DNA of 64,000 nucleotides from Actinacidiphila epipremni (lineage in GTDB: Bacteria; Actinomycetota; Actinomycetes; Streptomycetales; Streptomycetaceae), in assembly GCF_012034175.1 (NCBI RefSeq), contig NZ_JAATEJ010000003.1, forward strand, positions 372,001 to 436,000, read 5' to 3'. The position numbers were made by a program, and so were the translations under genes. Below the pieces are notes generated by a model. It made no database searches. It worked only from the letters and a program-made list of their open reading frames with translations, and was not told the DNA's origin. This document shows, piece after piece, positions 1-64,000 of this stretch (its first letter is position 1; each line of letters begins with the position of its first letter).

Positions 1-809
1 TCCGGGGACAGGGACAACTCTTCCAACAGATCGAGCTGCGCCCGGTATTTCGCCAGTTGCGCTTCTGCGTAGAGGAAGGCGGGCCCGTGGGAACTGTCCA
101 CCTGAACTGTGTCGAGTCGGGGCACGGGACCCTCGGCGTAGACGACGGTTTGCCCTGCGCCCGGGAACGCCCCCCGGGCGAAGGGGAGTACCAGGACGGT
201 GACATTGTCGCGCTCGGAGACACCGAGCAGGTGGTCGAGTTGAGCGCGTGCCACATCCGGGCCGCCGAACTGCATGCGGAGAGCGGCCTCGTGGATGACC
301 GCCACGTACGGGACCGCGTCGTCGCCGGTGATCACCTGCTGGCGCTCTGAGCGGTGGGCCAGCCGCAACGCGACCTCGTGCTCGGGGAGCTTGGGGACGA
401 CGGCGCGGAAAATGGCCATGGCGTTCTCGGGCGTCTGGAGCACACCCGGGACGTGAACGGTGTTGGCTCCCCGGAGGCGTACGGCACCCGCCTCCACCTC
501 GGAGATGTCGAGGAAGCCCTGCGGCAGGCTGCCCCGGTAGCGTTCCCACCACCCCGGATGTCGCGGCTCGGCCATGTCGGCCAACGCGTTGACGTACGCC
601 TCGTCGGTGCAGTCGCAGTTCAGCGCCAGCTTGCGTAGGCGTTCGGCGCTGATGGCGCGTACCCCGGACTCCATGTTGGACAGCCGGCTGCGGTCCACAC
701 CCAGCAATCCCGCCGCGTGCTCCGCCGACATCCCCGCCGCCATGCGAATCCTGCGCACCTCGCTTCCCAGGCGCTTCTGCCGCTCGGTAAGGACGGTCCG
801 CTGTCCCAT
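1..809 (-). CDS. XRE-family regulator with DUF5753 domain (3' end outside window)
   Basis: The reverse strand reads a helix-turn-helix start (MGQRTVLTERQKRLGSEV), with the DNA-binding segment at about residues 12-70, followed by a DUF5753 region that includes PGVLQT and VLPFA. The ATG at 809 has a GAGGGAG ribosome site 5 nt upstream. The stop lies beyond position 1, so the gene is partial. It is divergent from the ATPase gene at 1093 and is a paralogue of the regulator at 1722. Regulators of this WhiJ-like group sit beside anti-sigma-like ATPases and DUF397 proteins in Streptomyces; a role in development is inferred from that family, not shown here. Confidence 0.9.
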   Translation of the reverse strand, partial: MGQRTVLTERQKRLGSEVRRIRMAAGMSAEHAAGLLGVDRSRLSNMESGVRAISAERLRKLALNCDCTDEAYVNALADMAEPRHPGWWERYRGSLPQGFLDISEVEAGAVRLRGANTVHVPGVLQTPENAMAIFRAVVPKLPEHEVALRLAHRSERQQVITGDDAVPYVAVIHEAALRMQFGGPDVARAQLDHLLGVSERDNVTVLVLPFARGAFPGAGQTVVYAEGPVPRLDTVQVDSSHGPAFLYAEAQLAKYRAQLDLLEELSLSP

Positions 810-914
810 GCCGCTCCCTCTGCCTGACGTCGTGGACGGGGCCGCTTCGAGCATAGGCACTCGTCCGAGGCCAATCTGACGCATCGTCTGGCAAAAATGG
901 CCCCACCGCCCTAC

Positions 915-935
915 TGTGGTACGCACGTTACTACG
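915..935. promoter_or_regulatory. Candidate XRE operator, copy 1 (divergent promoter)
   Basis: This 21-bp element lies between the divergent XRE gene (start 809) and ATPase gene (start 1093). It matches the element at 2667-2687 apart from three bases, including the right half ACGTTACTACG. The arms TGTGGT and ACTACG are an imperfect inverted repeat. Its position in two paralogous divergent promoters suggests a regulator binding site; this is inference. Confidence 0.45.
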
Positions 936-1092
936 CGTATCCCGCGGGAAGCGCACCGCGTGGGTATGCCCGTCCGCCCTGGGACGGGTGTGCCCGCGAC
1001 CAGGGCGGCATGCCACCGGCGGGATTCTGCGCGGGCGAGTACGCAGCGCATCCGCAGCCACCAACACCCCACCCCCCGAACGGAGTTCCGCC

Positions 1093-1506
1093 ATGCCCGA
1101 AATCCCCGACGTGCCCTCCCTGTGGCGCTTCCCCGCGCACCCCGCCTCCGTGAAGCGCGCCCGCGACGCCGTCGCCGAGCACCTGCCGCATCGGCTGCGA
1201 CCGCAGTTGCACGCCGAAATGAGCCTGCTCACGAGCGAGTTGGTGACCAACGCCGTGCGTCATGGTGCCGCCGCCGACGATGTCGTCGAGCTCGTCCTCT
1301 GGCCGGCGGACGGCCACTACTGGCTCGCCGTATCCGACCCGTCCCCCGCGAGGCCGGTGCTGCGTACGCAGCCGCCGCCGCTGGACGCCGAGTCGGGCCG
1401 CGGCCTGCTCCTGGTCGACGCACTCGCCGCCGCCTGGGCGGTCGTTCCCCGGCCCCACCGCGGCAAGTCCGTCGTCGCCGGCCTCACCCTCGCGGACGGC
1501 GGCTGA
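1093..1506 (+). CDS. Anti-sigma-type ATP-binding protein (HATPase_c)
   Basis: A protein of 137 aa. It has an N-box ELVTNAVRH (Asn at about residue 53) and a G-box with ESGRGLLLVDAL at about 97-108, the ATP-binding Bergerat fold of RsbW/SpoIIAB-like proteins. I chose the ATG at 1093 because GGAG lies 7 nt upstream and because the same start context is duplicated at 2847; an upstream ATG at 916 would place the operator inside the gene. It is divergent from the XRE regulator and forms a whiJ-like module. The serine kinase activity of true anti-sigma factors is not established for this group. Confidence 0.88.
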   Translation: MPEIPDVPSLWRFPAHPASVKRARDAVAEHLPHRLRPQLHAEMSLLTSELVTNAVRHGAAADDVVELVLWPADGHYWLAVSDPSPARPVLRTQPPPLDAESGRGLLLVDALAAAWAVVPRPHRGKSVVAGLTLADGG

Positions 1507-1519
1507 GCCGCCATACGCC

Positions 1520-1711
1520 TCAGAGCAGGTGATCCGCCTTGCCGGCCTTGATGCCGGCGACCAGCGCGCGGAGGGCGTCGAGGGAGTCCGTCAGGTAGTG
1601 CTCCTCCTCCCCCTGGACGGCGATGTACGCGTTGCCGTCCGGGTCGGTGCCGAGGCGGAAGCAGTTGCTCGCGTCCTGGCAGAAGGGCGCTTCCCAGGTG
1701 ATGTCGGGCAC
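1520..1711 (-). CDS. DUF397 protein
   Basis: A 63-aa protein (MPDITWEAPFCQDASNCFRL...) with the DUF397 pattern: an N-terminal W, a Cys-containing turn, a predicted beta strand around NAYIAV, and a C-terminal LVAGIKAGKADHL helix. BldB belongs to this family. It starts 10 bp after the stop of the XRE gene at 1722-2573 on the same strand, so the two probably form one transcript. Proteins of this family are thought to work with the neighbouring DUF5753 regulator; the partner assignment is inferred from position. Confidence 0.88.
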   Translation of the reverse strand: MPDITWEAPFCQDASNCFRLGTDPDGNAYIAVQGEEEHYLTDSLDALRALVAGIKAGKADHLL

Positions 1712-1721
1712 GGCGGGTCTC

Positions 1722-2573
1722 CTAGAGGCGGGAGGCGAGGGCGTGCATCCGGGCGAGGGATTCCGCCGGGGGGAGGGCGAGGCGCTGGACCTGGTCGAAG
1801 TGCAGGCGGAATCGGTGCAGGTACGGCTCGGTGTGGTGGAACTCGCCGGCCACGATGCGGTCCGTGAGCACCGTGTCCAGGCGCGGGACCGGGCCGCGGG
1901 CGTAGAGGACGCCCTGGCCGGAGCCCGGGTAGGCGCCGACGGAGAAGGGCAGCACCTGGAGGGTGACGTTCGGGCGCTCGGCGGCGGCCATGAGGTGGCC
2001 CAACTGCGCGCGCAGCACCGCCGGTCCGCCCACCTGCGTATGCAAGACGCATTCGTGGACGACGAGTTCGTACGGCGGGGCGTCGGGGCGGTCGAGGACC
2101 CGGCCGCGCTGGACGCGGTGGGCGACCCGCGCCTCGAACTCGGCGGCCGGCAACTCCGGGACGGCGGCGGCGAACAGGGCCCGCGCGTAGTCCTCGGTCT
2201 GGAGCTGGCCCGGCATGTGCGTCATCGTGCTGACGCGCAAGCCCCGTGCGTGCCATTCCAGTTCGGCGATGTCGAGGAAGCCCGGCGGCACGTCGCCGCG
2301 GAAGTTTTCCCACCAACCCGGCGTGCGGTCACCGCACATGGCGACGAGCGCGTCGACCAGCGCCTGGTCGGCGCACCCGTAGCGGAAGGCCATGCGCCGC
2401 ACCCGGTCGGGACTGACCCCGTGCCGCCCGGCCTCGGAGCTGGAGATGACGGTCCGCTTCGTGTCCAGCAGCGCCGCGGCCTGCTCGGTGGTCAGGCCGG
2501 CGTCCTCGCGTAGTTTGCGCAGCTCCGAACCCAGGCGCTGCTGGCGTGCGCTCGGATTGCTTCTGGGCGGCAT
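1722..2573 (-). CDS. XRE-family regulator with DUF5753 domain
   Basis: A 283-aa WhiJ-like regulator. The helix-turn-helix lies at about residues 10-65 (LRKLREDAGLTTEQAAALL) and is followed by the DUF5753 domain (PGQLQTEDYARALF, then VLPFSVGAYPG). I chose the ATG at 2573, not the more upstream in-frame start at 2705, because AGGAGGGG precedes it and the upstream frame would cross the candidate operator. It is a paralogue of the regulator at 1-809 and is divergent from the gene at 2847. The stop is 10 bp from the DUF397 gene. Confidence 0.9.
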   Translation of the reverse strand: MPPRSNPSARQQRLGSELRKLREDAGLTTEQAAALLDTKRTVISSSEAGRHGVSPDRVRRMAFRYGCADQALVDALVAMCGDRTPGWWENFRGDVPPGFLDIAELEWHARGLRVSTMTHMPGQLQTEDYARALFAAAVPELPAAEFEARVAHRVQRGRVLDRPDAPPYELVVHECVLHTQVGGPAVLRAQLGHLMAAAERPNVTLQVLPFSVGAYPGSGQGVLYARGPVPRLDTVLTDRIVAGEFHHTEPYLHRFRLHFDQVQRLALPPAESLARMHALASRL

Positions 2574-2666
2574 GAGGGTCCCCTCCTGCGTCGATGCGCC
2601 GTGCGCCCCGAGGTGAATCCGGCGGCCCACCAGGACCGGTAGCACGTGTGACACCGCATGGTCTAT

Positions 2667-2687
2667 CGTAGTTCGCACGTTACTACG
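2667..2687. promoter_or_regulatory. Candidate XRE operator, copy 2
   Basis: A 21-bp inverted repeat with perfect 6-bp arms, CGTAGT and ACTACG, separated by 9 bp. It lies between the divergent starts at 2573 and 2847. The copy at 915-935 in the paralogous promoter keeps the right arm and most of the spacer. A binding site for the local DUF5753 regulator is the simplest reading but is not proven. Confidence 0.5.
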
Positions 2688-2846
2688 TGACCGCGGGAAG
2701 TGCACTGTGCGGCCATGCCCGTACGCCCTGGGACGGGTGCGTCCCGTGACCGGGGCGGCAGGCCGCCGGCGGAAACCTGCGTACGCGGGTGCGTAGTGGG
2801 GCCGTGAGCCCGTACCACCCCACCACCCTCAGGACGGAGTTCCGCC

Positions 2847-3518
2847 ATGCCCGAAATCCCCGACGTCCCCGGCCCGCGGCGCTTACCCCCGCGCCCGGCC
2901 GCCGCGAAACGCACCCGCCCGCCCCTGCCGCCGCCCCCGCCGCGGACACCCGCGAGGTGGGAGTGGGAACTGACGCCGCGCACAAGCGTCGGCCCGCTGG
3001 ACTTCGGCATGCGCTTCGCCGACGTCGTCCACGCCCTCCCCGACATGCCCGAGCCCCGGCTGTTCCCGGCAGCCGACCCCCGGTTCCCCGCGCTCCTCGG
3101 CGTGGAGTTCGGCACCGCGCCCCAAGCGCCCACCCTGCGCGCCTACTTCGACGACGACCAGCTGCTCTGCGTCGCCGTCGACGCGGCCCGCGGCCCCCAA
3201 GTGACCCTCTTCGGCCGCGAACTGACCGGCTGCGTCCCCGCCGACCTCGAACGCTTCCTCACCCTCGCCCACGCGCACGAGGTCATCGACCTCACCTACG
3301 GCCCCCACGCCACCCCCGCCAGCCCCACCCTCGGCCTCGTCCTGCGCACCCAACACACCACCCCCGGCACCCTGCGCACCCGCCCCGTGATGGTCTCCGC
3401 CACCTGGCCCACCCACCCCGCAGCCGCCCCCACAACCCTCATCCCCACCCCCGAATGGCCCGGCCCCCCTTGGCCGTCCCCCGAGGACCGGCTACCGCCA
3501 CCTCAGGCCAGGGGATGA
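2847..3518 (+). CDS. Hypothetical protein with ATPase-derived N-terminus; TTA codon
   Basis: A 223-aa protein. Residues 1-22 (MPEIPDVP..R..P..PA..KR.R) match the first residues of the ATPase at 1093, and the DNA upstream is also duplicated. The rest has no ATPase motifs. It reads as a Pro-rich linker followed by an unrecognised domain (VGPLDFGMRFADVVHAL ... LRAYFDDDQLLCVAV). Codon 13 is TTA (2883-2885), which in Streptomyces needs the bldA tRNA. The gene therefore looks like a chimera in which a new domain replaced the ATPase behind a copied promoter and start. No function is assigned. Confidence 0.7.
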   Translation: MPEIPDVPGPRRLPPRPAAAKRTRPPLPPPPPRTPARWEWELTPRTSVGPLDFGMRFADVVHALPDMPEPRLFPAADPRFPALLGVEFGTAPQAPTLRAYFDDDQLLCVAVDAARGPQVTLFGRELTGCVPADLERFLTLAHAHEVIDLTYGPHATPASPTLGLVLRTQHTTPGTLRTRPVMVSATWPTHPAAAPTTLIPTPEWPGPPWPSPEDRLPPPQARG

Positions 3519-3524
3519 CGCGCC

Positions 3525-4691
3525 TCAGGGCTGGTACGGCGACCGGAAGGGGCGGACTTCGCGCTGGACGTCCGCGACGAGCGGGGAGAGGCGGGGGCCG
3601 GCGGTGTAGTAGCGGCCCCTGGCCTCGCCATGAGCCACGAGCCACTTCAGCGCGACCATCTGCCGTATGTCCCGGATCGACTGCTGATCGCTGAGCTCGG
3701 CGTCCAGCTGGTACAGCTTGCGGCGCACCTTCTGGCCGAGGAACGCCGGGAGGAGTGCGTAGGCCGCGCGCTCCTCCAGACTCGACTCCTCCGCTGCGTC
3801 GACGAGGCGGCCCCATGCCCGGGACAGCAACTCCACCCGGCGCTGGGAGCCTTGGGCCTGACGGTGGTGGGCTTCGAGGCAGAACTTGACCCAGGCGGAC
3901 GTGTCCGTGCCCGCCGGCTTCCATGTCGGCCCGCCCATCGCTTCGAGGACCGAGTAGTAACGGAAGGTGTTCTGGCCCCGCCCCAGCCACTCCTCGATGG
4001 AGGAGAACTCGGCCGGCATCAGGGCCTCCCGCGAGAAGACCAGCGTGGACAGTGCCCGCGACATGCGGCCGTTGCCGTCGGCCCAGGGGTGGATCTTGAC
4101 GAGGTTGAGGTGGGCCATGGACGCGCGGACCTCGACCGGCATGTCCAGGTCGCCGCCGTTGAGCCAGTCGACGAGTTCGGTCAGGTACGCGGGTACGTCC
4201 GCCGCGTCGGGCGCGGTGTACACCGGCACCAACTTGTCGTCCGGGTGCGAGATGTAGACCGGGCCCTTGCGGAGGCGGCCGGGGCGCTTCTCCGGCCGGT
4301 GCTCCTGGATCATGTAATGCAGGCCGTTGAGCAGCCCGGTGTCGTAACGGAACGAAGGCCCGGCGTCCGACAGGGCCTGGATGTACGTCATGGCCCGCCG
4401 GTATCCCTCGATCTCCCGGCGCGTCTCCTCGTCGGTGTCGAGCGGGCTCTCCCCGACCATGAGCGCCTCGACGTCGTCCACCGTCGCCGCGTAGCCCTCG
4501 ATGGTGTTGGACCCGGCGATGGCGCGGGCCGTGAGGTTGCGCCTGAGCTGCCTGGTCCATCGTTGCTGTGGCCGGACGTAGTGTTCCAGGTCGCGCCGCA
4601 TGGCCGCGATCTCGTCGAGGACCCTGCGGTCGGCGGCGTCGAGGGCCGGGGTCGGATAAAGCATGCTTCGATGACACCATGTTTGTGTCAT
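3525..4691 (-). CDS. Fic family protein (probable AMP-transferase)
   Basis: A 388-aa protein with the Fic motif HPWADGNGR at residues 201-209. It also has an N-terminal inhibitory motif SNTIEG at 61-66, which places it among class II Fic proteins, autoinhibited by an alpha-helix Glu. A C-terminal winged-helix-like segment follows (about 290-380). Fic proteins move AMP or another nucleotide phosphate onto hydroxyls of target proteins; the target here is unknown. An ATG at 4691 follows AGGAGG at a longish spacing; an ATG at 4664 is the alternative. It is a single gene with no visible antitoxin partner, consistent with the built-in inhibitory helix. Confidence 0.9.
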   Translation of the reverse strand: MTQTWCHRSMLYPTPALDAADRRVLDEIAAMRRDLEHYVRPQQRWTRQLRRNLTARAIAGSNTIEGYAATVDDVEALMVGESPLDTDEETRREIEGYRRAMTYIQALSDAGPSFRYDTGLLNGLHYMIQEHRPEKRPGRLRKGPVYISHPDDKLVPVYTAPDAADVPAYLTELVDWLNGGDLDMPVEVRASMAHLNLVKIHPWADGNGRMSRALSTLVFSREALMPAEFSSIEEWLGRGQNTFRYYSVLEAMGGPTWKPAGTDTSAWVKFCLEAHHRQAQGSQRRVELLSRAWGRLVDAAEESSLEERAAYALLPAFLGQKVRRKLYQLDAELSDQQSIRDIRQMVALKWLVAHGEARGRYYTAGPRLSPLVADVQREVRPFRSPYQP

Positions 4692-4766
4692 CTCATCAAG
4701 GGCTTCCTCCTGTGATGCGCACAGCCCGAGGGCGCGGACCGGGCCACGTGCGGCACCCGCAGAGGG

Positions 4767-6818
4767 TCACCGGGGTGGGGAGGGGGCCTCGTAGAGTTCG
4801 AACCAGGTGGATTTGCCGTCGCCGCGCGGGTCGACGCCCCAGGCGTCGGCGAGTTCTTCCATCAGGAGGAGGCCGCGGCCGGAGGAGGCGAGTTCGCCGG
4901 GGGAGCGGGGGTGGGGCATGTCGTCGGAGGAGTCGCTGACGTCGACGTGGAGGCGGCGGGTGCCGGGCATGCCGGTGATCTGGGCCATCAGGAGGGCGTC
5001 GCCGTCGGTGTGGACCAGGACGTTCGTGACGGCCTCGGACACCAGCAGGGTGGCCGATTCGACCTGGTCCTCGGAGGACCAGTCGTGCAGCAGCGCGCGG
5101 ATGTCGTCGCGGGCCGAGCGGATCTGGCCCGGGTCGTCCTGCGAGACGGTCATGATCGTGCGCCGCACCGGCACCGCGCAGGTCGGCCCGTCCGGGTCGC
5201 GGCGCAGCAGGACCAGCGCGATGTCGTCCTCGCGGCGGTCGGAGAGCGGGCCGGGCGTATGGGTGGCCGGCGGGGCCAGCACCGAGCCGACCAGGGAGTC
5301 CGCCAGCACCTCAAGGTCGCCCGCCGGGCCGCGGGCCAGCGCGTCGGACAGCCGATGCCAGCCGGTCTCCTGGTCGTGGCCGCCGCTCTCGATCAGCCCG
5401 TCCGTGCACAGCAGCAGCACCTCGCCGGGCTCCAGGACCATCCGGGTGGTCGGGTAGTCCGCGTCCGGCTCGATGCCCAGCGGCAGCCCCACCGCCGTGC
5501 GCCGCACGATCGTCGTGCCGTCGCCGAGCCGCACCGCCGGCTCCGGGTGCCCGGCCCGCACCACGTCCAGCGCCCCGGTCAGCGGGTCGATCTCGACGTA
5601 GAGGCAGGTCGCGAAGCGCACGTCCGGCGCGTGCGGGTCCTCGGCGACGCCGGCCAGGAAGCGTGAGGTGCGCGAGAGCACCGCGTCAGGCCCGTGCCCC
5701 TCGGCCGCGTACGCCCGCAGCGCGATCCGCAGCTGGCCCATGAGCCCGGCCGCCCGTACGTCATGGCCCTGCACATCGCCGATCACGATCGCGGTACGGC
5801 CCGAGGGCAGCGCGATCACGTCGTACCAGTCGCCGCCGACCTGGAGCCCGCCGCCGGTGGGTACATAGCGCGCCGCGACCGCCATCCCGGCGACGTCGGG
5901 CTTGCGCGAGGGCAGCATCGTGCGCTGCAGGCCGTCGGTGAGCTCGCGCTCCGACTCGTGCTGGCCGGTCCGCGACAGCGCCTGGCCCAGCATCCGCGCG
6001 ACCGTCGTGAGCACCGACCGCTCGTCGGGCGTGAAGTCCACCGGGTCGCGGAAGGCCGCCATCCACGAGCCGATCGTCGTGCCCGCGACCACCAGCGGCA
6101 GATACGACCACGACGACCTGCCGTACGGCCTGACCAGCGGCCATGTGGACGGGAAGCGCTCCTCGTACGCCTCGGGCGTCGGCAGGTAGACCGCCTGGCC
6201 GGTGCGGGCGGCGACCGCCGCCGGGTAGTCGGCGGACAGCGGCATGTCCATCAGGCTCGCGTCGATCGTGTCCTGCCCGTGGTGGCCGATGAGCAGCAGC
6301 CGGTCGCTGTCCACGCTGAAGACCGCCAGGCCGTCCGGGGACAGGCCCGGCATCGACAGCGTCGCCGCGACCCGCAGCACCTCCCGGGTGGAGTCCGCCT
6401 CGGCCAGCGCCCGCCCGGTGTCCAGCAGGAACGCCTCCTGGGCCCGCCGCCGGTCCCGGGTGGGCCGCCCGCCGGGGGCGCCGGCGCCGCGCACCTCGTA
6501 CAGGGTGCCGCGCACGACCCCGCCGTGCGGCGCCACCCGGACCCGTACCGTACGCACCACCGAGCCGTCGTCGCCGATGACCCGCACCAGGGACTCCACG
6601 ACCGTGCCCTCGCTGGAGGCCAGGTCCACCTCGGCGGCGAGCGAGACGTAGTCGGCGGCGTGCAGGCAGGCCCGTACGACGGTGGTGCGGTACGTCCCGG
6701 CGCCGTCCGGCAGCCCGAGCAGCCGTGCCGCACGACCGTCCACCGTCACATCGCCGGTGCCCTCGTCCCACTGCCACAGGCCCGAGCCCACGGCCGCGAG
6801 CACGTCCTCGGTGCGCAT
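4767..6818 (-). CDS. PAS/GAF-PP2C (SpoIIE)-HATPase sensor phosphatase
   Basis: A 683-aa multidomain protein. It has a PAS-like N-terminus (about 1-110), a GAF-like sensor (about 130-290) and a PP2C/SpoIIE phosphatase domain beginning near GGDWYDVIALPSGRTAIVIGD (about 325-540). The C-terminal HATPase_c domain has SEAVTNVLVHT and a GRGLLLMEELADAWG box (about 590-680). Such proteins dephosphorylate anti-anti-sigma (STAS) proteins and can also bind them through the ATPase domain, so this is a partner-switching regulator. The STAS protein at 12185 is a possible but unproven target. The gene stands alone, divergent from aspS. Confidence 0.92.
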   Translation of the reverse strand: MRTEDVLAAVGSGLWQWDEGTGDVTVDGRAARLLGLPDGAGTYRTTVVRACLHAADYVSLAAEVDLASSEGTVVESLVRVIGDDGSVVRTVRVRVAPHGGVVRGTLYEVRGAGAPGGRPTRDRRRAQEAFLLDTGRALAEADSTREVLRVAATLSMPGLSPDGLAVFSVDSDRLLLIGHHGQDTIDASLMDMPLSADYPAAVAARTGQAVYLPTPEAYEERFPSTWPLVRPYGRSSWSYLPLVVAGTTIGSWMAAFRDPVDFTPDERSVLTTVARMLGQALSRTGQHESERELTDGLQRTMLPSRKPDVAGMAVAARYVPTGGGLQVGGDWYDVIALPSGRTAIVIGDVQGHDVRAAGLMGQLRIALRAYAAEGHGPDAVLSRTSRFLAGVAEDPHAPDVRFATCLYVEIDPLTGALDVVRAGHPEPAVRLGDGTTIVRRTAVGLPLGIEPDADYPTTRMVLEPGEVLLLCTDGLIESGGHDQETGWHRLSDALARGPAGDLEVLADSLVGSVLAPPATHTPGPLSDRREDDIALVLLRRDPDGPTCAVPVRRTIMTVSQDDPGQIRSARDDIRALLHDWSSEDQVESATLLVSEAVTNVLVHTDGDALLMAQITGMPGTRRLHVDVSDSSDDMPHPRSPGELASSGRGLLLMEELADAWGVDPRGDGKSTWFELYEAPSPPR

Positions 6819-6884
6819 CCGCCCATTTTATGGGGTATGCGTGCTTACGGGCGAGCGTGTCCGCGCCGGGTGGGCGCTCGACGG

Positions 6885-6988
6885 GCCGGCGAGAGGCGGA
6901 GGAGCCCGGGCGAGAGGCGCAGGGGCCGGGGCGGGACGCGCAGGGGCCGGGCGAGACGCGCCGGAGCCGGGGCGGGACGCGCAGGGGA
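6885..6988. repeat. About five imperfect 20-21 bp direct repeats
   Basis: Between the phosphatase gene and aspS, units of the type GCCGGGGCGGGACGCGCAGGG recur back to back (starts near 6885, 6904, 6924, 6945, 6965). The units at 6924 and 6965 are identical over 21 bp. The stretch 6819-7103 holds no gene. Confidence 0.75.
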
Positions 6989-7048
6989 CGGGGGGGACAC
7001 CCGGAGCGGCCGGGGGATACGCGGATGAGGATCCGCGCCCCGCGCCGG

Positions 7049-7054
7049 TAGGCT
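7049..7054 (+). promoter_or_regulatory. Possible -10 box of aspS
   Basis: TAGGCT lies 49 nt upstream of the aspS start. It fits the TANNNT pattern of vegetative Streptomyces promoters; no clear -35 is visible. Confidence 0.35.
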
Positions 7055-7103
7055 GTGCTGGCCCCCACGCTCGCGACGACCTGACGACTTGGACGAACCC
7101 ACG

Positions 7104-8858
7104 ATGCACCGGTACCGGTCACACACCTGCGGAGAGCTGCGCGCCACCGACGTCGACACCGACGTCCGCCTGTCCGGCTGGCTGCACAATCGCCGTGACC
7201 TCGGCGGCATCCTCTTCGTCGACCTGCGCGACCACTACGGCTTCACGCAGCTCGTCGTGCGCCCCGGCTCGCCCGTCTACGAGCAGCTCAGCAGCCAGTC
7301 CAAGGAGTCCGTCGTCCGGGTGGACGGCCGGGTCGTCGCCCGCTCGGCGGAGAACGTCAACCCCGAGCTGCCGACCGGCGAGGTCGAGGTCGAGGTCACC
7401 TCCCTCGAAGTGCTCGGCGCGGCTGACCCGCTGCCCTTCCCGGTCTTCCCCGAGGACAGCGCCAACGAGGAGATGCGGCTCACCAACCGCTTCCTCGACC
7501 TGCGCCGCCAGCGCATGCACCGCAACATCATGCTGCGCACGCAGGTCATCGCCTTCCTGCGGCGCGAGATGACCGCGCTCGGCTTCAACGAGATGGCCAC
7601 CCCGATCCTGTCGGCGACCTCCCCCGAGGGCGCCCGCGACTTCCTCGTGCCCTCCCGGGTGCACCCCGGCCGCTTCTACGCGCTGCCGCAGGCGCCGCAG
7701 CAGTTCAAGCAGCTGCTGATGATCTCCGGCTTTGACCGCTACTTCCAGATCGCGCCCTGCTTCCGCGACGAGGACTCGCGCGCCGACCGCTCCCCCGGCG
7801 AGTTCTACCAGCTCGACGTGGAGATGAGCTTCGTCGAGCAGGAGGACGTCTTCGGCGTCATCGAGAAGGTCATGACCGACCTGTTCACCGAGTTCGGCGG
7901 CGGGCGCCGGGTCACCTCGCCCTTCCCGCGCATCCCGTTCCGCGAGTCGATGCTCAAGTACGGCAACGACAAGCCGGACCTGCGCACCTCGCTCGAACTC
8001 GTCGACGTCTCCCATGTGTTCGCCGGCTCCGGCTTCAAGGCGTTCGCCGGCAAGCACGTCCGGGCCCTCGCGGTGCCCGACACCGCGGACCAGCCCCGCA
8101 AGTTCTTCGACCAGCTCGGCGAGTACGCGGTCTCCCTCGGCGCGCAGGGCCTGGCGTGGGTGCGGGTCGGCGAGGGCAACGCGCTGACCGGGCCCATCGC
8201 GAAGTTCCTGTCCGAGGACGACGTGGCGGCGCTCGTCGACGCGGTGGGGGCCAAGCCCGGCACTGCGGTCTTCTTCGGGGCCGGCGAGTTCGACGAGGTC
8301 TCGAAGATCATGGGGCCGGTGCGGGTCGAGGCCGCCAAGCGGGCCGGCCAGTTCGAGGAGGACGTCTTCCGCTTCTGCTGGATCGTGGACTTCCCGATGT
8401 TCGAGCGCAACGAGGACACCGGGGCGATCGAGTTCTCGCACAACCCGTTCTCCATGCCGCAGGGCGGCCTTGAGGCGCTGGAGACGAAGGACCCGCTGGA
8501 CATCCTGGCGTGGCAGTACGACATCGTCTGCAACGGCATCGAGCTGTCGTCCGGGGCGATCCGTAACCACGAACCGGCCGTCATGTACAAGGCGTTCGAG
8601 ATCGCCGGGTACGAACGGGACGTGGTGGAGGCGGAGTTCGGCGGAATGCTCCGGGCGTTCCACTATGGCGCGCCGCCGCACGGGGGCATCGCGCCCGGCG
8701 TCGACCGCATGGTCATGCTCCTCGCGGACGAGCCGAACATCCGCGAGACCATTGCCTTCCCGCTGAACCAGCACGCCCAGGACCTCCTGATGGGCGCCCC
8801 CTCCGAGGTCACCGAATCCCGCCTGCGCGAGCTTCACATCGCCCTCCGCCGCAAATAA
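7104..8858 (+). CDS. aspS: Aspartyl-tRNA synthetase
   Basis: A 584-aa class II aminoacyl-tRNA synthetase of the bacterial type. It has an N-terminal OB-fold anticodon-binding domain (about 1-105), then the catalytic core with the motif 2 region [24 protein letters not shown] region, an inserted GAD domain (about 290-410), and the motif 3 region [16 protein letters not shown] near the C-terminus. I took the ATG at 7104; the TTG at 7089 is an alternative. It is a housekeeping gene in a single transcription unit. Confidence 0.97.
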
Positions 8859-8890
8859 TTCCCTGCCCCGCCGCCCCCTCCCGGCGCAAG

Positions 8891-8907
8891 CCGCGGCTGC
8901 GCCGCGG
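8891..8907 (+). terminator. Possible aspS terminator hairpin
   Basis: CCGCGGC and GCCGCGG form a 7-bp stem with a 3-nt loop, 32 bp past the aspS stop. There is no T run, as is usual for Streptomyces terminators. Confidence 0.4.
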
Positions 8908-8934
8908 GGACCGTTGTCGGATGGTGGCTGGTGC

Positions 8935-9900
8935 TCACCAGTTGATGGTGAGGCGGGTGTTCGGGCGGGTGAGGCGGGTTCCGGGGGCGAGCCTGTTGTC
9001 GGGCGTTGTGGCGGCGTGGGCGGTGAGGTAGGCGAGGGTGCCGCCGTCGTAGAGGACGGCGCCGGACCACCGCACTGCGGGGTCGGCCAGACCGAGGTTG
9101 CGGGCCGCGGTGCCTTCTTCGCTGGCGAGTTCGGCGAGGAGGGCGGCGTCTGGAATGCGCTCTGCGAGACCGGGGACGGCCGCGTCGCGGGCCATGTACC
9201 AGGTGGTGGCGAGGACTCCGGCGACGCCATGGCACAGCGCGGGGTCGATGAGGCGGCTCATCTGGACGGGGTCGTCGAGGCAGTGCGCCAAGGCGTGCTC
9301 GGCGGCCCGCTGGCGGACGGTGTCACCGAGGGCGAGGGCGGCCAGTTGCCGGGCGCGGGCCAGCCCGGTGGTGCCGTAGCACCAGGAGGGGCGGGCCGGG
9401 CCGCCCTGCGGGAGCCGGCCGTCCTTCAGCGGGTCGAGGGTGATCCGCTCGGGTCACCACGGGCCTGCCGGGCCGTTCTGCCTCCAGGCGTCGAGCCATC
9501 GGAGGATCGTGCGGATGGCCTCCGAATGGCCGTCGACGGTGATGCCGTGGCGCATCGCGGTCGCGAGGTGGCCGGGGGACCGGCGATGCCGTGGGCCATG
9601 CCGAGGTTGGCGTGCCCGTTGGTGTACGCGGGGTCGTGCCGGCCGGAGGGTGGTCGCTTGTCCACCAGCCCGGCGCGCCCCTCCCGGCGGGATCATGACA
9701 TCGACGGGTTCGGTGAGGCGGACCAGGTAGTGGAGAACGTCGCGGACGAGGTCGCTCCCGGGATTGCGGTGCAGCCAGTAGGCGCCGAGTCCGGCCGGTC
9801 CGCGGGTGAGGTCGAACTCGGACAGCGGGGGCCGCAGGCCGGCATCGATGCGGGCGTGCGCGGCGTGCAGGCGGGCGCGGGTGAGCGCGGCGGGGGAAAC
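8935..9900 (-). pseudogene. Decayed lanthionine synthetase C (LanC)-like gene
   Basis: Read in pieces, the reverse strand gives a LanC-like C-terminal two thirds with all zinc-site motifs: HANLGMAHGIAGP, then SWCYGTTGLA, then ALCHGVAGVLATTWYMA. Continuity is broken by three frame changes (near 9690, 9645 and 9580). An in-frame TGA at 9456-9454 sits where GPAGPW-W-PERIT would be expected (TGG to TGA). The N-terminal part is missing beyond about 9900, where the HAD gene begins. Full-length relatives are about 400 aa; about 320 aa remain. No LanB or precursor is nearby, so this is probably a relic. Confidence 0.82.
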
Positions 9901-9905
9901 GGCGT

Positions 9906-10415
9906 ATGCGGCTGGTCTTGTGGGACATCGACCACACCCTGGTGGCCACCCGCGGAGTGGGCCGCGACGCGCACGTCGGACACGCCGCGGAACTGCGCGA
10001 ACGCGGTGTCGCATTGCCGGGCGCATCGCTGCTCCTGGACTCGTTGGCCGGGTCGGCGGGCGTCGTGCAGACCGTTGTGACCGGCAACGTACGGGCAGTC
10101 GCCGAGATCAAGCTCGGCGTCTTCGGGCTTGACCGCCACATCGAGTGGACCGCCGGCGCTTTCGGCGAGGACGCGGACGAGCGGGCCGACCTCGTGCGGC
10201 TTGCACTGCGCCGCGCCGGTGATGTGCCACCTGACCAGGCCGTACTGCTGGGGGACACGCCCGCGGACGTGGCGGCGGGTTGTGCAGCCGGGGTGCCGGT
10301 CATCGGCGTGGCGACCGGCCGTAGCACCACCGCGGACCTCGAAGCGGCCGGCGCCACGCGAGTGCTGGCCGATCTGACGGACGCGGACAGGGTGATCCGC
10401 TGGGTGATGGCATGA
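9906..10415 (+). CDS. HAD-superfamily hydrolase, internally shortened
   Basis: A 169-aa protein. It keeps the HAD motif I aspartates (LWDIDHT), motif II (VVTGN), the motif III lysine region and motif IV (LLGDTPADV). Family members of this type usually have about 220 residues. Here the sequence passes from TRGVGRDAHVGHA straight to ELRERGVALPGA, so most of the helical cap domain seems to be deleted in frame. The catalytic core remains, but substrate choice depends on the cap, so activity is doubtful. It is divergent from the LanC relic and convergent with the LCP gene. Confidence 0.78.
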   Translation: MRLVLWDIDHTLVATRGVGRDAHVGHAAELRERGVALPGASLLLDSLAGSAGVVQTVVTGNVRAVAEIKLGVFGLDRHIEWTAGAFGEDADERADLVRLALRRAGDVPPDQAVLLGDTPADVAAGCAAGVPVIGVATGRSTTADLEAAGATRVLADLTDADRVIRWVMA

Positions 10416-10510
10416 GCTGACCCCCACACCGTCCGGTGCGGTGCCTGTGGTGAGCACCGCGGAGAACCGTGCTCCCCCGAGGCACCGCCCGGCACGGGCG
10501 AGGGGTCCGG

Positions 10511-11992
10511 TCAGCCGTAGCTGAGCTTGCTGCAGGGGTCGGCGTCGGCGGAGCGGGCCTGCTTCGTGAGGTCGGTGGGGAGCGGTGTCGGGGTGGAGCT
10601 CGCGGAGGCGGTCGGGGACTTGGCGAAGTCCGCGCCGAGGACGACGTTGACGCCCGTCGTGTCGAGAGGCACGAGCTCCGCGCCGGGGAAGAGCTTCGCC
10701 ACGGTCTGCGCCTTGGCCTCGCCCCCGGTCCCGTACTCGATCCGCGTGACCTCATGGTCACGCGACTTCGCGTTGCTCGTGTTCATCACCGTGAAGTTGT
10801 CGCCCTTGAGCAGGTCCGCCGCCTTGCCGGCCAGGCCCGTCGTGAGGGTGCCGTTGTAGACGGAGACCGTGATCCCCGTGCCGTCGACCTTCGTCGCGCT
10901 CGCGGACGGCGAGGCGGTCGGCGTGGTCTTGCCGGAGGCGTTCACGCCGTCGAGCGTGCGGTCGGCGCGCAGTTCGGCGAAGAGGTTGTCGACGTCCGGG
11001 TGGACGAGGTCGATACGGGCGCCGGCGTACTTCCACGGCGCGGTGATGAACTGGATGTTGTTCAGGTCGATGTTCTTCAGCGACAGGCCGAACGACATCA
11101 GCTTGGCCGCGCTGCCGAGCCCGGGGTCCACCGTGAGGGACTTGGTCGCCGCGTTGGCCAGCGGCAGCAGCGTCGTGGGGTTCATGCCCTGGCCCTTGAC
11201 CTTCTTGATCAGGGCGGAAAGGAACGCCTGCTGGCGCAGCATGCGCCCGACGTCGGAGTTGTCGCCGACCCCGTGCCGGACCCGTACGTAGTCCAGTGCC
11301 TGCTGGCCCTGGAGGTTCTGCATCCCGGCATGCAGGACGACCTTGCCCTTGTGGCCGAGGTTGGGGTTCATGTCCCCCTGGTAGATGTCGTTGGGGACGC
11401 AGACGTCGACGCCGTGCACGGCGGAGGTCATCGAGGCGAAGCCGGCGAAGTCGACGACGATGGTGTGGTCCACCCGCATACCGGAGAGTTCCTCGACGGT
11501 GTTCTGCGTGCAGGCGGGGTTTCCCTTCTCCGTGTTGCCCACGGAGAAGGCGGAGTTGAACATTCCGGCCGGCTGCTCCTTGGACCATTTGCCGTCCGGC
11601 AGCAGACACGGGGGTATCTTGACCAGCGAGTCGCGGGGTATGGATATGCCGACCGCGTGTTTGTGGTCGGGGTAGACGTGCAGCAGGATCGTGGTGTCGG
11701 AGCGGCCTATCGGCCCGGCCGCGGATCCACCGAGCTTGCCGTTCTCACCGGCGCGGGTGTCGGAGCCTATGAGCAGGACGTTGACGGCCTTGTCGCCGTT
11801 GGCGTCGGCCTTCGTCTCGGCGGGGCGGTCCTTGCTCAGCCCGGCGGCGTCGAACGTGTCGATGTTCGCGTTGAGCTTGAGGTAGATGACCCCGGCGCCG
11901 CCGACGACCAGCACCACGAACGAGACCACGATCGCGATGATCCAGCGTTTGCGGCTGTGCTTCCGTTCCGGTTTGCGCCCACGAACGCCCAT
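10511..11992 (-). CDS. LytR-CpsA-Psr (LCP) family cell-wall ligase
   Basis: A 493-aa protein with a short basic cytoplasmic head and one membrane segment (RWIIAIVVSFVVLVVGGAGVIYL, about 16-38). It has an LCP catalytic domain (VNVLLIGSDTRAGE ... GISIPRDSLVKIP ... ALDYVRVRHG) and a C-terminal LytR_C domain with ISVYNGTLTTGLAGKAAD. LCP enzymes transfer glycopolymers from lipid carriers to peptidoglycan outside the membrane. The ATG at 11992 follows AAAGGG; upstream codons in the frame lack a ribosome site. It is convergent with the HAD gene. Confidence 0.93.
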   Translation of the reverse strand: MGVRGRKPERKHSRKRWIIAIVVSFVVLVVGGAGVIYLKLNANIDTFDAAGLSKDRPAETKADANGDKAVNVLLIGSDTRAGENGKLGGSAAGPIGRSDTTILLHVYPDHKHAVGISIPRDSLVKIPPCLLPDGKWSKEQPAGMFNSAFSVGNTEKGNPACTQNTVEELSGMRVDHTIVVDFAGFASMTSAVHGVDVCVPNDIYQGDMNPNLGHKGKVVLHAGMQNLQGQQALDYVRVRHGVGDNSDVGRMLRQQAFLSALIKKVKGQGMNPTTLLPLANAATKSLTVDPGLGSAAKLMSFGLSLKNIDLNNIQFITAPWKYAGARIDLVHPDVDNLFAELRADRTLDGVNASGKTTPTASPSASATKVDGTGITVSVYNGTLTTGLAGKAADLLKGDNFTVMNTSNAKSRDHEVTRIEYGTGGEAKAQTVAKLFPGAELVPLDTTGVNVVLGADFAKSPTASASSTPTPLPTDLTKQARSADADPCSKLSYG

Positions 11993-12184
11993 TAGCCCTT
12001 TACACCTTCGGTCCTGTGGCACGCGCACACATCACGACGAAGCCCCAACTTCTATCAGTTGCCCCGGCGCTGCCGTATGACGCGCGTCACATTGCGGCCG
12101 GACGGACGTTTGTCCAGCCAGACACTGTACGGCGTCAACATTTGGGTGACCTGGGAGAAGCGTGGAGTAATTGCCACCGGATTC

Positions 12185-12556
12185 TCAGCCGGGCGGGCGC
12201 AGCGCCTCGTCCAGGGTGCGGACCGGCCGGAAGAGCAGGTCGAGTCCGGTCATCCGCAGCAGCCGCAGCGTCGGCGGGTGGGCGCACACCATCGCGGTCC
12301 GGCCGCCGCGGTCCAGGACCCGGCGGCGGGCGCGGACCAGCAGCGTCAGGCCGTAGCAGTCGATGAACTCCAGCGGCCCGAGGTTGAAGACGACCAGCGG
12401 TGCGACGGGGGTGAGCGCGGCGGCGTCCAGGTGCGGGTGCACGCCGTGCGCGCTGCCCAGGTCGATCTCGCCGGCAAGCTCCACGACGGTGGTGCGCGCG
12501 AGCCGGTACGTCCGCGCGTACGCGGTCGGCGGCGGAGTTACGTGGTCGTCGTTCAC
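12185..12556 (-). CDS. STAS-domain anti-sigma factor antagonist
   Basis: A 123-aa protein. The STAS fold is visible as TTVVELAGEIDLGSAH, then VVFNLGPLEFIDCYGLTLL, then the helix of LRLLRMTGLDLLF. In anti-anti-sigma proteins the phosphorylated Ser/Thr follows the FxDS-type motif; here the matching position is FIDCYG, with Cys in place of Ser, so regulation by phosphorylation may be lost or altered. I chose the GTG at 12556 because GGGGGAC lies 6 nt upstream. Its partner could be any of the HATPase proteins in this window. Confidence 0.85.
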   Translation of the reverse strand: MNDDHVTPPPTAYARTYRLARTTVVELAGEIDLGSAHGVHPHLDAAALTPVAPLVVFNLGPLEFIDCYGLTLLVRARRRVLDRGGRTAMVCAHPPTLRLLRMTGLDLLFRPVRTLDEALRPPG

Positions 12557-12704
12557 CCGCGTCCCCCGTCCCCCTGCAGTGACTCGCGTAACCGTAGCGG
12601 CGACGCGGCCCGCGCAGGGAGAGCGCGCGGGGCAAACCGGACCGTTGTTCACACGTACGGGTGAAGATCGGCCGAAAAACGACGAAAGGTCACATCTCCT
12701 GCGA

Positions 12705-13571
12705 TCACATCTCCCGCTGGAGCGCGGCCAGCCAGTCGAGCGAGTCCGCGGGGTCGAGGGCGATCGTGCTGAGCGCGTTCATCGCCTTGTCGTACTCCAC
12801 GACCTCGTCGTGCTTGTCGATGTAGAGCGCGCCGGTCAGCTGCTCCAGGTAGACCAGGTCCGGCAGGTCCGACTCGGGGAAGCTCAGCAGCGTGAACGCC
12901 CCGCCGCCCGCGGCGTGCCCGCCGGTGGCGAAGGGCAGCACCCGCACCTCGATGTTGGGCGCCTCGGCGGCCTCCAGGATGTGGCTGATCTGGTCGCGCA
13001 TCACCTGCCGGGTGCCGAACGGCCGGCGCAGCGCCCCCTCGTCCATGACGGCGACGAAGTGCGGCGCCCGCTCGGAGACCAGCAGCTTCTGCCGCTCCAG
13101 GCGTAGTCCGACCCGGCGCTCGACCCAGGCGTCGGCTCCTTCAGGGTGACCAAGCCGGATCACCTGCCTTATGTAGTCCTCCGTCTGCAACAGGCCGTGC
13201 ACGAACTGCACCTCGAAGACCCGGATCAGCGCGGCGGACTCCTCCAGGCCGACATAGGTCTGGAACCAGGTCGGCATCACCTCGCCGTAGCCGTGCCACC
13301 AGCCGGCCGCGTTGGCTTCCCGTACCAGTCCCAGCATGGCGAGCCGCTCATCCTCCTCGGTGACGCCGTACAGCGTCAGCAGATCGGCGACATCCCGCTC
13401 CTTGAAGCTGACTCTTCCCAGCTCCATGCGGCTGATCTTCGACTCCGACGCCCGGATGGAGTACCCGGCGTCCTCCCTGGTGATCCCCCGCGACTCGCGC
13501 AGCCTCCGCAGCTGCGCTCCGAGCAGCATTCGTCGCACGATGGACCCGCCTCCCGGCTGCCCTGCGCTCAT
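12705..13571 (-). CDS. XRE-family regulator with DUF5753 domain
   Basis: A 288-aa protein with a helix-turn-helix at about residues 15-70 (LRRLRESRGITREDAGYSI ... ISRMELGRVSF) and a DUF5753 domain (VHGLLQTEDYIRQVIRLG ... VLPFATGGH). The ATG at 13571 follows GGAG at 8 nt. It is divergent from the ATPase gene at 13753 and close to a DUF397 gene at 14260, which makes a second whiJ-like module. CACGTG-centred palindromes in the divergent promoter are its likely operators. Confidence 0.92.
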   Translation of the reverse strand: MSAGQPGGGSIVRRMLLGAQLRRLRESRGITREDAGYSIRASESKISRMELGRVSFKERDVADLLTLYGVTEEDERLAMLGLVREANAAGWWHGYGEVMPTWFQTYVGLEESAALIRVFEVQFVHGLLQTEDYIRQVIRLGHPEGADAWVERRVGLRLERQKLLVSERAPHFVAVMDEGALRRPFGTRQVMRDQISHILEAAEAPNIEVRVLPFATGGHAAGGGAFTLLSFPESDLPDLVYLEQLTGALYIDKHDEVVEYDKAMNALSTIALDPADSLDWLAALQREM

Positions 13572-13652
13572 AAGTCACGCTCCGCCCTTGGTTCATCAGC
13601 AGTCTGCCACTAATGGGTCGCGCGCAGTACCCATCCCGTCACTCTCCAATGT

Positions 13653-13685
13653 CACGTGCATCAATTCCTTGCAGATGCACGTGCA
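13653..13685. promoter_or_regulatory. Two CACGTGCA elements in divergent promoter
   Basis: CACGTGCA at 13653-13660 and the perfect palindrome TGCACGTGCA at 13676-13685 lie 25 bp apart, centre to centre, between the XRE gene (start 13571) and the ATPase gene (start 13753). The same octamer core recurs as a triple array before the DUF397 gene (14554-14586). Shared sites at both promoters of one module suggest the local XRE regulator binds them. Confidence 0.55.
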
Positions 13686-13752
13686 GACGCCCTTGCATCC
13701 TCGGGTACCGATCCATGAGCATGGACACCGTGCAGATACTCCGGGGGCACGT

Positions 13753-14235
13753 ATGAACGCAGAGGCCGCACCCGCGCTGTACCCGTTATGGCAAGGCGTG
13801 CTCGCGCCCGAGCGTCTTGCCGCGGGTGACGGCGCCACGTGCGAACTGCCCGCCGCCCTGGAGTCGGTGCGCGACGCGCGCCGCTTCACCCGTACGACTC
13901 TTCAGCGCTGGGACCTGTCGGTGCTGCTGGACTGCATGGAGCTGGTCGCCTCGGAGCTGGTCACCAACGCGCTGCGGTACGCCGTGCCGCCGGGCACGCC
14001 CGGTACGCCCGTACGGCTGAGCCTGGCCCGCTGGACCAGCCGGGTGGTGTGCGCGGTACGCGACCCCAGCGGGGTGGCGCCGGTGGCCAAGGACCCGGAC
14101 TTCGTGGCCGAGACCGGCCGCGGGCTGCACCTGGTGGACTCGTTCAGCGAGAACTGGGGATGGCACCCGCTGGGGACGACGGGCAAGGTGGTCTGGGCGC
14201 TGTTCCTGATCGCGCCGGCCGGCCCGCACCGGTAG
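13753..14235 (+). CDS. Anti-sigma-type ATP-binding protein; TTA codon
   Basis: A 160-aa HATPase_c protein with an N-box ELVTNALRYA (Asn 72) and a G-box with ETGRGLHLVDSFSENWGW. Codon 12 is TTA (13786-13788), so translation should depend on the bldA leucyl tRNA and be tied to development. The ATG at 13753 follows GGGGGC. It is divergent from its XRE partner and ends 24 bp before the convergent DUF397 gene. An N-terminal extension of about 45 residues precedes the ATPase fold. Confidence 0.88.
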   Translation: MNAEAAPALYPLWQGVLAPERLAAGDGATCELPAALESVRDARRFTRTTLQRWDLSVLLDCMELVASELVTNALRYAVPPGTPGTPVRLSLARWTSRVVCAVRDPSGVAPVAKDPDFVAETGRGLHLVDSFSENWGWHPLGTTGKVVWALFLIAPAGPHR

Positions 14236-14259
14236 CCGCTCCGCCGGGCCGGCTCCCCG

Positions 14260-14499
14260 TCAGCTCGGCATCAGGTGGTCGAACTCGCCCGCCTTCACAC
14301 CGATGATCATCGACTCGATCTCGGCCCGGGTGTAAATCAGCGCGGGGCCGTCCGGAAAGCGCGAATTGCGTACCGCCACCTCCCCGTCCGGGAGTGCGGC
14401 GAACTCCATGCACGTGCCATTGGCATTGCTGTGCTTGCTCTTCTGCCAGACCACGCCCGCGAGGTCATCCGCGGCCATTCCATTGTGTGCCCGGCGCAT
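14260..14499 (-). CDS. DUF397 protein
   Basis: A 79-aa protein with the classical DUF397 layout: VVWQKSKHSNANGTCMEFA, then VAVRNSRFPDGPALIYTRAEI, and a C-terminal IIGVKAGEFDHL. The ATG at 14499 follows GGGGAG at 6 nt. It is the third member of the module with 12705 and 13753. It has its own promoter region, which carries three GCACGTGC palindromes, unlike the DUF397 gene at 1520, which follows its regulator directly. Confidence 0.9.
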   Translation of the reverse strand: MRRAHNGMAADDLAGVVWQKSKHSNANGTCMEFAALPDGEVAVRNSRFPDGPALIYTRAEIESMIIGVKAGEFDHLMPS

Positions 14500-14553
14500 C
14501 AGCCACTCCCCATAAGTGCCCTGTGGTACAGGAGATGATAACTCGCGGCGCGA

Positions 14554-14586
14554 GCACGTGCATGTGCACGTGCAAGTGCACGTGCA
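14554..14586. promoter_or_regulatory. Triple GCACGTGCA array, 12-bp period
   Basis: Three copies of GCACGTGCA repeat at an exact 12-bp step, so identical palindrome centres lie a little over one helical turn apart. They sit 55-87 bp upstream of the DUF397 start at 14499. No gene is visible between 14500 and 14743. Confidence 0.65.
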
Positions 14587-14743
14587 GTCACACCGCGTGA
14601 TGTGCGTGATCGACGTACGCCCGCTCTGACCTGAACCTGACCGGAATGCGAATGCGGTGGCGGTCCCCCCGCTACGGTCCGATACGATTGACGGTCCGTA
14701 GATGAATTCCTCACTCCACGCTACGAATTGGGAGCAGCCTGCA

Positions 14744-16471
14744 ATGGCTCGTCACCTCATCACCTCAGCCCTGCCCTATATCAACGGGATCAAGCACCTG
14801 GGCAACATGGTGGGGTCCATGCTCCCCGCGGACGTCTACGCCCGCTATCTGCGCCAGCGCGGGCACGACGTCCTCTACATCTGCGCGACGGACGAACACG
14901 GCACCCCGGCCGAACTCGCCGCCAAGGAGGCCGGACTTCCCGTCGACGCCTTCTGCGCGCAGGCGCACGACGCCCAGAAAGCGATCTACGACGGCTTCCA
15001 GCTGTCCTTCGACCACTTCGGCCGCAGCTCCTCCGGGCAGAACGTCGAGATCACCCAGCGCTTCGCCCGCCGGCTGAACGAGAACGGCTTCATCGAGGAG
15101 CGGGCGATCCGCCAGGTCTACTCGCTGGCCGACGAGCGCTTCCTGCCCGACCGCTACATCGTCGGCACCTGCCCGCACTGCGGCTACGACAAGGCCCGCG
15201 GCGACCAGTGCGAGAACTGCACCCGCGTCCTGGACCCCACCGACCTCATCGAGCCCCGCTCGGCGATCAGCGGCAGCACCGCGCTGGAGGTCAGGGACAC
15301 CAAGCACCTCTTCCTCCTCCAGTCCAAGCTCGCCGCCGAGGTCGAGTCCTGGCTCGACGCGAACAGCGCCGACTGGCCGACCCTGTCGTCCTCGATCGCC
15401 CGCAAGTGGCTCACCGAGGGCCTGCACGACCGCGCCATCACGCGCGACCTCGACTGGGGCGTCCCGGTGCCCGCCGACACCTGGCCGGAGCTGGCGGCAG
15501 AAGGCAAGGTCTTCTACGTCTGGTTCGACGCGCCGATCGAGTACATCGGTTCCACGAAGGAGTGGGCCGACGCCGCGCCCGAGGGCGAGACGCGCGACTG
15601 GCAGTCGTGGTGGTACGAGGCCGACGACGTCCGCTACACGCAGTTCATGGCCAAGGACAACGTCCCGTTCCACACGGTCATGTTCCCCGCAACCGAGATC
15701 GGAACCAGGGAGCCGTGGAAGAAGGTGGACTACGTCAAATCCTTCAACTGGCTCACCTACTACGGCGGCAAGTTCTCCACCTCGCAGCGCCGCGGGGTCT
15801 TCACCGACGCCGCCCTCGACGTGCTGCCCGCCGACTACTGGCGCTACTTCCTGATGGCCAACGCGCCCGAGTCCGACGACGCGTCCTTCACGTGGGAGCT
15901 GTTCACCGCGGGCGTCAACAAGGACCTCGCCGACACGCTCGGCAACTTCGTCAACCGCGTGCTGTCCTTCTCGCGCAAGCGCTTCGGTGAGCAGGTGCCG
16001 CAGGGCGCGCCGGCCGGCGCGGCCGAGGCCAAGCTCGGCGAGCAGGTCGCCACGCTGCTCGCGGAGTACGAGGGCCACATGGAGACCCTGCAGTTCCGCA
16101 AGGCCGCGCAGTCGCTGCGCGCGCTGTGGAGCGCGGGCAACTCCTACCTGGAGGAGAAGGCGCCCTGGACGGCCGTCAAGACCGACCAGGACGGCGCGGC
16201 CCTCACGCTGCGCACGGCGATGAACCTCATCCACCTCTACGCCGTCGTCTCCGAGCCCTTCATCCCGGCCTCGGCCGCGGCGATGCGGGCGGCCTTCCAA
16301 CTGCCCGCGGACGACGCCCGCTGGGTCACCGCGCAGGAGGCCAGGGCGCTGGACTTCGTGCCGGCCGGCACGCCGTTCACGCTGCCGCCGGTGCTCTTCG
16401 CGAAGATCACCGAGGACGACCTGGCGGCATTCGTGGCCCGCTTCGGCGGGGATCCGGCCGCGGCGGCATGA
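14744..16471 (+). CDS. metG: Methionyl-tRNA synthetase
   Basis: A 575-aa class I synthetase. The HIGH-like signature is in [11 protein letters not shown] near the N-terminus, and the KMSKS position reads KFSTSQRRG, as in several actinobacterial enzymes. A zinc knuckle GTCPHCGYD...DQCENC lies at about 140-165. The C-terminal alpha-helical anticodon domain is present; the OB-fold dimerisation tail is absent. The ATG at 14744 follows GGGAG; an in-frame ATG at 14702 lacks one. It overlaps the convergent small lipoprotein gene by about 65 bp. Confidence 0.96.
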
Positions 16472-16877
16472 CAGCGTCGGCGTCGGCGGCGTCGTCCGTA
16501 CGGTAGCCGGTGCCCGCCGTGACCTCGGCGGGCACCGTCCGCAACGGCCCCTCGTCGGGCACCCGCGAGGGCCGCGCACCTAGGCCGTCGTCGCCACAGC
16601 CGGCGAGCAGCAGCACGCTGCCGGCGAGGGCGAGCAGGGCGGTGCGGCGGGTGGGAGCGGGCGCTCGGGTCGGGCGGTCGGTCGGCGCGGGGGCGGGCGT
16701 CCGGGCGGGCGCCCGGGTGGTCGTGCGGCGGGCGATCGCTCGGGTCATGCGGCGGATGGTCATGCGGCGGGCGATCGCTCGGGCCGTGCGGCGGGTCGGA
16801 TTCCAGGCGGGCGTCCGGGTGGTCGTGCGGGCGGTCATGCGGCGGGCGATCGCTCGGGTCGTGCGGCGGGTGGTCAT
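16407..16877 (-). CDS. Small lipoprotein with repeat-expanded Arg/Thr-rich N-terminus
   Basis: The frame shows a lipoprotein signal [19 protein letters not shown] (lipobox LAGC, twin Arg before the hydrophobic core). A short mature part follows ([16 protein letters not shown]). The ATG at 16877 overlaps the upstream stop as ATGA. About 70 Arg/Thr-rich residues then precede the signal, encoded by repeats around GCGATCGC. Such a long n-region is abnormal. Either the true start is internal or the repeats have expanded. The 3' end runs into convergent metG. The function is unknown; linkage to the sigma-factor operon suggests an envelope role. Confidence 0.6.
16729..16870. repeat. Minisatellite with GCGATCGC cores
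   Basis: A unit resembling CATGCGGCGGGCGATCGC recurs with perfect GCGATCGC palindromes at 16732, 16771 and 16846 (steps of 39 and 75 bp, both multiples of three). The repeat keeps the small lipoprotein frame open. Confidence 0.7.
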
Positions 16878-17653
16878 GTGAAGGCTGCCGTCGAGAGGAT
16901 CTGCCGGGCGGCGGCGAACTGCTCGTCCGTGGGCTCGGCCATGCAGGCCACGATCCACACGACCAGGTCCGAGCCGCTCTCGTCGGGGAGGGTACGGGTC
17001 AGCTGGCGGGTGCCGCCGACCGTACGGCACGCCTGGTAGGGCGCCTGCTCCTCGACCGGCAGCGCCAGGTCGTGCATCTTGCCGGCCTGGCCGTACTTCT
17101 GCTCCCGGAACATCACCAGCGCGCCGCCCTTGGCCAGGGCCCGCACCAGCGGGGTACAGAAGCCGTCCCGCGCGTGGGCGCAGCCGCCCTCGGGCAGCGC
17201 GAGGTCCTGCGTGGACGTGAAGACGCTCGACGTCGCCGGATCCGGCAGGGTGTGCCAGCCGGCGGGCATACGCATGAGCAGCCCGCCCATGCCGGCCGGG
17301 CGGTAGCCGCCCTCGCCGGTCGCCGGGGGCATGGTCGTACCCGTCGGCGCGGTCGCCGGCGGTGTGCTCCCCCGCACCCCCGCGGGCGGCGCGGCACTGA
17401 CCCCGCCGCCCGTCCGCACCAGCCCCGGCACGGCCAGCAACCCCGCCGCGACGGCCAGCACGGCGCCCCCCGCCACCGCCGCGGCCCGCCTCCTCCGCCG
17501 CCGCACCCGCTCCCGTACCCGCTCCAACCGCTGCGCGGGCGCACCCAGCTGCGGCACGCCCCGCTCCAGCAGGGCCCGCAACGCCGCTTCTTCCGCCTCC
17601 CCGAGGGGGGCTCCCTCACCCACGGCCCACCCCCCACCCGCCGGCCAGAGCAC
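16874..17653 (-). CDS. Membrane protein of sigma-factor operon
   Basis: A protein of up to 259 aa (GTG at 17653; GTG at 17623 also possible). The basic segment RVRERVRRRRRR is followed by one hydrophobic span (AAAVAGGAVLAVAAGLLAVPGLV, about 57-79) and an extracytoplasmic domain (about 120-259) with four or more Cys residues. It lies downstream of the SigE-family sigma gene on the same strand and overlaps the lipoprotein gene by 4 bp. It could act as a membrane-bound modulator of that sigma factor, but no anti-sigma zinc motif is seen. Confidence 0.75.
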   Translation of the reverse strand: MLWPAGGGWAVGEGAPLGEAEEAALRALLERGVPQLGAPAQRLERVRERVRRRRRRAAAVAGGAVLAVAAGLLAVPGLVRTGGGVSAAPPAGVRGSTPPATAPTGTTMPPATGEGGYRPAGMGGLLMRMPAGWHTLPDPATSSVFTSTQDLALPEGGCAHARDGFCTPLVRALAKGGALVMFREQKYGQAGKMHDLALPVEEQAPYQACRTVGGTRQLTRTLPDESGSDLVVWIVACMAEPTDEQFAAARQILSTAAFT

Positions 17654-17711
17654 TCAGCCGCCGCCCGGCGCCAGGACCCGACCCGCTACGGGCACGCCGC
17701 TGCCCCGACTG

Positions 17712-17848
17712 CTCCCGGCCGGGAGCCCGCCACGCCGGCGTCGTGGTGGGAGCCGGTCCGCTGCGGACACGCCGCGGCACCAACCGCTCCCGGCCGGGAG
17801 CCCGGCCGAGTTCCGCCCGCCCGCGCCACGCCTGCTCCCCGGCGGGAG
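17712..17848. repeat. Three GC-rich hairpin repeats between sigma gene and membrane gene
   Basis: The perfect 14-bp palindrome CTCCCGGCCGGGAG occurs at 17712-17725 and 17787-17800, with a close variant at 17835-17848. The flanks of the first two are also alike over about 45 bp. They fill the 210-bp gap inside the putative operon and could act as RNA hairpins or attenuators. Confidence 0.65.
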
Positions 17849-17863
17849 CCGGTTCGCGTTCCG

Positions 17864-18382
17864 TCATCGCTCGCCCCCGTCCGCCAGTGCCGTTGCCGGG
17901 AGCAGGCCGCGCAGGGTGCGCAGGGCCTTGGCCGACTGGCTCTTGACCGTGCCCTCGGTACACCCCAGCGCCTCCGCCGTCTCGGTCACGCTCAGGTCCT
18001 CGAAGTAGCGCAGTACGACGACCGCGCGCTGCCGCAGCGGCAGGGCCCGTACGGCGGTCGCGAGCGCCTGCTCCAGGTCCACACCGGCGTAGGCGTCCTG
18101 CGCCAGCGCCAGGTCCGGCACATCGCCGTGCGGCACCTCGCCGCGCCATCGGCGGCGCCACCACGAGGCGTGCGTGTGCACCAGGGCCTGGCGGACGTAC
18201 GCTTCCGGGTTCTCGTCGGCGATGCGGGGCCACTTGGGCCAGACCTTGGCCAGGACGGTCTGGAGCAAGTCCTCTGCGAGGTGCGCGTCGCCGGTGAGCA
18301 GCCATGCGACGCGCAGCAGCCGTTGGCTGCGCGCCGCGATGAACTCCTCGAACCCGGCCTCGCCCACGCTTCCCTCCCACAC
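17864..18382 (-). CDS. SigE-family RNA polymerase sigma factor
   Basis: A 172-aa ECF-type sigma factor of the actinobacterial SigE family. Region 2 reads FIAARSQRLLRVAWLLTGDAHLAEDLLQTVLAKVW and region 4 reads ALPLRQRAVVVLRYFEDLSVTETAEALGCTEGTVKSQ. The start could be 18382 or the GTG at 18367, which begins VGEAGFEEF. A membrane protein and a lipoprotein follow on the same strand, a typical layout for an envelope-responsive sigma operon in Streptomyces. Confidence 0.92.
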   Translation of the reverse strand: MWEGSVGEAGFEEFIAARSQRLLRVAWLLTGDAHLAEDLLQTVLAKVWPKWPRIADENPEAYVRQALVHTHASWWRRRWRGEVPHGDVPDLALAQDAYAGVDLEQALATAVRALPLRQRAVVVLRYFEDLSVTETAEALGCTEGTVKSQSAKALRTLRGLLPATALADGGER

Positions 18383-18548
18383 CTCCCTAACGCCCGAGCC
18401 CCGCCCTCAGGTTGCCCTCAGGGAGGGTACGGCTACGGCTGCCGCCGCACGGGCTCTCGCGGGGAGGGCTGCGGTTTGCGCCGCGAGGTGCATTTCAGGG
18501 GCGCGGGGGGACTTCCTCGAAATGCACATGACGTGCGGAGGATGGGTG

Positions 18549-19522
18549 TCAGACCATGGAAGGTATGTACACGACTGCGCATGGCGTCAGCGGCACACGC
18601 CGCGTTGGCGTGCGCAAGCGTCGTCCCGCAAGTCTTCGATGCAGGTTCGCGGCAGCCGCCGGCGTCGGCGGACACATCGTCGCCTGAGCTGACGACTGGG
18701 AGGTTTCCGGAGCCACAGACCCCACCACGCCGCCCGGAATGGGGCCGTGGCTGCGCGGTGAGATTGGGCCATACTCCGGTTTGGTCGGGCCGAGCGTTGA
18801 CCGGATCGGACGCAATCTAAATGCCGAGGCTCGCACAGCCACGTATCGGGCTCGCAGGTGGGCGCAGGACCGTACGGCCCGGTGGGCGCAGGGGCGGCAG
18901 ACCGGCGGGTGGGCGGTGTGTTCGGCTCCGGGCCTCAGGTCGCCGGCCGGAGCGTCGAGGAGCCAGAGCACGCCGTCGGCGGTGCGGTCGGCCGGCCCGC
19001 CGCAGACCTGGCACCGCAGCCCCGTCATACACAACCGCTGCCGCAGACTGTGCACCTTCCCGTACTGTCCTTGGGCCGTTGCGGAGCGGAAGCACGGCCG
19101 ATGTCCTGCGTCCACCTCGGCAAGCCAGCCCGGTTCGGGCTGTGGAGTGCTGGGTGCCGGGAAGGCTGCCACGAGGAAGATGCCTCTTCCTCCGGCTGCT
19201 TCGACGCCGACTTCCTTCAACCGAGGTGGTGTCGGATCTCGGTCCCGTACCGAGATCCGCACCATCGAGTCGGTGGCCTCCAGCGTCAGCTCGATGGCGC
19301 TTACTGGGTCGGGGCCGGATGGGAGTGAGCTGGCCGCCGCCCCCGGGTGACGGATCGCGTTGGTGACCAGCTCGGACACCACGAGGCGGTCGTCTCGACG
19401 GTCTCCTCGGAGCACACCTTCCAGCCCGGCAGCACGTCCGCGACGTGCCGTCGAGCCGAGGCGGGCGAACTGGGCGTATCCGCCAACGTCAGGATGCTGA
19501 TCAAGGGTGATGCCTGGGACAC
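18549..19522 (-). pseudogene. Frameshifted ATP-binding protein fused to a Cys-rich hypothetical
   Basis: A GTG at 19522 with GGGAGG at 6 nt opens an anti-sigma-type ATPase (SQASPLISILTLADTPSSPASARRHVADVLPGW...). Near 19394 one base is missing: GCC-TCGTGG replaces GCCCTCGTGG. The N-box SELVTNAIRH is therefore in the next frame. That frame continues through a G-box remnant (GGRGIFLV). It then runs without a stop into a second protein, MTGLRCQVCGGPADR (ATG at 19028), with paired Cys typical of a small Streptomyces hypothetical. The tail to 18549 looks non-coding. It is probably two decayed genes. Confidence 0.7.
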
Positions 19523-19755
19523 GATGTACCTCCCGGTCGGAGGGGAGCGTTCGGCTGCTGGCTCTCTACTCGTTCTCGATTCGGGTCGCCCTGCCGGAGG
19601 CGAGGCGGATCGCCGGCACACGGACCGGCGACAGCCTCGCCGTAGGTCCTTGAAGTGGTAGGCATCCACAGAACCGTCTCGGCACCGCTCGCAGCAGGGG
19701 CAACAGGGGGTGTAATCAAGCAGGCGGGGATGCAGGAAGGCACCAGGAGGAAGCG

Positions 19756-20571
19756 ATGTCCACCATCAGGGAGACCAGCGCAGCGGGTGGGCGGGGCGGT
19801 CGCTTCGAAGGGCGCCGAATGGTGGTGACCGGTGGTTCCCGTGGCCTTGGAGAGCAAGTGGTCCGGCTGCTGCTCTCCGAGGGGGCCGTTGTCGCAACCT
19901 GCGGGCGGACGGCCGATCACCTCGACGCCCTACGTGACGCCGTTGAGCCTGGCGATCGACACCGGCTGGTCACGCGAGTTCTTGACCTCGTCGAATCTGG
20001 GGCTGTCGAGACCTTCGTCGCGGAGGCAGCCGACGAGCTGGGCGGTCTGGACGGAGCCGTTGCAAGCGCCGGCGGAGCGCGGGGCCGCGGTGTCGGCGAG
20101 GCCACGCATCAGGACTGGGCGACGACCTGGGAATTGAACGCGGGCCACGCCGCCCGGCTCATCGGGGCGGTGGCTCCCCACCTGCGGGCCGCCGGTGGTG
20201 GGTCCGTCGTGGTGGTCTCGTCGATCTCCGGCTCCCGGCCTGGTCCCCAGGCTCAGTACGGTGCTGCCAAGGCTGCTCAGATCCACATGGTGTCGTCCCT
20301 GGCGCGGGAGCTTGGCGCCGACGGCATCAGGGTGAACGCCGTCAGCCCGGGGTCGATGCTCATCCGGGGAAAGCGGTGGTACCGGATGCGGGAGGGGGAC
20401 CCGGCTGCCTTCGAGCGGTTCCGGGACGAGTTCCCCGGCCGAGAGTTGGTCGACCCACGGGAGGTCGCCGATGTGATCGCCTTCCTGCTGTCGGCGGAGT
20501 CCCGGGGAGTGACGGGGGCCAATATCCCTGTGGACCGGGGGCAGAACGCCCCCACACCCGACGGGTACTGA
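19756..20571 (+). CDS. Short-chain dehydrogenase/reductase
   Basis: A 271-aa classical SDR. It has the nucleotide-binding TGGSRGLG near residue 25, the NAG-like motif as ASAGG, the catalytic Ser in VVSSISG, YGAAK (Tyr and Lys), and a C-terminal GANIPVDRG. AGGAGG stands 6-7 nt before the ATG. It is convergent with the TPR regulator (10 bp gap). The substrate cannot be read from the sequence; it could serve the nucleoside-like cluster downstream, but nothing proves it. Confidence 0.9.
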   Translation: MSTIRETSAAGGRGGRFEGRRMVVTGGSRGLGEQVVRLLLSEGAVVATCGRTADHLDALRDAVEPGDRHRLVTRVLDLVESGAVETFVAEAADELGGLDGAVASAGGARGRGVGEATHQDWATTWELNAGHAARLIGAVAPHLRAAGGGSVVVVSSISGSRPGPQAQYGAAKAAQIHMVSSLARELGADGIRVNAVSPGSMLIRGKRWYRMREGDPAAFERFRDEFPGRELVDPREVADVIAFLLSAESRGVTGANIPVDRGQNAPTPDGY

Positions 20572-20581
20572 TCAGCGGACC

Positions 20582-21967
20582 TCAGGCGGCCTCGCCGAGA
20601 ATCGGCCGAGCCTTCCGCTCGAAGTCACGCACGAGAGCCTCGGTCCGGCGAGGAGCGAGCCGGGAGCGGAAGTCCCGGAGCGCCTGCACCGACCGCTCGC
20701 TGTGGACGTCTCCCAACTGGTCGAGCGCACGCGTCGCCGTTCCGACGGCCTCGTCCAGACGGTTCTGCTGGAAGAGGGCCGTCGCCAGGACGGAGCGGCT
20801 GATGGCCTGTCGGCGGCGCCGGTTGGCGTTGGCCCGCACGGACGCTTCCGCCAGGCGCTCCGCCTCCGCGGACTCACCGAGATCGCGATGGACGAGCGCG
20901 GCCTCCGCTTCCAGGTAGTGATGGTCCAGATATCCGACCCAGCGGGACTCCTCGTCCGCCCCACGGCTCAGGTCGAAAGCCGCGTTCGCGGCGACGAGGG
21001 AGCGGGTCGCCGGTTGGGAGTCGCCCAGCGCGGCGTGGCCACGGGCGGCCATTGCGTGCAAGCGCATCAGCCCGAGCGGACTGCCCGCGGACTTGGCCGT
21101 GGCGATCCCGGCGCGGGCGAGCGAGACCCCCTCGGCTGGGTTCCCCAGGCTGGTGGCCAGGTGGGACATGCCGGCCAGGATCTGACCGCCGAGGACGCGG
21201 TCACCGCCTTCTGCACACAGCCGCAGGGCCTGGGTCATGTACCGCTGTGCGAGGCCGTAGTCGGCGGAGTCGTACGAGCACCACCCGGCCATCGCGGCGA
21301 GTTTGGCCGCAGACGTGAAGAGGAGGCGTCGCTGGTGGGGCGGCGTACCGTGCTGCTGCAGCAACGGCGTCAACTCCGTGCTGAGGTAGTGCACGATGCT
21401 GGCCCGGACGCCACCGCCACCGAACCTGTTGTCCATCTCGTCGAACATGCCGATCATCGCCTGAACTCGCTGCGCAGGACCTCCGCCCGCAACGGCGGCC
21501 AGTCGCGGCGCCTGGTCCTCCTCCAGGAGCCAGAGCAGCCACTGGCGCTGCGGATCCATCAAGGCCGTCGCCACGAACGGCACGGTCCCGAGCAGACTGC
21601 GGCGCGAGATGTCGGTGGAGCCGAGCTCCGCGAGAATGTGCAGCGTTTCGGCCACATCTTCACGATACGTCAGCGCCTTGGCCACGACCGGGCGCTGCGG
21701 CTCGGTGGGAAAGGCCAGATCGACCTGCGACACCGGACGGCCGAGGAATCCCGCCAGGGCAGCGGCAATGAACTCCGGAGCCCGGCCCCGCGGGACCATG
21801 CCGCTGAGCCACCGGGTCACGGACGCCTTGTCGTATCGCGACACCACGCCCTGCGCCCGCCCGAGTTCGTTGACCTTGCGGGCTAAGGCCGCGTGAGAGC
21901 ATCCGGCTTCGAGGATCGCCGACCCCAGCGCGGTGTTCCCGTCCGCAGGGCCTCTGTTCCTGACCAT
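20582..21967 (-). CDS. HTH/TPR transcriptional regulator; TTA codon
   Basis: A 461-aa protein. The N-terminal 90 residues look like a divergent helix-turn-helix (CSHAALARKVNELGRAQ ... SVTRWLSGMVPRG). Residues about 130-440 form helical TPR-like repeats (AKLAAMAGWCSYDSADYGLAQRYM, ARGHAALGDSQPATRSL). The layout resembles NsdA-type regulators of Streptomyces. Codon 28 is TTA (21886-21884), so expression should need bldA. It is divergent from the radical SAM gene at 22170 (202 bp apart) and is the likely regulator of that cluster. Confidence 0.85.
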   Translation of the reverse strand: MVRNRGPADGNTALGSAILEAGCSHAALARKVNELGRAQGVVSRYDKASVTRWLSGMVPRGRAPEFIAAALAGFLGRPVSQVDLAFPTEPQRPVVAKALTYREDVAETLHILAELGSTDISRRSLLGTVPFVATALMDPQRQWLLWLLEEDQAPRLAAVAGGGPAQRVQAMIGMFDEMDNRFGGGGVRASIVHYLSTELTPLLQQHGTPPHQRRLLFTSAAKLAAMAGWCSYDSADYGLAQRYMTQALRLCAEGGDRVLGGQILAGMSHLATSLGNPAEGVSLARAGIATAKSAGSPLGLMRLHAMAARGHAALGDSQPATRSLVAANAAFDLSRGADEESRWVGYLDHHYLEAEAALVHRDLGESAEAERLAEASVRANANRRRRQAISRSVLATALFQQNRLDEAVGTATRALDQLGDVHSERSVQALRDFRSRLAPRRTEALVRDFERKARPILGEAA

Positions 21968-22169
21968 GTTCTGATGATGCCCCGTCGATCACGCGGCGTC
22001 CCAGCCTTCGTACCGCGGGTAGCTGATTTACAACCCCTGTGCAACCGAACAACTCCGACGACCCCTCGTCGGGAGCCTGTCCCCGCCCGAGACTGAAAGC
22101 GCGGGGGCGACGGTCCAGCGCTCCGGGAGACCCGTGGCCCGAGGCAGCCCCAGCAGAGGGAGGGGAACG

Positions 22170-23690
22170 ATGAGCCCAGTCGTGATCCTGGATTGCTTCA
22201 CTGTCGAGCCGAGCGGCCTCGGTGTGCCGCCCTACCTGTCGACGTACGTGCGGAGCGCATGGTCGGCCCTGCGGCGGTCCCGGCCGGACGCAGACCTGCG
22301 GTACCTGACGATCGACGACGTCCGCTGGTGCCTCGCGGGCGGAAGGCCCGCCGTGGAACCGCCGCAGAGCGATCCCCTGACGTACTCCGTCACCGCCAAC
22401 CGCGACAACGCCATCCAGCTCCTGCGTGACGCCGGGTTGGTCGTCGTGGTCGCCGGTGACGCGGTGCCGTCCGTCCACCTGCACGCCGTGAACGGCTCGC
22501 CGGAGGAGATCGCCCGCGCCCTCGCGTGCGTCCGGGGCCGACGCTGCCTTCTCGGGCCGCTGTCGGCGTACGTGAACGACGCCCCCGCGCAGTACGCCGG
22601 GCTGTTCGACGCCGTGCACGCGGCGACCATCACGTCCAGGGACATCACCCTCGGCAGCCGCCAGGCGGCGCCGTACGACCTGATGCGCGGTGACCGGGAG
22701 GACTTCGGCAGGCTGGTCGCGCAAATGCCGTGGCGACCGATCGCCGAACTGGAGCTGTACCGCGGGTGCACGCGGCGGAAGTTCTGCGACTTCTGCAACG
22801 AGCCGGCCAAGTCGCCGCTCGTCGCCTTCCGGGACGTCGAGGACGTCGTGGAGGAGGCCGCCCAGCTCTACGCGGCCGGAATCCGCAACTTCCGGCTCGG
22901 CCAGCAGACCTGCTTCTTCTCCTACCGCAACCGGGACGAGGAAGCGATCCGGGCTCTGCTCGGCGGTATTCGGGAGCGTTGCCCGGAACTGGAGGTGCTC
23001 CACATCGACAACGCGGACCCACTCGCCGTGGCCGCCCCGGTCGGGGCGCGGATCGCCAAGCTGGTCGCCGAGCACTGCACCGAGGGAAACTGCGCTCCGA
23101 TGGGCATCGAGACCTTCGATCCGGCCGTCGTCGACCGCAACAACCTCACGTGCACTCCCGACATCCTGATGCGCGCGGTCCAGCACATCAACGAGGCAGG
23201 AGCGGACCGCGGCCCCGGCGGACTGCCGAAGCTCCTGCCCGGCCTGAACCTGATCTACGGACTGCCCGGCGAAACCCACGGCACCCACGTCGCCAACCTT
23301 CTGGGCCTCAGCCGGATCCTCGACGCAGGGCTCCTGTGCCACCGCACCAACGTCCGGCTGGCCCGAGCCTTCCCGGGAACGCCGCTGGCCGCCCTCGGCC
23401 GACAGGACCCGCTGCCGTCCGCCGAGCACTTCGCCTCCTGGAAGGCGGACATCGACTTCGGCTGGGACCAGCCGATGAAAGAACGTGTGTACCCCACCGG
23501 GTTGTGCATCCCGGGACTGCACTCCTACTTCGTCGGCCAGAGCGGCACATGGTGGCGCCGCCTGGGCTCGTACTCGATCCAGATCATCGAGCGCGACACC
23601 GCCACCCCCCTGGGAACCACTGGCGACCTCACCGTCACCGGCCATGCCCCTCGGATGATTTACGGAGAGCGCCTTGCCGCAGCCGCCTGA
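22170..23690 (+). CDS. Radical SAM enzyme with unusual CX5CX2C motif
   Basis: A 506-aa protein. Residues 1-185 form a Rossmann-like N-terminal region (ILDCFTVEPSGLGVPPYLSTYVR). It has the position of a cobalamin-binding domain, but no DxHxxG motif is visible. The cluster-binding cysteines are C200, C206 and C209 (CTRRKFCDFC), a CX5CX2C spacing in place of the usual CX3CX2C. Later parts fit a radical SAM barrel (FRLGQQTCFFSY, APMGIETFDP, LNLIYGLPGET). The ATG at 22170 follows GAGGGGAAC. The next gene overlaps its 3' end by 17 bp. It is the likely core enzyme of the cluster; the reaction is unknown. Confidence 0.88.
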   Translation: MSPVVILDCFTVEPSGLGVPPYLSTYVRSAWSALRRSRPDADLRYLTIDDVRWCLAGGRPAVEPPQSDPLTYSVTANRDNAIQLLRDAGLVVVVAGDAVPSVHLHAVNGSPEEIARALACVRGRRCLLGPLSAYVNDAPAQYAGLFDAVHAATITSRDITLGSRQAAPYDLMRGDREDFGRLVAQMPWRPIAELELYRGCTRRKFCDFCNEPAKSPLVAFRDVEDVVEEAAQLYAAGIRNFRLGQQTCFFSYRNRDEEAIRALLGGIRERCPELEVLHIDNADPLAVAAPVGARIAKLVAEHCTEGNCAPMGIETFDPAVVDRNNLTCTPDILMRAVQHINEAGADRGPGGLPKLLPGLNLIYGLPGETHGTHVANLLGLSRILDAGLLCHRTNVRLARAFPGTPLAALGRQDPLPSAEHFASWKADIDFGWDQPMKERVYPTGLCIPGLHSYFVGQSGTWWRRLGSYSIQIIERDTATPLGTTGDLTVTGHAPRMIYGERLAAAA

Positions 23691-24384
23691 GGGCACCCTC
23701 GACCTGCTCGCCAGGCTCGACGAGGGCAGCAGCCGCACGGTCCGCGTCGGGGTGCTGCTGCCCTGGGCCAACGTCGCTGTCGAGACCGAACTCCCGCGCC
23801 TGGGCCTGACGCACACGGTCTTCCACCACGCCCGCCTCGTGCCGGAGTCACGGACCACGGCGGTCGACCACATCTTCTGGAGCGGCCTGCGCGAAGCCGC
23901 CGCCGGGGCGCTGGACTCGTTGTCGCACGTGCCGCTGGACGCGGTCGTCCTCGCCTGCACCTCGGCTGGGTTCACCGGCGGTCCCGAGATGCCGCCCGGC
24001 GTCGTCACCGCGTTCGACGCCCTGGTCGGCACCCTGACCTCGGCCCGACTGGGGCGGGTCGTCCTGGCCACGCCATACCCGAGCCCGGTGACCGCGGCGG
24101 AGAGCGACGCTCTGGCCAAGGCTGGCATCGACGTCCTGGCCCACGTGAGTCTGGGGCTCGACGACGGCTATCCGGCGGTCAGTGCGGAGAAAGTGCTGGC
24201 CCTGGTCAGCGCCCTGCCGGAGGGGGCGGTGCAGGCGGCCGACGCCGTCGTGCTGTCGTGCACCGGGTGGCACACCCTGCCAGTCGTCCAGGACGTGGAG
24301 CAGGCGACTGGCAAGCCCGTGATCACGTCCAATCTCGCCATCGGGCTGCTCGCAGCCCGCCTTTCCGCCGGAGCAACCCTGTGA
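23674..24384 (+). CDS. Asp/Glu racemase-fold enzyme (maleate isomerase/arylmalonate decarboxylase type)
   Basis: A 236-aa protein. It has a Pro-Trp-Ala-Asn motif after the first strand (LLPWANVAVE), Cys 95 in VVLACTSAGF and Cys 196 in VVLSCTGWHTLP. These are the two-cysteine active-site positions of this superfamily. A TTG start at 23674 lies 5 nt after GGAGAG and overlaps the radical SAM gene by 17 bp, so the two are translationally coupled. Family members isomerise, racemise or decarboxylate small acids by Cys chemistry. The substrate here is unknown. Confidence 0.85.
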   Translation: MPQPPEGTLDLLARLDEGSSRTVRVGVLLPWANVAVETELPRLGLTHTVFHHARLVPESRTTAVDHIFWSGLREAAAGALDSLSHVPLDAVVLACTSAGFTGGPEMPPGVVTAFDALVGTLTSARLGRVVLATPYPSPVTAAESDALAKAGIDVLAHVSLGLDDGYPAVSAEKVLALVSALPEGAVQAADAVVLSCTGWHTLPVVQDVEQATGKPVITSNLAIGLLAARLSAGATL

Positions 24385-25205
24385 CCCTCGAACGTCCAAG
24401 GCCCCGCGCGATCGACAACCGGCGCATCCACCGACTTGTCGAACGGGCCGCCGCCCTGCCCGACGTCCGCACCGAGGCCGAGGCCAACCACGACGACAAC
24501 CGGTGGTGGCCGCTGTCCACCACCGATCACCGCATGCGCATGCTTGCCGCCGGCTGGTCCACCCGGGTGTCCTACCGGATGGTGGAGACCTACCGGCACG
24601 TCATCCTGGCAGCCGACGCCCGCGGGTTCGACGTACTGGCGAACGCGTCGGACGACGACCTCGGCGCGCTGGTCCGGCCGATCGGCCTGCCCCGGGCTCG
24701 GATCGACTACCTGCGCTCGCTCGTCGACCTGTGCACGTTGTGGGACAAGCAGGCGATCGATCCGTCGTCTCCCACCGCGAGCGTCGACGACCTCGTGGCG
24801 GACTTCGCCGAACGGGTGCGCGGCGCCTCCTTCAAGGTCGCGCAGTGCGCCCTGCTCAACGCCCGCGGCTATCACAGCGGCATCGTCCCGGTGGACTCCG
24901 GCATGGTCGGCAAACTCGCGCCCGCCCTCGGTATCGAGCTGCCCAGCGGTGCGGTGGCTCACGAGAGGTTCCGGCACATCCTCGAAGCGGCGGTCCACGC
25001 GCACCGCGACGACTTCCGGGCACTCGCGGTCCAGCACGAGTACGCGGTCACCATCCCGGACGGCGCCGAGCCGACCTGGTGGGTCCACCTGGTCCTCATC
25101 TACTTCAAGCGCCTCTACCTCAACGGCCCGTCCCCTCGACTGTGCACCCGCCGACCGGTGTGCACGCAGGTGGTCGACTGCCCCCACCGGAAGCGCGGAA
25201 CGTGA
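24381..25205 (+). CDS. Endonuclease III-like HhH-fold protein
   Basis: A 274-aa protein starting at a GTG that overlaps the previous stop (GTGA). It resembles the HhH-GPD fold. The segment RPIGLPRARIDYLRSL precedes a hairpin-like VRGASFKVAQCALLNARG (Lys 152), then GIVPVDSGMVGKLAPALGI (Asp 172), matching the Lys/Asp pair of endonuclease III. The C-terminal CTRRPVCTQVVDC (C255, C261, C267) resembles the iron-sulfur loop but has three Cys at different spacing. It could be a DNA glycosylase or, in this setting, an enzyme acting on a modified nucleotide. Assignment is by eye and needs profile search. Confidence 0.6.
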   Translation: MTLERPRPRAIDNRRIHRLVERAAALPDVRTEAEANHDDNRWWPLSTTDHRMRMLAAGWSTRVSYRMVETYRHVILAADARGFDVLANASDDDLGALVRPIGLPRARIDYLRSLVDLCTLWDKQAIDPSSPTASVDDLVADFAERVRGASFKVAQCALLNARGYHSGIVPVDSGMVGKLAPALGIELPSGAVAHERFRHILEAAVHAHRDDFRALAVQHEYAVTIPDGAEPTWWVHLVLIYFKRLYLNGPSPRLCTRRPVCTQVVDCPHRKRGT

Positions 25206-26020
25206 CCGCACTGGCCGTGATCGGCAACGTCTCCCGCGACACGACGCGTTACCCCGACGGCCGGGGAGGCGTCAGCCTCGGCGGCGCCGCACTGCTGACC
25301 TCGCTGGCCGCCACCCGGGCCGGACTCCGAGCCGGACCGATCTGCGTCTTGGGTGACGACCTCGCCCACCTCCCGGAGGCAGCCGACTTCGCGGCGCTGG
25401 ACTGGTCGGCGGCATCCCGACTTGTCGGCCCGTCGCCGTCGTTCGGCCTCACCTACGACGGGGCCGGCGAACTGCTCGCGATCAGCACGGACTACGGCGT
25501 CGCCGAGGGACTCACCGACCACGTGCTCGCACATCTGGCCCGCTCCGCCGGCGGCACGTACCACGTCTGCTGCCGGCGCCCTCTCGGCGTCCGCACGGTC
25601 CTCGCCGAGCTGGCGAGGCGGCGGGCCGACTTCAGCCTCGACTTCTACCTGCCCAGCGCAGCACCGCTGATCCGGGAGGCCCTTCCCTGGCTGGCGGAGG
25701 CGTCCACCGTCTTCGTCAACGCAGCCGAATACCAGGCACTCCGGGGCCTGGTCGATGTCTCCCACTTGCAGGAAGTCGTGATCACTGACGGCCCCCGCAC
25801 GGCGCGCGTTCTCGAGTCCGGGCGGGCAGTCGCCGAGGCCCGGCCGCCGACCCGCGCTGCTCGCGACGTGACCGGGGCTGGCGACACGCTGGCCGGCACG
25901 TACCGGGCCCAGCGTGACCAAGGCGCCACTGCTCAGCAGGCCCTCGCCCGAGCGGTGTTCGCCGCCGCCGAGCACGTCATAGCGCCACCCCTGCCGATTC
26001 CGGCGCCCCGCCGCGCCTGA
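25202..26020 (+). CDS. PfkB-family carbohydrate/nucleoside kinase
   Basis: A 272-aa protein. It has the N-terminal AVIGNVSRD strand and a Gly-rich GGVSLGGAALLTS. The C-terminal PfkB signature DVTGAGDTLAGTY (GAGD at 225-228, Asp 228 as base) forms the anion hole. The GTG at 25202 overlaps the previous stop by 4 bp. PfkB kinases phosphorylate sugars or nucleosides such as ribose, adenosine or pseudouridine. Next to a deoxyribosyltransferase and a thymidylate-kinase-like gene, a nucleoside or sugar substrate is plausible. Confidence 0.9.
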   Translation: MTALAVIGNVSRDTTRYPDGRGGVSLGGAALLTSLAATRAGLRAGPICVLGDDLAHLPEAADFAALDWSAASRLVGPSPSFGLTYDGAGELLAISTDYGVAEGLTDHVLAHLARSAGGTYHVCCRRPLGVRTVLAELARRRADFSLDFYLPSAAPLIREALPWLAEASTVFVNAAEYQALRGLVDVSHLQEVVITDGPRTARVLESGRAVAEARPPTRAARDVTGAGDTLAGTYRAQRDQGATAQQALARAVFAAAEHVIAPPLPIPAPRRA

Positions 26021-26041
26021 CCCATCCGTTGGGAGCACCCG

Positions 26042-26989
26042 GTGTACTACATCGCTCACCGACTTTTCGCCGCGCACGACCGCGCTTTGGCCGCCGACCT
26101 CGCCAAGCGCCTGGCCGACAAGGTCGGCCCGAACCGCGTCTTCCTGCCGTTCTGCGACACCGACGAGGAACAACTGGTCGCCGACGTCAAGGGACGACGT
26201 CTCTTCGAGCTGGACCGTGAACGCCTGCGTCGGATCGACGCGATGGTGGCCATCCTGCACGGTCCGAGCCTGGACGACGGCGTCTGCATGGAGATCGGGT
26301 ACGCCTGGGCGTGCGGCGTGCCGGTCGTCGTACTGACGACGGACTTCCAGACGTACTCGCTGACGGCGGACGGTCCGCGGCTCGAATTCCCCGATCCGCT
26401 GATCGAGGCGGCGGCGACTCGCGTCATCCGACTGCCCCGCCTCGGGCCGCCGACCACGGCGTCGGAGTTGGGTACGGCCTCACGCTTCACCGCTTTCCGC
26501 GAGCGCAACCTCGTACAAGCGGCATCCGCACTCGACACTGCCGTCGAGGCTCTGCTCGAACTGCCGGCGCCTGCCCGACACGAACCTCGCCCACCCGCTG
26601 GAGGGACGGTGTACGTCGAGCCCTCCCCGTACGGTCGTCGGGGTGTCGATCACCTCGTCCAGGCGTGCGTCTCAGTCGGGTACCGCATCGTCGGGCCGCA
26701 GCGCTTTACCGCGCCCGACCCTCTCTCGGCTGCGCTGGCCGACCTGACGGCCGCTGTCGGCACGAGGCGCCTCCTTGTCGACGTCTCCGGACCGGAAACC
26801 CCACCTGGTGGCGCACTGCTCATCGGCGCCGCATGCGCCTCCGGCACGCCCACTGCCGCCTACGCCTGCCGAACCGGCTTCACCCACGCCGTCGGGCGTG
26901 AGCCGAACTGGCGGAACCTCATGATCCAGTACGCCGTGCAGGCCCGGCTCGACACTCCGGAGGCCGTCACCGCCTGGCTGTCGGCATGA
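26042..26989 (+). CDS. Nucleoside 2-deoxyribosyltransferase-like protein, two-domain
   Basis: A 315-aa protein. The first half has the deoxyribosyltransferase signature SLDDGVCMEIGYAWACGVP, with Glu 84 as the expected nucleophile. From about residue 183 a second domain of similar pattern starts (GTVYVEPSPYGRRGVDHLVQACVSVGYRIVGP) and ends GGALLIGAACASGTPTAAY; it lacks an equivalent Glu. Single-domain family members are about 150 aa, so this looks like a duplication with one dead copy. The GTG at 26042 follows GGGAG. Related enzymes swap bases on deoxynucleosides or hydrolyse nucleotides, as MilB and BlsM do in nucleoside antibiotic pathways. Confidence 0.82.
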   Translation: MYYIAHRLFAAHDRALAADLAKRLADKVGPNRVFLPFCDTDEEQLVADVKGRRLFELDRERLRRIDAMVAILHGPSLDDGVCMEIGYAWACGVPVVVLTTDFQTYSLTADGPRLEFPDPLIEAAATRVIRLPRLGPPTTASELGTASRFTAFRERNLVQAASALDTAVEALLELPAPARHEPRPPAGGTVYVEPSPYGRRGVDHLVQACVSVGYRIVGPQRFTAPDPLSAALADLTAAVGTRRLLVDVSGPETPPGGALLIGAACASGTPTAAYACRTGFTHAVGREPNWRNLMIQYAVQARLDTPEAVTAWLSA

Positions 26990-27486
26990 GCGTCGAACAG
27001 ATCGTCGCAGGCCACCGGACCCTGGTCCTCGAAGGGTGCGACGGCGTCGGGAAGACCACCCTGGCCCGACGCCTGTCCGTCGACCATGGCTTCACGGTGG
27101 TGCACTCCCCACGAACCCCCGACCACCTCGACCTCGCCGGCCGGTACCGAGCGATCCTGGCCCAGGAGGGCCACCTCCTGTTCGACCGCTGCTTCCTCAG
27201 CGAACTGGTCTACGGCCCCCTCAACCGGGGCCGCTCCCGCATCACATGGAGCGAGGCCATCGACCTCGCCGAAACCGTCATCGCCCGCGACGGCCTGCTC
27301 GTCCACCTCACCGCCCCGCCGGCCGTCGTCCGCCAACGGCTCCTCACCCGCGATGGCGAAGCCATCAGCCTTGACGAGGTCACGGCTCTGATCACGGCAT
27401 ACCGGCGCGTCTTCGAGACCCTGGCGGACTATGCACCTGTGCTGACGATCAACACCAGCACGCTGGACGTCCCCTCTACAGAGTGA
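26986..27486 (+). CDS. Thymidylate kinase-like P-loop protein
   Basis: A 166-aa protein. It has the Walker A GCDGVGKTT (about 17-25), the DR motif LFDRCFLSELVYG (about 67-79) and an Arg-rich lid region (RQRLLTRDG). It resembles deoxynucleotide kinases but is shorter than housekeeping Tmk (about 200-210 aa). The ATG overlaps the previous stop by 4 bp (ATGA), continuing the coupled chain of genes. It probably phosphorylates a nucleotide made by this cluster; the exact base is unknown. Confidence 0.85.
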   Translation: MSVEQIVAGHRTLVLEGCDGVGKTTLARRLSVDHGFTVVHSPRTPDHLDLAGRYRAILAQEGHLLFDRCFLSELVYGPLNRGRSRITWSEAIDLAETVIARDGLLVHLTAPPAVVRQRLLTRDGEAISLDEVTALITAYRRVFETLADYAPVLTINTSTLDVPSTE

Positions 27487-27567
27487 ACTTCCCTCCCCCT
27501 CTTCTCGGACGCGTTCTTCACCTCGCTAGGCTGCGACCGCACCTGCTGCCGCGCCGTCGGAGGAGCC

Positions 27568-27873
27568 ATGGACATCCGGTCCGCCCAGAAGCTCGCCTGG
27601 GAGAACAAGACCGCCAAGGGCTTCAACACCACCGATGTGCCTCTAGAGTTCGGCCTCCTGACCGCCGAGATCGGCGAAGCCTTCACCGCGTGGCGCAAGG
27701 GCCTGCCCGACTTCGGCGAGGAGCTCGCCGACGTCTTCCTCTACCTCGTGGCCCTCGCCGAGATGAACGGCATCGACCTCGGCGACGAGGTGGCCCACAA
27801 GATCGACAAGAATTCCCGCCGCGTCTACGACCGCAACGAGCACGGGGTGCCGATCCGGGTTGGCGAAGGCTAG
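27568..27873 (+). CDS. MazG-like nucleotide pyrophosphohydrolase
   Basis: A 101-aa all-alpha protein. It shows the metal-binding pattern EIGEAFTAW followed by EELADVFLYL (ExxE then ExxD), the MazG/dUTPase-like signature. It begins 81 bp after the kinase stop with its own GGAGG (5 nt upstream). Such enzymes cut NTPs or dNTPs to NMP and pyrophosphate. It would either feed the deoxyribosyltransferase with monophosphates or clear a toxic modified triphosphate. Confidence 0.85.
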   Translation: MDIRSAQKLAWENKTAKGFNTTDVPLEFGLLTAEIGEAFTAWRKGLPDFGEELADVFLYLVALAEMNGIDLGDEVAHKIDKNSRRVYDRNEHGVPIRVGEG

Positions 27874-28170
27874 ACCGCTCTGCTTGCAACTCCCGGCCGG
27901 GCACTGACGGATGTGACGGGAATTGGTGCAGGGACGCGTGACAGGTCAAGACATCACTTGATCGTGCAGTCGGGCCCCTGCCTGGCGGCCCAGGACTTGA
28001 TCAAGTTCCGTTGAAAGACGCTTGCCTGGTTCTTGCGCTGCGGGGCAACGCGCCAGGGGGTACCCGGGTGAAGCTCGTGGGGAGTGGCGCCGCAAGCCAT
28101 GGACCGGCGGATGGTCCCGCGAGGGCAGGGCGGGGCAGCCCGGGGGGCTGGAGGGCGGCGTGTGCGGGGG
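27874..28170. other. Gene-free stretch with a 12-bp palindrome
   Basis: About 300 bp between the MazG-like gene and the lipoprotein gene. The only structure seen is the perfect palindrome ACTTGATCAAGT at 27995-28006, with a partial match CACTTGATC at 27955-27963. The 5' half has lower GC than its surroundings. No coding frame is supported. Confidence 0.5.
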
Positions 28171-28812
28171 TCAGGTTGTGGAGGGGGTGGGGCGCTGGGG
28201 GAGGAGGGCCTTGCATGTGTTGTACGCCGAAGCGATCTTCGGGTCCGAGGTGTTGAGGCCGCCGAAGCCGCGGCGGGCGGTGGATGTGGAGTCGGGGGAC
28301 GGGGAGCCCGTCGGGAGGGTCACCCCGTGGTCCTTGAGGCAACTCGTGAACGCCTGGAAGGCACTCGCGTCGGCCCCGCCGCCCCCCGCGCCCCCGCGGT
28401 TGAACTGAGGCCGAAGCGACGCGCACGCGTCCAGCGCCTTCTGCGTCGCCGGGTCCGCCGACGCGCCGCCGAAGCCGGGGAAGCCCCCGCCGAAGCCGCC
28501 ACCGCCGCCGGGGCGGCCCGAGGGCCGGCCGGACGGGCGGCCGGAGGGCCGGCCTGAGGGGCGCCCCGCGCCCTGCGAGAAGCTCGGAAGCTTCACGCCG
28601 TGCTGCGACAGGCAGTCCCGGTACGCGGCCATGTCCTGCGCACCGCCGGAGGCCGAGGCCGAGGCGGAGGCCGACGAGGAGGGCGCCGAGGACGCCTTCG
28701 CGTCGGACGGGCCCGAGCCCCCGGAGGAGCACGCCGCGAGCAGCAGCGCCCCGGAGGCGATGACGGCGACGGACGCGCCGGCCCGCAGGGCGGTGGTGGG
28801 GATCCGGGTCAT
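28171..28812 (-). CDS. Gly/Arg/Pro-repeat lipoprotein
   Basis: A 213-aa lipoprotein with signal VAVIASGALLLAAC (lipobox LAAC), then a Ser/Ala linker. Two similar four-helix-like parts (YRDCLSQHGVKLPS and FTSCLKDHGVTLPT, each with one Cys) are separated by five GRPS repeats and a Gly-rich run. The ATG at 28812 is preceded by GAGGAG. It is divergent from the exporter operon at 29097; similar proteins accompany MacAB-like exporters in Streptomyces, but their role is not known to me. Confidence 0.8.
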   Translation of the reverse strand: MTRIPTTALRAGASVAVIASGALLLAACSSGGSGPSDAKASSAPSSSASASASASGGAQDMAAYRDCLSQHGVKLPSFSQGAGRPSGRPSGRPSGRPSGRPGGGGGFGGGFPGFGGASADPATQKALDACASLRPQFNRGGAGGGGADASAFQAFTSCLKDHGVTLPTGSPSPDSTSTARRGFGGLNTSDPKIASAYNTCKALLPQRPTPSTT

Positions 28813-29096
28813 GGCCGTGGTCTCCTCGGAAGGCGGAAGCGATGAGCCGCCCCACGCGTGCGCGCGGGGAAAGGCGTACCAGCGCAGGGCGGCAGCCCAT
28901 GACTGAACCGCACCCACGTAGGCGCCGCCCGGACGCCGCCTGTGAGTTCCCGGGGAACAGACCGCCCCCTACCGCCCGAACCCGGCACACCCGCGCCCGT
29001 AATGCGGCGTCGCACCGTAAAAAACCCTTTCGCGGTCCCAGAGAACTCCCAGACTGCTCTCAGGGCTTCAAAGGAGTGGCCCGCCAGGATGCGGGC

Positions 29097-30443
29097 ATGA
29101 AGGTGCTCCCACGGCGGCGCAGGGCCGCCCTGATCAACTCGGTGCTCGGCGTGGTCGTCCTCGCGGGCGCCGGCGGCGCCTACGCCGCCGTCCACGACGA
29201 CGGCGCCAAGTCCACCGGCAGCGGCACCGCGCGCGTCGCGACCGTGGCCAAGGGCACCGTCCTCGCCACGGTGTCCGGCTCCGGCACGCTCGCCTCGCCG
29301 AGCGACGCGGGCCTGGACTTCACCACCGGCGGCACGCTCACCGCGGTGGACGTCAAGCCGGGCGACAAGGTCAAGAAGGGCCAGGTGCTGGCCAAGGTCG
29401 ACGCGACGGACGCGAAGGCCACGCTCCAGCAGGACGAGGCCACGCTCGACGCGGCGGAGGCCAACCTGACGAAGGTCGAGGCCGGCGAGCTCCCCGCCTC
29501 CTCCGGCAACTCCGACTCCGGGAACGGCCGCGGGCAGTCCTCGCCCACCCCCTCCCCGACCCCGACCGTGGACGCCGCCCAGCTCGCGCAGGCGCAGGCC
29601 CAGGTCACGCAGGCGCAGAACGCCGTGGACGCCGCCCAGCGCGCGGTCGACGGCACGACGCTCAAGGCCCCGGTCGCCGGTACGGTCGCCTCCGTCGCCG
29701 GCAAGAAGGGCGACACGGTCTCCGGCACCGGCGGCAACGGCTCGGGCGGCAGCGGTAGTGGCAGTGGCAGCGCCGGCGGCTCCGGCTCGGGTTCGAGTGG
29801 CAGCTCCACCGGCTCCCTCAGCGGCTTCATCGTGCTCACCAACCCGGCCGGCATGCAGGTCACCGCGAACTTCTCCGAGGCCGACTCGCTGAAGATCAAG
29901 GCCGGCCAGTCCGCCACGGTGACCCTCAACGCCGAGTCCGGCACCGTCCTGGACGCCAAGGTGCTGAGCATCAGCTCGCTCCCCGCGAGCAGCGGCTCGG
30001 GCTCCGGCGGCGGCTCGTCCAGCGGCGCCGTCCAGTACCCGGCGACGCTCCAGATCACCAGCGACACCTCGAACCTGCGCACGGGCCTGAGCGCCAGCAT
30101 CCAGGTCACCACGGCCTCGGCGAGCGACGCGCTGAGCGTCCCGACCGCCGCGGTCACCGGCACCGGCACCAACCGCTCCGTGCTGGTCGTCAACGCCGAC
30201 GGCTCCACGACCCGTACGCCCGTCACCGTCGGCATCGAGGGCGACTCCACCGACCAGATCACCAGCGGCCTGAGCGAGGGCCAGCGGGTGCAGATCCCCA
30301 CGGTCGCCTCGTCCGGCAGCAACGGCTTCCCCAGCGGCGCCTTCCCCGGCGGCTTCGGCGGCGGTGCGGGCCGGCTCGGCGCGGCCGGCGGCGCCGGCGG
30401 CGGGACCTTCCGCGGCTTCGGCGGCGCGGGCGGTGGCCGATGA
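29097..30443 (+). CDS. Periplasmic adaptor (HlyD/MacA-type) of ABC exporter
   Basis: A 448-aa protein with an N-terminal membrane anchor (ALINSVLGVVVLAGAGGAYAAV). The first half of a lipoyl domain (GTLTAVDVKPGDKVKKGQVLAKVDA) is followed by a coiled coil with a Ser/Pro linker. The second lipoyl half (LKAPVAGTVASVAGKKGDTVSG) is interrupted by a long Gly/Ser run (about 215-245). Beta-barrel and membrane-proximal domains follow, ending in a Gly-rich tail. The stop overlaps the ATPase start (ATGA). It links the exporter to the extracytoplasmic side. Confidence 0.9.
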   Translation: MKVLPRRRRAALINSVLGVVVLAGAGGAYAAVHDDGAKSTGSGTARVATVAKGTVLATVSGSGTLASPSDAGLDFTTGGTLTAVDVKPGDKVKKGQVLAKVDATDAKATLQQDEATLDAAEANLTKVEAGELPASSGNSDSGNGRGQSSPTPSPTPTVDAAQLAQAQAQVTQAQNAVDAAQRAVDGTTLKAPVAGTVASVAGKKGDTVSGTGGNGSGGSGSGSGSAGGSGSGSSGSSTGSLSGFIVLTNPAGMQVTANFSEADSLKIKAGQSATVTLNAESGTVLDAKVLSISSLPASSGSGSGGGSSSGAVQYPATLQITSDTSNLRTGLSASIQVTTASASDALSVPTAAVTGTGTNRSVLVVNADGSTTRTPVTVGIEGDSTDQITSGLSEGQRVQIPTVASSGSNGFPSGAFPGGFGGGAGRLGAAGGAGGGTFRGFGGAGGGR

Positions 30444-31345
30444 GGCTGGGCCTCGGCCGCCTGGACGCTCTGCGCGGACGCACCGGCGCCCACCGCAGGG
30501 CCGACGGGCCGGCCCCGGAAGCGGAGGAGGGCCCCTGGGGCCCGCCCCCCGTCATCGAGGTGCGCGCGCTGCTGAAGACGTACGGCCACGGCGACGCGAC
30601 CGTACGCGCCCTCGGCGGCCCGCCCGACCCGCTCACCGGCGCGTCACCCGGCGTGGACCTGCTGGTCGAGCAGGGCGACCTCATCGCGGTGATGGGCAGC
30701 TCCGGCTCCGGCAAGTCCACCCTCATGAACATCCTGGGCTGCCTGGACGTGCCGACCTCCGGCCGCTACCTGCTCGACGGCATCGACGTCGGCGGTCTCG
30801 ACGAGCACCAGCTCTCCCTGGTGCGCAACCGCAAGATCGGCTTCGTCTTCCAGTCCTTCAACCTCGTGCCGCGCACCCCCGCGCTCGCCCAGGTCGAACT
30901 GCCGCTCGCGTACGCGGGCGTGAAGTCCGCCGAGCGGCGGCGGCGCGCACTGGCCGCGCTGGAACTGGTGGGCCTGGCCGACCGGGTGGACCACCGGCCC
31001 AACGAGCTGTCCGGCGGCCAGCAGCAGCGCGTCGCCGTGGCCCGCGCGCTGGTCACCGCGCCGGCGATGCTGCTCGCCGACGAGCCGACCGGCAACCTGG
31101 ACAGCCACAGCACGGAGGAAGTGCTCTCGATCGTGGACCGGCTCAACGCGTCCGGGCGCACCGTCGTCCTGATCACCCACGAGGACGAGGTCGCCCGGCA
31201 CGCCAAGCGCGTCGTACGGCTGGTGGACGGGCAGGTCGTCAGCGACGTACGGCAGGCGCCGGTCGACGGCCCGCCGCCCGCGCTGCGCGACCCCGCGCTC
31301 TTCCGGGCCGCCGCCCCCCAGGCACTCACCGGAGGCGCGCTGTGA
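30440..31345 (+). CDS. ABC transporter ATP-binding protein (MacB/LolD type)
   Basis: A 301-aa protein with Walker A GSSGSGKST, Q-loop VFQSFNLV, signature LSGGQQQRVAVARAL, Walker B MLLADEPTGNLDS and the switch His (LITHEDE). About 40 extra residues precede the domain, and an insert of about 12 (GGPPDPLTGASP) lies before strand 3. The ATG overlaps the adaptor stop; the stop overlaps the permease GTG. The subunit order MacA, ATPase, permease with overlaps marks one operon. Confidence 0.95.
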   Translation: MRLGLGRLDALRGRTGAHRRADGPAPEAEEGPWGPPPVIEVRALLKTYGHGDATVRALGGPPDPLTGASPGVDLLVEQGDLIAVMGSSGSGKSTLMNILGCLDVPTSGRYLLDGIDVGGLDEHQLSLVRNRKIGFVFQSFNLVPRTPALAQVELPLAYAGVKSAERRRRALAALELVGLADRVDHRPNELSGGQQQRVAVARALVTAPAMLLADEPTGNLDSHSTEEVLSIVDRLNASGRTVVLITHEDEVARHAKRVVRLVDGQVVSDVRQAPVDGPPPALRDPALFRAAAPQALTGGAL

Positions 31346-32559
31346 ACCCCTTCGAGACGCTGCGCTTCGCGGTCGGCGGCCTGGCCGCCAACAAGGTGCG
31401 CTCGGCGCTCACCATGCTGGGCGTGCTCATCGGCGTCGCCGCCGTCATCATCCTGCTGGCGGTCGGCAACGGCTCGTCCCAGTCCGTCAAGGACTCCATC
31501 GAGAAGCTCGGCACGAACTCGCTGACGATCTCCTCCGGCGGCGGCTTCGGCGGCGGACGCGGCGCGTCCTCGACCAGCACGAAGCCGCTGACCGTGGACG
31601 ACGCCCGGGCGCTCGCCGACCCCTCGTCCGCGCCGCACGTGAAGTCGGTCGCGCCCGAGGTCACGACCTCGCAGACCGCGATCTACGACGGCACGTCGCA
31701 CACCGTGGGGCAGGTCGTCGGCACGTACCCGGCGTATTTCGAGGCGTCCAACAGCAAGGTCGACAAGGGCGACTACTTCTCCGCCGACGACGTGCTCAAC
31801 TCCCGCAAGGTCGCCGTGATCGGCTCCACGACCGCGACCGACCTGTTCGGGACGGTGAGCCCGGTCGGCAAGAAGATCGACATCGGCGGCACGCCGTTCA
31901 CCGTCGTCGGGGTGCTCGCCACCAAGGGCGGCACCGGCTTCCAGGACCCGGACGACACGGTCGTCGCACCGCTGCCGACCGTGCAGAACGCCTTCACCGG
32001 CTTCGGCTCGATCAGCCAGATCCTCGTCGAGGCGACGTCCGCGGACGCCACCACCCCGGCGCAGAACGAGATCACCACCGTCCTGATGGGCACGCACGGC
32101 CTGAAGGACCCCAGCGCGCTGGACTTCCGGGTCAGCAGCCAGGAATCGCTGCTGAGCACGCAGTCCGACACCAACAAGACCTTCACGGTGCTGCTCGGCG
32201 CGGTCGCGGCGATCTCGCTGCTGGTCGGCGGGATCGGCATCACCAACATCATGCTGGTGACGGTGACCGAGCGGACCCGGGAGATCGGCATCCGCAAGGC
32301 GATCGGCGCGCCGCGCGGCGTCATCCTCGGGCAGTTCCTGGCCGAGTCGACGCTGCTGTCGCTCATCGGCGGCGGGCTCGGCGTGGTCGCCGGGCTCATC
32401 GGCTCGCACTTCCGGATCGTCGGCATCAAGCCGGTGGTCATCCCGGAGTCGGTGTGGGGCGCGTTCGCCGTCGCCGTGGCCATCGGGCTGTTCTTCGGCG
32501 GCTACCCCGCCAACCGGGCGGCGAGCCTGCGGCCCATCGAGGCGCTGCGGCACGAGTGA
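31342..32559 (+). CDS. ABC transporter permease (MacB/FtsX type)
   Basis: A 405-aa protein. It has an N-terminal membrane helix (LTMLGVLIGVAAVIILLAVGNG), a MacB periplasmic core domain (about 60-270) with a Gly-rich loop, then three FtsX-type helices, including AAISLLVGGIGITNIMLVTVTERTREIGIRKAIGA. The GTG at 31342 overlaps the ATPase stop. Type VII ABC proteins use this fold to drive export or mechanotransmission without passing substrate through the membrane; the cargo is unknown. Confidence 0.94.
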   Translation: MNPFETLRFAVGGLAANKVRSALTMLGVLIGVAAVIILLAVGNGSSQSVKDSIEKLGTNSLTISSGGGFGGGRGASSTSTKPLTVDDARALADPSSAPHVKSVAPEVTTSQTAIYDGTSHTVGQVVGTYPAYFEASNSKVDKGDYFSADDVLNSRKVAVIGSTTATDLFGTVSPVGKKIDIGGTPFTVVGVLATKGGTGFQDPDDTVVAPLPTVQNAFTGFGSISQILVEATSADATTPAQNEITTVLMGTHGLKDPSALDFRVSSQESLLSTQSDTNKTFTVLLGAVAAISLLVGGIGITNIMLVTVTERTREIGIRKAIGAPRGVILGQFLAESTLLSLIGGGLGVVAGLIGSHFRIVGIKPVVIPESVWGAFAVAVAIGLFFGGYPANRAASLRPIEALRHE

Positions 32560-32678
32560 CGTCACCGAACCAGGCTTTACCAGGCAAGCCCCAGGCATGA
32601 CTTCAGTTACGGCTTCAGGCCCGGGCCGCCCGGCAACGGGGCCGGGCGCGAGGGAAGAGACAAGAGGGAGAGGCCGAG

Positions 32679-33515
32679 ATGGCGCGACGCCGTTCCGAGC
32701 CCGTCAAGGAGCTGGTCCCCGTGGAGGACCCCACCACGGAGTTGCTGCCGCTCGTCCCCGAGCAGGGCACCGGCGTCGTGACCCGGCGCGGGGCGGAGGT
32801 GATCGAGGGCGGCCCCGCGGGGCGGCCCGGGCCCAGCCCGGAGGACGTCCTGGCCGAGCCGCCGGACGCCCGGGACATCTCCGCGGAGCTGGCCGCGCCG
32901 CCGCGCCGCAAGCTGCCGTGGCTGACGCTGCTGCTGTCGGCGGGGGTCGTGGCGGCGGCGGCTTTCACCGGCGGGGTGCTCGTCGAGAAGCACCACCTCA
33001 ACGACTCGTCGTCGCGCAATCCCTTCGCCTCGCTGGCGAGCGGCCGGGGCGGTGCGGCGGGGGGCGGTACGGGGACGGGTACGGGCGCGGGGCGCGGTTT
33101 CGGCTTCGGCGGTACGGGCACGGGGGCGGGGGCCGCGGGCGCGGCCGGCGGCGGTGCGGCGGGGGGTACGGGCGCGGGTGCCGGGGCGGGTGCGGGGGCC
33201 GCGGGGCTGACCTTCGGCACCGTCAAGCTCGTCGACGGCGACACGATCTACCTCACCGACGCGCAGGGCAACACCGTCAAGGTCACCACCAGCGGCTCCA
33301 CGAAGGTCACGGAGTCCAAGGACGGCAAGGTCGCCGACCTCAAGCCCGGCCAGACGGTCACCATCCGCGGCGCGAAGGACTCCGCCGGGAACGTCGCGGC
33401 GAGCACCGTGACGGAGGGCGGCACGACGCCGTCGTTCGGGGGCGGGGGCTTTGGCGGCTTCGGGGGCGCGGGCGGTACGGCGGGCGGCGGTACGGGCGCG
33501 GGCGGCGGCAACTGA
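32679..33515 (+). CDS. Gly-rich membrane protein with DUF5666-like domain
   Basis: A 278-aa protein with a cytoplasmic head and one membrane segment (WLTLLLSAGVVAAAAFTGGVLV, about 85-106). A Gly/Thr/Ala run of about 50 residues follows, then a small beta domain (FGTVKLVDGDTIYLTDAQGNTVKV ... VADLKPGQTVTIRG) and a Gly-rich tail. GAGGGAGAGG precedes the ATG. It follows the permease by 119 bp and belongs with the exporter and two-component genes. Confidence 0.82.
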   Translation: MARRRSEPVKELVPVEDPTTELLPLVPEQGTGVVTRRGAEVIEGGPAGRPGPSPEDVLAEPPDARDISAELAAPPRRKLPWLTLLLSAGVVAAAAFTGGVLVEKHHLNDSSSRNPFASLASGRGGAAGGGTGTGTGAGRGFGFGGTGTGAGAAGAAGGGAAGGTGAGAGAGAGAAGLTFGTVKLVDGDTIYLTDAQGNTVKVTTSGSTKVTESKDGKVADLKPGQTVTIRGAKDSAGNVAASTVTEGGTTPSFGGGGFGGFGGAGGTAGGGTGAGGGN

Positions 33516-33609
33516 TCCGCCCCGCTCACAGCTCCAGGGCGTACGGTGGCGCGGCCGACAGCGGGTCGCGGCGCCGTACGACCGCATGACCGGACCGGGA
33601 GGTCGCCTG

Positions 33610-34347
33610 ATGGACACGCCCGAGGCCAGCCTGCTGGTGGTCGACGACGAGCCCAACATCCGGGAACTGCTGTCGGCGTCGCTGCGGTTCGTCGGCTTCC
33701 GGGTCGCCTCCGCCGCGAGCGGCGCGGAGGCGCTGGCCGCGGTCGCCCGGGAGCGGCCCGACCTGGTCGTGCTCGACGTGATGCTGCCCGACATGGACGG
33801 CTTCGCCGTCGTGCGCCGGCTGCGCCAGGACACCGGCCCGCACGGCCGCCCGGCCGGCGACGACCACATCCCCGTGCTCTTCCTCACGGCGAAGGACGGC
33901 GTCGAGGACAAGATCAGCGGCCTGACCGCGGGCGGCGACGACTACGTCACCAAGCCGTTCAGCCTCGAAGAGCTCATCGCCCGCATCCGGGCGATCCTGC
34001 GCCGTACCGGCGGACCGACCGACGACGGCCGCCTCGTCGCGGGCGACCTGGAGCTCGACACGGTCGGCCACCAGGTCGTCCGGGCCGGCCGCCCGGTGTC
34101 CCTGTCCCCGACCGAGTTCAAGCTGCTGGCGTATCTGATGGCCAACGCCGACCGGGTCGTGTCCAAGCTGCAGATCCTCGACCACGTGTGGGCGTACGAC
34201 TTCGGCGGCGACCTCAGCATCGTCGAGTCCTACATCTCCTATGTGCGCCGCAAGGTCGACTCCGGCGCGGGCGGCGCGCCCAAGCTCATCCACACCGTCC
34301 GCGGCGTCGGCTACGTCCTGCGCCGCCCCACCCAGCCCCAGCACTGA
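33610..34347 (+). CDS. OmpR-family response regulator
   Basis: A 245-aa protein. Its receiver domain has the acidic pair DDE, the phospho-acceptor Asp 56 in VVLDVMLPDMDG and Lys in FLTAKDG. The winged-helix DNA-binding domain covers about 145-240 (LSPTEFKLLAYLMANADRVVSK ... YISYVRRKVD). The ATG at 33610 has GGAGG at 7 nt; an in-frame ATG at 33586 is less likely. One base separates its stop from the histidine kinase start, so they form a pair, probably controlling the exporter genes upstream. Confidence 0.95.
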   Translation: MDTPEASLLVVDDEPNIRELLSASLRFVGFRVASAASGAEALAAVARERPDLVVLDVMLPDMDGFAVVRRLRQDTGPHGRPAGDDHIPVLFLTAKDGVEDKISGLTAGGDDYVTKPFSLEELIARIRAILRRTGGPTDDGRLVAGDLELDTVGHQVVRAGRPVSLSPTEFKLLAYLMANADRVVSKLQILDHVWAYDFGGDLSIVESYISYVRRKVDSGAGGAPKLIHTVRGVGYVLRRPTQPQH

Positions 34348-34348
34348 C

Positions 34349-35980
34349 GTGCCCGGCGTCCCCTTCCGGACCCGCAGCGTCCTGGCCCGGGCCGCCCGGC
34401 GCGGCAGCCGGGGCGTGGCGCCGCCGACCGGCCGCGCGCGCCTGCGGCCCCTGCGGGAATTCCGGCCCTCCGCGCTGTCGTTGCGGTCGCGGCTCGTGCT
34501 GCTGTGCCTCGTGCTGGTGCTGCTCGGGCTCGCCGTCAGCGACACCGTCGTCCTCGGATCGGTGCGCAGCCAGCTCGTGCAGCGGGTGGACCAGCAGCTG
34601 GAGCGGTACGGGGGCCCGCTCGCGCAGCGGCTCGGGACGGAGGGCATCCCGGCGCCGCGGACGATCCGGCCGGGGAACCGGCCCTGGCTGCCGAGCCAGT
34701 TCGTCGTCGCGTTCGCCTCGGCCGACGGCCGGATCTCGGAGCAGTTCCGGCTGCCCGTCGCGGCCGGCGACCCGCGCCCCCTGTGGCCGGACCTCGACGC
34801 GGCCGGGCTCGCCCGGCAGCTCGGCACGCCCTTCGACGTCGCAAGCGACCACGGCGGGGGGCGCTGGCGCGCCCTCATCGTGCCGGTGCCGTCCGCCTCC
34901 GCCTCCGGCGCCCCGACCTCCGCTGCTGCTGCCGCGGCGCAGGGGCATCCGCTGCCGGCCGGCGTCGTCGTGGCGGCGTCGCTGGACGACGTGTCGTCCA
35001 CCACCTCCCGGCTCAGCACCGCCTTCTGGCTGATCGGCGCGGTCGTCGCGGCGCTGCTCGGCGTGGCGGGCTGGTTCGCCGTACGGGCGGGGCTGCGGCC
35101 GTTGCGGCAGATCGAGGCGACGGCGGTGGAGATAGCCGAGGGGCGCCCGCTGTCGCACCGCATGCCGGCCGCCTCCCCGCACACCGAGGCCGGCCGGCTC
35201 GCCTCGGCCCTCAACGGCATGCTCGCGCAGATCGAGTCGGCGTTCGCCGCCCGGGCGGAGTCCGAGGAGCAGATGCGGCGCTTCGTGGCCGACGCCAGCC
35301 ATGAGCTGCGCACCCCGCTCGCCGGCATCCGCGGCTTCGCCGAGCTCTACCGGATGGGCGCGCTGCCCGACGAGGCGGACGTCAAGCGGACCATGGCCCG
35401 TATCGAGAGCGAGGCCGTACGCCTCGGCGGCCTCGTCGAGGACCTGCTCACCCTGGTGCGCTCCGAGGAGCTGCGCCCGGTCCAGCTCGCGCCGATGGAC
35501 CTGCGCACCCTCGCGGTGGACGCCCTGCACGACACGACGGCCCTCGACCCGACCCGTACCGTCACCCTCACCGGCCCGGCCGGTGACGGCCCGCCCACCG
35601 CGGCCCCGGTCCTCGGCGACGAGGCCCGGCTGCGCCAGGTCGTCGCCAACCTCGTCGGCAACGCCGTCGCCCACACCCCGCCCGGCACCCCGGTCCGGAT
35701 CGGCGTCGGCACGCACGACGCCCACGGCATCCTCGAAGTCGCCGACTGCGGCCCCGGCCTCACCGCGGCCCAGGCCGCCCGGGTCTTCGAGCGCTTCTAC
35801 CGCACCGACGCCTCCCGCACCCGCACCACCGGCGGCGGCGCCGGCCTCGGCCTCTCCATCGCCGCCGCCCTGATCACCGCCCACGCCGGCCACGTGGAAC
35901 TCGACACCTCCCCCGGCAAGGGCGCCACCTTCCGCATCCGCCTCCCCCTCGCACCCCCGGGTCACCGCCCGACGGGCTGA
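34349..35980 (+). CDS. Sensor histidine kinase
   Basis: A 543-aa protein from the GTG at 34349. It has two membrane segments (about 48-64 and 225-247) around an extracytoplasmic sensor, then a HAMP domain, HisKA with the phospho-acceptor DASHELRTPLAG and a HATPase_c domain (NLVGNAVAHTPPG, DCGPGL, TGGGAGLGLSIAAALI). It lies directly behind its response regulator. Its 3' end overlaps the convergent nuclease-like gene by 19 bp. Confidence 0.95.
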   Translation: MPGVPFRTRSVLARAARRGSRGVAPPTGRARLRPLREFRPSALSLRSRLVLLCLVLVLLGLAVSDTVVLGSVRSQLVQRVDQQLERYGGPLAQRLGTEGIPAPRTIRPGNRPWLPSQFVVAFASADGRISEQFRLPVAAGDPRPLWPDLDAAGLARQLGTPFDVASDHGGGRWRALIVPVPSASASGAPTSAAAAAAQGHPLPAGVVVAASLDDVSSTTSRLSTAFWLIGAVVAALLGVAGWFAVRAGLRPLRQIEATAVEIAEGRPLSHRMPAASPHTEAGRLASALNGMLAQIESAFAARAESEEQMRRFVADASHELRTPLAGIRGFAELYRMGALPDEADVKRTMARIESEAVRLGGLVEDLLTLVRSEELRPVQLAPMDLRTLAVDALHDTTALDPTRTVTLTGPAGDGPPTAAPVLGDEARLRQVVANLVGNAVAHTPPGTPVRIGVGTHDAHGILEVADCGPGLTAAQAARVFERFYRTDASRTRTTGGGAGLGLSIAAALITAHAGHVELDTSPGKGATFRIRLPLAPPGHRPTG

Positions 35981-37362
35981 ACCGCCTTACGCGGCGCGGG
36001 AATCCGCCGCTCCAGCGCGACCACGACGCTGCCGTGGAAGCGGTCCACCGCCTCGTCGACGCTGCGGATGAAGCCCGACTCGGCGCTGCCCCTGGTCGCG
36101 CCCATGCCCTTGAACAGCGACAGCCGGAAGCCGGTGATCCGCGCACCGTCGCGCGGCAGCAGGTCGGCGGGCTCGGGGCGCAGCTTCTCCAGCGTGCCGC
36201 GCGGCCCGCTGCCCTGCCCGTCGGTCAGCGTCTCGACGTGGATGTCGGCCGGGGCGTCGGCGAGCTGCCGCATCAGCCGCTTCACCCACGTCAGCGGCTG
36301 CCCCTGCTCCGGGGCCGCCACCTCGATGGACGTCCGCAGCCGCCCGGTACGCAGATCCGCGGTGAGCGCGAGCACGCCGGGCACGTCCTGGATGCGCAGC
36401 TCCGCCAGCAGCCGCCCCTCCCGGCACAACTGGTCGGCCTGCGCCACCCGCCGCGACTGCGGGTCCGTGCCACGCCTGACCCGCTGCACGGGCAGCACCT
36501 TCTGCCCCAGCTCACCACCGAGCCGCAGGCACACCTGCCGGATCAGCCGCTCCCAGCTGGCCACGACCTCGACCGCGCGCGGGTCGCCCTCGCACAGCGT
36601 CTCCTCGTCGATGCCCTTGCGGACCGGCACCCACGCCGGGCCCATGTTCTGGAAGCCGTGGCAGCCGGAGTTGTCGTGCTGGAGGTAGTGCAGCAGCTCC
36701 TGCAGCAGCCAGGCGTGCGCGGCGTTCCCCACGCCTTCGTGCCGGATGAGCATCTGCGCCTGGTGCGCGGCCTCCGCCCAGGACAGGTGCCACAGCGCCA
36801 CCTTGTGCTTGCGGCGGCCGTCGATCTTCACGTCCACGGGCGGGGTGCCGTCCAGCGCCACGTCGTTGGAGACGGTGATCACCGCCTCGTAGCCGCGCCG
36901 GGCCGCTATGTCCATGTAGTCCTGCACCTGGGCGGCGCGCAGCGGATTGCCGTTGGTCTTCGTCTCGACGAGCGCCGTCCACAACTTGCCCGCGCGCTCC
37001 ACCCGGATGACGCCGTCCGGCCGCCGCGGGGTGTCGCCGTGCGGGAGCGACACCTCGGTGTAGGTCTCCATCCGCCCCGCCGGCGCCCCGAACCCGGCGG
37101 TGAGCCGCCGCCCGTACTCCGGCACCTGCGCCATGACGGCGAGCAGCACGGACGTCGCCCGCATCTCCCGCTCCCGGTCGCTCTTGAGCGCACCGCACGG
37201 GAAGAGCCGGGCCTGCCGCCAGGAGTCGTTCTCCGCGAGCGATTTACGGGCGACGGCGGGCAGCGTGACCTTCTTCCGCGCGGTACGTGTCCGCTTCGGC
37301 GCGCCCTGCGCCCCACCGGCGGCGAGAGCCGCGGCCACGTCGGGCGCGGGCGTGACGGCCAC
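35962..37362 (-). CDS. PD-(D/E)XK nuclease-like protein
   Basis: A 466-aa protein from the GTG at 37362. The segment RRPDGVIRVERAGKLWTAL plus VETK forms a PD-X-(D/E)XK pattern at about residues 113-135, followed by a QVQDYMDIAARRGYEAVITVSND helix/strand. This is the layout of restriction-endonuclease-like folds. The rest is unrecognised. The open frame continues 5' with Ala/Asp/Glu-rich residues to a TAG at 37456-37458 without any start codon, so the N-terminus may have been cut when the toxin-antitoxin pair arrived. Some databases call relatives stress-response proteins; activity is unproven. Confidence 0.7.
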   Translation of the reverse strand: MAVTPAPDVAAALAAGGAQGAPKRTRTARKKVTLPAVARKSLAENDSWRQARLFPCGALKSDREREMRATSVLLAVMAQVPEYGRRLTAGFGAPAGRMETYTEVSLPHGDTPRRPDGVIRVERAGKLWTALVETKTNGNPLRAAQVQDYMDIAARRGYEAVITVSNDVALDGTPPVDVKIDGRRKHKVALWHLSWAEAAHQAQMLIRHEGVGNAAHAWLLQELLHYLQHDNSGCHGFQNMGPAWVPVRKGIDEETLCEGDPRAVEVVASWERLIRQVCLRLGGELGQKVLPVQRVRRGTDPQSRRVAQADQLCREGRLLAELRIQDVPGVLALTADLRTGRLRTSIEVAAPEQGQPLTWVKRLMRQLADAPADIHVETLTDGQGSGPRGTLEKLRPEPADLLPRDGARITGFRLSLFKGMGATRGSAESGFIRSVDEAVDRFHGSVVVALERRIPAPRKAVQPVGR

Positions 37363-37485
37363 GGCCGCCGCCGGAAGTCCCTCGGGCCGCCGCTCGGCAG
37401 GCTTGTCGGCCGAGGCCTGCGCCGCCGCGTCCTGGGCCTCGTCCGCGTCCTCGGCCTACCCGTAGCCCCATGAGACACGGCGGGC

Positions 37486-37491
37486 TACACT
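37486..37491 (+). promoter_or_regulatory. -10 box of toxin-antitoxin operon
   Basis: TACACT lies 7 nt before the ATG at 37499. This spacing places the transcript start at or next to the initiation codon, so the mRNA is probably leaderless. Confidence 0.5.
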
Positions 37492-37498
37492 GGGGGGT

Positions 37499-37783
37499 AT
37501 GAAGACGATCACTCAGCGCGAGTTCCGCAACAACTCCGCAGCCGTCATGGACGCGGTCGAGGCGGGTGAGACCTACCACATCACCCGGAACGGGACCGAG
37601 GTCGCCGAGCTGCGCCCGCTGGCCAGGCGGCGGCGGTTGACCGCCGAGGAACTGGTGGAGCGCCACCGCCGACTGCCGCGCGTCGACTACGCGCTCATGC
37701 GGCAGGAGGCCGAAGAATTCTTCGGGTCTGCCGAGCGAGTGGGCGACGACCAGGACGACCCCTGGGAGCGTAGCCGTGGCTGA
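37499..37783 (+). CDS. Phd/prevent-host-death family antitoxin
   Basis: A 94-aa protein. The N-terminal Phd/YefM DNA-binding fold reads [35 protein letters not shown]. The C-terminal half is acidic and would bind the toxin ([28 protein letters not shown]). The ATG at 37499 follows a GGGGGG run and a -10 box at leaderless distance. It overlaps the PIN toxin gene by 8 bp, the usual order of antitoxin first. Confidence 0.93.
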
Positions 37784-38180
37784 GCGTCACCCGACAGGCG
37801 TTCTCGACACGTGCGTCTACATCGACCTGGCTCTTCTCGCCCCCTCGGCGCTGCCGGTCGTCCCCGAGTTGACGGCCGTCACTTTGGCCGAGCTCCAGCA
37901 GGGTGTTGTCATGGCGAAGGATCCCGCGGTTCGAGCCACGCGCATGGAGACGCTCGGCGCGGCCGTGGCGGAGTTCGAGGCCCTGCCCTTCGACGGCGAC
38001 GCGGCGGCGCGCTACGGGACCCTCGTCACGCTCACTCTCGCCGCCGGTCGCAACCCCCGCCCGCGCAGGATAGATCTGATGATCGCGGCCATCGCGTCGG
38101 TTCGCGGGCTCCCCCTCTTCACGCGCAACGCCGACGACTTCAAGGGCCTGGAGGACGCCGTCACCGTCGTGGCGATCTGA
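37776..38180 (+). CDS. PIN-domain (VapC-type) toxin
   Basis: A 134-aa PIN ribonuclease with metal-binding acidic residues in [31 protein letters not shown] and [11 protein letters not shown]. It starts at a GTG within the antitoxin gene. VapC toxins cut tRNA or rRNA when freed from the antitoxin. The set of acidic residues looks complete, so the toxin is probably active. Confidence 0.93.
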
Positions 38181-38213
38181 ACTCCCGCGGCCACGCCGGC
38201 CGACGCCGGGCGC

Positions 38214-38636
38214 TCAGTCCGGGCGGACGCCCAGGGTGAGGAGGAGGTTGGCGTAGGTGCGGCGGTCGGCGGTGGCGATGACGAGGGCGGTGTCGGGGAG
38301 GCGGGCGGCGGCGTAGAAGGAGGGGCGGTCGAGGGTGTCGAGGTGGGGGATGTGGGGGAGGGCGGCGCGGAAGGCGGGGAAGATTTCGGGTTCGGGGGTG
38401 CCGGGGGGTGGGGTCATGACGGTGGCGGACTCGATCGGGACCGCGGTGACGAGCGCGTCGAGGACCTCGGTGACCAGGAGGCGGTCGGGGGTGAGGTTGA
38501 GGTAGACGCGTTCGGCGGCGGGGTTCGCGCCGGTGGTGTGGGGGTAGTGGCCGTCACTGATCAGGACCCGCGAGCCGTGGCCCGCTGACGCCAGGGCGGA
38601 CAGAATCGTCGGGTGGGTCAGCTGGTAGCGCAGCAT
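38214..38636 (-). CDS. RbsD/FucU family sugar mutarotase
   Basis: A 140-aa protein with the family start MLRYQLTHPTILSALASAGHG (catalytic His of HGS) and SDGHYP, and the C-terminal PDTALVIATADRRTYANLLLTLGV. RbsD/FucU proteins interconvert sugar anomers or pyranose and furanose forms. No transport or kinase gene for ribose or fucose is adjacent, so the substrate is open. Confidence 0.92.
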   Translation of the reverse strand: MLRYQLTHPTILSALASAGHGSRVLISDGHYPHTTGANPAAERVYLNLTPDRLLVTEVLDALVTAVPIESATVMTPPPGTPEPEIFPAFRAALPHIPHLDTLDRPSFYAAARLPDTALVIATADRRTYANLLLTLGVRPD

Positions 38637-38829
38637 CGGGTGGCTTCCTTGCCGGGTGCGGGCGGTGATACGTCGGACCTTTGGTGTGGCCTTTGGGGAG
38701 CGTACGGAGCCGGGGGCTTCACGTCCAGGGCCGGGCGCGTATCGCAGGCGGCCCGGACGCAGGATGGCGGGTGCGTCCGGGCCGCGGCTGAGGGGGTACG
38801 GGGGGCTCCGTGGGCAGGGAGCCGGCGGG

Positions 38830-39762
38830 CTACGGCAGGGTCAGGATCTGGTACGGGTCGCCGTACGTCTTCCAGTGCAGCGGCGGGTCGAGGTTGAGGT
38901 TGCCGGCCTGGAGGAACGGGCGCTGCTCGGTGTCGACGCGGCTGGTGTCGTCGTGCGCGTCCTCCGTCTTCATCGCCGCCTTGCGCGCGTCGAGGAAGGC
39001 GTTGAGGTAGGTGGTCTCGTTGCCGCCCTGCGCCGGGGTCTTGGCCTTCTTCATCGCGGTCTTGCGGATGCCGCCGAAGCTCACGGGGTCGTTGCCGGGG
39101 CCGTGCATCACGATGGCGTCGTAGTAGATGAACTGCCCGAGCGTGCCGAGGCCGTCGGACTTCGCCTGGTTGACGGCCGGGTCGAAGTAGACGTCGTCGC
39201 GCTCGTCGTTCTGCGCCTGCTGGAACACCGGGTCCTTCGCCGCCGTCTTCCACGCGCTGACGAAGGCCGAGCCGAGGCCGGCGTGCGAGTCGGAGCCGTT
39301 GACGTCCTCCAGTGCGGGGAGGTACTTGGCCAGGCCGTTGCCCGGCTCCAGGTCGGTGTAGTGCTGGACCAGCTCCAGCATGTCGCCGGTGCCGGAGCAG
39401 AAGCCGATGATGCCGGCGGTGTAGCCGCGGCCGTCGCCGATGTCCTCAATGTACTTGTACTGGGACTTCCAGTCGAGGGTGGAGTTCTCGGCGGAGGAGA
39501 CCAGCTCCATCGCCATCTCCTTCTTGTGCGGGTCGGCGAGCCCGGCGCCGGCCGTGGCGGGCGTCACCGCGTGCTGGTGCTGGTGCTGGTGTTGCGGGGT
39601 GGCCGCGGCGCCGGTGCCGGCGAGGGCGAGCGACGTACCGCCGCCGGCCAGCAGGCCGACCGCCGCGAGCAGCGCGATACGCCGCCGCCGCCGGGCGGTG
39701 GGGCGGGGGGTGGCGTGGGGGGAGGCGGTGTGAGGGGACGGGGTGTGGGGGGACTCGTGCAC
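38830..39762 (-). CDS. csnA: GH46 chitosanase (secreted)
   Basis: A 310-aa protein starting at a GTG (39762) with GGAGA 8 nt upstream. The signal peptide has a run of five Arg before LLAAVGLLAGGG. A short His/Gln repeat (QHQHQHQH) follows, and the mature enzyme begins near AGAGLADPHKKEMAM (about residue 71). Catalytic residues matching Glu 22 and Asp 40 of the Streptomyces N174 enzyme are Glu 92 (LVSSAEN) and Asp 110 (IEDIGDGRGY). It hydrolyses chitosan outside the cell. A CsnR-type operator sits 84 bp upstream. Confidence 0.95.
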   Translation of the reverse strand: MHESPHTPSPHTASPHATPRPTARRRRRIALLAAVGLLAGGGTSLALAGTGAAATPQHQHQHQHAVTPATAGAGLADPHKKEMAMELVSSAENSTLDWKSQYKYIEDIGDGRGYTAGIIGFCSGTGDMLELVQHYTDLEPGNGLAKYLPALEDVNGSDSHAGLGSAFVSAWKTAAKDPVFQQAQNDERDDVYFDPAVNQAKSDGLGTLGQFIYYDAIVMHGPGNDPVSFGGIRKTAMKKAKTPAQGGNETTYLNAFLDARKAAMKTEDAHDDTSRVDTEQRPFLQAGNLNLDPPLHWKTYGDPYQILTLP

Positions 39763-39845
39763 GTGCGTCTCCGTTTCCGGTCGCGTCCGCGTCCAGGCGC
39801 GGTGGGGCGGCCTCAGGGCGGTGGTGCAGGCGTACTGGTCGGGCT

Positions 39846-39866
39846 GGTTAGGAAAGGTTCCTAACC
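39846..39866. promoter_or_regulatory. CsnR-type operator of chitosanase
   Basis: A perfect 9-bp inverted repeat, GGTTAGGAA and TTCCTAACC, separated by 3 bp, upstream of the chitosanase start. It fits the palindrome known for CsnR, the ROK-family repressor of chitosan use in Streptomyces, which releases DNA when chitosan oligomers are present. Confidence 0.82.
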
Positions 39867-39960
39867 AATGACCGATGGAGAGCATTGAAGCACCGGGGCG
39901 GCTGCGGGCCAAGAGGCTGGAGCGCATTGGTTGGGCCGGGTGTGGTGGGCGGGGCCCGGC

Positions 39961-40035
39961 GGGGGCGCGGGTCGGGCGGGACCTCGGGCGGGGGCGCGGG
40001 GTCGGGTGTGACCTCGGGCGGGGCGCGGCCCCGGG
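39961..40035. repeat. G-rich tandem repeat, about 2.4 copies of 29-30 bp
   Basis: The unit GGGGGCGCGGGTCGGGCGGG plus ACCTCGGGC begins at 39961, 39990 and 40019 with small changes. It lies in the 321-bp gap between the chitosanase and DUF2277 genes, which holds no other feature besides the operator. Confidence 0.65.
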
Positions 40036-40083
40036 GGCGGCGGAGGTCGTCGCGTTGTCGGACCTGCGCGGCACACTGGAGAC

Positions 40084-40335
40084 ATGTGCCGAAGCATCAA
40101 GACCCTGCGCCCCCCGATGACGCCCGAGGTCCACGACGAGGACATCCGCGCGGCAGCGCTCCAGTACGTCCGCAAGATCTCCGGCTTCCGCGCCCCCGCG
40201 GCCCACAACCGCGAGGCGTTCGACGCCGCGGTGGACGCGGTGGCGTCCGCGACCGGTGCGCTGCTGGCCGACCTGAAGATACGCGGTACGGCGAGCTCGA
40301 CTCCCGCCGCTCCCTCCGCTCCCGCGGCGAACTGA
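40084..40335 (+). CDS. DUF2277 protein
   Basis: An 83-aa protein beginning with the family hallmark MCRSIKTLRPP and continuing with ALQYVRKISGFRAPAAHNREAFDAAV. The function of the family is unknown. CACACT lies 6 nt before the ATG, which suggests a leaderless transcript. An Ala/Ser/Pro tail follows the conserved part. Confidence 0.92.
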   Translation: MCRSIKTLRPPMTPEVHDEDIRAAALQYVRKISGFRAPAAHNREAFDAAVDAVASATGALLADLKIRGTASSTPAAPSAPAAN

Positions 40336-40384
40336 CCGCGGGCCCCGCGCCTCCCCCCGGCCCGTAACCCTCGCCGCCGAAACC

Positions 40385-41017
40385 TCAGCTTTCCAGCGCC
40401 ATCCGCGCCCCGAGCAGCAACAGCACGCCGCCCGATATCTGCTCCAGGCGGCGGCGGACGGCCGCGCGCGAGATGACGTGCTGGAGCCGGCCGACGAAGT
40501 AGACGTAGAGGCCGTAGTAGCCGACCTCGAAGGCGGCCCACAGCGCGGCGAGGCCGACCATCGTCGGCAGGTGCGGCGCGCCCGCGGGCACGAACTGCGG
40601 CAGGAAGGACATCGCGAAGACCGCGGCCTTCGGATTGGCCAGGTTGAGCAGCAGCCCCGAGCGGTACGAGGCCCAGCCCGCCCGCGGCGCCTTGTCCTGC
40701 CCGCCCGCCGCGCCCCGCTCCTCCTCCCCCGCACCGCGCCGCGCGTCGAGCAGCGTCTTGACGCCGAAGCCGATGAGGGTGATCGCGCCGACGACCCGCA
40801 TGACGTCGTACGCGACCTCCGACGCGGCGAGCAGCGCGGTGAGCCCGAAGGCGGCGACCGTCCCCCACACGAAGACGCCGGATTCGTTGCCGAGCACGGT
40901 GAGGAAGCCGGCCCGCCGGCTGCGCAACGACTGCCGGATGATCAGCATGGTGCTCGGCCCGGGCGAGGCGGCGATGAGCGTGCAGGCGCCGAGGAAGGGC
41001 AACAGGGTGCGCAGCAT
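40385..41017 (-). CDS. LysE-family amino acid exporter
   Basis: A 210-aa membrane protein with about six hydrophobic segments. The family motif GACTLIAASPGPSTMLIIRQSL lies near the N-terminus and SYRSGLLLNLANPKAAVFAMSFLPQFV in the middle. The ATG at 41017 begins directly at MLRTLLPFLG. It exports amino acids or related small molecules by proton exchange; the substrate cannot be told. Confidence 0.92.
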   Translation of the reverse strand: MLRTLLPFLGACTLIAASPGPSTMLIIRQSLRSRRAGFLTVLGNESGVFVWGTVAAFGLTALLAASEVAYDVMRVVGAITLIGFGVKTLLDARRGAGEEERGAAGGQDKAPRAGWASYRSGLLLNLANPKAAVFAMSFLPQFVPAGAPHLPTMVGLAALWAAFEVGYYGLYVYFVGRLQHVISRAAVRRRLEQISGGVLLLLGARMALES

Positions 41018-41427
41018 GGGCCCACGGTACGACCCGGGTACGCGCCGGGTCCCGCGGTTTTCCCCCCGGGCAAACAGCACCGGCCGCCGACACCGCCGTA
41101 CGCCTCGGCCGCCGCCTCCGGCAGCATCGTGCGCAGGAGCCACTGGCCGGGCGGAGGGGCGGAGCATGCCACCCGCGAGTGTGTGCGGCGCCCGCTGGAG
41201 AGGGGGACTACGTTTTATGTAAGCGTACTTCTACATATGGCCTCGTCACCTAGGCAGGACGCTGCGACACGACCCACACGAGCTCATGTGCTTCAGCGGG
41301 GCCGGCTTCAACGATATGGCGTTGACCCTCTATGGCCAGGTCTTTCGAACTCGCCGGTCACCGGCCGGGTAGGCCCCGGGGCGCACCGCCTGGACCGGCC
41401 GGCTAAGCCCCGGGGTGCGGGGTGGGG
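41018..41427. other. 410-bp gene-free stretch with a 22-bp palindromic element
   Basis: No supported gene. At 41216-41237 an AT-rich element has perfect 6-bp arms TATGTA and TACATA around a 10-bp core AGCGTACTTC, in sharp contrast to the GC-rich flanks. It could be an operator for the LysE gene (199 bp away) or a remnant of a lost gene. Confidence 0.45.
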
Positions 41428-42438
41428 CTACCAGGCGAAGGCCTCCGGTGAGGGGCCCGGGCCCGGGAAGACCTCGTCCAGCTCCGCCAGGAAGTTCGCG
41501 TCCAGGTCGAGTTCGAGTGCGCTGAGCGCGGAGGTGAGGTGTGCCGGGGTGCGGGGGCCGACGATCGGGCCGGTCACGCCGGGGCGGGTGAGCAGCCACG
41601 CCAGGGCGACCTCGCCCGGTTCGACGCCGCGCTTGCCGCACAGCTCCTCGTAGCGCCGCACCCGCTCCCGTACGGCCGGGTCCGCGAGGCCCGCCGCCGA
41701 GCGGCCCACCGACGTGCGCGAGCCGCCGCCCTCGCGCTCCTTGCGCAGGGCGCCGCCGAGCAGCCCCTGGTTGAGGGGCGACCACGGGATGACGCCCAGG
41801 CCGTACGCCTGCGCCGCCGGGATGACGTCCATCTCGGCGGTCCGCTGCGCCAGGTTGTAGAAGCACTGCTCGCTCACCAGCCCGAGCGAACCGCGCCGCG
41901 CCGCCGCCTCGTTGGCCTGCGCGATGTGCCACCCGGCGAAGTTGCTGGACCCGGCGTAGAGGATCTTGCCGTGCGCGACCAGGACGTCCATCGCCTGCCA
42001 GATCTCGTCCCAGGGCGTCGCCCGGTCGATGTGGTGGAACTGGTAGACGTCGATGTGGTCCGTGCCGAGCCGCCGCAAGCTCGCCTCCACCTCGCGGCGG
42101 ATGTTCAGCGCGGAGAGCTTGTCGTGGTTGGGCCACGACGACCGACTCCACGGCGTGCCGTCGTTCGTCATGTTGCCGTACAGCTTGGTCGCGAGCACGA
42201 CCTTGTCGCGGCGCCCGCCGCCCTTGGCGAACCAGTGCCCGAGGATCTCCTCGGTGAGGCCCTTGTGCTCGTCCCGCCCGTAGATGTTGGCGGTGTCGAA
42301 GAAGTTGACGCCCGCGTCCAGGGCGGTGTCCATGATGGCGTGCGCGGTCTCCTCGTCCGTCTCGGAGCCGAAGTTCATCGTGCCGAGCACCAGGCGTCCC
42401 ACGGTGAGGCCGGTCCGGCCCAGCTGCGTGTATCTCAT
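41428..42438 (-). CDS. Aldo/keto reductase
   Basis: A 336-aa (beta/alpha)8 oxidoreductase. It has the catalytic Tyr in FFDTANIYGRDEHKG, Lys in VVLATKLYG and His in YQFHHID, and NADPH-binding residues near GPIVGPRTPAHL. The ATG at 42438 begins MRYTQLGRTGLTVGRLVLGTMNFG, the family start. It is divergent from the phosphatase at 42618. The substrate is unknown. Confidence 0.93.
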   Translation of the reverse strand: MRYTQLGRTGLTVGRLVLGTMNFGSETDEETAHAIMDTALDAGVNFFDTANIYGRDEHKGLTEEILGHWFAKGGGRRDKVVLATKLYGNMTNDGTPWSRSSWPNHDKLSALNIRREVEASLRRLGTDHIDVYQFHHIDRATPWDEIWQAMDVLVAHGKILYAGSSNFAGWHIAQANEAAARRGSLGLVSEQCFYNLAQRTAEMDVIPAAQAYGLGVIPWSPLNQGLLGGALRKEREGGGSRTSVGRSAAGLADPAVRERVRRYEELCGKRGVEPGEVALAWLLTRPGVTGPIVGPRTPAHLTSALSALELDLDANFLAELDEVFPGPGPSPEAFAW

Positions 42439-42617
42439 GCGGCCCACACAACACCTTGGAGCACACTCGATGGCAAGAGCCCGGCCCGGCGCGCCGGTTG
42501 TGCCAAGCGCCAGTGGCGGATCGTGAGCGGAACCGTTGTGCCGTGGAACCGCGCCGCCCCGCCCCTCGTCTCTCCCCGCACAGCGGCGTTGCCGTCGTGC
42601 GCGTAAGGGAGCGTGAC

Positions 42618-43238
42618 TTGACCGAGTGGGCCACCCGTTATCTGTACCTCGTCCGGCACGCCGAAGCTTCACGCGACGAGGACCGGCTGACGGAGGCGGG
42701 CCGCCGGCAGGCCGCGCTGCTCGGCGAGCGGCTGCGTGACGTGCCGCTCGACGCCGTCCACCACGGCCCGTTGCCGCGAGCCGAGCAGACCGCGCGGCTG
42801 GTCGCCGAGGCCGTGGACGTACCGCTCAACGTGTCGGAAGCCGCCGGTGATTACGTGCCGTACGTCCCCGCGCGGGACGAACTCCCCGCCGGCTGGGCCG
42901 ACTTCCCGCTCCGCTTCCTCGCCGGCGGCACACCGGGCGAACGCGGGCGCGGCCCCGAACTCGCCGACCGGGCACTGGAGTTGTTCACCGGCCCGGTGCG
43001 CGGCAGCGACGACCGCCACGAGGTCGTCGTGACGCACAACTTCCTGGTCGCCTGGCTGGTCCGCGACGCCATGCACGCTCCCAAGTGGCGCTGGCTCGGC
43101 CTGAATTACGGCAACGCGGCGGTGACGGTGATCCGTTACGCACCCGAGCGCCCGGCGTGCGTGCTCGTCACGAACGACATGCGCCACCTGCCGGACGAGC
43201 TGCGCTGGACGGGCTTCCCGGCGGACTCGCGCGTCTGA
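42618..43238 (+). CDS. Histidine phosphatase family protein
   Basis: A 206-aa protein with the phospho-acceptor LVRHAEAS near the N-terminus and the second His in VVVTHNFLVAWLVRD. A TTG start at 42618 with GGGAG at 6 nt gives the usual distance to the RHxE motif; GTG at 42597 is an alternative. The family covers phosphoglycerate mutase-like phosphatases; the substrate is unknown. It is convergent with the VOC gene, 14 bp apart. Confidence 0.88.
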   Translation: MTEWATRYLYLVRHAEASRDEDRLTEAGRRQAALLGERLRDVPLDAVHHGPLPRAEQTARLVAEAVDVPLNVSEAAGDYVPYVPARDELPAGWADFPLRFLAGGTPGERGRGPELADRALELFTGPVRGSDDRHEVVVTHNFLVAWLVRDAMHAPKWRWLGLNYGNAAVTVIRYAPERPACVLVTNDMRHLPDELRWTGFPADSRV

Positions 43239-43252
43239 CTCCCGCCCGGGCG

Positions 43253-43663
43253 CTAGGTGTTGGCCCACTCCCGGGTGGAGAGGACGAGCAGGTAGCCGTC
43301 GGGGTCCTGGACGGTGACGCCCCAGGTGTCCCAGTACGGGTTGTGCGCGGGCACCCGGGTGCCGCCGTGCTGCTCAAGGCGCGCGAGCAGCTCGTCGGGG
43401 ACGGGGCCGTCGAGGTAGAGGACGAGCAAGTCCTCGACAGTGGGGCGGGGTTCGACGGGCGCGCCCGGATCGTGCACGAGCTCCAGATGCCAGGCGGCCC
43501 CGGGCCATCCCACCATGAGCAGCGAGCCGTCCCCTGGCGTGCCGTCCGCCTCGTGCCGGAACTGCACGTCGAGCCCGAGCCCTTGGACCCAGAAGCGCTC
43601 GGCGGCCCGCAGGTCCCGCGAGGGCCGGGCCAGCCGGATGTGCGCGGCGGCGTCGGCGGCCAT
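43253..43663 (-). CDS. VOC-superfamily (glyoxalase-like) protein
   Basis: A 136-aa protein with two beta-alpha-beta-beta-beta halves: HIRLARPSRDLRAAERFWVQGLGLDVQ, and later EDLLVLYLDGP ... WGVTVQDPDGYLLVLST. The ATG at 43663 follows GGGAGG. VOC proteins include glyoxalase I, dioxygenases and antibiotic resistance proteins; metal ligands cannot be assigned with confidence. Confidence 0.88.
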   Translation of the reverse strand: MAADAAAHIRLARPSRDLRAAERFWVQGLGLDVQFRHEADGTPGDGSLLMVGWPGAAWHLELVHDPGAPVEPRPTVEDLLVLYLDGPVPDELLARLEQHGGTRVPAHNPYWDTWGVTVQDPDGYLLVLSTREWANT

Positions 43664-43865
43664 GGTCGTACCTCCCTCACCGTATGGTCTCCGCAGCTTA
43701 CGGAGCACGCGCGGGGCGCGGCATCGGGCGCACGGCTTAGGTCCGCGGATGCGGGGGCTCGCCCGCCGCGGGACGCAGGGGCCGGCCCGTCGCGGGGGCG
43801 GGCTCGTCCCTCCCGGTGCCGGGGGGCTCGCCTCGCCCCGGACCGAGCGCGTACGGTCCCGTCCC

Positions 43866-44519
43866 ATGCCCTCACCCGACGCCGCCCTCCGGATCACCCG
43901 CGAGGCGTACGACGCCGCCGCGCCCGCGTACGCCGAGCTGTTCCGTGACGCCCTGCGTGACCGGCCGCTGGACCGGGCGATGCTGGACGTCTTCGCGCAG
44001 GAGGTACGGACCGGCGGGGCGGACGGCCGGGTCGCCGACCTGGGCTGCGGCCCCGGGCACGTCACCGCGCACCTCCACGACCTGGGCCTCGCGGCCTTCG
44101 GCGTCGACGCGTCCCCGGCGATGATCGGCCTGGCCCGCCGTACGTACCCGGCCCTCCGCTTCTATGTCGGCTCGATGGCCGCGCTCGACTTCCCGGCGGG
44201 CGCGCTGGCCGGCATCCTCGCCCGCTGGTCCCTCATCCACACCCCGCCGCCCGGACTCCCGGCGATCCTGGCCGAGTTCCACCGCGTCCTGGCCCCCGGC
44301 GCCCCGCTCCTGCTCGCCTTCTGGTCCACCGACGCCCCGGCCGACCCGCCGCAGCCCTTCGACCACGCGGTGACCACCGCCTACCGCTGGTCCCCCGACC
44401 ACCTCGCCGCCCTCCTCCACGCCGCCGGCCTCCCCGAAACCGCCCGCGCCACCCGCGAGCCCCAGCCCGCCGACCGCCGCCAGTTCCGCGAGGTCCACCT
44501 CCTGGCCCGCCGCACCTGA
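43866..44519 (+). CDS. Class I SAM-dependent methyltransferase
   Basis: A 217-aa protein with SAM motif I VADLGCGPGHVTAHL, the acidic residue in FGVDASPAMI and motif IV-like LARWSLIHTPP. TACGGT ends 8 nt before the ATG, so the transcript is probably leaderless and lacks a ribosome site. The substrate is unknown. Confidence 0.92.
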   Translation: MPSPDAALRITREAYDAAAPAYAELFRDALRDRPLDRAMLDVFAQEVRTGGADGRVADLGCGPGHVTAHLHDLGLAAFGVDASPAMIGLARRTYPALRFYVGSMAALDFPAGALAGILARWSLIHTPPPGLPAILAEFHRVLAPGAPLLLAFWSTDAPADPPQPFDHAVTTAYRWSPDHLAALLHAAGLPETARATREPQPADRRQFREVHLLARRT

Positions 44520-44627
44520 CCGGCAGGGGCCGTCGCCCCGGTTTGCGCGGCCCCGTGCGGGTAATCAGAAGGTCATGCCTTTGGTACCGGTTTGTCCGGC
44601 ACCGTCCGACGCCTGAGGGAGGCTGCC

Positions 44628-44888
44628 GTGACCACACTGCACAAGCGCCCGGCGGACACCGAGCACCAACGCCGCCCCGCACCGTCCCCCACCCGCGACC
44701 CCCGCGTCCGCTTCGCCGCGACGATGGCCCCCCTCTTCCTCATCGCCTCCGGCCTGCTGGCCTGGTGGGCGTCGGACTCCATCACCGACCACCAGTGGGG
44801 CCTCGACATACTCTCCGGAGTCTGCGCGCTGCTCTTCGTGGTCATGACGGTCCGCGCAATCATCTTCTGGCGCAGGGCACGCCGCTGA
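44628..44888 (+). CDS. Small two-helix membrane protein
   Basis: An 86-aa protein. A polar head of about 30 residues is followed by two hydrophobic helices (FAATMAPLFLIASGLLAWWA and ILSGVCALLFVVMTVRAIIFW) joined by a short loop, with an Arg-rich end. The GTG at 44628 follows GGGAGG at 6 nt. No family recognised. Confidence 0.75.
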   Translation: MTTLHKRPADTEHQRRPAPSPTRDPRVRFAATMAPLFLIASGLLAWWASDSITDHQWGLDILSGVCALLFVVMTVRAIIFWRRARR

Positions 44889-45002
44889 AGCGGCCGAAGC
44901 CGGGCCGGTCCTGGGCCCGCCACCGCTCTGGCCTCGTAGGCGGGCAGCCAGCCGGGCGTCAGCGCACCGCTCGCGCTGAGCGCGGCGGCGAGTTCGTCCC
45001 GG

Positions 45003-45467
45003 CTAGCCACGCATGTGCGCGTTGACCGCGCGGGCTGCCTCCGCCAGGTCCGGGAGTTCGGTGACCTCGATGCCGGCCGCGGTCATCTGCTCGACGCCCT
45101 GGCAGTCGGCGACCAGGAGGCTGGGCTCGCGCCAGGCGATGACGACGCGGGGGATGCGGGCGGCGATGACGAGGGTTGCGCAGGGGACGGGGTGGGAGCT
45201 GCGCTCCGAGCAGGGTTCGAGGGTGCTGTAGAGGGTGGCGGTGCGCAGGCGCGGGTCGCCGGGCGGGACCTTGGCGAGGGCGGACTCTTCGGCGTGGACG
45301 GCCGGGTCGCCGCCCTCGCGGCTGTAGCCGGAGCTGAGCTGCGTACCGTCGGCGGCGACGATGACCGCGCCGACGTTGAAGCGGTTCGCGACCGGCGGGC
45401 ACGCGCGGGAGAGCTCGATGGCCTGCGTCATCCACGCGCGGTCGGTCGCCGCGGTGTCGTACGTCAT
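45003..45467 (-). CDS. RibD-type cytidine/deoxycytidylate deaminase-fold protein
   Basis: A 154-aa deaminase. The zinc site reads VHAEESAL and LEPCSERSSHPVPC, as in the N-terminal domain of RibD. The ATG overlaps the stop of the reductase remnant upstream by 4 bp (ATGA), so the two were made as a pair. In riboflavin synthesis the deaminase and reductase act in sequence. Because its partner here is truncated, it may now act on another substrate. Confidence 0.88.
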   Translation of the reverse strand: MTYDTAATDRAWMTQAIELSRACPPVANRFNVGAVIVAADGTQLSSGYSREGGDPAVHAEESALAKVPPGDPRLRTATLYSTLEPCSERSSHPVPCATLVIAARIPRVVIAWREPSLLVADCQGVEQMTAAGIEVTELPDLAEAARAVNAHMRG

Positions 45468-45912
45468 CGCGCGGGCTCCTCTACGGGAGAGGCGGCGCGC
45501 GGCTTGGGCGCGTAACGGAGCAGCACGACGTCGCCGATGGTGCGGGTGCCGAGGAGGGTCAGGCGGTTCGTCGACCCGCCGGGGAAGTCCGCGGCGCCGA
45601 GGAAGCGCGGCGCCCCGGGCTGGCCGACCAGCAGCGGCGCGACGGCCAGGTGGACCTCGTCCGCGAGGCCCTGCGCGAGGAACTGCGTGTGGATCGTGCC
45701 GCCGCCCTCCACCATGAGCTGCCGCACGCCCCGCCCGGCGAGGTCGTCGAGCATCACCCCGAAGTCGACGGCGACCGGCCCGGTGCTCACGACGTCCGCG
45801 AGGCCGTCGAGGGCTTCGCGCACTTTCCGCGCCGCAAGGTCCGTGGTGTAGACGACCTTGCCGTTGCCGTAGTGCCAGAACTTGAGGTCGCGGCTGAGGT
45901 CACCGCTGCCTC
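45464..45912 (-). pseudogene. 5'-truncated RibD C-terminal type reductase
   Basis: From SGDLSRDLKFWHYGNGKVVYTT onward the frame matches the second half of RibD_C/dihydrofolate-reductase-like reductases (GVRQLMVEGGGTIHTQFLAQGLADEVHLAVAPLLVG). The first about 90-100 residues, which carry the nucleotide-binding start and substrate-lining strands, are absent. The upstream frame is open but shows no family sequence and no good start codon. It looks like a deletion of the gene's 5' end. Confidence 0.75.
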
Positions 45913-46196
45913 TCGTTTCTCTGCGGGGTACACCGGCTCGCCCGCGCCGGTCCGCTCGGGGTCCGGTCGCCGTGGGGGTTGCTGCGGAAAGCGTGGCCCT
46001 ACCCGACCGGGTCCGGCCCGGCGGAGTCCGGTGCCGCGGGGGCGTCGACGGCGGCCTGACCGCCGGGGGCGCCTTCTGCCTGGGGTGGCGGCTCGACGGC
46101 GTCCGGCCTTGGGGCGTGCGCGGTGGCCCGCACGCGGGGGACGCCTGCCTCGGATCCGGAGGGCGGGCCCGCACGAGCCCCGGTGGCCGGGCGCGG
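45913..46196. other. Gene-free junction
   Basis: This stretch lies between the truncated reductase and the lasso-cluster regulator. No coding frame is supported and no repeat ends or element remains were seen. It is the likely scar of the event that removed the reductase 5' end. Confidence 0.45.
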
Positions 46197-47609
46197 TCAC
46201 GCCTCGTGGAGCACGGACGCGTCGAACGCCGTGCGGTACTCGCGGACTTGGGGCTGGGCGCTGCCCGCCGGAAGGAGGCCGTCGAGGGCCGCCAGGGCGC
46301 GGAAGGTGCGCCCGGAACCGGTGGCCGAGGCGATCGGCAGGGCCTGGAGCCCGGCGAGGGCGGCCCGTTCCGGCTCGTCGGCCCGCAAGTGGGCCAGCGC
46401 GCGCTGGGAGAGGATGTAGCCGCGGTCGCGGCGGTACGTGGACGGCAGCGTGCGCAGGGCCCGGTCGAAGCCGTCCGAGGCCGACTCGTGTTCGCCGAGC
46501 AGGGACAGCGCCTGTGCGCGCTGGGCCTGTACATGCGGTGAGTCCAGCCAGTTGCCGCGCCGGGCGGGCGGGTCGTCGGCCACCTGGTCGAGCATGCCGA
46601 GCACCGAGTCGAACGTGCGGTGGCACACGGCGGCTTCACGGTTCAACGCGTGTGCGTACGCGGCGGACAGCGCGCCCATGACGGCGAACCGGCTGCGGGG
46701 CGGGGCCAGTTCACGCGTGGCCTCCGCGAGGTCGGCGGTGTCCGCCGGATCACCGCAGTCGGCGGCGAGTTGGGCCTTGCGCACCATGACATACGCGACC
46801 GCCTCACGCTGCCCGGCGGTGTGCGACCACTCCAGGGCGCGGTCGGTCCAGAAGCGCGCCGTCCGCTCGTCACCGCTGTCCTGGCACAACCACCCGCACA
46901 ACTCGGCGTACTCCGCCTGCACATGGAGCAGCGTCCGGCGATCCGCACCCGTCCCCTGTCGCACCAGCCCGCCGATCAGCCGCAGATGGTCGCGAGCGGT
47001 GTCGTAGACGTGCCCGGCACCGAGGACGTTGTCGCACCGCACAAGCGTGCGCCGCAGGTCCCGCAGCCGCTCCGCGGGGTGGCCGTCCACCGCGAGGAAG
47101 TCCCGCACAGACGGCGCGGCCGGCACAACGGGCGGAGGTACGAGCGCCAGCGGCGGACAGGAGCCCGACGGGGGCATCGTCACGAAGATGATCCTTCCCT
47201 CGGCGGTACGGCACGGCACCCGCAGGGTTTCCGCTCCGGGAAGCGGGGCGGGGGGCGGGGGGTCCTCCGTAAGGATGGCGTCCGGGGTGGGGCGCGCGGG
47301 GCCGGGGAAGGGCCGCACCGGCGAGGTGTCCGCATCGGCGGGGGAGGTGTCCGCATCGGCCGTCGCGCGGGCCAGCGCGCGGGTCAGGACGCCGCCGGTG
47401 CCCAGCGCCTCGTCCAGGGCCCGGGCCAGCTCGGCGGAGCAGGCGCGTACCGCCTTCTCGATCTTGCCGATCAGGTCCCCGCTGACGTGCACCCTCGCCC
47501 CCAACTGCGCCTGCGACAGCCCGCGCAGAACGCGCCAGTGGCGCAACTCCGCGCCGAACCAGTGGCGACCGGAGCGGCTGGGGTCCAACTGCTTGGGCGG
47601 CTGCGGCAT
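46197..47609 (-). CDS. XRE regulator with TPR-like sensor domain
   Basis: A 470-aa protein. The N-terminal helix-turn-helix reads FGAELRHWRVLRGLSQAQLGARVHVSGDLIGKIEK (about 18-52). A Pro/Ala linker leads into helical TPR-like repeats (about 200-460; LLHVQAEYAELCGWLCQDSGDERTARFWTDRALEW). The ATG at 47609 follows GGAGGAGG at 7 nt. It is divergent from an anti-sigma-type ATPase at 47857 and just upstream of the lasso genes, so it is a good candidate for their regulator. Confidence 0.88.
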   Translation of the reverse strand: MPQPPKQLDPSRSGRHWFGAELRHWRVLRGLSQAQLGARVHVSGDLIGKIEKAVRACSAELARALDEALGTGGVLTRALARATADADTSPADADTSPVRPFPGPARPTPDAILTEDPPPPAPLPGAETLRVPCRTAEGRIIFVTMPPSGSCPPLALVPPPVVPAAPSVRDFLAVDGHPAERLRDLRRTLVRCDNVLGAGHVYDTARDHLRLIGGLVRQGTGADRRTLLHVQAEYAELCGWLCQDSGDERTARFWTDRALEWSHTAGQREAVAYVMVRKAQLAADCGDPADTADLAEATRELAPPRSRFAVMGALSAAYAHALNREAAVCHRTFDSVLGMLDQVADDPPARRGNWLDSPHVQAQRAQALSLLGEHESASDGFDRALRTLPSTYRRDRGYILSQRALAHLRADEPERAALAGLQALPIASATGSGRTFRALAALDGLLPAGSAQPQVREYRTAFDASVLHEA

Positions 47610-47641
47610 ATGGCCTCCTCCGGTGGGCGGGGGCGGTCGAT

Positions 47642-47727
47642 GCGGATCGAGACTGCGCGCACTACGCAGACTACGCGAAGACGCGGACGGCGCGGACGAT
47701 ACGGACCACGCGGACGGCGATGCGGAC
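47642..47727. promoter_or_regulatory. Repeat-rich divergent promoter
   Basis: ACTACGC occurs at 47661 and 47670, followed by GCGGAC at 47683, 47692, 47710 and 47722 (CGGAC also at 47702). Steps of about 9-12 bp suggest a multimeric binding site between the XRE gene (47609) and ATPase gene (47857). ACTACG is also the arm of the elements at 915 and 2667. Confidence 0.5.
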
Positions 47728-47856
47728 CGGCGCACCGTCCGCTTGACGGGCTACCGGCGGCCCGCCGGCGCGGGGCTGAATGGTCGCACGACGTTCCGTA
47801 CCCAGTACACACCGCGACGATCGGTGGCCGGCTGGGTTTTCCGCAGGAGATTCCGC

Positions 47857-48633
47857 ATGCCGACCGAAGACACCGCACTCCGGGAGCCGCAGGCCCGGAC
47901 CTGGCGCCGGGACTTCGCCCCGTACGAGCGCTGCGTGCCGCTCGCCCGCAGGGAGGTCGAGCAGGCGCTGGCCCGCTGGGGGTGCACCGAGGAGGAGGTC
48001 GCCACGGCCGCGCTGGTGACCGGCGAGCTCGCCGCCAACGCGGTGCGGCACGCACATGTGCCGGGCCGCCCGTTCACCGTCGCGCTGACCGTGGGCGACG
48101 GGGGCTGCGTGGTCGAGGTGACCGATCCGGTGACGGCCCCGCCGACCGCCGTGACCCCGCGCCCGGACGACGAGCGGGGCCGCGGGCTGCTGCTCGTCGA
48201 GGCGTCGAGCGTCGCCTTCGGCTACCGCTCGTGCCCCGGCGGCGGCAAGACGGTGTGGGCCGCGCTCGCCGCGCAGGCCCGCGCGGTGTGCGGCGAGCGG
48301 ACGTGGCTGCCCGAGCGACTGACCGCCGCGGCGCTCCGCTGCGGCACCGGCGAGCCCGCCGAACCGGCCGACGTCGAGCGCGAGTTGCGCTGCACCCTCG
48401 AAGCGCACACCACGGGCGACCACCATGCCTTCGTCCGCGAACTCCCGGGCCCCGACACCGGAGCGGTCTGGACCCGCTGGATCCGCGGCCACCCCCCGAC
48501 GACCCTCCTCACCCTCCCTGACTGCCCCGCCACCTCCCCCACCCCCTGCGCGGACTTCGCCGACCACCCCGGCGCCCACAGCTGGCACCTGACGACCAAC
48601 GACCCGAAGTCCCCCCACACTTCACCCGAATGA
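47857..48633 (+). CDS. ATP-binding protein with C-terminal extension
   Basis: A 258-aa protein. The HATPase_c domain covers about 20-145 (N-box GELAANAVRHAHV with Asn 61; G-box DERGRGLLLVEASSVAFGY). About 110 further residues match no motif I know. The ATG at 47857 follows AGGAGA. Its stop lies 10 bp before the lasso precursor start, so it may be co-transcribed with the lasso genes. A regulatory role is inferred. Confidence 0.82.
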   Translation: MPTEDTALREPQARTWRRDFAPYERCVPLARREVEQALARWGCTEEEVATAALVTGELAANAVRHAHVPGRPFTVALTVGDGGCVVEVTDPVTAPPTAVTPRPDDERGRGLLLVEASSVAFGYRSCPGGGKTVWAALAAQARAVCGERTWLPERLTAAALRCGTGEPAEPADVERELRCTLEAHTTGDHHAFVRELPGPDTGAVWTRWIRGHPPTTLLTLPDCPATSPTPCADFADHPGAHSWHLTTNDPKSPHTSPE

Positions 48634-48643
48634 GAGGACCGCG

Positions 48644-48781
48644 ATGAACGCCTACCCGCACATCCCCACCACCGAGGACGACGACGAACTCGGACCGATC
48701 GACCTCGGCGACGCGGCGGCACTCACTGAAGGCCAGGGCAGTGGACGCAGCGAGGACAAGCGCCGCGCGTACAACTCCTGA
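48644..48781 (+). CDS. Lasso peptide precursor, albusnodin-like
   Basis: A 45-aa precursor directly before the cyclase gene. The leader is residues 1-29 and ends ALTE, with Thr at position -2 as lasso proteases require. The predicted core is GQGSGRSEDKRRAYNS (16 residues). The ring would join Gly 1 to Glu 8 or Asp 9; Lys 10 follows the ring. From memory, albusnodin, the acetylated lasso peptide of Streptomyces albus, has a very similar Gly-rich ring and SEDKRRAYN tail. GAGAGGA lies 5-6 nt before the ATG. Confidence 0.87.
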   Translation: MNAYPHIPTTEDDDELGPIDLGDAAALTEGQGSGRSEDKRRAYNS

Positions 48782-48847
48782 GCGGGCGGTCGTGGCCCGG
48801 CTCTCGGGCCGCGCCTCTTCCACCGGTCGGCGTTTCGAGGAGGACTC

Positions 48848-50665
48848 ATGGTTTTCGGAGGCTCAGTCGCATCCCCGGCCGCCGTATGCCGCCGCCCTGT
48901 GGGCGCCGTACCGATCGCCGCCGGCACGTCCACCTGGAGGCTCGGAGCCGGTCCTTGCCGCGTGGTCGACCGCGGTGCGGGGAAGCGCCTCGTCGTCCTC
49001 GGACCCTGCGGTGCCCAAGACGCCGAACTGCACGCATTTGCTTGTGGAAGGCTGCCCGAGGACATCGCCTGGTGCCGGCCGGGCGCCTACCTGGTCGTCG
49101 AGGAATCCGCAGATCGTATTGTCCTGCACACGGACCCGGCCGCTGCTCGGCCCGTCTACCTGACTCGCCACAACGGCTGTTGGGTGTGGTGTACCTCCGC
49201 CCGGACGCTCGCCGGGCTCGCCCACGCGCAGGTCGACGTACAACGACTTGCCTGTGCCGTATTCCTTCCGTCCGTCCCGGCGCTCGCAGGGCAGCGGACC
49301 TACTTCGACGGCGTCTCGCAACTGCCGTCCGGCAGCCGAATCGAACTCCTCGCGAACTGCGGGCACATGCGCGTCACCGAGGTGTGGCGACCTGATCCGG
49401 AGCCCGGTCGGGTACCGCACGCCCGGCTCCGGGCAGCTCTGCGCGGTTCGGTCAGGCTGCGCACCGGGGCCGACCCCGGCCTTTCCTGTGACCTGTCCGG
49501 TGGCCTGGACTCGACAAGCATCACCGCTTTCGCCGCAGCGGCACTTCCGTCCACAGCGCGCCTGCACACCGTGACCGTCCATCCCGAGGGCGATACCTCC
49601 GGTGCCGACGTGACATACGCGCGCCTGGCTGCGCACGCTCTCGGCGACCGCGCCGTCCACCATCTGCTGCCGTTGGGGCCCGAACACCTCCCGTACTCGG
49701 ACATCACGGCGGTGTCAGCAACCGACGAGCCGGCACCTTCCACGCTCGTCCGGTCCCGTCTTGACCATCAGTTCCGGTGGATGAAGGGCCACTTGGGCAC
49801 CCGTACGCATCTCACCGGCGACGGCGGTGACAGCGTCCTCTTCCAACCGCCCATCCACCTTGCCGACCTGCTCCGCCGCGGTCGGTGGGGGCGAGCACTG
49901 GGTGAGGCGTTCGGCTGGGCACGGCTACGCAAGGAACCGGTGATGCCGCTCCTTTACGACGCCGTGCGAGTGTCGGCGGTCACCCGTGACAGAGCCCTGG
50001 CTGCCCTGCCCCGCGCGCTCGGCCGACGTACACCCGATCACCACGGGCGCGTCCGTTGGTTCTGCCTGCTGCCGACTCCCGACTGGGCACCGCCCGCCGC
50101 CCGGCGCCTGCTCGGGGTCGCCGCGGAAGAAGCAGCCGCTGCCCCACCCCGGTTCGCGGGTCTCGACGCCTCGGTCCGTGTTCTCGTGGACGAGATCCGT
50201 GAGGTCGCCCGCACCGCTGTGGCCGATCGGCAACTGGCAGACGTTCACCGTGTCGATCTGCACAACCCCTTCCTGGACCCTGCGGTCGTGGACGCGGTGC
50301 TGCGGACTCCGCTCGACCAGCGGCCCCGGCTGCACTGCTACAAACCGCTGCTCCGCGAGGCAATGGTCGACCTGTTGCCGCCCGAGATCGCGGCCCGCAC
50401 CACCAAGGGCAGTTTCGACGCCGACCACTTCGCAGGCGTCCGCGCCAACCTGCCTGACCTGCTGCGGCTCGCTGACGGCTGGATGGCGGCTTACGGACTC
50501 CTTGATCCCGCTGCGTTCCGACGCGCGATACGTCGTGCGGGTGCCGGCCTTCCCATGCCCCTTGCCGCTCTCGAACAGGCCCTCGCGGCCGAGGCGTGGC
50601 TGACGGCTCACGATCGTGCGGCCCTCCCGGAGTGGGAGATCCCTGCGGCAGCGGAGGGGCGGTGA
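48848..50665 (+). CDS. Lasso peptide macrocyclase (asparagine synthetase-like)
   Basis: A 605-aa homologue of asparagine synthetase B. The glutaminase-like N-terminal domain (about 1-180) lacks the catalytic Cys at position 2. The synthetase domain has the ATP-pyrophosphatase motif CDLSGGLDSTS (217-222) and TGDGGDSVLF (about 300). Such enzymes adenylate the Asp/Glu side chain of the core and close the lasso ring. GAGGAGGAC precedes the ATG. It lies 66 bp after the precursor and overlaps the next gene. Confidence 0.92.
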   Translation: MVFGGSVASPAAVCRRPVGAVPIAAGTSTWRLGAGPCRVVDRGAGKRLVVLGPCGAQDAELHAFACGRLPEDIAWCRPGAYLVVEESADRIVLHTDPAAARPVYLTRHNGCWVWCTSARTLAGLAHAQVDVQRLACAVFLPSVPALAGQRTYFDGVSQLPSGSRIELLANCGHMRVTEVWRPDPEPGRVPHARLRAALRGSVRLRTGADPGLSCDLSGGLDSTSITAFAAAALPSTARLHTVTVHPEGDTSGADVTYARLAAHALGDRAVHHLLPLGPEHLPYSDITAVSATDEPAPSTLVRSRLDHQFRWMKGHLGTRTHLTGDGGDSVLFQPPIHLADLLRRGRWGRALGEAFGWARLRKEPVMPLLYDAVRVSAVTRDRALAALPRALGRRTPDHHGRVRWFCLLPTPDWAPPAARRLLGVAAEEAAAAPPRFAGLDASVRVLVDEIREVARTAVADRQLADVHRVDLHNPFLDPAVVDAVLRTPLDQRPRLHCYKPLLREAMVDLLPPEIAARTTKGSFDADHFAGVRANLPDLLRLADGWMAAYGLLDPAAFRRAIRRAGAGLPMPLAALEQALAAEAWLTAHDRAALPEWEIPAAAEGR

Positions 50666-50667
50666 GC

Positions 50668-51387
50668 ATGGACCGAGGCTTCGGCACCGCCCCGGCATGG
50701 CTCGGAGCTGTCGACTACGGTCACGTCGTCGTGCTGGTCGACTACCGGACAGGCAACGTCCAGTGCCTTCTCCCGCCTGCCGCGCGGCTCTGGTGCCAGG
50801 CAGCGCGCACAGGAAGGACAGATCGCCTGCCGCCTGCTCTGGCGGATCGACTCTTCGGTCTTGGGCTTCTGACACCCGTGTCCGAGCCTGCCCCGTGGCC
50901 GGCACCGGTGGCTGGGAACCCCGCCGCCGCGAGCTGGGGCGGCGCCGAGCACCCTGCGGGCACCGGCCGCATTCCCGGCCCGATATCCATCTCCGCCGCT
51001 GCGGCCCTCGCCGCGGTCTTCCTGCTGAAGCGGGCAGGTGCTCGTACGACCGTGATGCGACGCCTTACCACGGCGATGAGAACTGCCGTGCCACGCTGTG
51101 AGGTCCGGGCGACGACGGCGCAGGCACACGAGGCAGTGCTCGCCGTCCGTCGTGCCGCCTGGTATTCGCCGGGACGCACCGCCTGCCTTGAGGAGTCCGT
51201 TGCAGCGGTCTTCCTGCTCGCCACCTCCCGGCTGGCGGTCACCTGGTGCCATGGTGTCGCTCCGGACCCTGTCCGCCTGCATGCCTGGGTACAGACCGAT
51301 GACGGCTACCCCGTAGCCGAACCGCGATCGACGCTGGACTACACGCCCCTTCTCACTATCGGAGCCGGCCATCAGCAGCACCCCTGA
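50668..51387 (+). CDS. Fused lasso RRE (B1) and leader peptidase (B2)
   Basis: A 239-aa protein from the ATG at 50668 (a GTG at 50662 overlapping the cyclase stop is the alternative; the ribosome site GGAGGGG fits the ATG better). Residues 1-75 form a PqqD-like leader-recognition element (DYGHVVVLVDYRTGNVQCLLPPAARLW). Residues about 105-225 form a transglutaminase-like protease with Cys 173 (RTACLEES), His 205 (LHAWV) and Asp 211/212 (TDDGYPV). The usual separate B1 and B2 are joined. It binds the leader and cuts after Glu 29 of the precursor. Confidence 0.9.
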   Translation: MDRGFGTAPAWLGAVDYGHVVVLVDYRTGNVQCLLPPAARLWCQAARTGRTDRLPPALADRLFGLGLLTPVSEPAPWPAPVAGNPAAASWGGAEHPAGTGRIPGPISISAAAALAAVFLLKRAGARTTVMRRLTTAMRTAVPRCEVRATTAQAHEAVLAVRRAAWYSPGRTACLEESVAAVFLLATSRLAVTWCHGVAPDPVRLHAWVQTDDGYPVAEPRSTLDYTPLLTIGAGHQQHP

Positions 51388-51976
51388 ACCCATCCTCTGG
51401 ATCAGCGCCGACGCCTGCGCCCTCGGGCCCTATCGGGCGGACCTTGTCGAGACCTACTGGCGCTGGGAGCAGGACCCCGGCCTGCTCGTCGGTTACGGGC
51501 GCCAGCAGCCGGAGTCGTTGGAGGCGCGCACCGAGGGGATGGCGCACCAGTTGAGGGGCGACAACATCCGCTTCACGGTGTACGACCTCGCGCCCGGCTC
51601 CCCCGTGCCGGTCGGCGTCACCACGCTGCTGCCCGACCACGCGGTCCGTACGGCCGAATACGTCGTGATGCTCGCCCCCGAGGCGCGTGGCTGCGGGCTC
51701 GGTACCAGGGCGACGCGTCTCACCCTCGACTACGCCTTCCACGTCACCAACCTCCGCATGGTCTGGCTCAAGGTCCTCGCACCCAACACGGCAGGTGTCC
51801 GCACCTACGAAAAGGCCGGCTTCCGGCACGCTGGCGCGCTGCGTTCCGCGGGCTACTGGCTCGGGCGGAGCTGCGACGAGGTTTTGATGGACGCGCTGGC
51901 GGAGGAGTTCGCGTATCCGTCGGTGGTGAGGACGCTGGTGGAGGGCGGGGCCGGCTCCGATGAGCCCGCGGCCTGA
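51371..51976 (+). CDS. GNAT acetyltransferase, probable lasso lysine acetylase; non-standard start
   Basis: A GNAT-fold protein. The acetyl-CoA loop is APEARGCGLGTRATRLTLDYAF, then VWLKVLAPNTAGVRTYEKAGF. Family-like sequence (PYRADLVETYWRWEQDPGLLVGY) extends well upstream of the first standard start (TTG 51518). The frame is open back to a TAG at 51314-51316 but has no ATG, GTG, TTG or CTG there. An ATC at 51371, 6 nt after GGAG and inside the 3' end of the peptidase gene, is the best start. By position and the albusnodin precedent it would acetylate Lys 10 of the core. Confidence 0.82.
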   Translation: MSSTPEPILWISADACALGPYRADLVETYWRWEQDPGLLVGYGRQQPESLEARTEGMAHQLRGDNIRFTVYDLAPGSPVPVGVTTLLPDHAVRTAEYVVMLAPEARGCGLGTRATRLTLDYAFHVTNLRMVWLKVLAPNTAGVRTYEKAGFRHAGALRSAGYWLGRSCDEVLMDALAEEFAYPSVVRTLVEGGAGSDEPAA

Positions 51977-52045
51977 CGACCTGCCGGTCCCCGGGACCGT
52001 GCCACCCGGCGTTGGGCTGGTTGGCGGGGGTGGGGGGCGAAGCCT

Positions 52046-52095
52046 GACACCCTTGTCAAGGCAATGGGTGGCCGGCGAGTGGCGGCAAGGGTGTC
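52046..52095. terminator. Long-loop inverted repeat after lasso operon
   Basis: GACACCCTTG (52046-52055) and CAAGGGTGTC (52086-52095) are perfect inverted repeats separated by 30 bp, starting 70 bp after the acetyltransferase stop. They could form a terminator-like hairpin or be an operator pair. Nothing else is seen in 51977-52210. Confidence 0.4.
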
Positions 52096-52210
52096 GGGCG
52101 TGGGTTCCGGGGAGGGCAGGAGGCGCAGGGCCGACGGGGGGCGGAGTCGGGCGTCGCGTTGGCGGCGGCTGCGCTGGGGAGGGCGCCGCGGCGGGTGAGG
52201 GAGGTCGGGG

Positions 52211-52591
52211 TTACAGCAGGTCGGGTGCCATGTGGGTGCCGTCTACCACGTAGACGAGGGCTACGCGCTGGCCCGGGGTGAGGTCGCCCGCGCGGCTGGA
52301 GGGGGGGATGTGGGCGCGGAGCAGGAAGTCGTGGGAGTCCAGCAGGGTCGCGCCGGGGATCGCGCGGATGAGGGAGGAGACGGGCACCGCCGCCGCGTCC
52401 TCGTCGCCGGACGCGGCGCGGCGCAGGACGCGGAACAGGCCCACCGGGCCCTCCGCCGCGACTTCGCTGAGCACCAGCGCCTGGCGGTGGGCCGCCTCCG
52501 CGTCGAGGCCGGGCTCCGTCGGGTAGAGGGCCGCGTCATGCTCGTCCCGCGGGTCCTGTACGGGCCCGCGCCTCGTACCCATCCACGTCAT
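52211..52591 (-). CDS. Hypothetical protein, about 126 aa
   Basis: From the ATG at 52591 (MTWMGTRRGPVQDPRDEHDAALYP) the protein has helices AAHRQALVLSEVAAEGPVGLFRVLRRA, then VPVSSLIRAIPGATLLDSHDFLLRAHI. The second part faintly recalls the actinobacterial integration host factor, but the match is too weak to use. It lies between the lasso cluster and the kdp operon. No function assigned. Confidence 0.6.
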   Translation of the reverse strand: MTWMGTRRGPVQDPRDEHDAALYPTEPGLDAEAAHRQALVLSEVAAEGPVGLFRVLRRAASGDEDAAAVPVSSLIRAIPGATLLDSHDFLLRAHIPPSSRAGDLTPGQRVALVYVVDGTHMAPDLL

Positions 52592-52975
52592 CGCACACCT
52601 CCGTCGTACGGCCCACGGCGTACGCCGCCCGCCGTACACGTATAACGCCGCACGGCGTCCGGTCATGCCGACCGCCGGTCCGTACGTCCGCTTTGCAGAC
52701 ATTCGCACCACATTCGAGGTTACGCCGTACGCATGCCCCCGCAAACCCCCCGCCGGCCGCTCCCGCCGGCCCCGCAGACCCCGCCGCTCACCCGTCCGGC
52801 GGACAGCCCGGGCCGCCGGGCGTCAAGAGCCCGTCAATGGCCCCGCCCCCCGCGCCAATGACGCGTCAACGAATCCGGACCCGCCCGGAAGCGGGGTGAC
52901 CGTAGGTGCGGGTCCCGCCGGGACCCCCTACGGCAAGCCGTGCCGGAAACGTCCTCACCTGGGGTGTCGCGCAAA
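52592..52975. promoter_or_regulatory. 384-bp divergent promoter region of kdp operon
   Basis: The region separates a leftward hypothetical gene from the rightward kdp genes. CGTCAA occurs at 52821 and 52832, an 11-bp direct-repeat step typical of OmpR/KdpE-type response regulators, and again at 52864. No coding frame is supported. Confidence 0.45.
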
Positions 52976-53059
52976 ATGTCCGATCTTGTGTTCATCGCTG
53001 TGACGATCGCGGTCTTCGCCGTGCTCGCGCTGGTCGCCAAGGGGGTCGGGCGGCTGTGA
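52976..53059 (+). CDS. Small membrane peptide preceding kdpF
   Basis: A 27-aa peptide (MSDLVFIAVTIAVFAVLALVAKGVGRL is split by me as MSDLVF, IAVTIAVFAVLALVA, KGVGRL), essentially one membrane helix with a basic end. Its TGA overlaps the kdpF GTG (GTGA). Its place at the head of the kdp operon and the coupling suggest a small Kdp-associated subunit. Confidence 0.7.
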   Translation: MSDLVFIAVTIAVFAVLALVAKGVGRL

Positions 53060-53145
53060 GCGCGGAGAACGTCGTCGGGCTCGTCGTCGCCTGCGGGCTG
53101 CTGGTCTACCTCGTGCTGGCCCTGATCCACCCGGAGAAGTTCTAG
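53056..53145 (+). CDS. kdpF: Potassium-transporting ATPase subunit KdpF
   Basis: A 29-aa peptide, one hydrophobic helix with the KdpF pattern (ENVVGLVVACGLLVYLVLAL, ending HPEKF). KdpF stabilises the KdpABC complex in the membrane. Its TAG is directly followed by the kdpA ATG. Confidence 0.92.
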   Translation: MSAENVVGLVVACGLLVYLVLALIHPEKF

Positions 53146-54810
53146 ATGAACGACACCCTCGCGGGCTGGCTCCAGATCACCGTCCTGATCGCCGCCCTCG
53201 CCCTGACCTACCGCCCGCTGGGCGACTACATGGCCCGCATCCTCAGCCCGGGCCGGCACCTGGCCGTCGAGCGCGGTCTGTACCGGCTCGGCGGCGTGGA
53301 CCCGGACGCCGACCAGCAGTGGGGCGCGTACCTGCGCAGCGTGCTGGCCTTCTCCGCGGTCTCGCTGCTCTTCCTCTACGGCATGCAGCGGCTGCAGAAC
53401 CACCTGCTGCTCTCGCTCGGCTTCCCGCCGGTCAAGGCCGACCAGGCGTTCAACACCGCCGCGTCCTTCGTCACCAACACCAACTGGCAGTCGTACAGCG
53501 GTGAGGTCACGATGGGCCACCTGGTCCAGATGGCGGGCCTGGCGGTGCAGAACTTCGTGTCCGCGGCCGTCGGCATCGCCGTCGTCGCCACGCTCATCCG
53601 CGGCTTCACCCGCAGGCGCACCGACCGGGTCGGCAACTTCTGGGTGGACCTGACCCGGGTCACCGTACGGCTGCTGGTGCCGATGGCGTTCGTCTTCGCC
53701 GTCGTGCTCGTGGCGCTCGGCGCGGTGCAGAACTTCCACGGCGTCCACGAGATCGGCACCCTGCTCGGCGACAAGCAGTCGCTCACCGGCGGCCCGGTGG
53801 CGTCGCAGGAGGTCATCAAGGAGCTGGGCACCAACGGCGGCGGCTTCTACAACGCCAACTCCGCCCACCCCTTCGAGAACCCCAACGGCACCAGCAACCT
53901 CATCGAGATCTATCTGCTGCTGGCCATCTCCTTCTCGCTGCCGCGCACCTTCGGCCGCATGGTCGGCGACCACCGGCAGGGCTACGCGATCCTCGCCGTC
54001 ATGGGCCTGATCTGGGCCGTCTCGGTCGCCCTCATCACCGTCAACGAGCTGCACAGCGTGAGCAGCACCGCCGGCCACAGCGCGGGCGGGATGCTGGAGG
54101 GCAAGGAGCAGCGGCTCGGGATCTGGGCCTCGGCCCTGTTCGCGGCGTCCACCACGCTCACCTCCACCGGCGCGGTGAACTCCTTCCACGACTCGTTCTC
54201 GCCCGGCGGCGGCGGGATGACGCTGTTCGACATGATGCTGGGCGAGATCGCGCCCGGCGGCACCGGCTCCGGCCTCTACGGCATCCTCATCCTGGCGATC
54301 GTCGCGGTCTTCGTGGCCGGCCTGATGGTCGGCCGCACCCCCGAGTACCTGGGCAAGAAGCTGGGGTCGCGGGAGATGAAGTTCGCCTCCCTCTACATCC
54401 TCGCCACCCCGGCCGTCGTCCTGATCGGCACCGGCGCGGCGATGTCCCTGCGGGGCGAGCGCGCCTCGATGCTCAACCCGGGGCCGCACGGCTTCTCCGA
54501 GGTGCTGTACGCGTTCACGTCCGCGGCCAACAACAACGGCTCGGCCTTCGCGGGCCTCGGCGTGAACACCGAGTGGTACAACACCGCGCTGGGCCTGGCG
54601 ATGCTCTTCGGCCGCTTCCTGCCGATCGTCTTCGTCCTCGCGCTCGCCGGCTCGCTCGCCAGGCAGCAGCCCGTGCCGGTCACCGCCGGCACCCTGCCCA
54701 CCCACCGGCCGCAGTTCGTCGGCCTGCTCACCGGCGTCATCGTGATCGTCGTGGGCCTCACCTACTTCCCGGCGCTCGCGCTGGGTCCGCTCGCGGAAGG
54801 TCTCCACTGA
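53146..54810 (+). CDS. kdpA: Potassium-transporting ATPase subunit KdpA
   Basis: A 554-aa polytopic membrane protein, the potassium-selecting channel-like subunit. Selectivity-loop regions are visible as [49 protein letters not shown] and [12 protein letters not shown]. It starts without a gap after kdpF and its TGA overlaps the kdpB ATG. Confidence 0.97.
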
Positions 54811-56930
54811 TGTCCCCACTGATCTCCCGGGCCGCGGCGTCCCAGCCCGCGGCGTCCCGGTCCGCGCGGGCGTCCCTCGCCGACCCGAAGCAGCTCCTGG
54901 TGTCGATGCCCGACGCGCTGCGCAAGCTCGACCCGCGGGTCATGGTGAAGAACCCGGTGATGTTCGTCGTCGAGGTCGGGGCGGTGCTCACCACCGGCTC
55001 GGCGATCGCGAACCCCAGCGTCTTCGCGTGGGTGATCACGGTGTGGCTGTGGCTGACCGTGGTGTTCGCCAACCTCGCGGAGGCCGTCGCCGAGGGGCGC
55101 GGCAAGGCGCAGGCCGAGACGCTGCGCAGGACCAGGACGGAGACGGTCGCCCGCCGGCTCGCGGACTGGCGGCGCGGCGACACCGAGCTGCGCGAGGAGG
55201 CCGTCCCGGCGGCGAACCTGCGGCTCGGCGATCACGTCCTGGTCGAGGCCGGGCAGATCATCCCCGGTGACGGCGACGTCGTCGAGGGCATCGCCTCGGT
55301 CGACGAGTCCGCGATCACCGGTGAGTCCGCGCCCGTCATCCGGGAGTCCGGCGGCGACCGCTCGGCGGTCACCGGCGGCACGAAGGTGCTCTCGGACCGG
55401 GTCGTCGTGCGGATCACCTCCAAGCCCGGCGAGACGTTCATCGACCGGATGATCGCCCTGGTCGAGGGCGCGGCCCGGCAGAAGACCCCGAACGAGATCG
55501 CGCTGAACATCCTGCTCGCCTCGCTCACCGTGGTCTTCCTGCTGGCCGTCGTCACCCTCCAGCCGATGGCGATCTACGCGGGCGCCGAGCAGTCGCTCGT
55601 CGTGCTGGTCGCGCTGGTCGTCGCGCTCATCCCGACCACCATCGGCGCGCTGCTGTCGGCGATCGGCATCGCGGGCATGGACCGGCTGGTGCAGCGCAAC
55701 GTCCTGGCGATGAGCGGCCGGGCCGTCGAGGCGGCCGGCGACGTCAACACGCTGCTGCTGGACAAGACCGGCACGATCACGCTGGGCAACCGGCAGGCGG
55801 CCGAGTTCCTGCCGGCCGGCGGGGTGGACCTGGCCCGGCTCGCGGACGCCGCGCAGCTGGCCTCGCTGGCCGACGAGACCCCGGAGGGCCGCTCCATCGT
55901 CGTCCTGGCCAAGGACGCGTACGGGCTGCGCGGCCGGGAGCTGGGCGGCGGCGCCGAGTTCGTGCCCTTCACCGCGCAGAGCCGGATGAGCGGGGTGGAC
56001 CTGGTCGAGGGCGACGGCGGCCGGCGCGAGCTGCGCAAGGGCGCGGCCAGTGCCGTACTGGCCTGGATACGGGACAACGGCGGGCAGCCGGCGCAGGAGG
56101 TCGAGCCGGTCGTGGACGCCGTCGCGGCGGGCGGCGGCACCCCGCTGGTCGTCGGCGAGGTCGTGCGCCGCGCCGGCCGCAGCACCGCCACCGTGCTGGG
56201 CGTCGTCCACCTCAAGGACGTCGTGAAGGCCGGCATGCGCGAGCGGTTCGACGAGCTGCGGGCGATGGGCATCCGCACGGTCATGATCACCGGCGACAAC
56301 CCGCTGACGGCCAGGGCGATCGCCGAGGAGGCCGGGGTGGACGACTTCCTCGCCGAGGCCACGCCCGAGGACAAGATGGCGCTGATCAAGCGGGAGCAGG
56401 CCGGCGGCAAGCTCGTCGCGATGACCGGTGACGGCACCAACGACGCGCCCGCGCTGGCCCAGGCGGACGTCGGCGTGGCGATGAACACCGGGACGTCGGC
56501 CGCCAAGGAGGCCGGCAACATGGTCGACCTCGACTCCAACCCGACCAAGCTCATCGAGATCGTCGAGATCGGCAAGCAGCTCCTGATCACCCGGGGCGCC
56601 CTGACGACCTTCTCGATCGCCAACGACGTCGCGAAATACTTCGCGATCATCCCGGCGATGTTCGCGATCGCCTACCCGGGCCTGGACAAGCTCAACGTCA
56701 TGGGCCTGCACAGCCCCACCTCGGCGATCGCCTCGGCGATCATCTTCAACGCGCTGATCATCGTGGTGCTGATCCCGCTCGCCCTGCGCGGGGTGCGCTA
56801 CCGCCCGGCCTCCGCGGCGCAGTTGCTCGGCCGCAACATCCGCCTCTACGGCATCGGCGGGCTGGTCCTGCCCTTCGTCGGCATCAAGCTCATCGACCTC
56901 GTCGTCCAGTTCGTGCCCGGCCTGCGCTGA
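54810..56930 (+). CDS. kdpB: Potassium-transporting ATPase subunit KdpB
   Basis: A 706-aa P-type ATPase. It has the phosphorylation motif [11 protein letters not shown], the actuator motif TGESAPV, the nucleotide-binding domain and the hinge [18 protein letters not shown]. It energises potassium uptake by KdpA when external potassium is very low. The ATG at 54810 overlaps the kdpA stop (TGATG). An unusual purine-rich repeat follows before kdpC. Confidence 0.97.
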
Positions 56931-56937
56931 CCGGCCC

Positions 56938-56985
56938 AGAAGGAACCAGAAGGACCAGAAAGAACCAGAAGGAACCAGAAAGAAG
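56938..56985 (+). repeat. Five purine-rich decamers between kdpB and kdpC
   Basis: Units AGAAGGAACC, AGAAGGACC, AGAAAGAACC, AGAAGGAACC and AGAAAGAAGG follow each other. Several units carry a possible ribosome-binding AGAAGG, so the array may tune kdpC translation. Confidence 0.7.
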
Positions 56986-56997
56986 GTGCACCCCCCC

Positions 56998-57630
56998 GTG
57001 GCCAACCACTTCCCGCCCGCCGTCCGGCGCCACCTCTCGGCGCTGCGGATGCTGCTGGTGCTCACCGTGATCACCGGCGTGCTCTACCCGCTCGCCGTCA
57101 CCGGCGTCGCCCAGGCGGCCTTCCCCCACCAGGCGAACGGCTCGCTCGTACGGCAGCACGGCACGACGGTCGGCTCCAGCCTGCTCGGCCAGAACTTCGA
57201 CCTGCCGAAGAAGAACCCCGGCGACCCCGACGAGGCCGCCCGCCCCGACCCGAGGTTCTTCCAGCCGCGCCCGTCGGCCGGCGCCTACGACCCGCTCGCC
57301 TCGGGCGCCTCCAACCTCGGGCCCGGCAACCCGGAGCTGGTCAAGGCGGTCCAGCAGCGCCGCCACGACGTCGCCGCCTTCGACGGCGTGGACCCCGCGG
57401 ACGTGCCCGCCGATGCCCTGACCGCGTCCGGCTCCGGCCTTGACCCGGACATCTCACCGGCGTACGCGTACGAGCAGGTCGCCCGGGTGGCCAAGGCCCG
57501 GGGGCTCGACGCGGCCAAGGTCCACGCGCTGGTCGCGGCCCACGTCCACGGCCGCGACCTGGGCTTCCTCGGCGAGCCGCGGGTCAATGTGCTGGACCTG
57601 AACCGGGCGCTCGACGCGCTCGCCGGCTGA
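56998..57630 (+). CDS. kdpC: Potassium-transporting ATPase subunit KdpC
   Basis: A 210-aa protein with one N-terminal membrane helix (LRMLLVLTVITGVLYPLAVTGVAQ). The conserved GSSLLGQNF, FFQPRPSAGAYDPLASGASNLGP and ISPAYAYEQVARVAKARGL follow. It bridges KdpA and KdpB. The GTG at 56998 follows AAGAAGG; GTG at 56986 is the alternative. No kdpD or kdpE follows, so the regulators must lie elsewhere. Confidence 0.95.
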   Translation: MANHFPPAVRRHLSALRMLLVLTVITGVLYPLAVTGVAQAAFPHQANGSLVRQHGTTVGSSLLGQNFDLPKKNPGDPDEAARPDPRFFQPRPSAGAYDPLASGASNLGPGNPELVKAVQQRRHDVAAFDGVDPADVPADALTASGSGLDPDISPAYAYEQVARVAKARGLDAAKVHALVAAHVHGRDLGFLGEPRVNVLDLNRALDALAG

Positions 57631-57650
57631 GCGGGCGACCGTACGCGCCT

Positions 57651-57745
57651 CCGGTACGTCCCCGGGTACGTCCGGTACGCTCCCGGTACGTCCCCGCGCG
57701 GGGCGTACCGGCGGCGTACGGGGGGACGTACCCGGGGCGTACCGG
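57651..57745 (+). terminator. Nested long hairpins after kdpC
   Basis: An outer stem pairs CCGGTACG(T)CCCCGGGTAC from 57651 with GTACCCGGGGCGTACCGG ending 57745, broken by one bulged base. Inside, CCGGTACG(T)CCCCGC pairs with GCGGGGCGTACCGG (57683-57711). Repeated GGTACGTCC words build the structure. It is a probable strong terminator of the kdp operon. Confidence 0.65.
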
Positions 57746-57754
57746 GGAGCGACG

Positions 57755-57760
57755 TAGCAT
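57755..57760 (+). promoter_or_regulatory. -10 box, leaderless promoter
   Basis: TAGCAT ends 7 nt before the ATG of the aldo/keto reductase at 57768, so the transcript probably starts at the initiation codon. Confidence 0.5.
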
Positions 57761-57767
57761 CGGCCTC

Positions 57768-58751
57768 ATGGAACAGCGTGTACTGGGCAGGACCGGCCGG
57801 CCGGTCTCCGTCGTCGGCCTCGGGACGTGGCAGCTGGGCGCCGACTGGGGCGACGTGCGGGAAGCCGACGCCATCGCGGTGCTGGACGCAGCCGTGGAAT
57901 CCGGCGTGACCTTCTTCGACACCGCCGACGTCTACGGCGACGGCCGCAGCGAGCAGCTCATCGGCCGCTACCTCAAGGAGCGCCCCGACGCCGGGATCTT
58001 CGTCGCGACGAAGATGGGCCGCCGCGCCGAGCAGCTCCCGGAGAACTACTCCCTGGCCAACTTCCGCGCCTGGAACGACCGTTCCCGCGCCAACCTCGGT
58101 GTCGACACCCTCGACCTGGTGCAGCTGCACTGCCCGCCCACCGCCGTCTACACCTCCGACGCCCTCTACGACGCGCTCGACACGCTCGTGGCGGAGCAGC
58201 GCGTCGCCGCGTACGCGGTCAGCGTCGAGACGTGCGAGGAGGCGCTGGCGGCGATCGCCCGGCCGGGCGTGGCGAGCGTGCAGATCATCTTCAACCCCCT
58301 CCGCCTCAAGCCGCTGGAGAAGGTGCTGCCGGCCGCAGCCGCCGCGGGCGTCGGCATCATCGCCCGCGTCCCGCTCGCCTCCGGGCTGCTGAGCGGCAAG
58401 TACACCCGCGAGACGGTCTTCGCGGCGAACGACCACCGTACGTACAACCGGCACGGCGAGGCGTTCGACCAGGGCGAGACCTTCTCCGGCGTCGACTACG
58501 AGACGGGCCTGGAGGCCGCCGCCGAGTTCGCCGGGCTCGCGCCCGAGGGCGCCACCCCGGCGCAGACCGCGCTGCGGTGGATCATCCAGCAGCCCGGCGT
58601 GACCTCCGTCATCCCCGGCGCCCGCAACACCGACCAGGCCCGCGCCAACGCCGCTGCCGCCGCCCTCCCCGAGCTGCCGCAGCCCGTCCTGGACGCGGTG
58701 CGCGACCTGTACGACCGCCGCATCCGCGCGCAGGTGCACGACCGCTGGTGA
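57768..58751 (+). CDS. Aldo/keto reductase
   Basis: A 327-aa oxidoreductase. It has Tyr in FFDTADVYGDGRSEQLIG, Lys in IFVATKMGRR and His in VQLHCPP, with GVTSVIPGARNTDQA binding the cofactor phosphate. It differs from the AKR at 41428 in length and sequence. There is no ribosome site; a -10 box at leaderless spacing precedes it. Confidence 0.93.
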   Translation: MEQRVLGRTGRPVSVVGLGTWQLGADWGDVREADAIAVLDAAVESGVTFFDTADVYGDGRSEQLIGRYLKERPDAGIFVATKMGRRAEQLPENYSLANFRAWNDRSRANLGVDTLDLVQLHCPPTAVYTSDALYDALDTLVAEQRVAAYAVSVETCEEALAAIARPGVASVQIIFNPLRLKPLEKVLPAAAAAGVGIIARVPLASGLLSGKYTRETVFAANDHRTYNRHGEAFDQGETFSGVDYETGLEAAAEFAGLAPEGATPAQTALRWIIQQPGVTSVIPGARNTDQARANAAAAALPELPQPVLDAVRDLYDRRIRAQVHDRW

Positions 58752-58837
58752 GCCGCTGATCCGTTACGGGCCCGGTCCCGTGCGTACGGGGCCGCCGTAC
58801 GCACGGGACCGCTCGTGACGGGCCGGGCCGGCGCCGA

Positions 58838-58843
58838 TACGGT
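58838..58843 (+). promoter_or_regulatory. -10 box, leaderless promoter
   Basis: TACGGT ends 7 nt before the GTG at 58851; no ribosome site is present. Confidence 0.45.
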
Positions 58844-58850
58844 CGTGCCC

Positions 58851-59303
58851 GTGACGACCTTCACCGACAGCCACGCCGAATTCCCCGGCGCCAGCGGACC
58901 GCACGCCACCACCGAGGCCGACCCCACGCGGGTCGGCCGGGTGCGCACCACCTACGAGCCCAAGCACGACGGCGACCCCGACCCCGGCGAGATCGTCTGG
59001 ACCTGGGTGCCCTTCGAGGAGAACGACGGCCGCGGCAAGGACCGCCCCGTCCTGGTCGTCGCCCGCGAGGCCGCCGGCACCCTGCTGGCCGTCCAGCTCT
59101 CCAGCAAGCGCCACGACCACGACCGCGAATGGGTCGCGATAGGCGCCGGCCCCTGGGACCGCGAGGGCCGCGACTCCTGGGTCGACGTCGACCGGGTCCT
59201 GCGCCTCCACGAGCAGGGCATGCGCCGCGAGGCCTGCGCCCTCGACCGGGGCCGCTTCAACCTCGTCGTCAACCGCCTCAAAGAGCTCTACCACTGGACC
59301 TGA
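58851..59303 (+). CDS. PemK/MazF-like toxin-family protein
   Basis: A 150-aa protein. After a 45-residue lead comes a MazF-like beta barrel (DPGEIVWTWVPFEENDGRGKDRPVLVVAREAAGTLLAVQLSSK ... SWVDVDRVLRL), read here in short blocks. Classic MazF is an mRNA endonuclease; no antitoxin gene is adjacent. Such orphan forms are common in Streptomyces and may not be toxic. The start is the GTG at 58851, chosen for its leaderless promoter. Confidence 0.8.
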   Translation: MTTFTDSHAEFPGASGPHATTEADPTRVGRVRTTYEPKHDGDPDPGEIVWTWVPFEENDGRGKDRPVLVVAREAAGTLLAVQLSSKRHDHDREWVAIGAGPWDREGRDSWVDVDRVLRLHEQGMRREACALDRGRFNLVVNRLKELYHWT

Positions 59304-59337
59304 GCCGCCCGGCGCCCCCCCCCGCGTGAACAACGCG

Positions 59338-61338
59338 TCAGCCGACGTGGACGCGGGGGCGGCGGGTGGGGTCGGGTTCGGCTTCGCGGAGGACCTCGCG
59401 GGTGACGGGGGCGACCTCGCCGTGGCCGAAGAGGAAGAAGCGCAGGAAGTTCGCGAAGGGGCTGCCCTCGGTCCACTCGAAGTAGATGTGCGGCTTGCAG
59501 GCCGTCAGGTCCCGTACGTGCAGCAGCAGCGCGGCCAGGGCGTTCGGGACCGACGAGCTCTCCAGGGACAGCACCCGGTAGCGGCCGTGCAGCACCTGGC
59601 CGCGAACGGTCAGGGCCGACTCGAACTCCGAGGCGTCGGTGACCGTGACCTCGACCAGGACCAGGTCGTCGTCGGCCGGGATGTCGTTGTCGAGCCGGAT
59701 CTGGTGCAGCTTCTCGCGGTATTCGGCCGCGTCCCGCAGACCCGGCTCGTTCGCGACGAACCGCACCTTGCGCTTGGCGATGTCCCGGACGAACCGCTCG
59801 GCCAGCGGGTCCAGCTGCACGCTGGTCACCCGCAGCTCGAAGGCCCGCGCGAGCCGGGACAGCAGTGACACCAGCACGATGCCGGCGATGAAGCACGCGC
59901 CGATCTTCACACCGTCGGGCCGCTCCAGGACGTTGACGACGGTGGTGTAGAGGAAGACCAGCGCGATGACCCCGAAGACCGCCGTCCAGCCCCGCTGCCC
60001 GGCCTTGCGGGCCGCGATGGTCACCGCGATGGCCGCGGAGCTGATCAGCACCAGCACACCCGTCGCGTACGCGCCGCCCTGCTTGTCGACGCTCGCGTCG
60101 AAGATCCAGGTGACCAGGAAGGCGATCAGCGTGAAGACCAGCACCATGGGCCGTACCGCCCGCGCCCAGTGCGGCGCCATGCCGTAGCGGGGCAGGAAGC
60201 GCGGCATCAGGTTGAGCAGGCCCGCCATGGCGGAGGCGCCGGCGAACCACAGGATCGCGATCGTCGAGAAGTCGTAGACCGTGCCGAAGCCGGAGCCCAG
60301 GTTCTGGTGCGCGAGATACGCCAGCGCGCGGCCGTTGGCCGGGCCGCCGGCCCGGAAGTCGTCCGCCGGGATCAGCACGGTGGTGAGGAAGCTGGTGGCG
60401 ATCAGGAACGCGCTCATGATCAGCGCGGCGGTCGTCAGCAGCTTCTTGGTGTCCCGGATCCGGCCGGCCGGGTCGGCCTCGGTGTCGTCCGGGTCGCCCT
60501 TGACGTGCGGCATCACCGCGACGCCGGTCTCGAAGCCGGACAGGCCGAGCGCGAGCTTGGGGAAGATCAGCAGGGAGACGCCGACCATGACGAAGACGTT
60601 GCCGCGCTCGGCGGTCAGGCCGCTCGTCCAGTCGGTGACCAGGTGCGCGGCCGTCAGCACATGCCACAGGCCGTTCACGACGACGACCACGTTCAGCGCG
60701 AGATAGACCCCGACGAGGACGAAGGCGACGCCCACGGCCTCCAGGAAGCCCTTGAGGAACACCGCGCCGAGCAGGGCGATCAGCACGAGGGTGATGAGCA
60801 TCTGGTGGCTGCCGAGCGCCGCGGAGAAGTGCGGGTTCTCCACCAGGTGGGTCGAGGCGTCGGCGGCCGAGAGGGTGATGGTGATCAGGAAGTCCGTCGC
60901 CGCGAAGCCGAGCAGCGCCAGGACGAAGAGCTTGCCCTTCCAGAACGACAGCAGCCGCTCCAGCATCGCGATCGAGCCGGCGCCGTGCGGGCTCTCCTCG
61001 GCGACCCGGCGGTAGACCGGCAGCGCGCCGGCGAGCGTGACGACGACGAGGACGACGGTGGCGACCGGGGAGAGCAGGCCGGCGGCGAGCGCGGCGATGC
61101 CCGGCTGGTAGCCGAGGGTGGAGAAGTAGTCCACGCCGGTCAGGCACATCACCCGCCACCAGGGCTGGCCGGGGTGCGTCTCGGCGCCGGCGCTCGCGGC
61201 GGGCTCCTGGCCTTTCCGGTCCTTCCGGTCCTCCTGGCCCTTCGGGTCCTTCGTGTCCCCGCTCTTGGCGATGTCCGAGAGACCTTCGAGCAGCCAGGCC
61301 CGCAGGCGGTCGCGATGCGCCCCGACGGTGGTGGACAT
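59338..61338 (-). CDS. APC-superfamily permease
   Basis: A 666-aa protein with about 12 membrane segments and the APC start [23 protein letters not shown] soluble C-terminal part (about 480-666) follows. The N-terminus has a charged low-complexity piece ([16 protein letters not shown]) coded by near repeats. GAGGAG precedes the ATG at 9 nt. The substrate is uncertain, amino acids or ions; proximity to kdp makes potassium worth testing, but that is only an idea. Confidence 0.88.
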
Positions 61339-61634
61339 GGGCCGTACTCCTCTGGCGGGCCGCTGCCGCCGGTCCGGCGACAGGGCGTGGTGAGACGGGC
61401 CGTCGTCGGGTGGATGGCCTGGTCAGCGTTACGCAGTCAGGTCGCCGTCGACCGTGCGCGGCAGCGCACACCCCGCGGCCGATGGACGGGCCGCGGGGCG
61501 CTGTGCGAAGCCTCGGTCAGAGTGCGGTGCCCGCGGGGCCCGTGGGGGGCCGGGCGGGTTTTCCATACGGGTTCTTAACGCGTGCGGGGCGTCTCCTGAC
61601 GCCGCGCGGGCTTGCCTTCCAGGGTGGGGTCAGG

Positions 61635-62510
61635 TCATGCGGTGCGGGATTTACGGGCCTTGGGCTTGGGCTTGCGGTCGGGGCCGGCTTTCGGGGCGGC
61701 TTCGGGCTCGGGCTCGGGCTCGGCGTCGGCCTCGGCTTCCGGGTCGGGCGCGGCGTCCGCTTCGGGCTCGGCAGCCCCTGCGGCTTCCCCGGCTTCCCCG
61801 GCCTCTGCGGCTTCCGCGGACTCCTCGGCGGCCTCCGCCTCCGGCTCGTCCTGGGCCTCCGCGGCCTCCGCCTCCGCCGCGGCCTCTTCCGCCTCGGCGT
61901 CGACCTCGTCCGCGTCCTTGCCGTCCTTGCCGTCCTTTACGTCCTTCTCGGCGTCCGGGTCCTCGAAGTGCGCGTCGAGTACGGCGTCCAGCTCGGCCGC
62001 CCAGGTCTTGAGCTGGCCGCGGGACGTGGCCTCGACGTGCGCCTCGAACCAGCGGCGCGGACCGGTGTAGACGGTCACCTTGAAACGCTTGCTGAACCGT
62101 GGCGTGTCGATCTCGACCGCGCCGATCTCGTCCCAGGTGAAGTCCGCCTCCTCCTCGTCGAGGCGGAAGACGATGCCCACCGCGTCGGCGAGGATCGTCG
62201 CGCGGCGGTCCGAGACCTCGAACAGCGGCTCGCCGCGGTCGATCTCCTCGTCCTCGTCGTCGCCCTCGGCGTCCGCGACGACCGCCACGGCCGCGGGCAC
62301 GGCGGCCTCGACCGCGACCTCGGCGACCGCCGGGGCTGCGGCCTCCGCCTCCGGCTGAGCGGCGCCCTCGGGCGCGTCCTCTGCCGCCTCGTGCGGGGCC
62401 GACGCGTCGGCCGTCGCGGCAGGGCGCGGGGGCAGGAGACCTGGCACGAATGCCGGATCGGTCCCTGCGGGGTGTATCTCCGGTGTGATCGAACCTGTGC
62501 GCTGCTCCAC
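61635..62510 (-). CDS. Acidic Ala/Glu-rich protein with a PH-like central domain
   Basis: A 291-aa protein. The centre (about 85-180; EPLFEVSDRRATILADAVGIVFRLDEEEADFTWDEIGAVEIDTPRFSKRFKVTVYTG) looks like a small beta-rich domain. On both sides are long Ala/Glu/Pro stretches, and the end is basic (KPKPKARKSRTA). The GTG at 62510 sits 5 nt after the -10 of a strong promoter, so it is leaderless; an in-frame TTG-type start at 62576 would lie upstream of that promoter. Function unknown. Confidence 0.78.
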   Translation of the reverse strand: MEQRTGSITPEIHPAGTDPAFVPGLLPPRPAATADASAPHEAAEDAPEGAAQPEAEAAAPAVAEVAVEAAVPAAVAVVADAEGDDEDEEIDRGEPLFEVSDRRATILADAVGIVFRLDEEEADFTWDEIGAVEIDTPRFSKRFKVTVYTGPRRWFEAHVEATSRGQLKTWAAELDAVLDAHFEDPDAEKDVKDGKDGKDADEVDAEAEEAAAEAEAAEAQDEPEAEAAEESAEAAEAGEAGEAAGAAEPEADAAPDPEAEADAEPEPEPEAAPKAGPDRKPKPKARKSRTA

Positions 62511-62515
62511 GGCGG

Positions 62516-62545
62516 GCAGTATTGCGGATAAACCTGTGCTGTCAA
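62516..62545 (-). promoter_or_regulatory. Consensus vegetative promoter, leaderless
   Basis: On the reverse strand, TTGACA (62545-62540) is followed after 18 bp by TACTGC (62521-62516), 5 nt before the GTG at 62510. It is the clearest -35/-10 pair in the window. Confidence 0.7.
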
Positions 62546-62657
62546 CCACCGGGCACCCGGCGCGTCCTGCCGCCACCCGGCGGCGCGGCCACGGAACCCC
62601 GCGCGGGTGTGGCGCGCGGGCCGCGGCGTCCTGAGCCCCCGGAGGGCGTGGCGCGGG

Positions 62658-63590
62658 TCAGACGACCTTGCGGCGGACGAGGGCGCTCAGGACGAGGGCG
62701 GCGGGGAGTGCGGGGAGCCAGGCGTTGACGATGCGGTAGCCGAGGACCGCGGAGGTGGCGGTCGTCGCGGGGGCGCCGGCGGCGACCAGGGCGACGCCGA
62801 GGGCGGCGTCCACCGAGCCCATGCCGCCCGGCGTGGGGACGCCCGCGGCCAGGCAGGTCGCGGCGAGGTAGGCGATCGCCACGTGCGGCGCCGCCACCGG
62901 CAGGGACAGCGCGTGCGCGACCGCGACCAGTGCCGCCGCCTGGAGCGCGGGGAAGGCGAGGGAGCCGCCCCACAGGGCCAGCGCCCGGGCAGGGCGCATG
63001 TGCAGGGAGCGCGCGTCGGCCAGCGCGGTGGCCAGGAAGCCGCGGGCCAGGCGGCGCAGCGGCCGTACGGCCACGGCGAGCACGGCGGCGGCGACCAGCG
63101 CGGCGGCGGTCGCGGCGCTCACCACGGCGACGGTGCCGCCGGTCGGGACCAGGCCGTGCACGCGCAGGGCGTGCGGGAAGGCCAGCAGCAGCCCGGCCAG
63201 CAGGGTGACCCGGCCGACGGACTCGGCCAGCGAATACAGCGCGAGCGCCGCCGACGTACGGTTCAGCGGCAGGCCGCAGCCGCGCAGGAAGCGCAGGTTC
63301 ACCGCCCCGGCGCCGATACCGGCCGGCGCGAGCTGGTTGGCGGCCTGCGCGGCGAACTGCGTGGCCAGCAGGCGGCCCGCGGGCAGCGGTTCCAGGACCG
63401 TGCCCTGCCGGGCGATCGCGACCGCGACCCAGCCCAGCGCGGTGGCGGCCAGCGCCGCGCCCAGCCACACGCGGTCCGCCGCGATCAGGTCATGCCAGCC
63501 GTCCGCCAGCAGGCCGCGGTGCCAGAGCGCCCACGCGGCGACCGCCCCCACCGGCACTGCTGCGGCGATGGCCCGCCACGCTTTACCCAC
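62658..63590 (-). CDS. Flippase-like membrane protein (lysylphosphatidylglycerol synthase TM/UPF0104 family)
   Basis: A 310-aa polytopic protein of about eight helices. Family motifs are AAQAANQLAPAGIGAGAVNLRFL, SLAESVGRVTLL and the C-terminal GVPTPGGMGSVDAALGVALVAAG. The GTG at 63590 follows GGGGGAAAG at 8 nt; longer in-frame starts would run through the promoter of the next gene. It probably moves a lipid-linked intermediate; the substrate is unknown. Confidence 0.88.
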   Translation of the reverse strand: MGKAWRAIAAAVPVGAVAAWALWHRGLLADGWHDLIAADRVWLGAALAATALGWVAVAIARQGTVLEPLPAGRLLATQFAAQAANQLAPAGIGAGAVNLRFLRGCGLPLNRTSAALALYSLAESVGRVTLLAGLLLAFPHALRVHGLVPTGGTVAVVSAATAAALVAAAVLAVAVRPLRRLARGFLATALADARSLHMRPARALALWGGSLAFPALQAAALVAVAHALSLPVAAPHVAIAYLAATCLAAGVPTPGGMGSVDAALGVALVAAGAPATTATSAVLGYRIVNAWLPALPAALVLSALVRRKVV

Positions 63591-63786
63591 CGCGCCACTT
63601 TCCCCCGATCGGGCGACACCTGGGCGTCCCCCGGGTGACACCCGCGCTGTGCGGGGGTGACCGTTGCCCGCCGGCCGGGCTTTTCCGCCCCTGACCCCCC
63701 CGGGCCCCGGCGGACCCGGAGCCGGGCCTTCCGCCATCGGGATTAGGGTCGGGAGCAGCGTGTACGCCATCGGTGAGGAGCCCTTC

Positions 63787-64000
63787 ATGTCCGACGCCAC
63801 CCCCGTCATCACCACGCAGCCCGCCGTCGCCAAGGCATCCGGGACCTTCCGGCTCGGCGGCGACCTGACCGTCACCCGGCTCGGGTACGGCACGATGCAG
63901 CTCACCGGCCCCGGCGTATGGGGCGACCCCGCCGACCCGGACGAGGCCGTACGGGTGCTGCGCCGCACCGCGGAACTCGGCATCGACTTCATCGACACCG
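63787..64000 (+). CDS. Aldo/keto reductase (5' part, continues beyond window)
   Basis: The first 71 codons: MSDATPVITTQPAVAK, then the AKR opening GGDLTVTRLGYGTMQLTGPGVWG and AELGIDFIDT, which leads into the catalytic Tyr segment outside the window. GAGGAG precedes the ATG by 7 nt. It is the third AKR here and is distinct from the other two. Confidence 0.88.
   Translation, partial: MSDATPVITTQPAVAKASGTFRLGGDLTVTRLGYGTMQLTGPGVWGDPADPDEAVRVLRRTAELGIDFIDT

What the first reader, a model, noticed from the sequence alone, without database searches (positions are those of the whole stretch)
22134..27873. Candidate new nucleoside/base modification or salvage cluster
Six genes with overlapping or nearly touching ends (radical SAM, Asp/Glu-racemase fold, endonuclease III-like HhH protein, PfkB kinase, two-domain deoxyribosyltransferase, thymidylate-kinase-like) plus a MazG-like gene share one strand. 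A divergent TPR regulator with a TTA codon faces them. Individually the families handle nucleotides, sugars or small acids. I know no described pathway with this set. Three readings fit: a nucleoside natural product (BlsM/MilB-like base release plus radical SAM), a hypermodified DNA base system like those of phages, or a defence device acting on nucleotides.
Basis: partly seen in the sequence, partly recalled or inferred. Interest (0 to 1): 0.87.

Follow-up and report, generated by a model that had tools for sequence, protein, structure and literature searches.

The report
Mobile operon for unusual DNA nucleotides
A conserved seven-gene set in actinobacteria, found on plasmids and often beside integrase genes, likely makes an unusual DNA building block and would keep that block out of the cell's own DNA; it matched no described pathway in the searches made here.

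Summary
Seven same-strand genes (radical SAM A, maleate-isomerase/AMDase-like B, HhH glycosylase-fold C, PfkB kinase D, two-domain deoxyribosyltransferase E, TMK/dNK-like F, MazG-like G) form one tightly packed unit. All seven recur in the same order in 22 of 23 other loci; the exception is a 3-kb contig. Among 249 genomes of the window's family, A, C and full-length E occur in the same 11; six others hold only E fragments, four with F. The genes are under purifying selection. The unit is accessory and mobile: whole on three Streptomyces plasmids, with an integrase within 10 kb in at least 7 of 11 genomes, about 0.6 expected. The NsdA-family regulator carries a TTA codon in 9 of 12 loci. My best mechanism, inferred: A and B (with an SDR) make or remodel a base, E loads it onto deoxyribose, D and F phosphorylate it, G and C purge it from the cell's own nucleotide pool and DNA. 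Product, substrates and purpose are untested.

The parts
19756..20571 (+). SDR-family oxidoreductase, 271 aa; accessory member of the unit
   Evidence: Pfam adh_short_C2 1.8e-45; near the regulator in 10 of 23 other loci, in one (L033) with a transposase gene between
20582..21967 (-). NsdA-family TPR regulator, 461 aa, TTA at codon 28
   Evidence: NF053720 1.5e-113; TTA codon; TTA in 9 of 12 loci, window included, against 4 of 69 flanking ORFs
22170..23690 (+). A: radical SAM protein, 506 aa, CX5CX2C motif (C200, C206, C209) plus invariant C9, C248, C303, C308, C328, C390
   Evidence: PF04055 1.8e-10; Cys invariant in 18 of 18 rows; start from the L026 stop
23674..24384 (+). B: maleate-isomerase/arylmalonate-decarboxylase-like enzyme, 236 aa, two invariant cysteines (C95, C196)
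   Evidence: PDB maleate isomerase 6.2e-20; invariant in 17 of 17 rows
24381..25205 (+). C: HhH-GPD glycosylase-fold protein, 274 aa, with conserved K152 and D172
25202..26020 (+). D: PfkB/ribokinase-fold kinase, 272 aa, GAGD motif
   Evidence: PF00294 5.4e-14; G225 A226 G227 D228 invariant in 18 rows
26042..26989 (+). E: tandem nucleoside 2-deoxyribosyltransferase, 315 aa; N-half with D58, D78, E84; C-half without that Glu but with an invariant RN-MIQY motif
   Evidence: PF05014 2.7e-17; alignment to CtNDT; model pLDDT 79.6 and fold search; conservation in 20 rows
26986..27486 (+). F: P-loop (deoxy)nucleotide kinase-like, 166 aa
   Evidence: PHROG 761 thymidylate kinase 3.9e-23; PDB YorR 1.6e-13
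27568..27873 (+). G: MazG-like nucleotide pyrophosphohydrolase, 101 aa; inverted in 6 of 22 loci
   Evidence: PF03819 24.9 bits, cut-off 22; best PDB hit DCTPP1 5.9e-08, MazZ fifth row 7.2e-07; inversion

Best explanation
The operon is predicted to make a non-canonical deoxynucleotide and would, through its own pyrophosphohydrolase and base-excision-type glycosylase, keep it from damaging the producer. Shown: gene set, order, co-inheritance, signs of mobility, purifying selection and the family and fold assignments. Inferred steps: the radical SAM enzyme A and the isomerase/racemase-like B (with the SDR where present) build or remodel a base; E, a deoxyribosyltransferase whose single active site would be completed by its own second half, puts the base on deoxyribose; D phosphorylates the nucleoside; F raises it to the diphosphate; G would cut the triphosphate back to the monophosphate; C would excise the base if it enters DNA. 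The NsdA-type regulator, read through a rare TTA codon, would tie the pathway to development (bldA).
For: Three of the seven enzymes point to DEOXYnucleotides: E is an NDT with the catalytic Asp/Glu set (D58, D78, E84 aligned to D62, D82, E88 of the Chroococcidiopsis NDT chain 8qc0); F is nearest to phage thymidylate-kinase and dNK families; G is nearest to DCTPP1, with MazZ among the top five. C has the DNA-glycosylase fold and keeps an invariant Asp and a Lys conserved in at least 90% of 20 sequences; both sit opposite the endonuclease III Lys and Asp in the alignment, which is itself not significant. A, C and full-length E occur in the same 11 of 249 genomes. Where only E fragments remain, A-D are gone, so the genes are kept or lost as a set. 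dN/dS is 0.06 to 0.42 for the nine genes in four comparisons (dS exceeds 1 in some of the distant ones). TTA in the regulator in 9 of 12 loci against 4 of 69 flanking ORFs.
Confidence: 0.4

Rival explanations
1. An anti-phage device: the modified (deoxy)nucleotide corrupts or stops phage DNA synthesis, as viperin's product does for RNA (recalled), with G and C as host protection.
For: Radical SAM plus nucleotide kinase, with F weakly matching PADLOC's VakA (3.4e-08; that VakA is a viperin-associated kinase is recalled); integrase within 10 kb in at least 7 of 11 genomes; plasmid copies; patchy (11 of 249); a pPIWI-RE gene and a Wadjet JetA gene beside two loci.
Against: No PADLOC match for A-E, G, the regulator or the SDR at E up to 0.1; 143 flanking ORFs held some defence-family matches (25 of 55 families shown) but no baseline was computed; the TTA codon suggests developmental rather than infection-triggered control (recalled logic).
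Confidence: 0.2
2. A salvage or detoxification pathway: C and G remove a damaged base or deoxynucleotide, E frees the base, D phosphorylates the freed sugar or nucleoside, A and B break down the base.
Against: Rare and patchy, unlike housekeeping repair; F works in the synthetic direction; a radical SAM enzyme plus a TTA-bearing regulator is unusual for sanitation.
Confidence: 0.2
3. A hypermodified-DNA system that alters bases of the host's own DNA, related in logic to phage thymidine hypermodification.
For: HhH fold, radical SAM and P-loop kinase also co-occur in such phage pathways (recalled); one of 23 loci, L014, has a ThyA homolog within 7 kb of A.
Against: No ThyA/hydroxymethylase gene in the unit; relatives of the L014 ThyA were seen near no other locus (tblastn 1e-8); no significant viral structural match for C (best E 0.13); no viral relatives of A or C in pattern scans.
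Confidence: 0.08
4. A base-salvage route in which C works like Qng1, releasing a modified base from a ribonucleotide for reuse.
Confidence: 0.1

Closest known systems
MilB/BlsM-type nucleoside antibiotic clusters (mildiomycin, blasticidin S)
   Different: E is a tandem fusion with one half lacking the catalytic Glu; HhH glycosylase, PfkB, TMK-like and MazG are not known to me from those clusters (recalled, not searched in MIBiG); no tailoring or export genes in the conserved unit
Prokaryotic viperins with associated nucleotide kinases
   Same: Radical SAM plus nucleotide kinase logic; F weakly resembles VakA
   Different: A has no PADLOC viperin match; CX5CX2C motif; five further enzymes
Phage thymidine hypermodification pathways
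   Same: HhH-fold enzyme, radical SAM and P-loop kinase together (recalled)
   Different: No hydroxymethylase in the unit; no phage relatives of C or E; two base-cleaving folds and MazG
Archaeal radical SAM relatives of A (Natronorubrum plasmid protein)
   Same: 31% identity over 98% of A
   Different: The archaeal protein has CX3CX2C and lies beside a TRAM gene; the C profile finds nothing on that plasmid record

Membership tests
Nucleoside 2-deoxyribosyltransferase (E) | NDT fold with catalytic Asp/Glu set | tested here: met
   PF05014 63.4 bits over a 28.8 cut-off; D58 and E84 invariant and D78 at least 90% in 20 sequences, aligned to D62, E88 and D82 of CtNDT; both halves match NDT-fold structures
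Nucleoside 2-deoxyribosyltransferase (E) | Deoxyribosyl transfer activity | not testable with these tools
   needs an assay
HhH-GPD DNA glycosylase (C) | Fold and profile score | tested here: inconclusive
HhH-GPD DNA glycosylase (C) | Catalytic Asp after the HhH motif | tested here: met
   D172 invariant in 20 of 20, opposite the endonuclease III Asp in the alignment, which is itself not significant
Qng1 / Q_salvage (C) | Profile match to PF10343 | tested here: not met
   No PF10343 match among 20 relatives at E up to 10; own genome negative; hhalign probability 1.3%
Radical SAM (A) | Fe-S Cys motif and superfamily profile | tested here: met
   PF04055 41.7 bits over 29.5; the motif is CX5CX2C instead of CX3CX2C
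Viperin | Viperin family profile in PADLOC | tested here: not met
   A has no PADLOC match at E up to 0.1; that the library holds viperin models is recalled
Known anti-phage defence systems | PADLOC models of their core proteins | tested here: not met
   Only F has weak single-protein matches
Phage-type DNA hypermodification | ThyA-like hydroxymethylase in the unit | tested here: not met
   Not among A-G; a ThyA homolog near 1 of 23 loci and not in the window
Phage-type DNA hypermodification | C belongs to the thymidine pyrophosphorylase HhH group | tested here: inconclusive
   No such family in Pfam hits and no significant viral fold hit, but presence of the models in the library was not checked
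NsdA-family regulator | NCBIfam NF053720 above cut-off | tested here: met
   380.6 bits against 75
Nucleoside natural-product cluster | Export and tailoring genes in the conserved unit | tested here: not met
   In the window plus 17 loci compared all against all, no ORF family beyond A-G (and reading frames antisense to them) is shared by all; SDR and regulator are shared by subsets

The most novel reading that the evidence does not exclude
A DNA-level counterpart of viperin: a mobile operon that synthesises a toxic deoxynucleotide from a radical-SAM-made base, poisons invading or competing DNA synthesis, and carries its own two-layer immunity (MazG in the nucleotide pool, a dedicated glycosylase in DNA).
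Probability: 0.2. Interest if true: 0.92.

Novelty: new variant of a known kind. Interest (0 to 1): 0.7.

Why it matters
Seven enzymes of nucleotide chemistry that are kept, moved and lost as one set across Actinobacteria point to a metabolite for which I found no description. If it is a deoxynucleotide, it would be a new antimetabolite or a new DNA base with a ready-made self-protection pair, useful for antibiotics, for phage biology and for enzymatic nucleoside synthesis. The small size (5.7 kb, seven genes) makes it directly testable by heterologous expression in a laboratory Streptomyces.

Tried and rejected
Horizontal transfer from divergence alone: rejected. Identity of C to the window (66-72% in eight distant genomes, 91-92% in the two near ones) runs parallel to that of the genome's own endonuclease III (77-81% and 92%), so divergence gives no sign of transfer; the mobility claim rests on integrases, plasmids, patchiness and remnants.

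Att-site search: the tRNA-Thr beside the integrase in L030, with 60 bases on each side, has no second copy of 18 bases or more in the 64 kb examined, so no island end could be set. In the genomes of L031 and L033 a tRNA-Thr of the same anticodon lies about 5 and 10 kb beyond the integrase (L040, L041).

Qng1 membership of C: suggested by structure, not supported by profiles. Fold search of C in viral structures: nothing significant. A Qng1 paper looked up by DOI was not held. Literature: only search listings were seen, no paper was read. Searches returned no paper with the combinations asked; one search (viperin with nucleoside 2-deoxyribosyltransferase) listed two papers on TIR-like NADases and Thoeris; one (COG1031) found none; the listed titles of 29 (10 of 131), (3 of 3; 10 of 23) do not concern this cluster. 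Subscription papers and MIBiG were not searchable.

Defence-island test: 143 flanking ORFs of 20 loci scanned against PADLOC (25 of 55 matching families shown): JetA, pPIWI-RE, a type II methyltransferase group, PDC-S18 and C3a206 in one ORF each, mad2 and mad3 in two each (best 6.5e-20 and 2.6e-29). One search placed JetA in L006, pPIWI-RE in L007 and a mad2 match in L008. Without a baseline this is inconclusive. Promoter and terminator consensus scan: nothing above shuffles. Rfam: nothing in 18000-29000.

Rows dropped before counting: L001, L015-L025, L042 and L059 (places already held), L032 and L034 (same contigs as L003 and L004), L060 (G515, C homolog with a stop on a contig end), L074 (only a 99-residue piece of A), plasmid hit H3 (not fetched). 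Kept in the 22 of 23 although imperfect: L003 (D shortened inside), L004 (E frame runs on into F), L014 (C interrupted by masked bases), L027 (A in two overlapping frames). In the TTA control two of the 69 flanking ORFs had been left out; one search added them (no TTA) and the plasmid copy L073 (TTA at codon 75).
Full report
What is in the window. Nine genes form the unit. Seven (A-G, 22170-27873, + strand) are packed head to tail. A/B overlap by 17 bases, B/C, C/D and E/F by 4 bases each; D-E are 21 and F-G 81 bases apart. A begins at ATG 22170 rather than at GTG 22134, because the close relative L026 carries a stop codon in the extension. Divergent from A lies an NsdA-family TPR regulator (NF053720) with a single TTA at codon 28, and beyond it an SDR gene.

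Conservation. All seven genes are present in the same order in 22; the exception, L013, is a 3,067-base contig that holds C-F. G is inverted in 6 of the 22. The named loci include Actinacidiphila, Kitasatospora, Actinomadura, Actinoallomurus, Paractinoplanes, Mangrovihabitans, Streptosporangiaceae, Nocardiopsaceae and one MAG labelled Solirubrobacterales. A close relative of the regulator accompanies 11 of 23 (partial in L003) and the SDR 10 of 23; in L004 both lie on the other side, beyond G. The window's family is unnamed in the tool; I take it to be Streptomycetaceae because contigs of two of its genomes have the same lengths as the Kitasatospora and Actinacidiphila records.

All or nothing. 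In 249 genomes of that family C is found in 11, A at full strength in the same 11 (in one of them in two overlapping frames; two more matches near 3e-4 are weak and partial), and E at full or nearly full length in the same 11. The E search also rang in 9 more genomes: 6 hold fragments and 3 are weak. Around the 6 fragments A-D are absent; 4 keep F next to an E that lacks its first part (F split in one and cut short in one), 2 of these keep G, and 2 hold only short E pieces. The operon is therefore gained and lost largely as a set. Phylum-wide it is rare: C in 2 of 396 genomes (the window's own and G515, whose copy has an in-frame stop near a contig end), a full-strength A only in the window's own genome (1 of 396; 16 further weak partial matches). 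dN/dS of the nine genes against four relatives lies between 0.06 and 0.42.

Mobility. A tyrosine integrase lies within 10 kb in at least 7 of the 11 genomes (the list was cut, so weaker ones could be missing). Integrase density predicts 0.6. Five of the seven share one homologous integrase (82-89% identical) with an XRE gene directly downstream of G, so these are not seven independent events. L010 has two integrase-like genes and a tRNA-Lys beside the operon, and in L012 a tRNA-Lys lies 370 bases from G. Three plasmids carry all seven genes, without internal stops in the stretches checked. No relatives of C or E were found in phage records, nor of A or C in viral contigs by pattern scan. Divergence itself shows no transfer.

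Regulation. The NsdA-type gene contains TTA in 9 of 12 loci (window, ten family loci and plasmid locus L073), at codon 28 in two and 75 or 76 in seven; flanking ORFs contain it in 4 of 69. F contains TTA in 4 of 11 and D in 1 of 11 family loci; the other cluster genes in none. TTA-bearing regulators in Streptomyces usually answer to the tRNA gene bldA, that is, to development and specialised metabolism (recalled).

Mechanism. E, F and G point to deoxynucleotides, C to base excision, A and B to remodelling of a base or side chain. Put together, the economical reading is a pathway that makes a non-canonical deoxynucleotide and polices it: G in the pool, C in DNA. Dedicated glycosylases do serve as self-resistance in clusters for DNA-damaging natural products (recalled). 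Every catalytic step here is inferred. The same parts could purge rather than make such a nucleotide, or make it as an anti-phage agent; present data do not separate these.

Comparison with what is known. None of the searched libraries or papers showed this set (16, 30, 59, 120, 121). It works most like a nucleoside-antibiotic pathway or a viperin-type nucleotide weapon, but fails membership tests for both: no tailoring or export genes in the unit, and no PADLOC match for A. I rate it a new variant of a known kind, because the enzyme families are known and only their combination and strict linkage are new; a demonstrated new nucleotide would raise that.

Noticed in passing
window 19161-19522 (-): Apparent frameshifted remnant (two overlapping frames) of a histidine-kinase-like ATPase gene that lies upstream of the SDR in several relatives.
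   Followed up: partly
L014:858-1886, 15670-16665, 18213-18833: A ThyA homolog, a second radical SAM gene and a P-loop kinase-like gene flank the operon in a MAG labelled Solirubrobacterales.
   Followed up: partly
L075-L080: Six genomes of the window's family hold E fragments without A-D, four of them with F and two with G.
   Followed up: yes
L070:11977-13704: A haloarchaeal plasmid carries a relative of A beside a TRAM-domain gene.
   Followed up: partly
L007:1711-4314 and L006:3099-4622: A pPIWI-RE gene and a Wadjet JetA gene beside the operon in two genomes.
   Followed up: no
L072:1-477: A VUT-family transporter annotated with queuosine salvage lies about 9.5 kb upstream of A on a Streptomyces plasmid.
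   Followed up: no
window 29094-31345: Downstream of the operon lie an HlyD-like membrane-fusion gene and an ABC ATPase gene, apparently unrelated.
   Followed up: no
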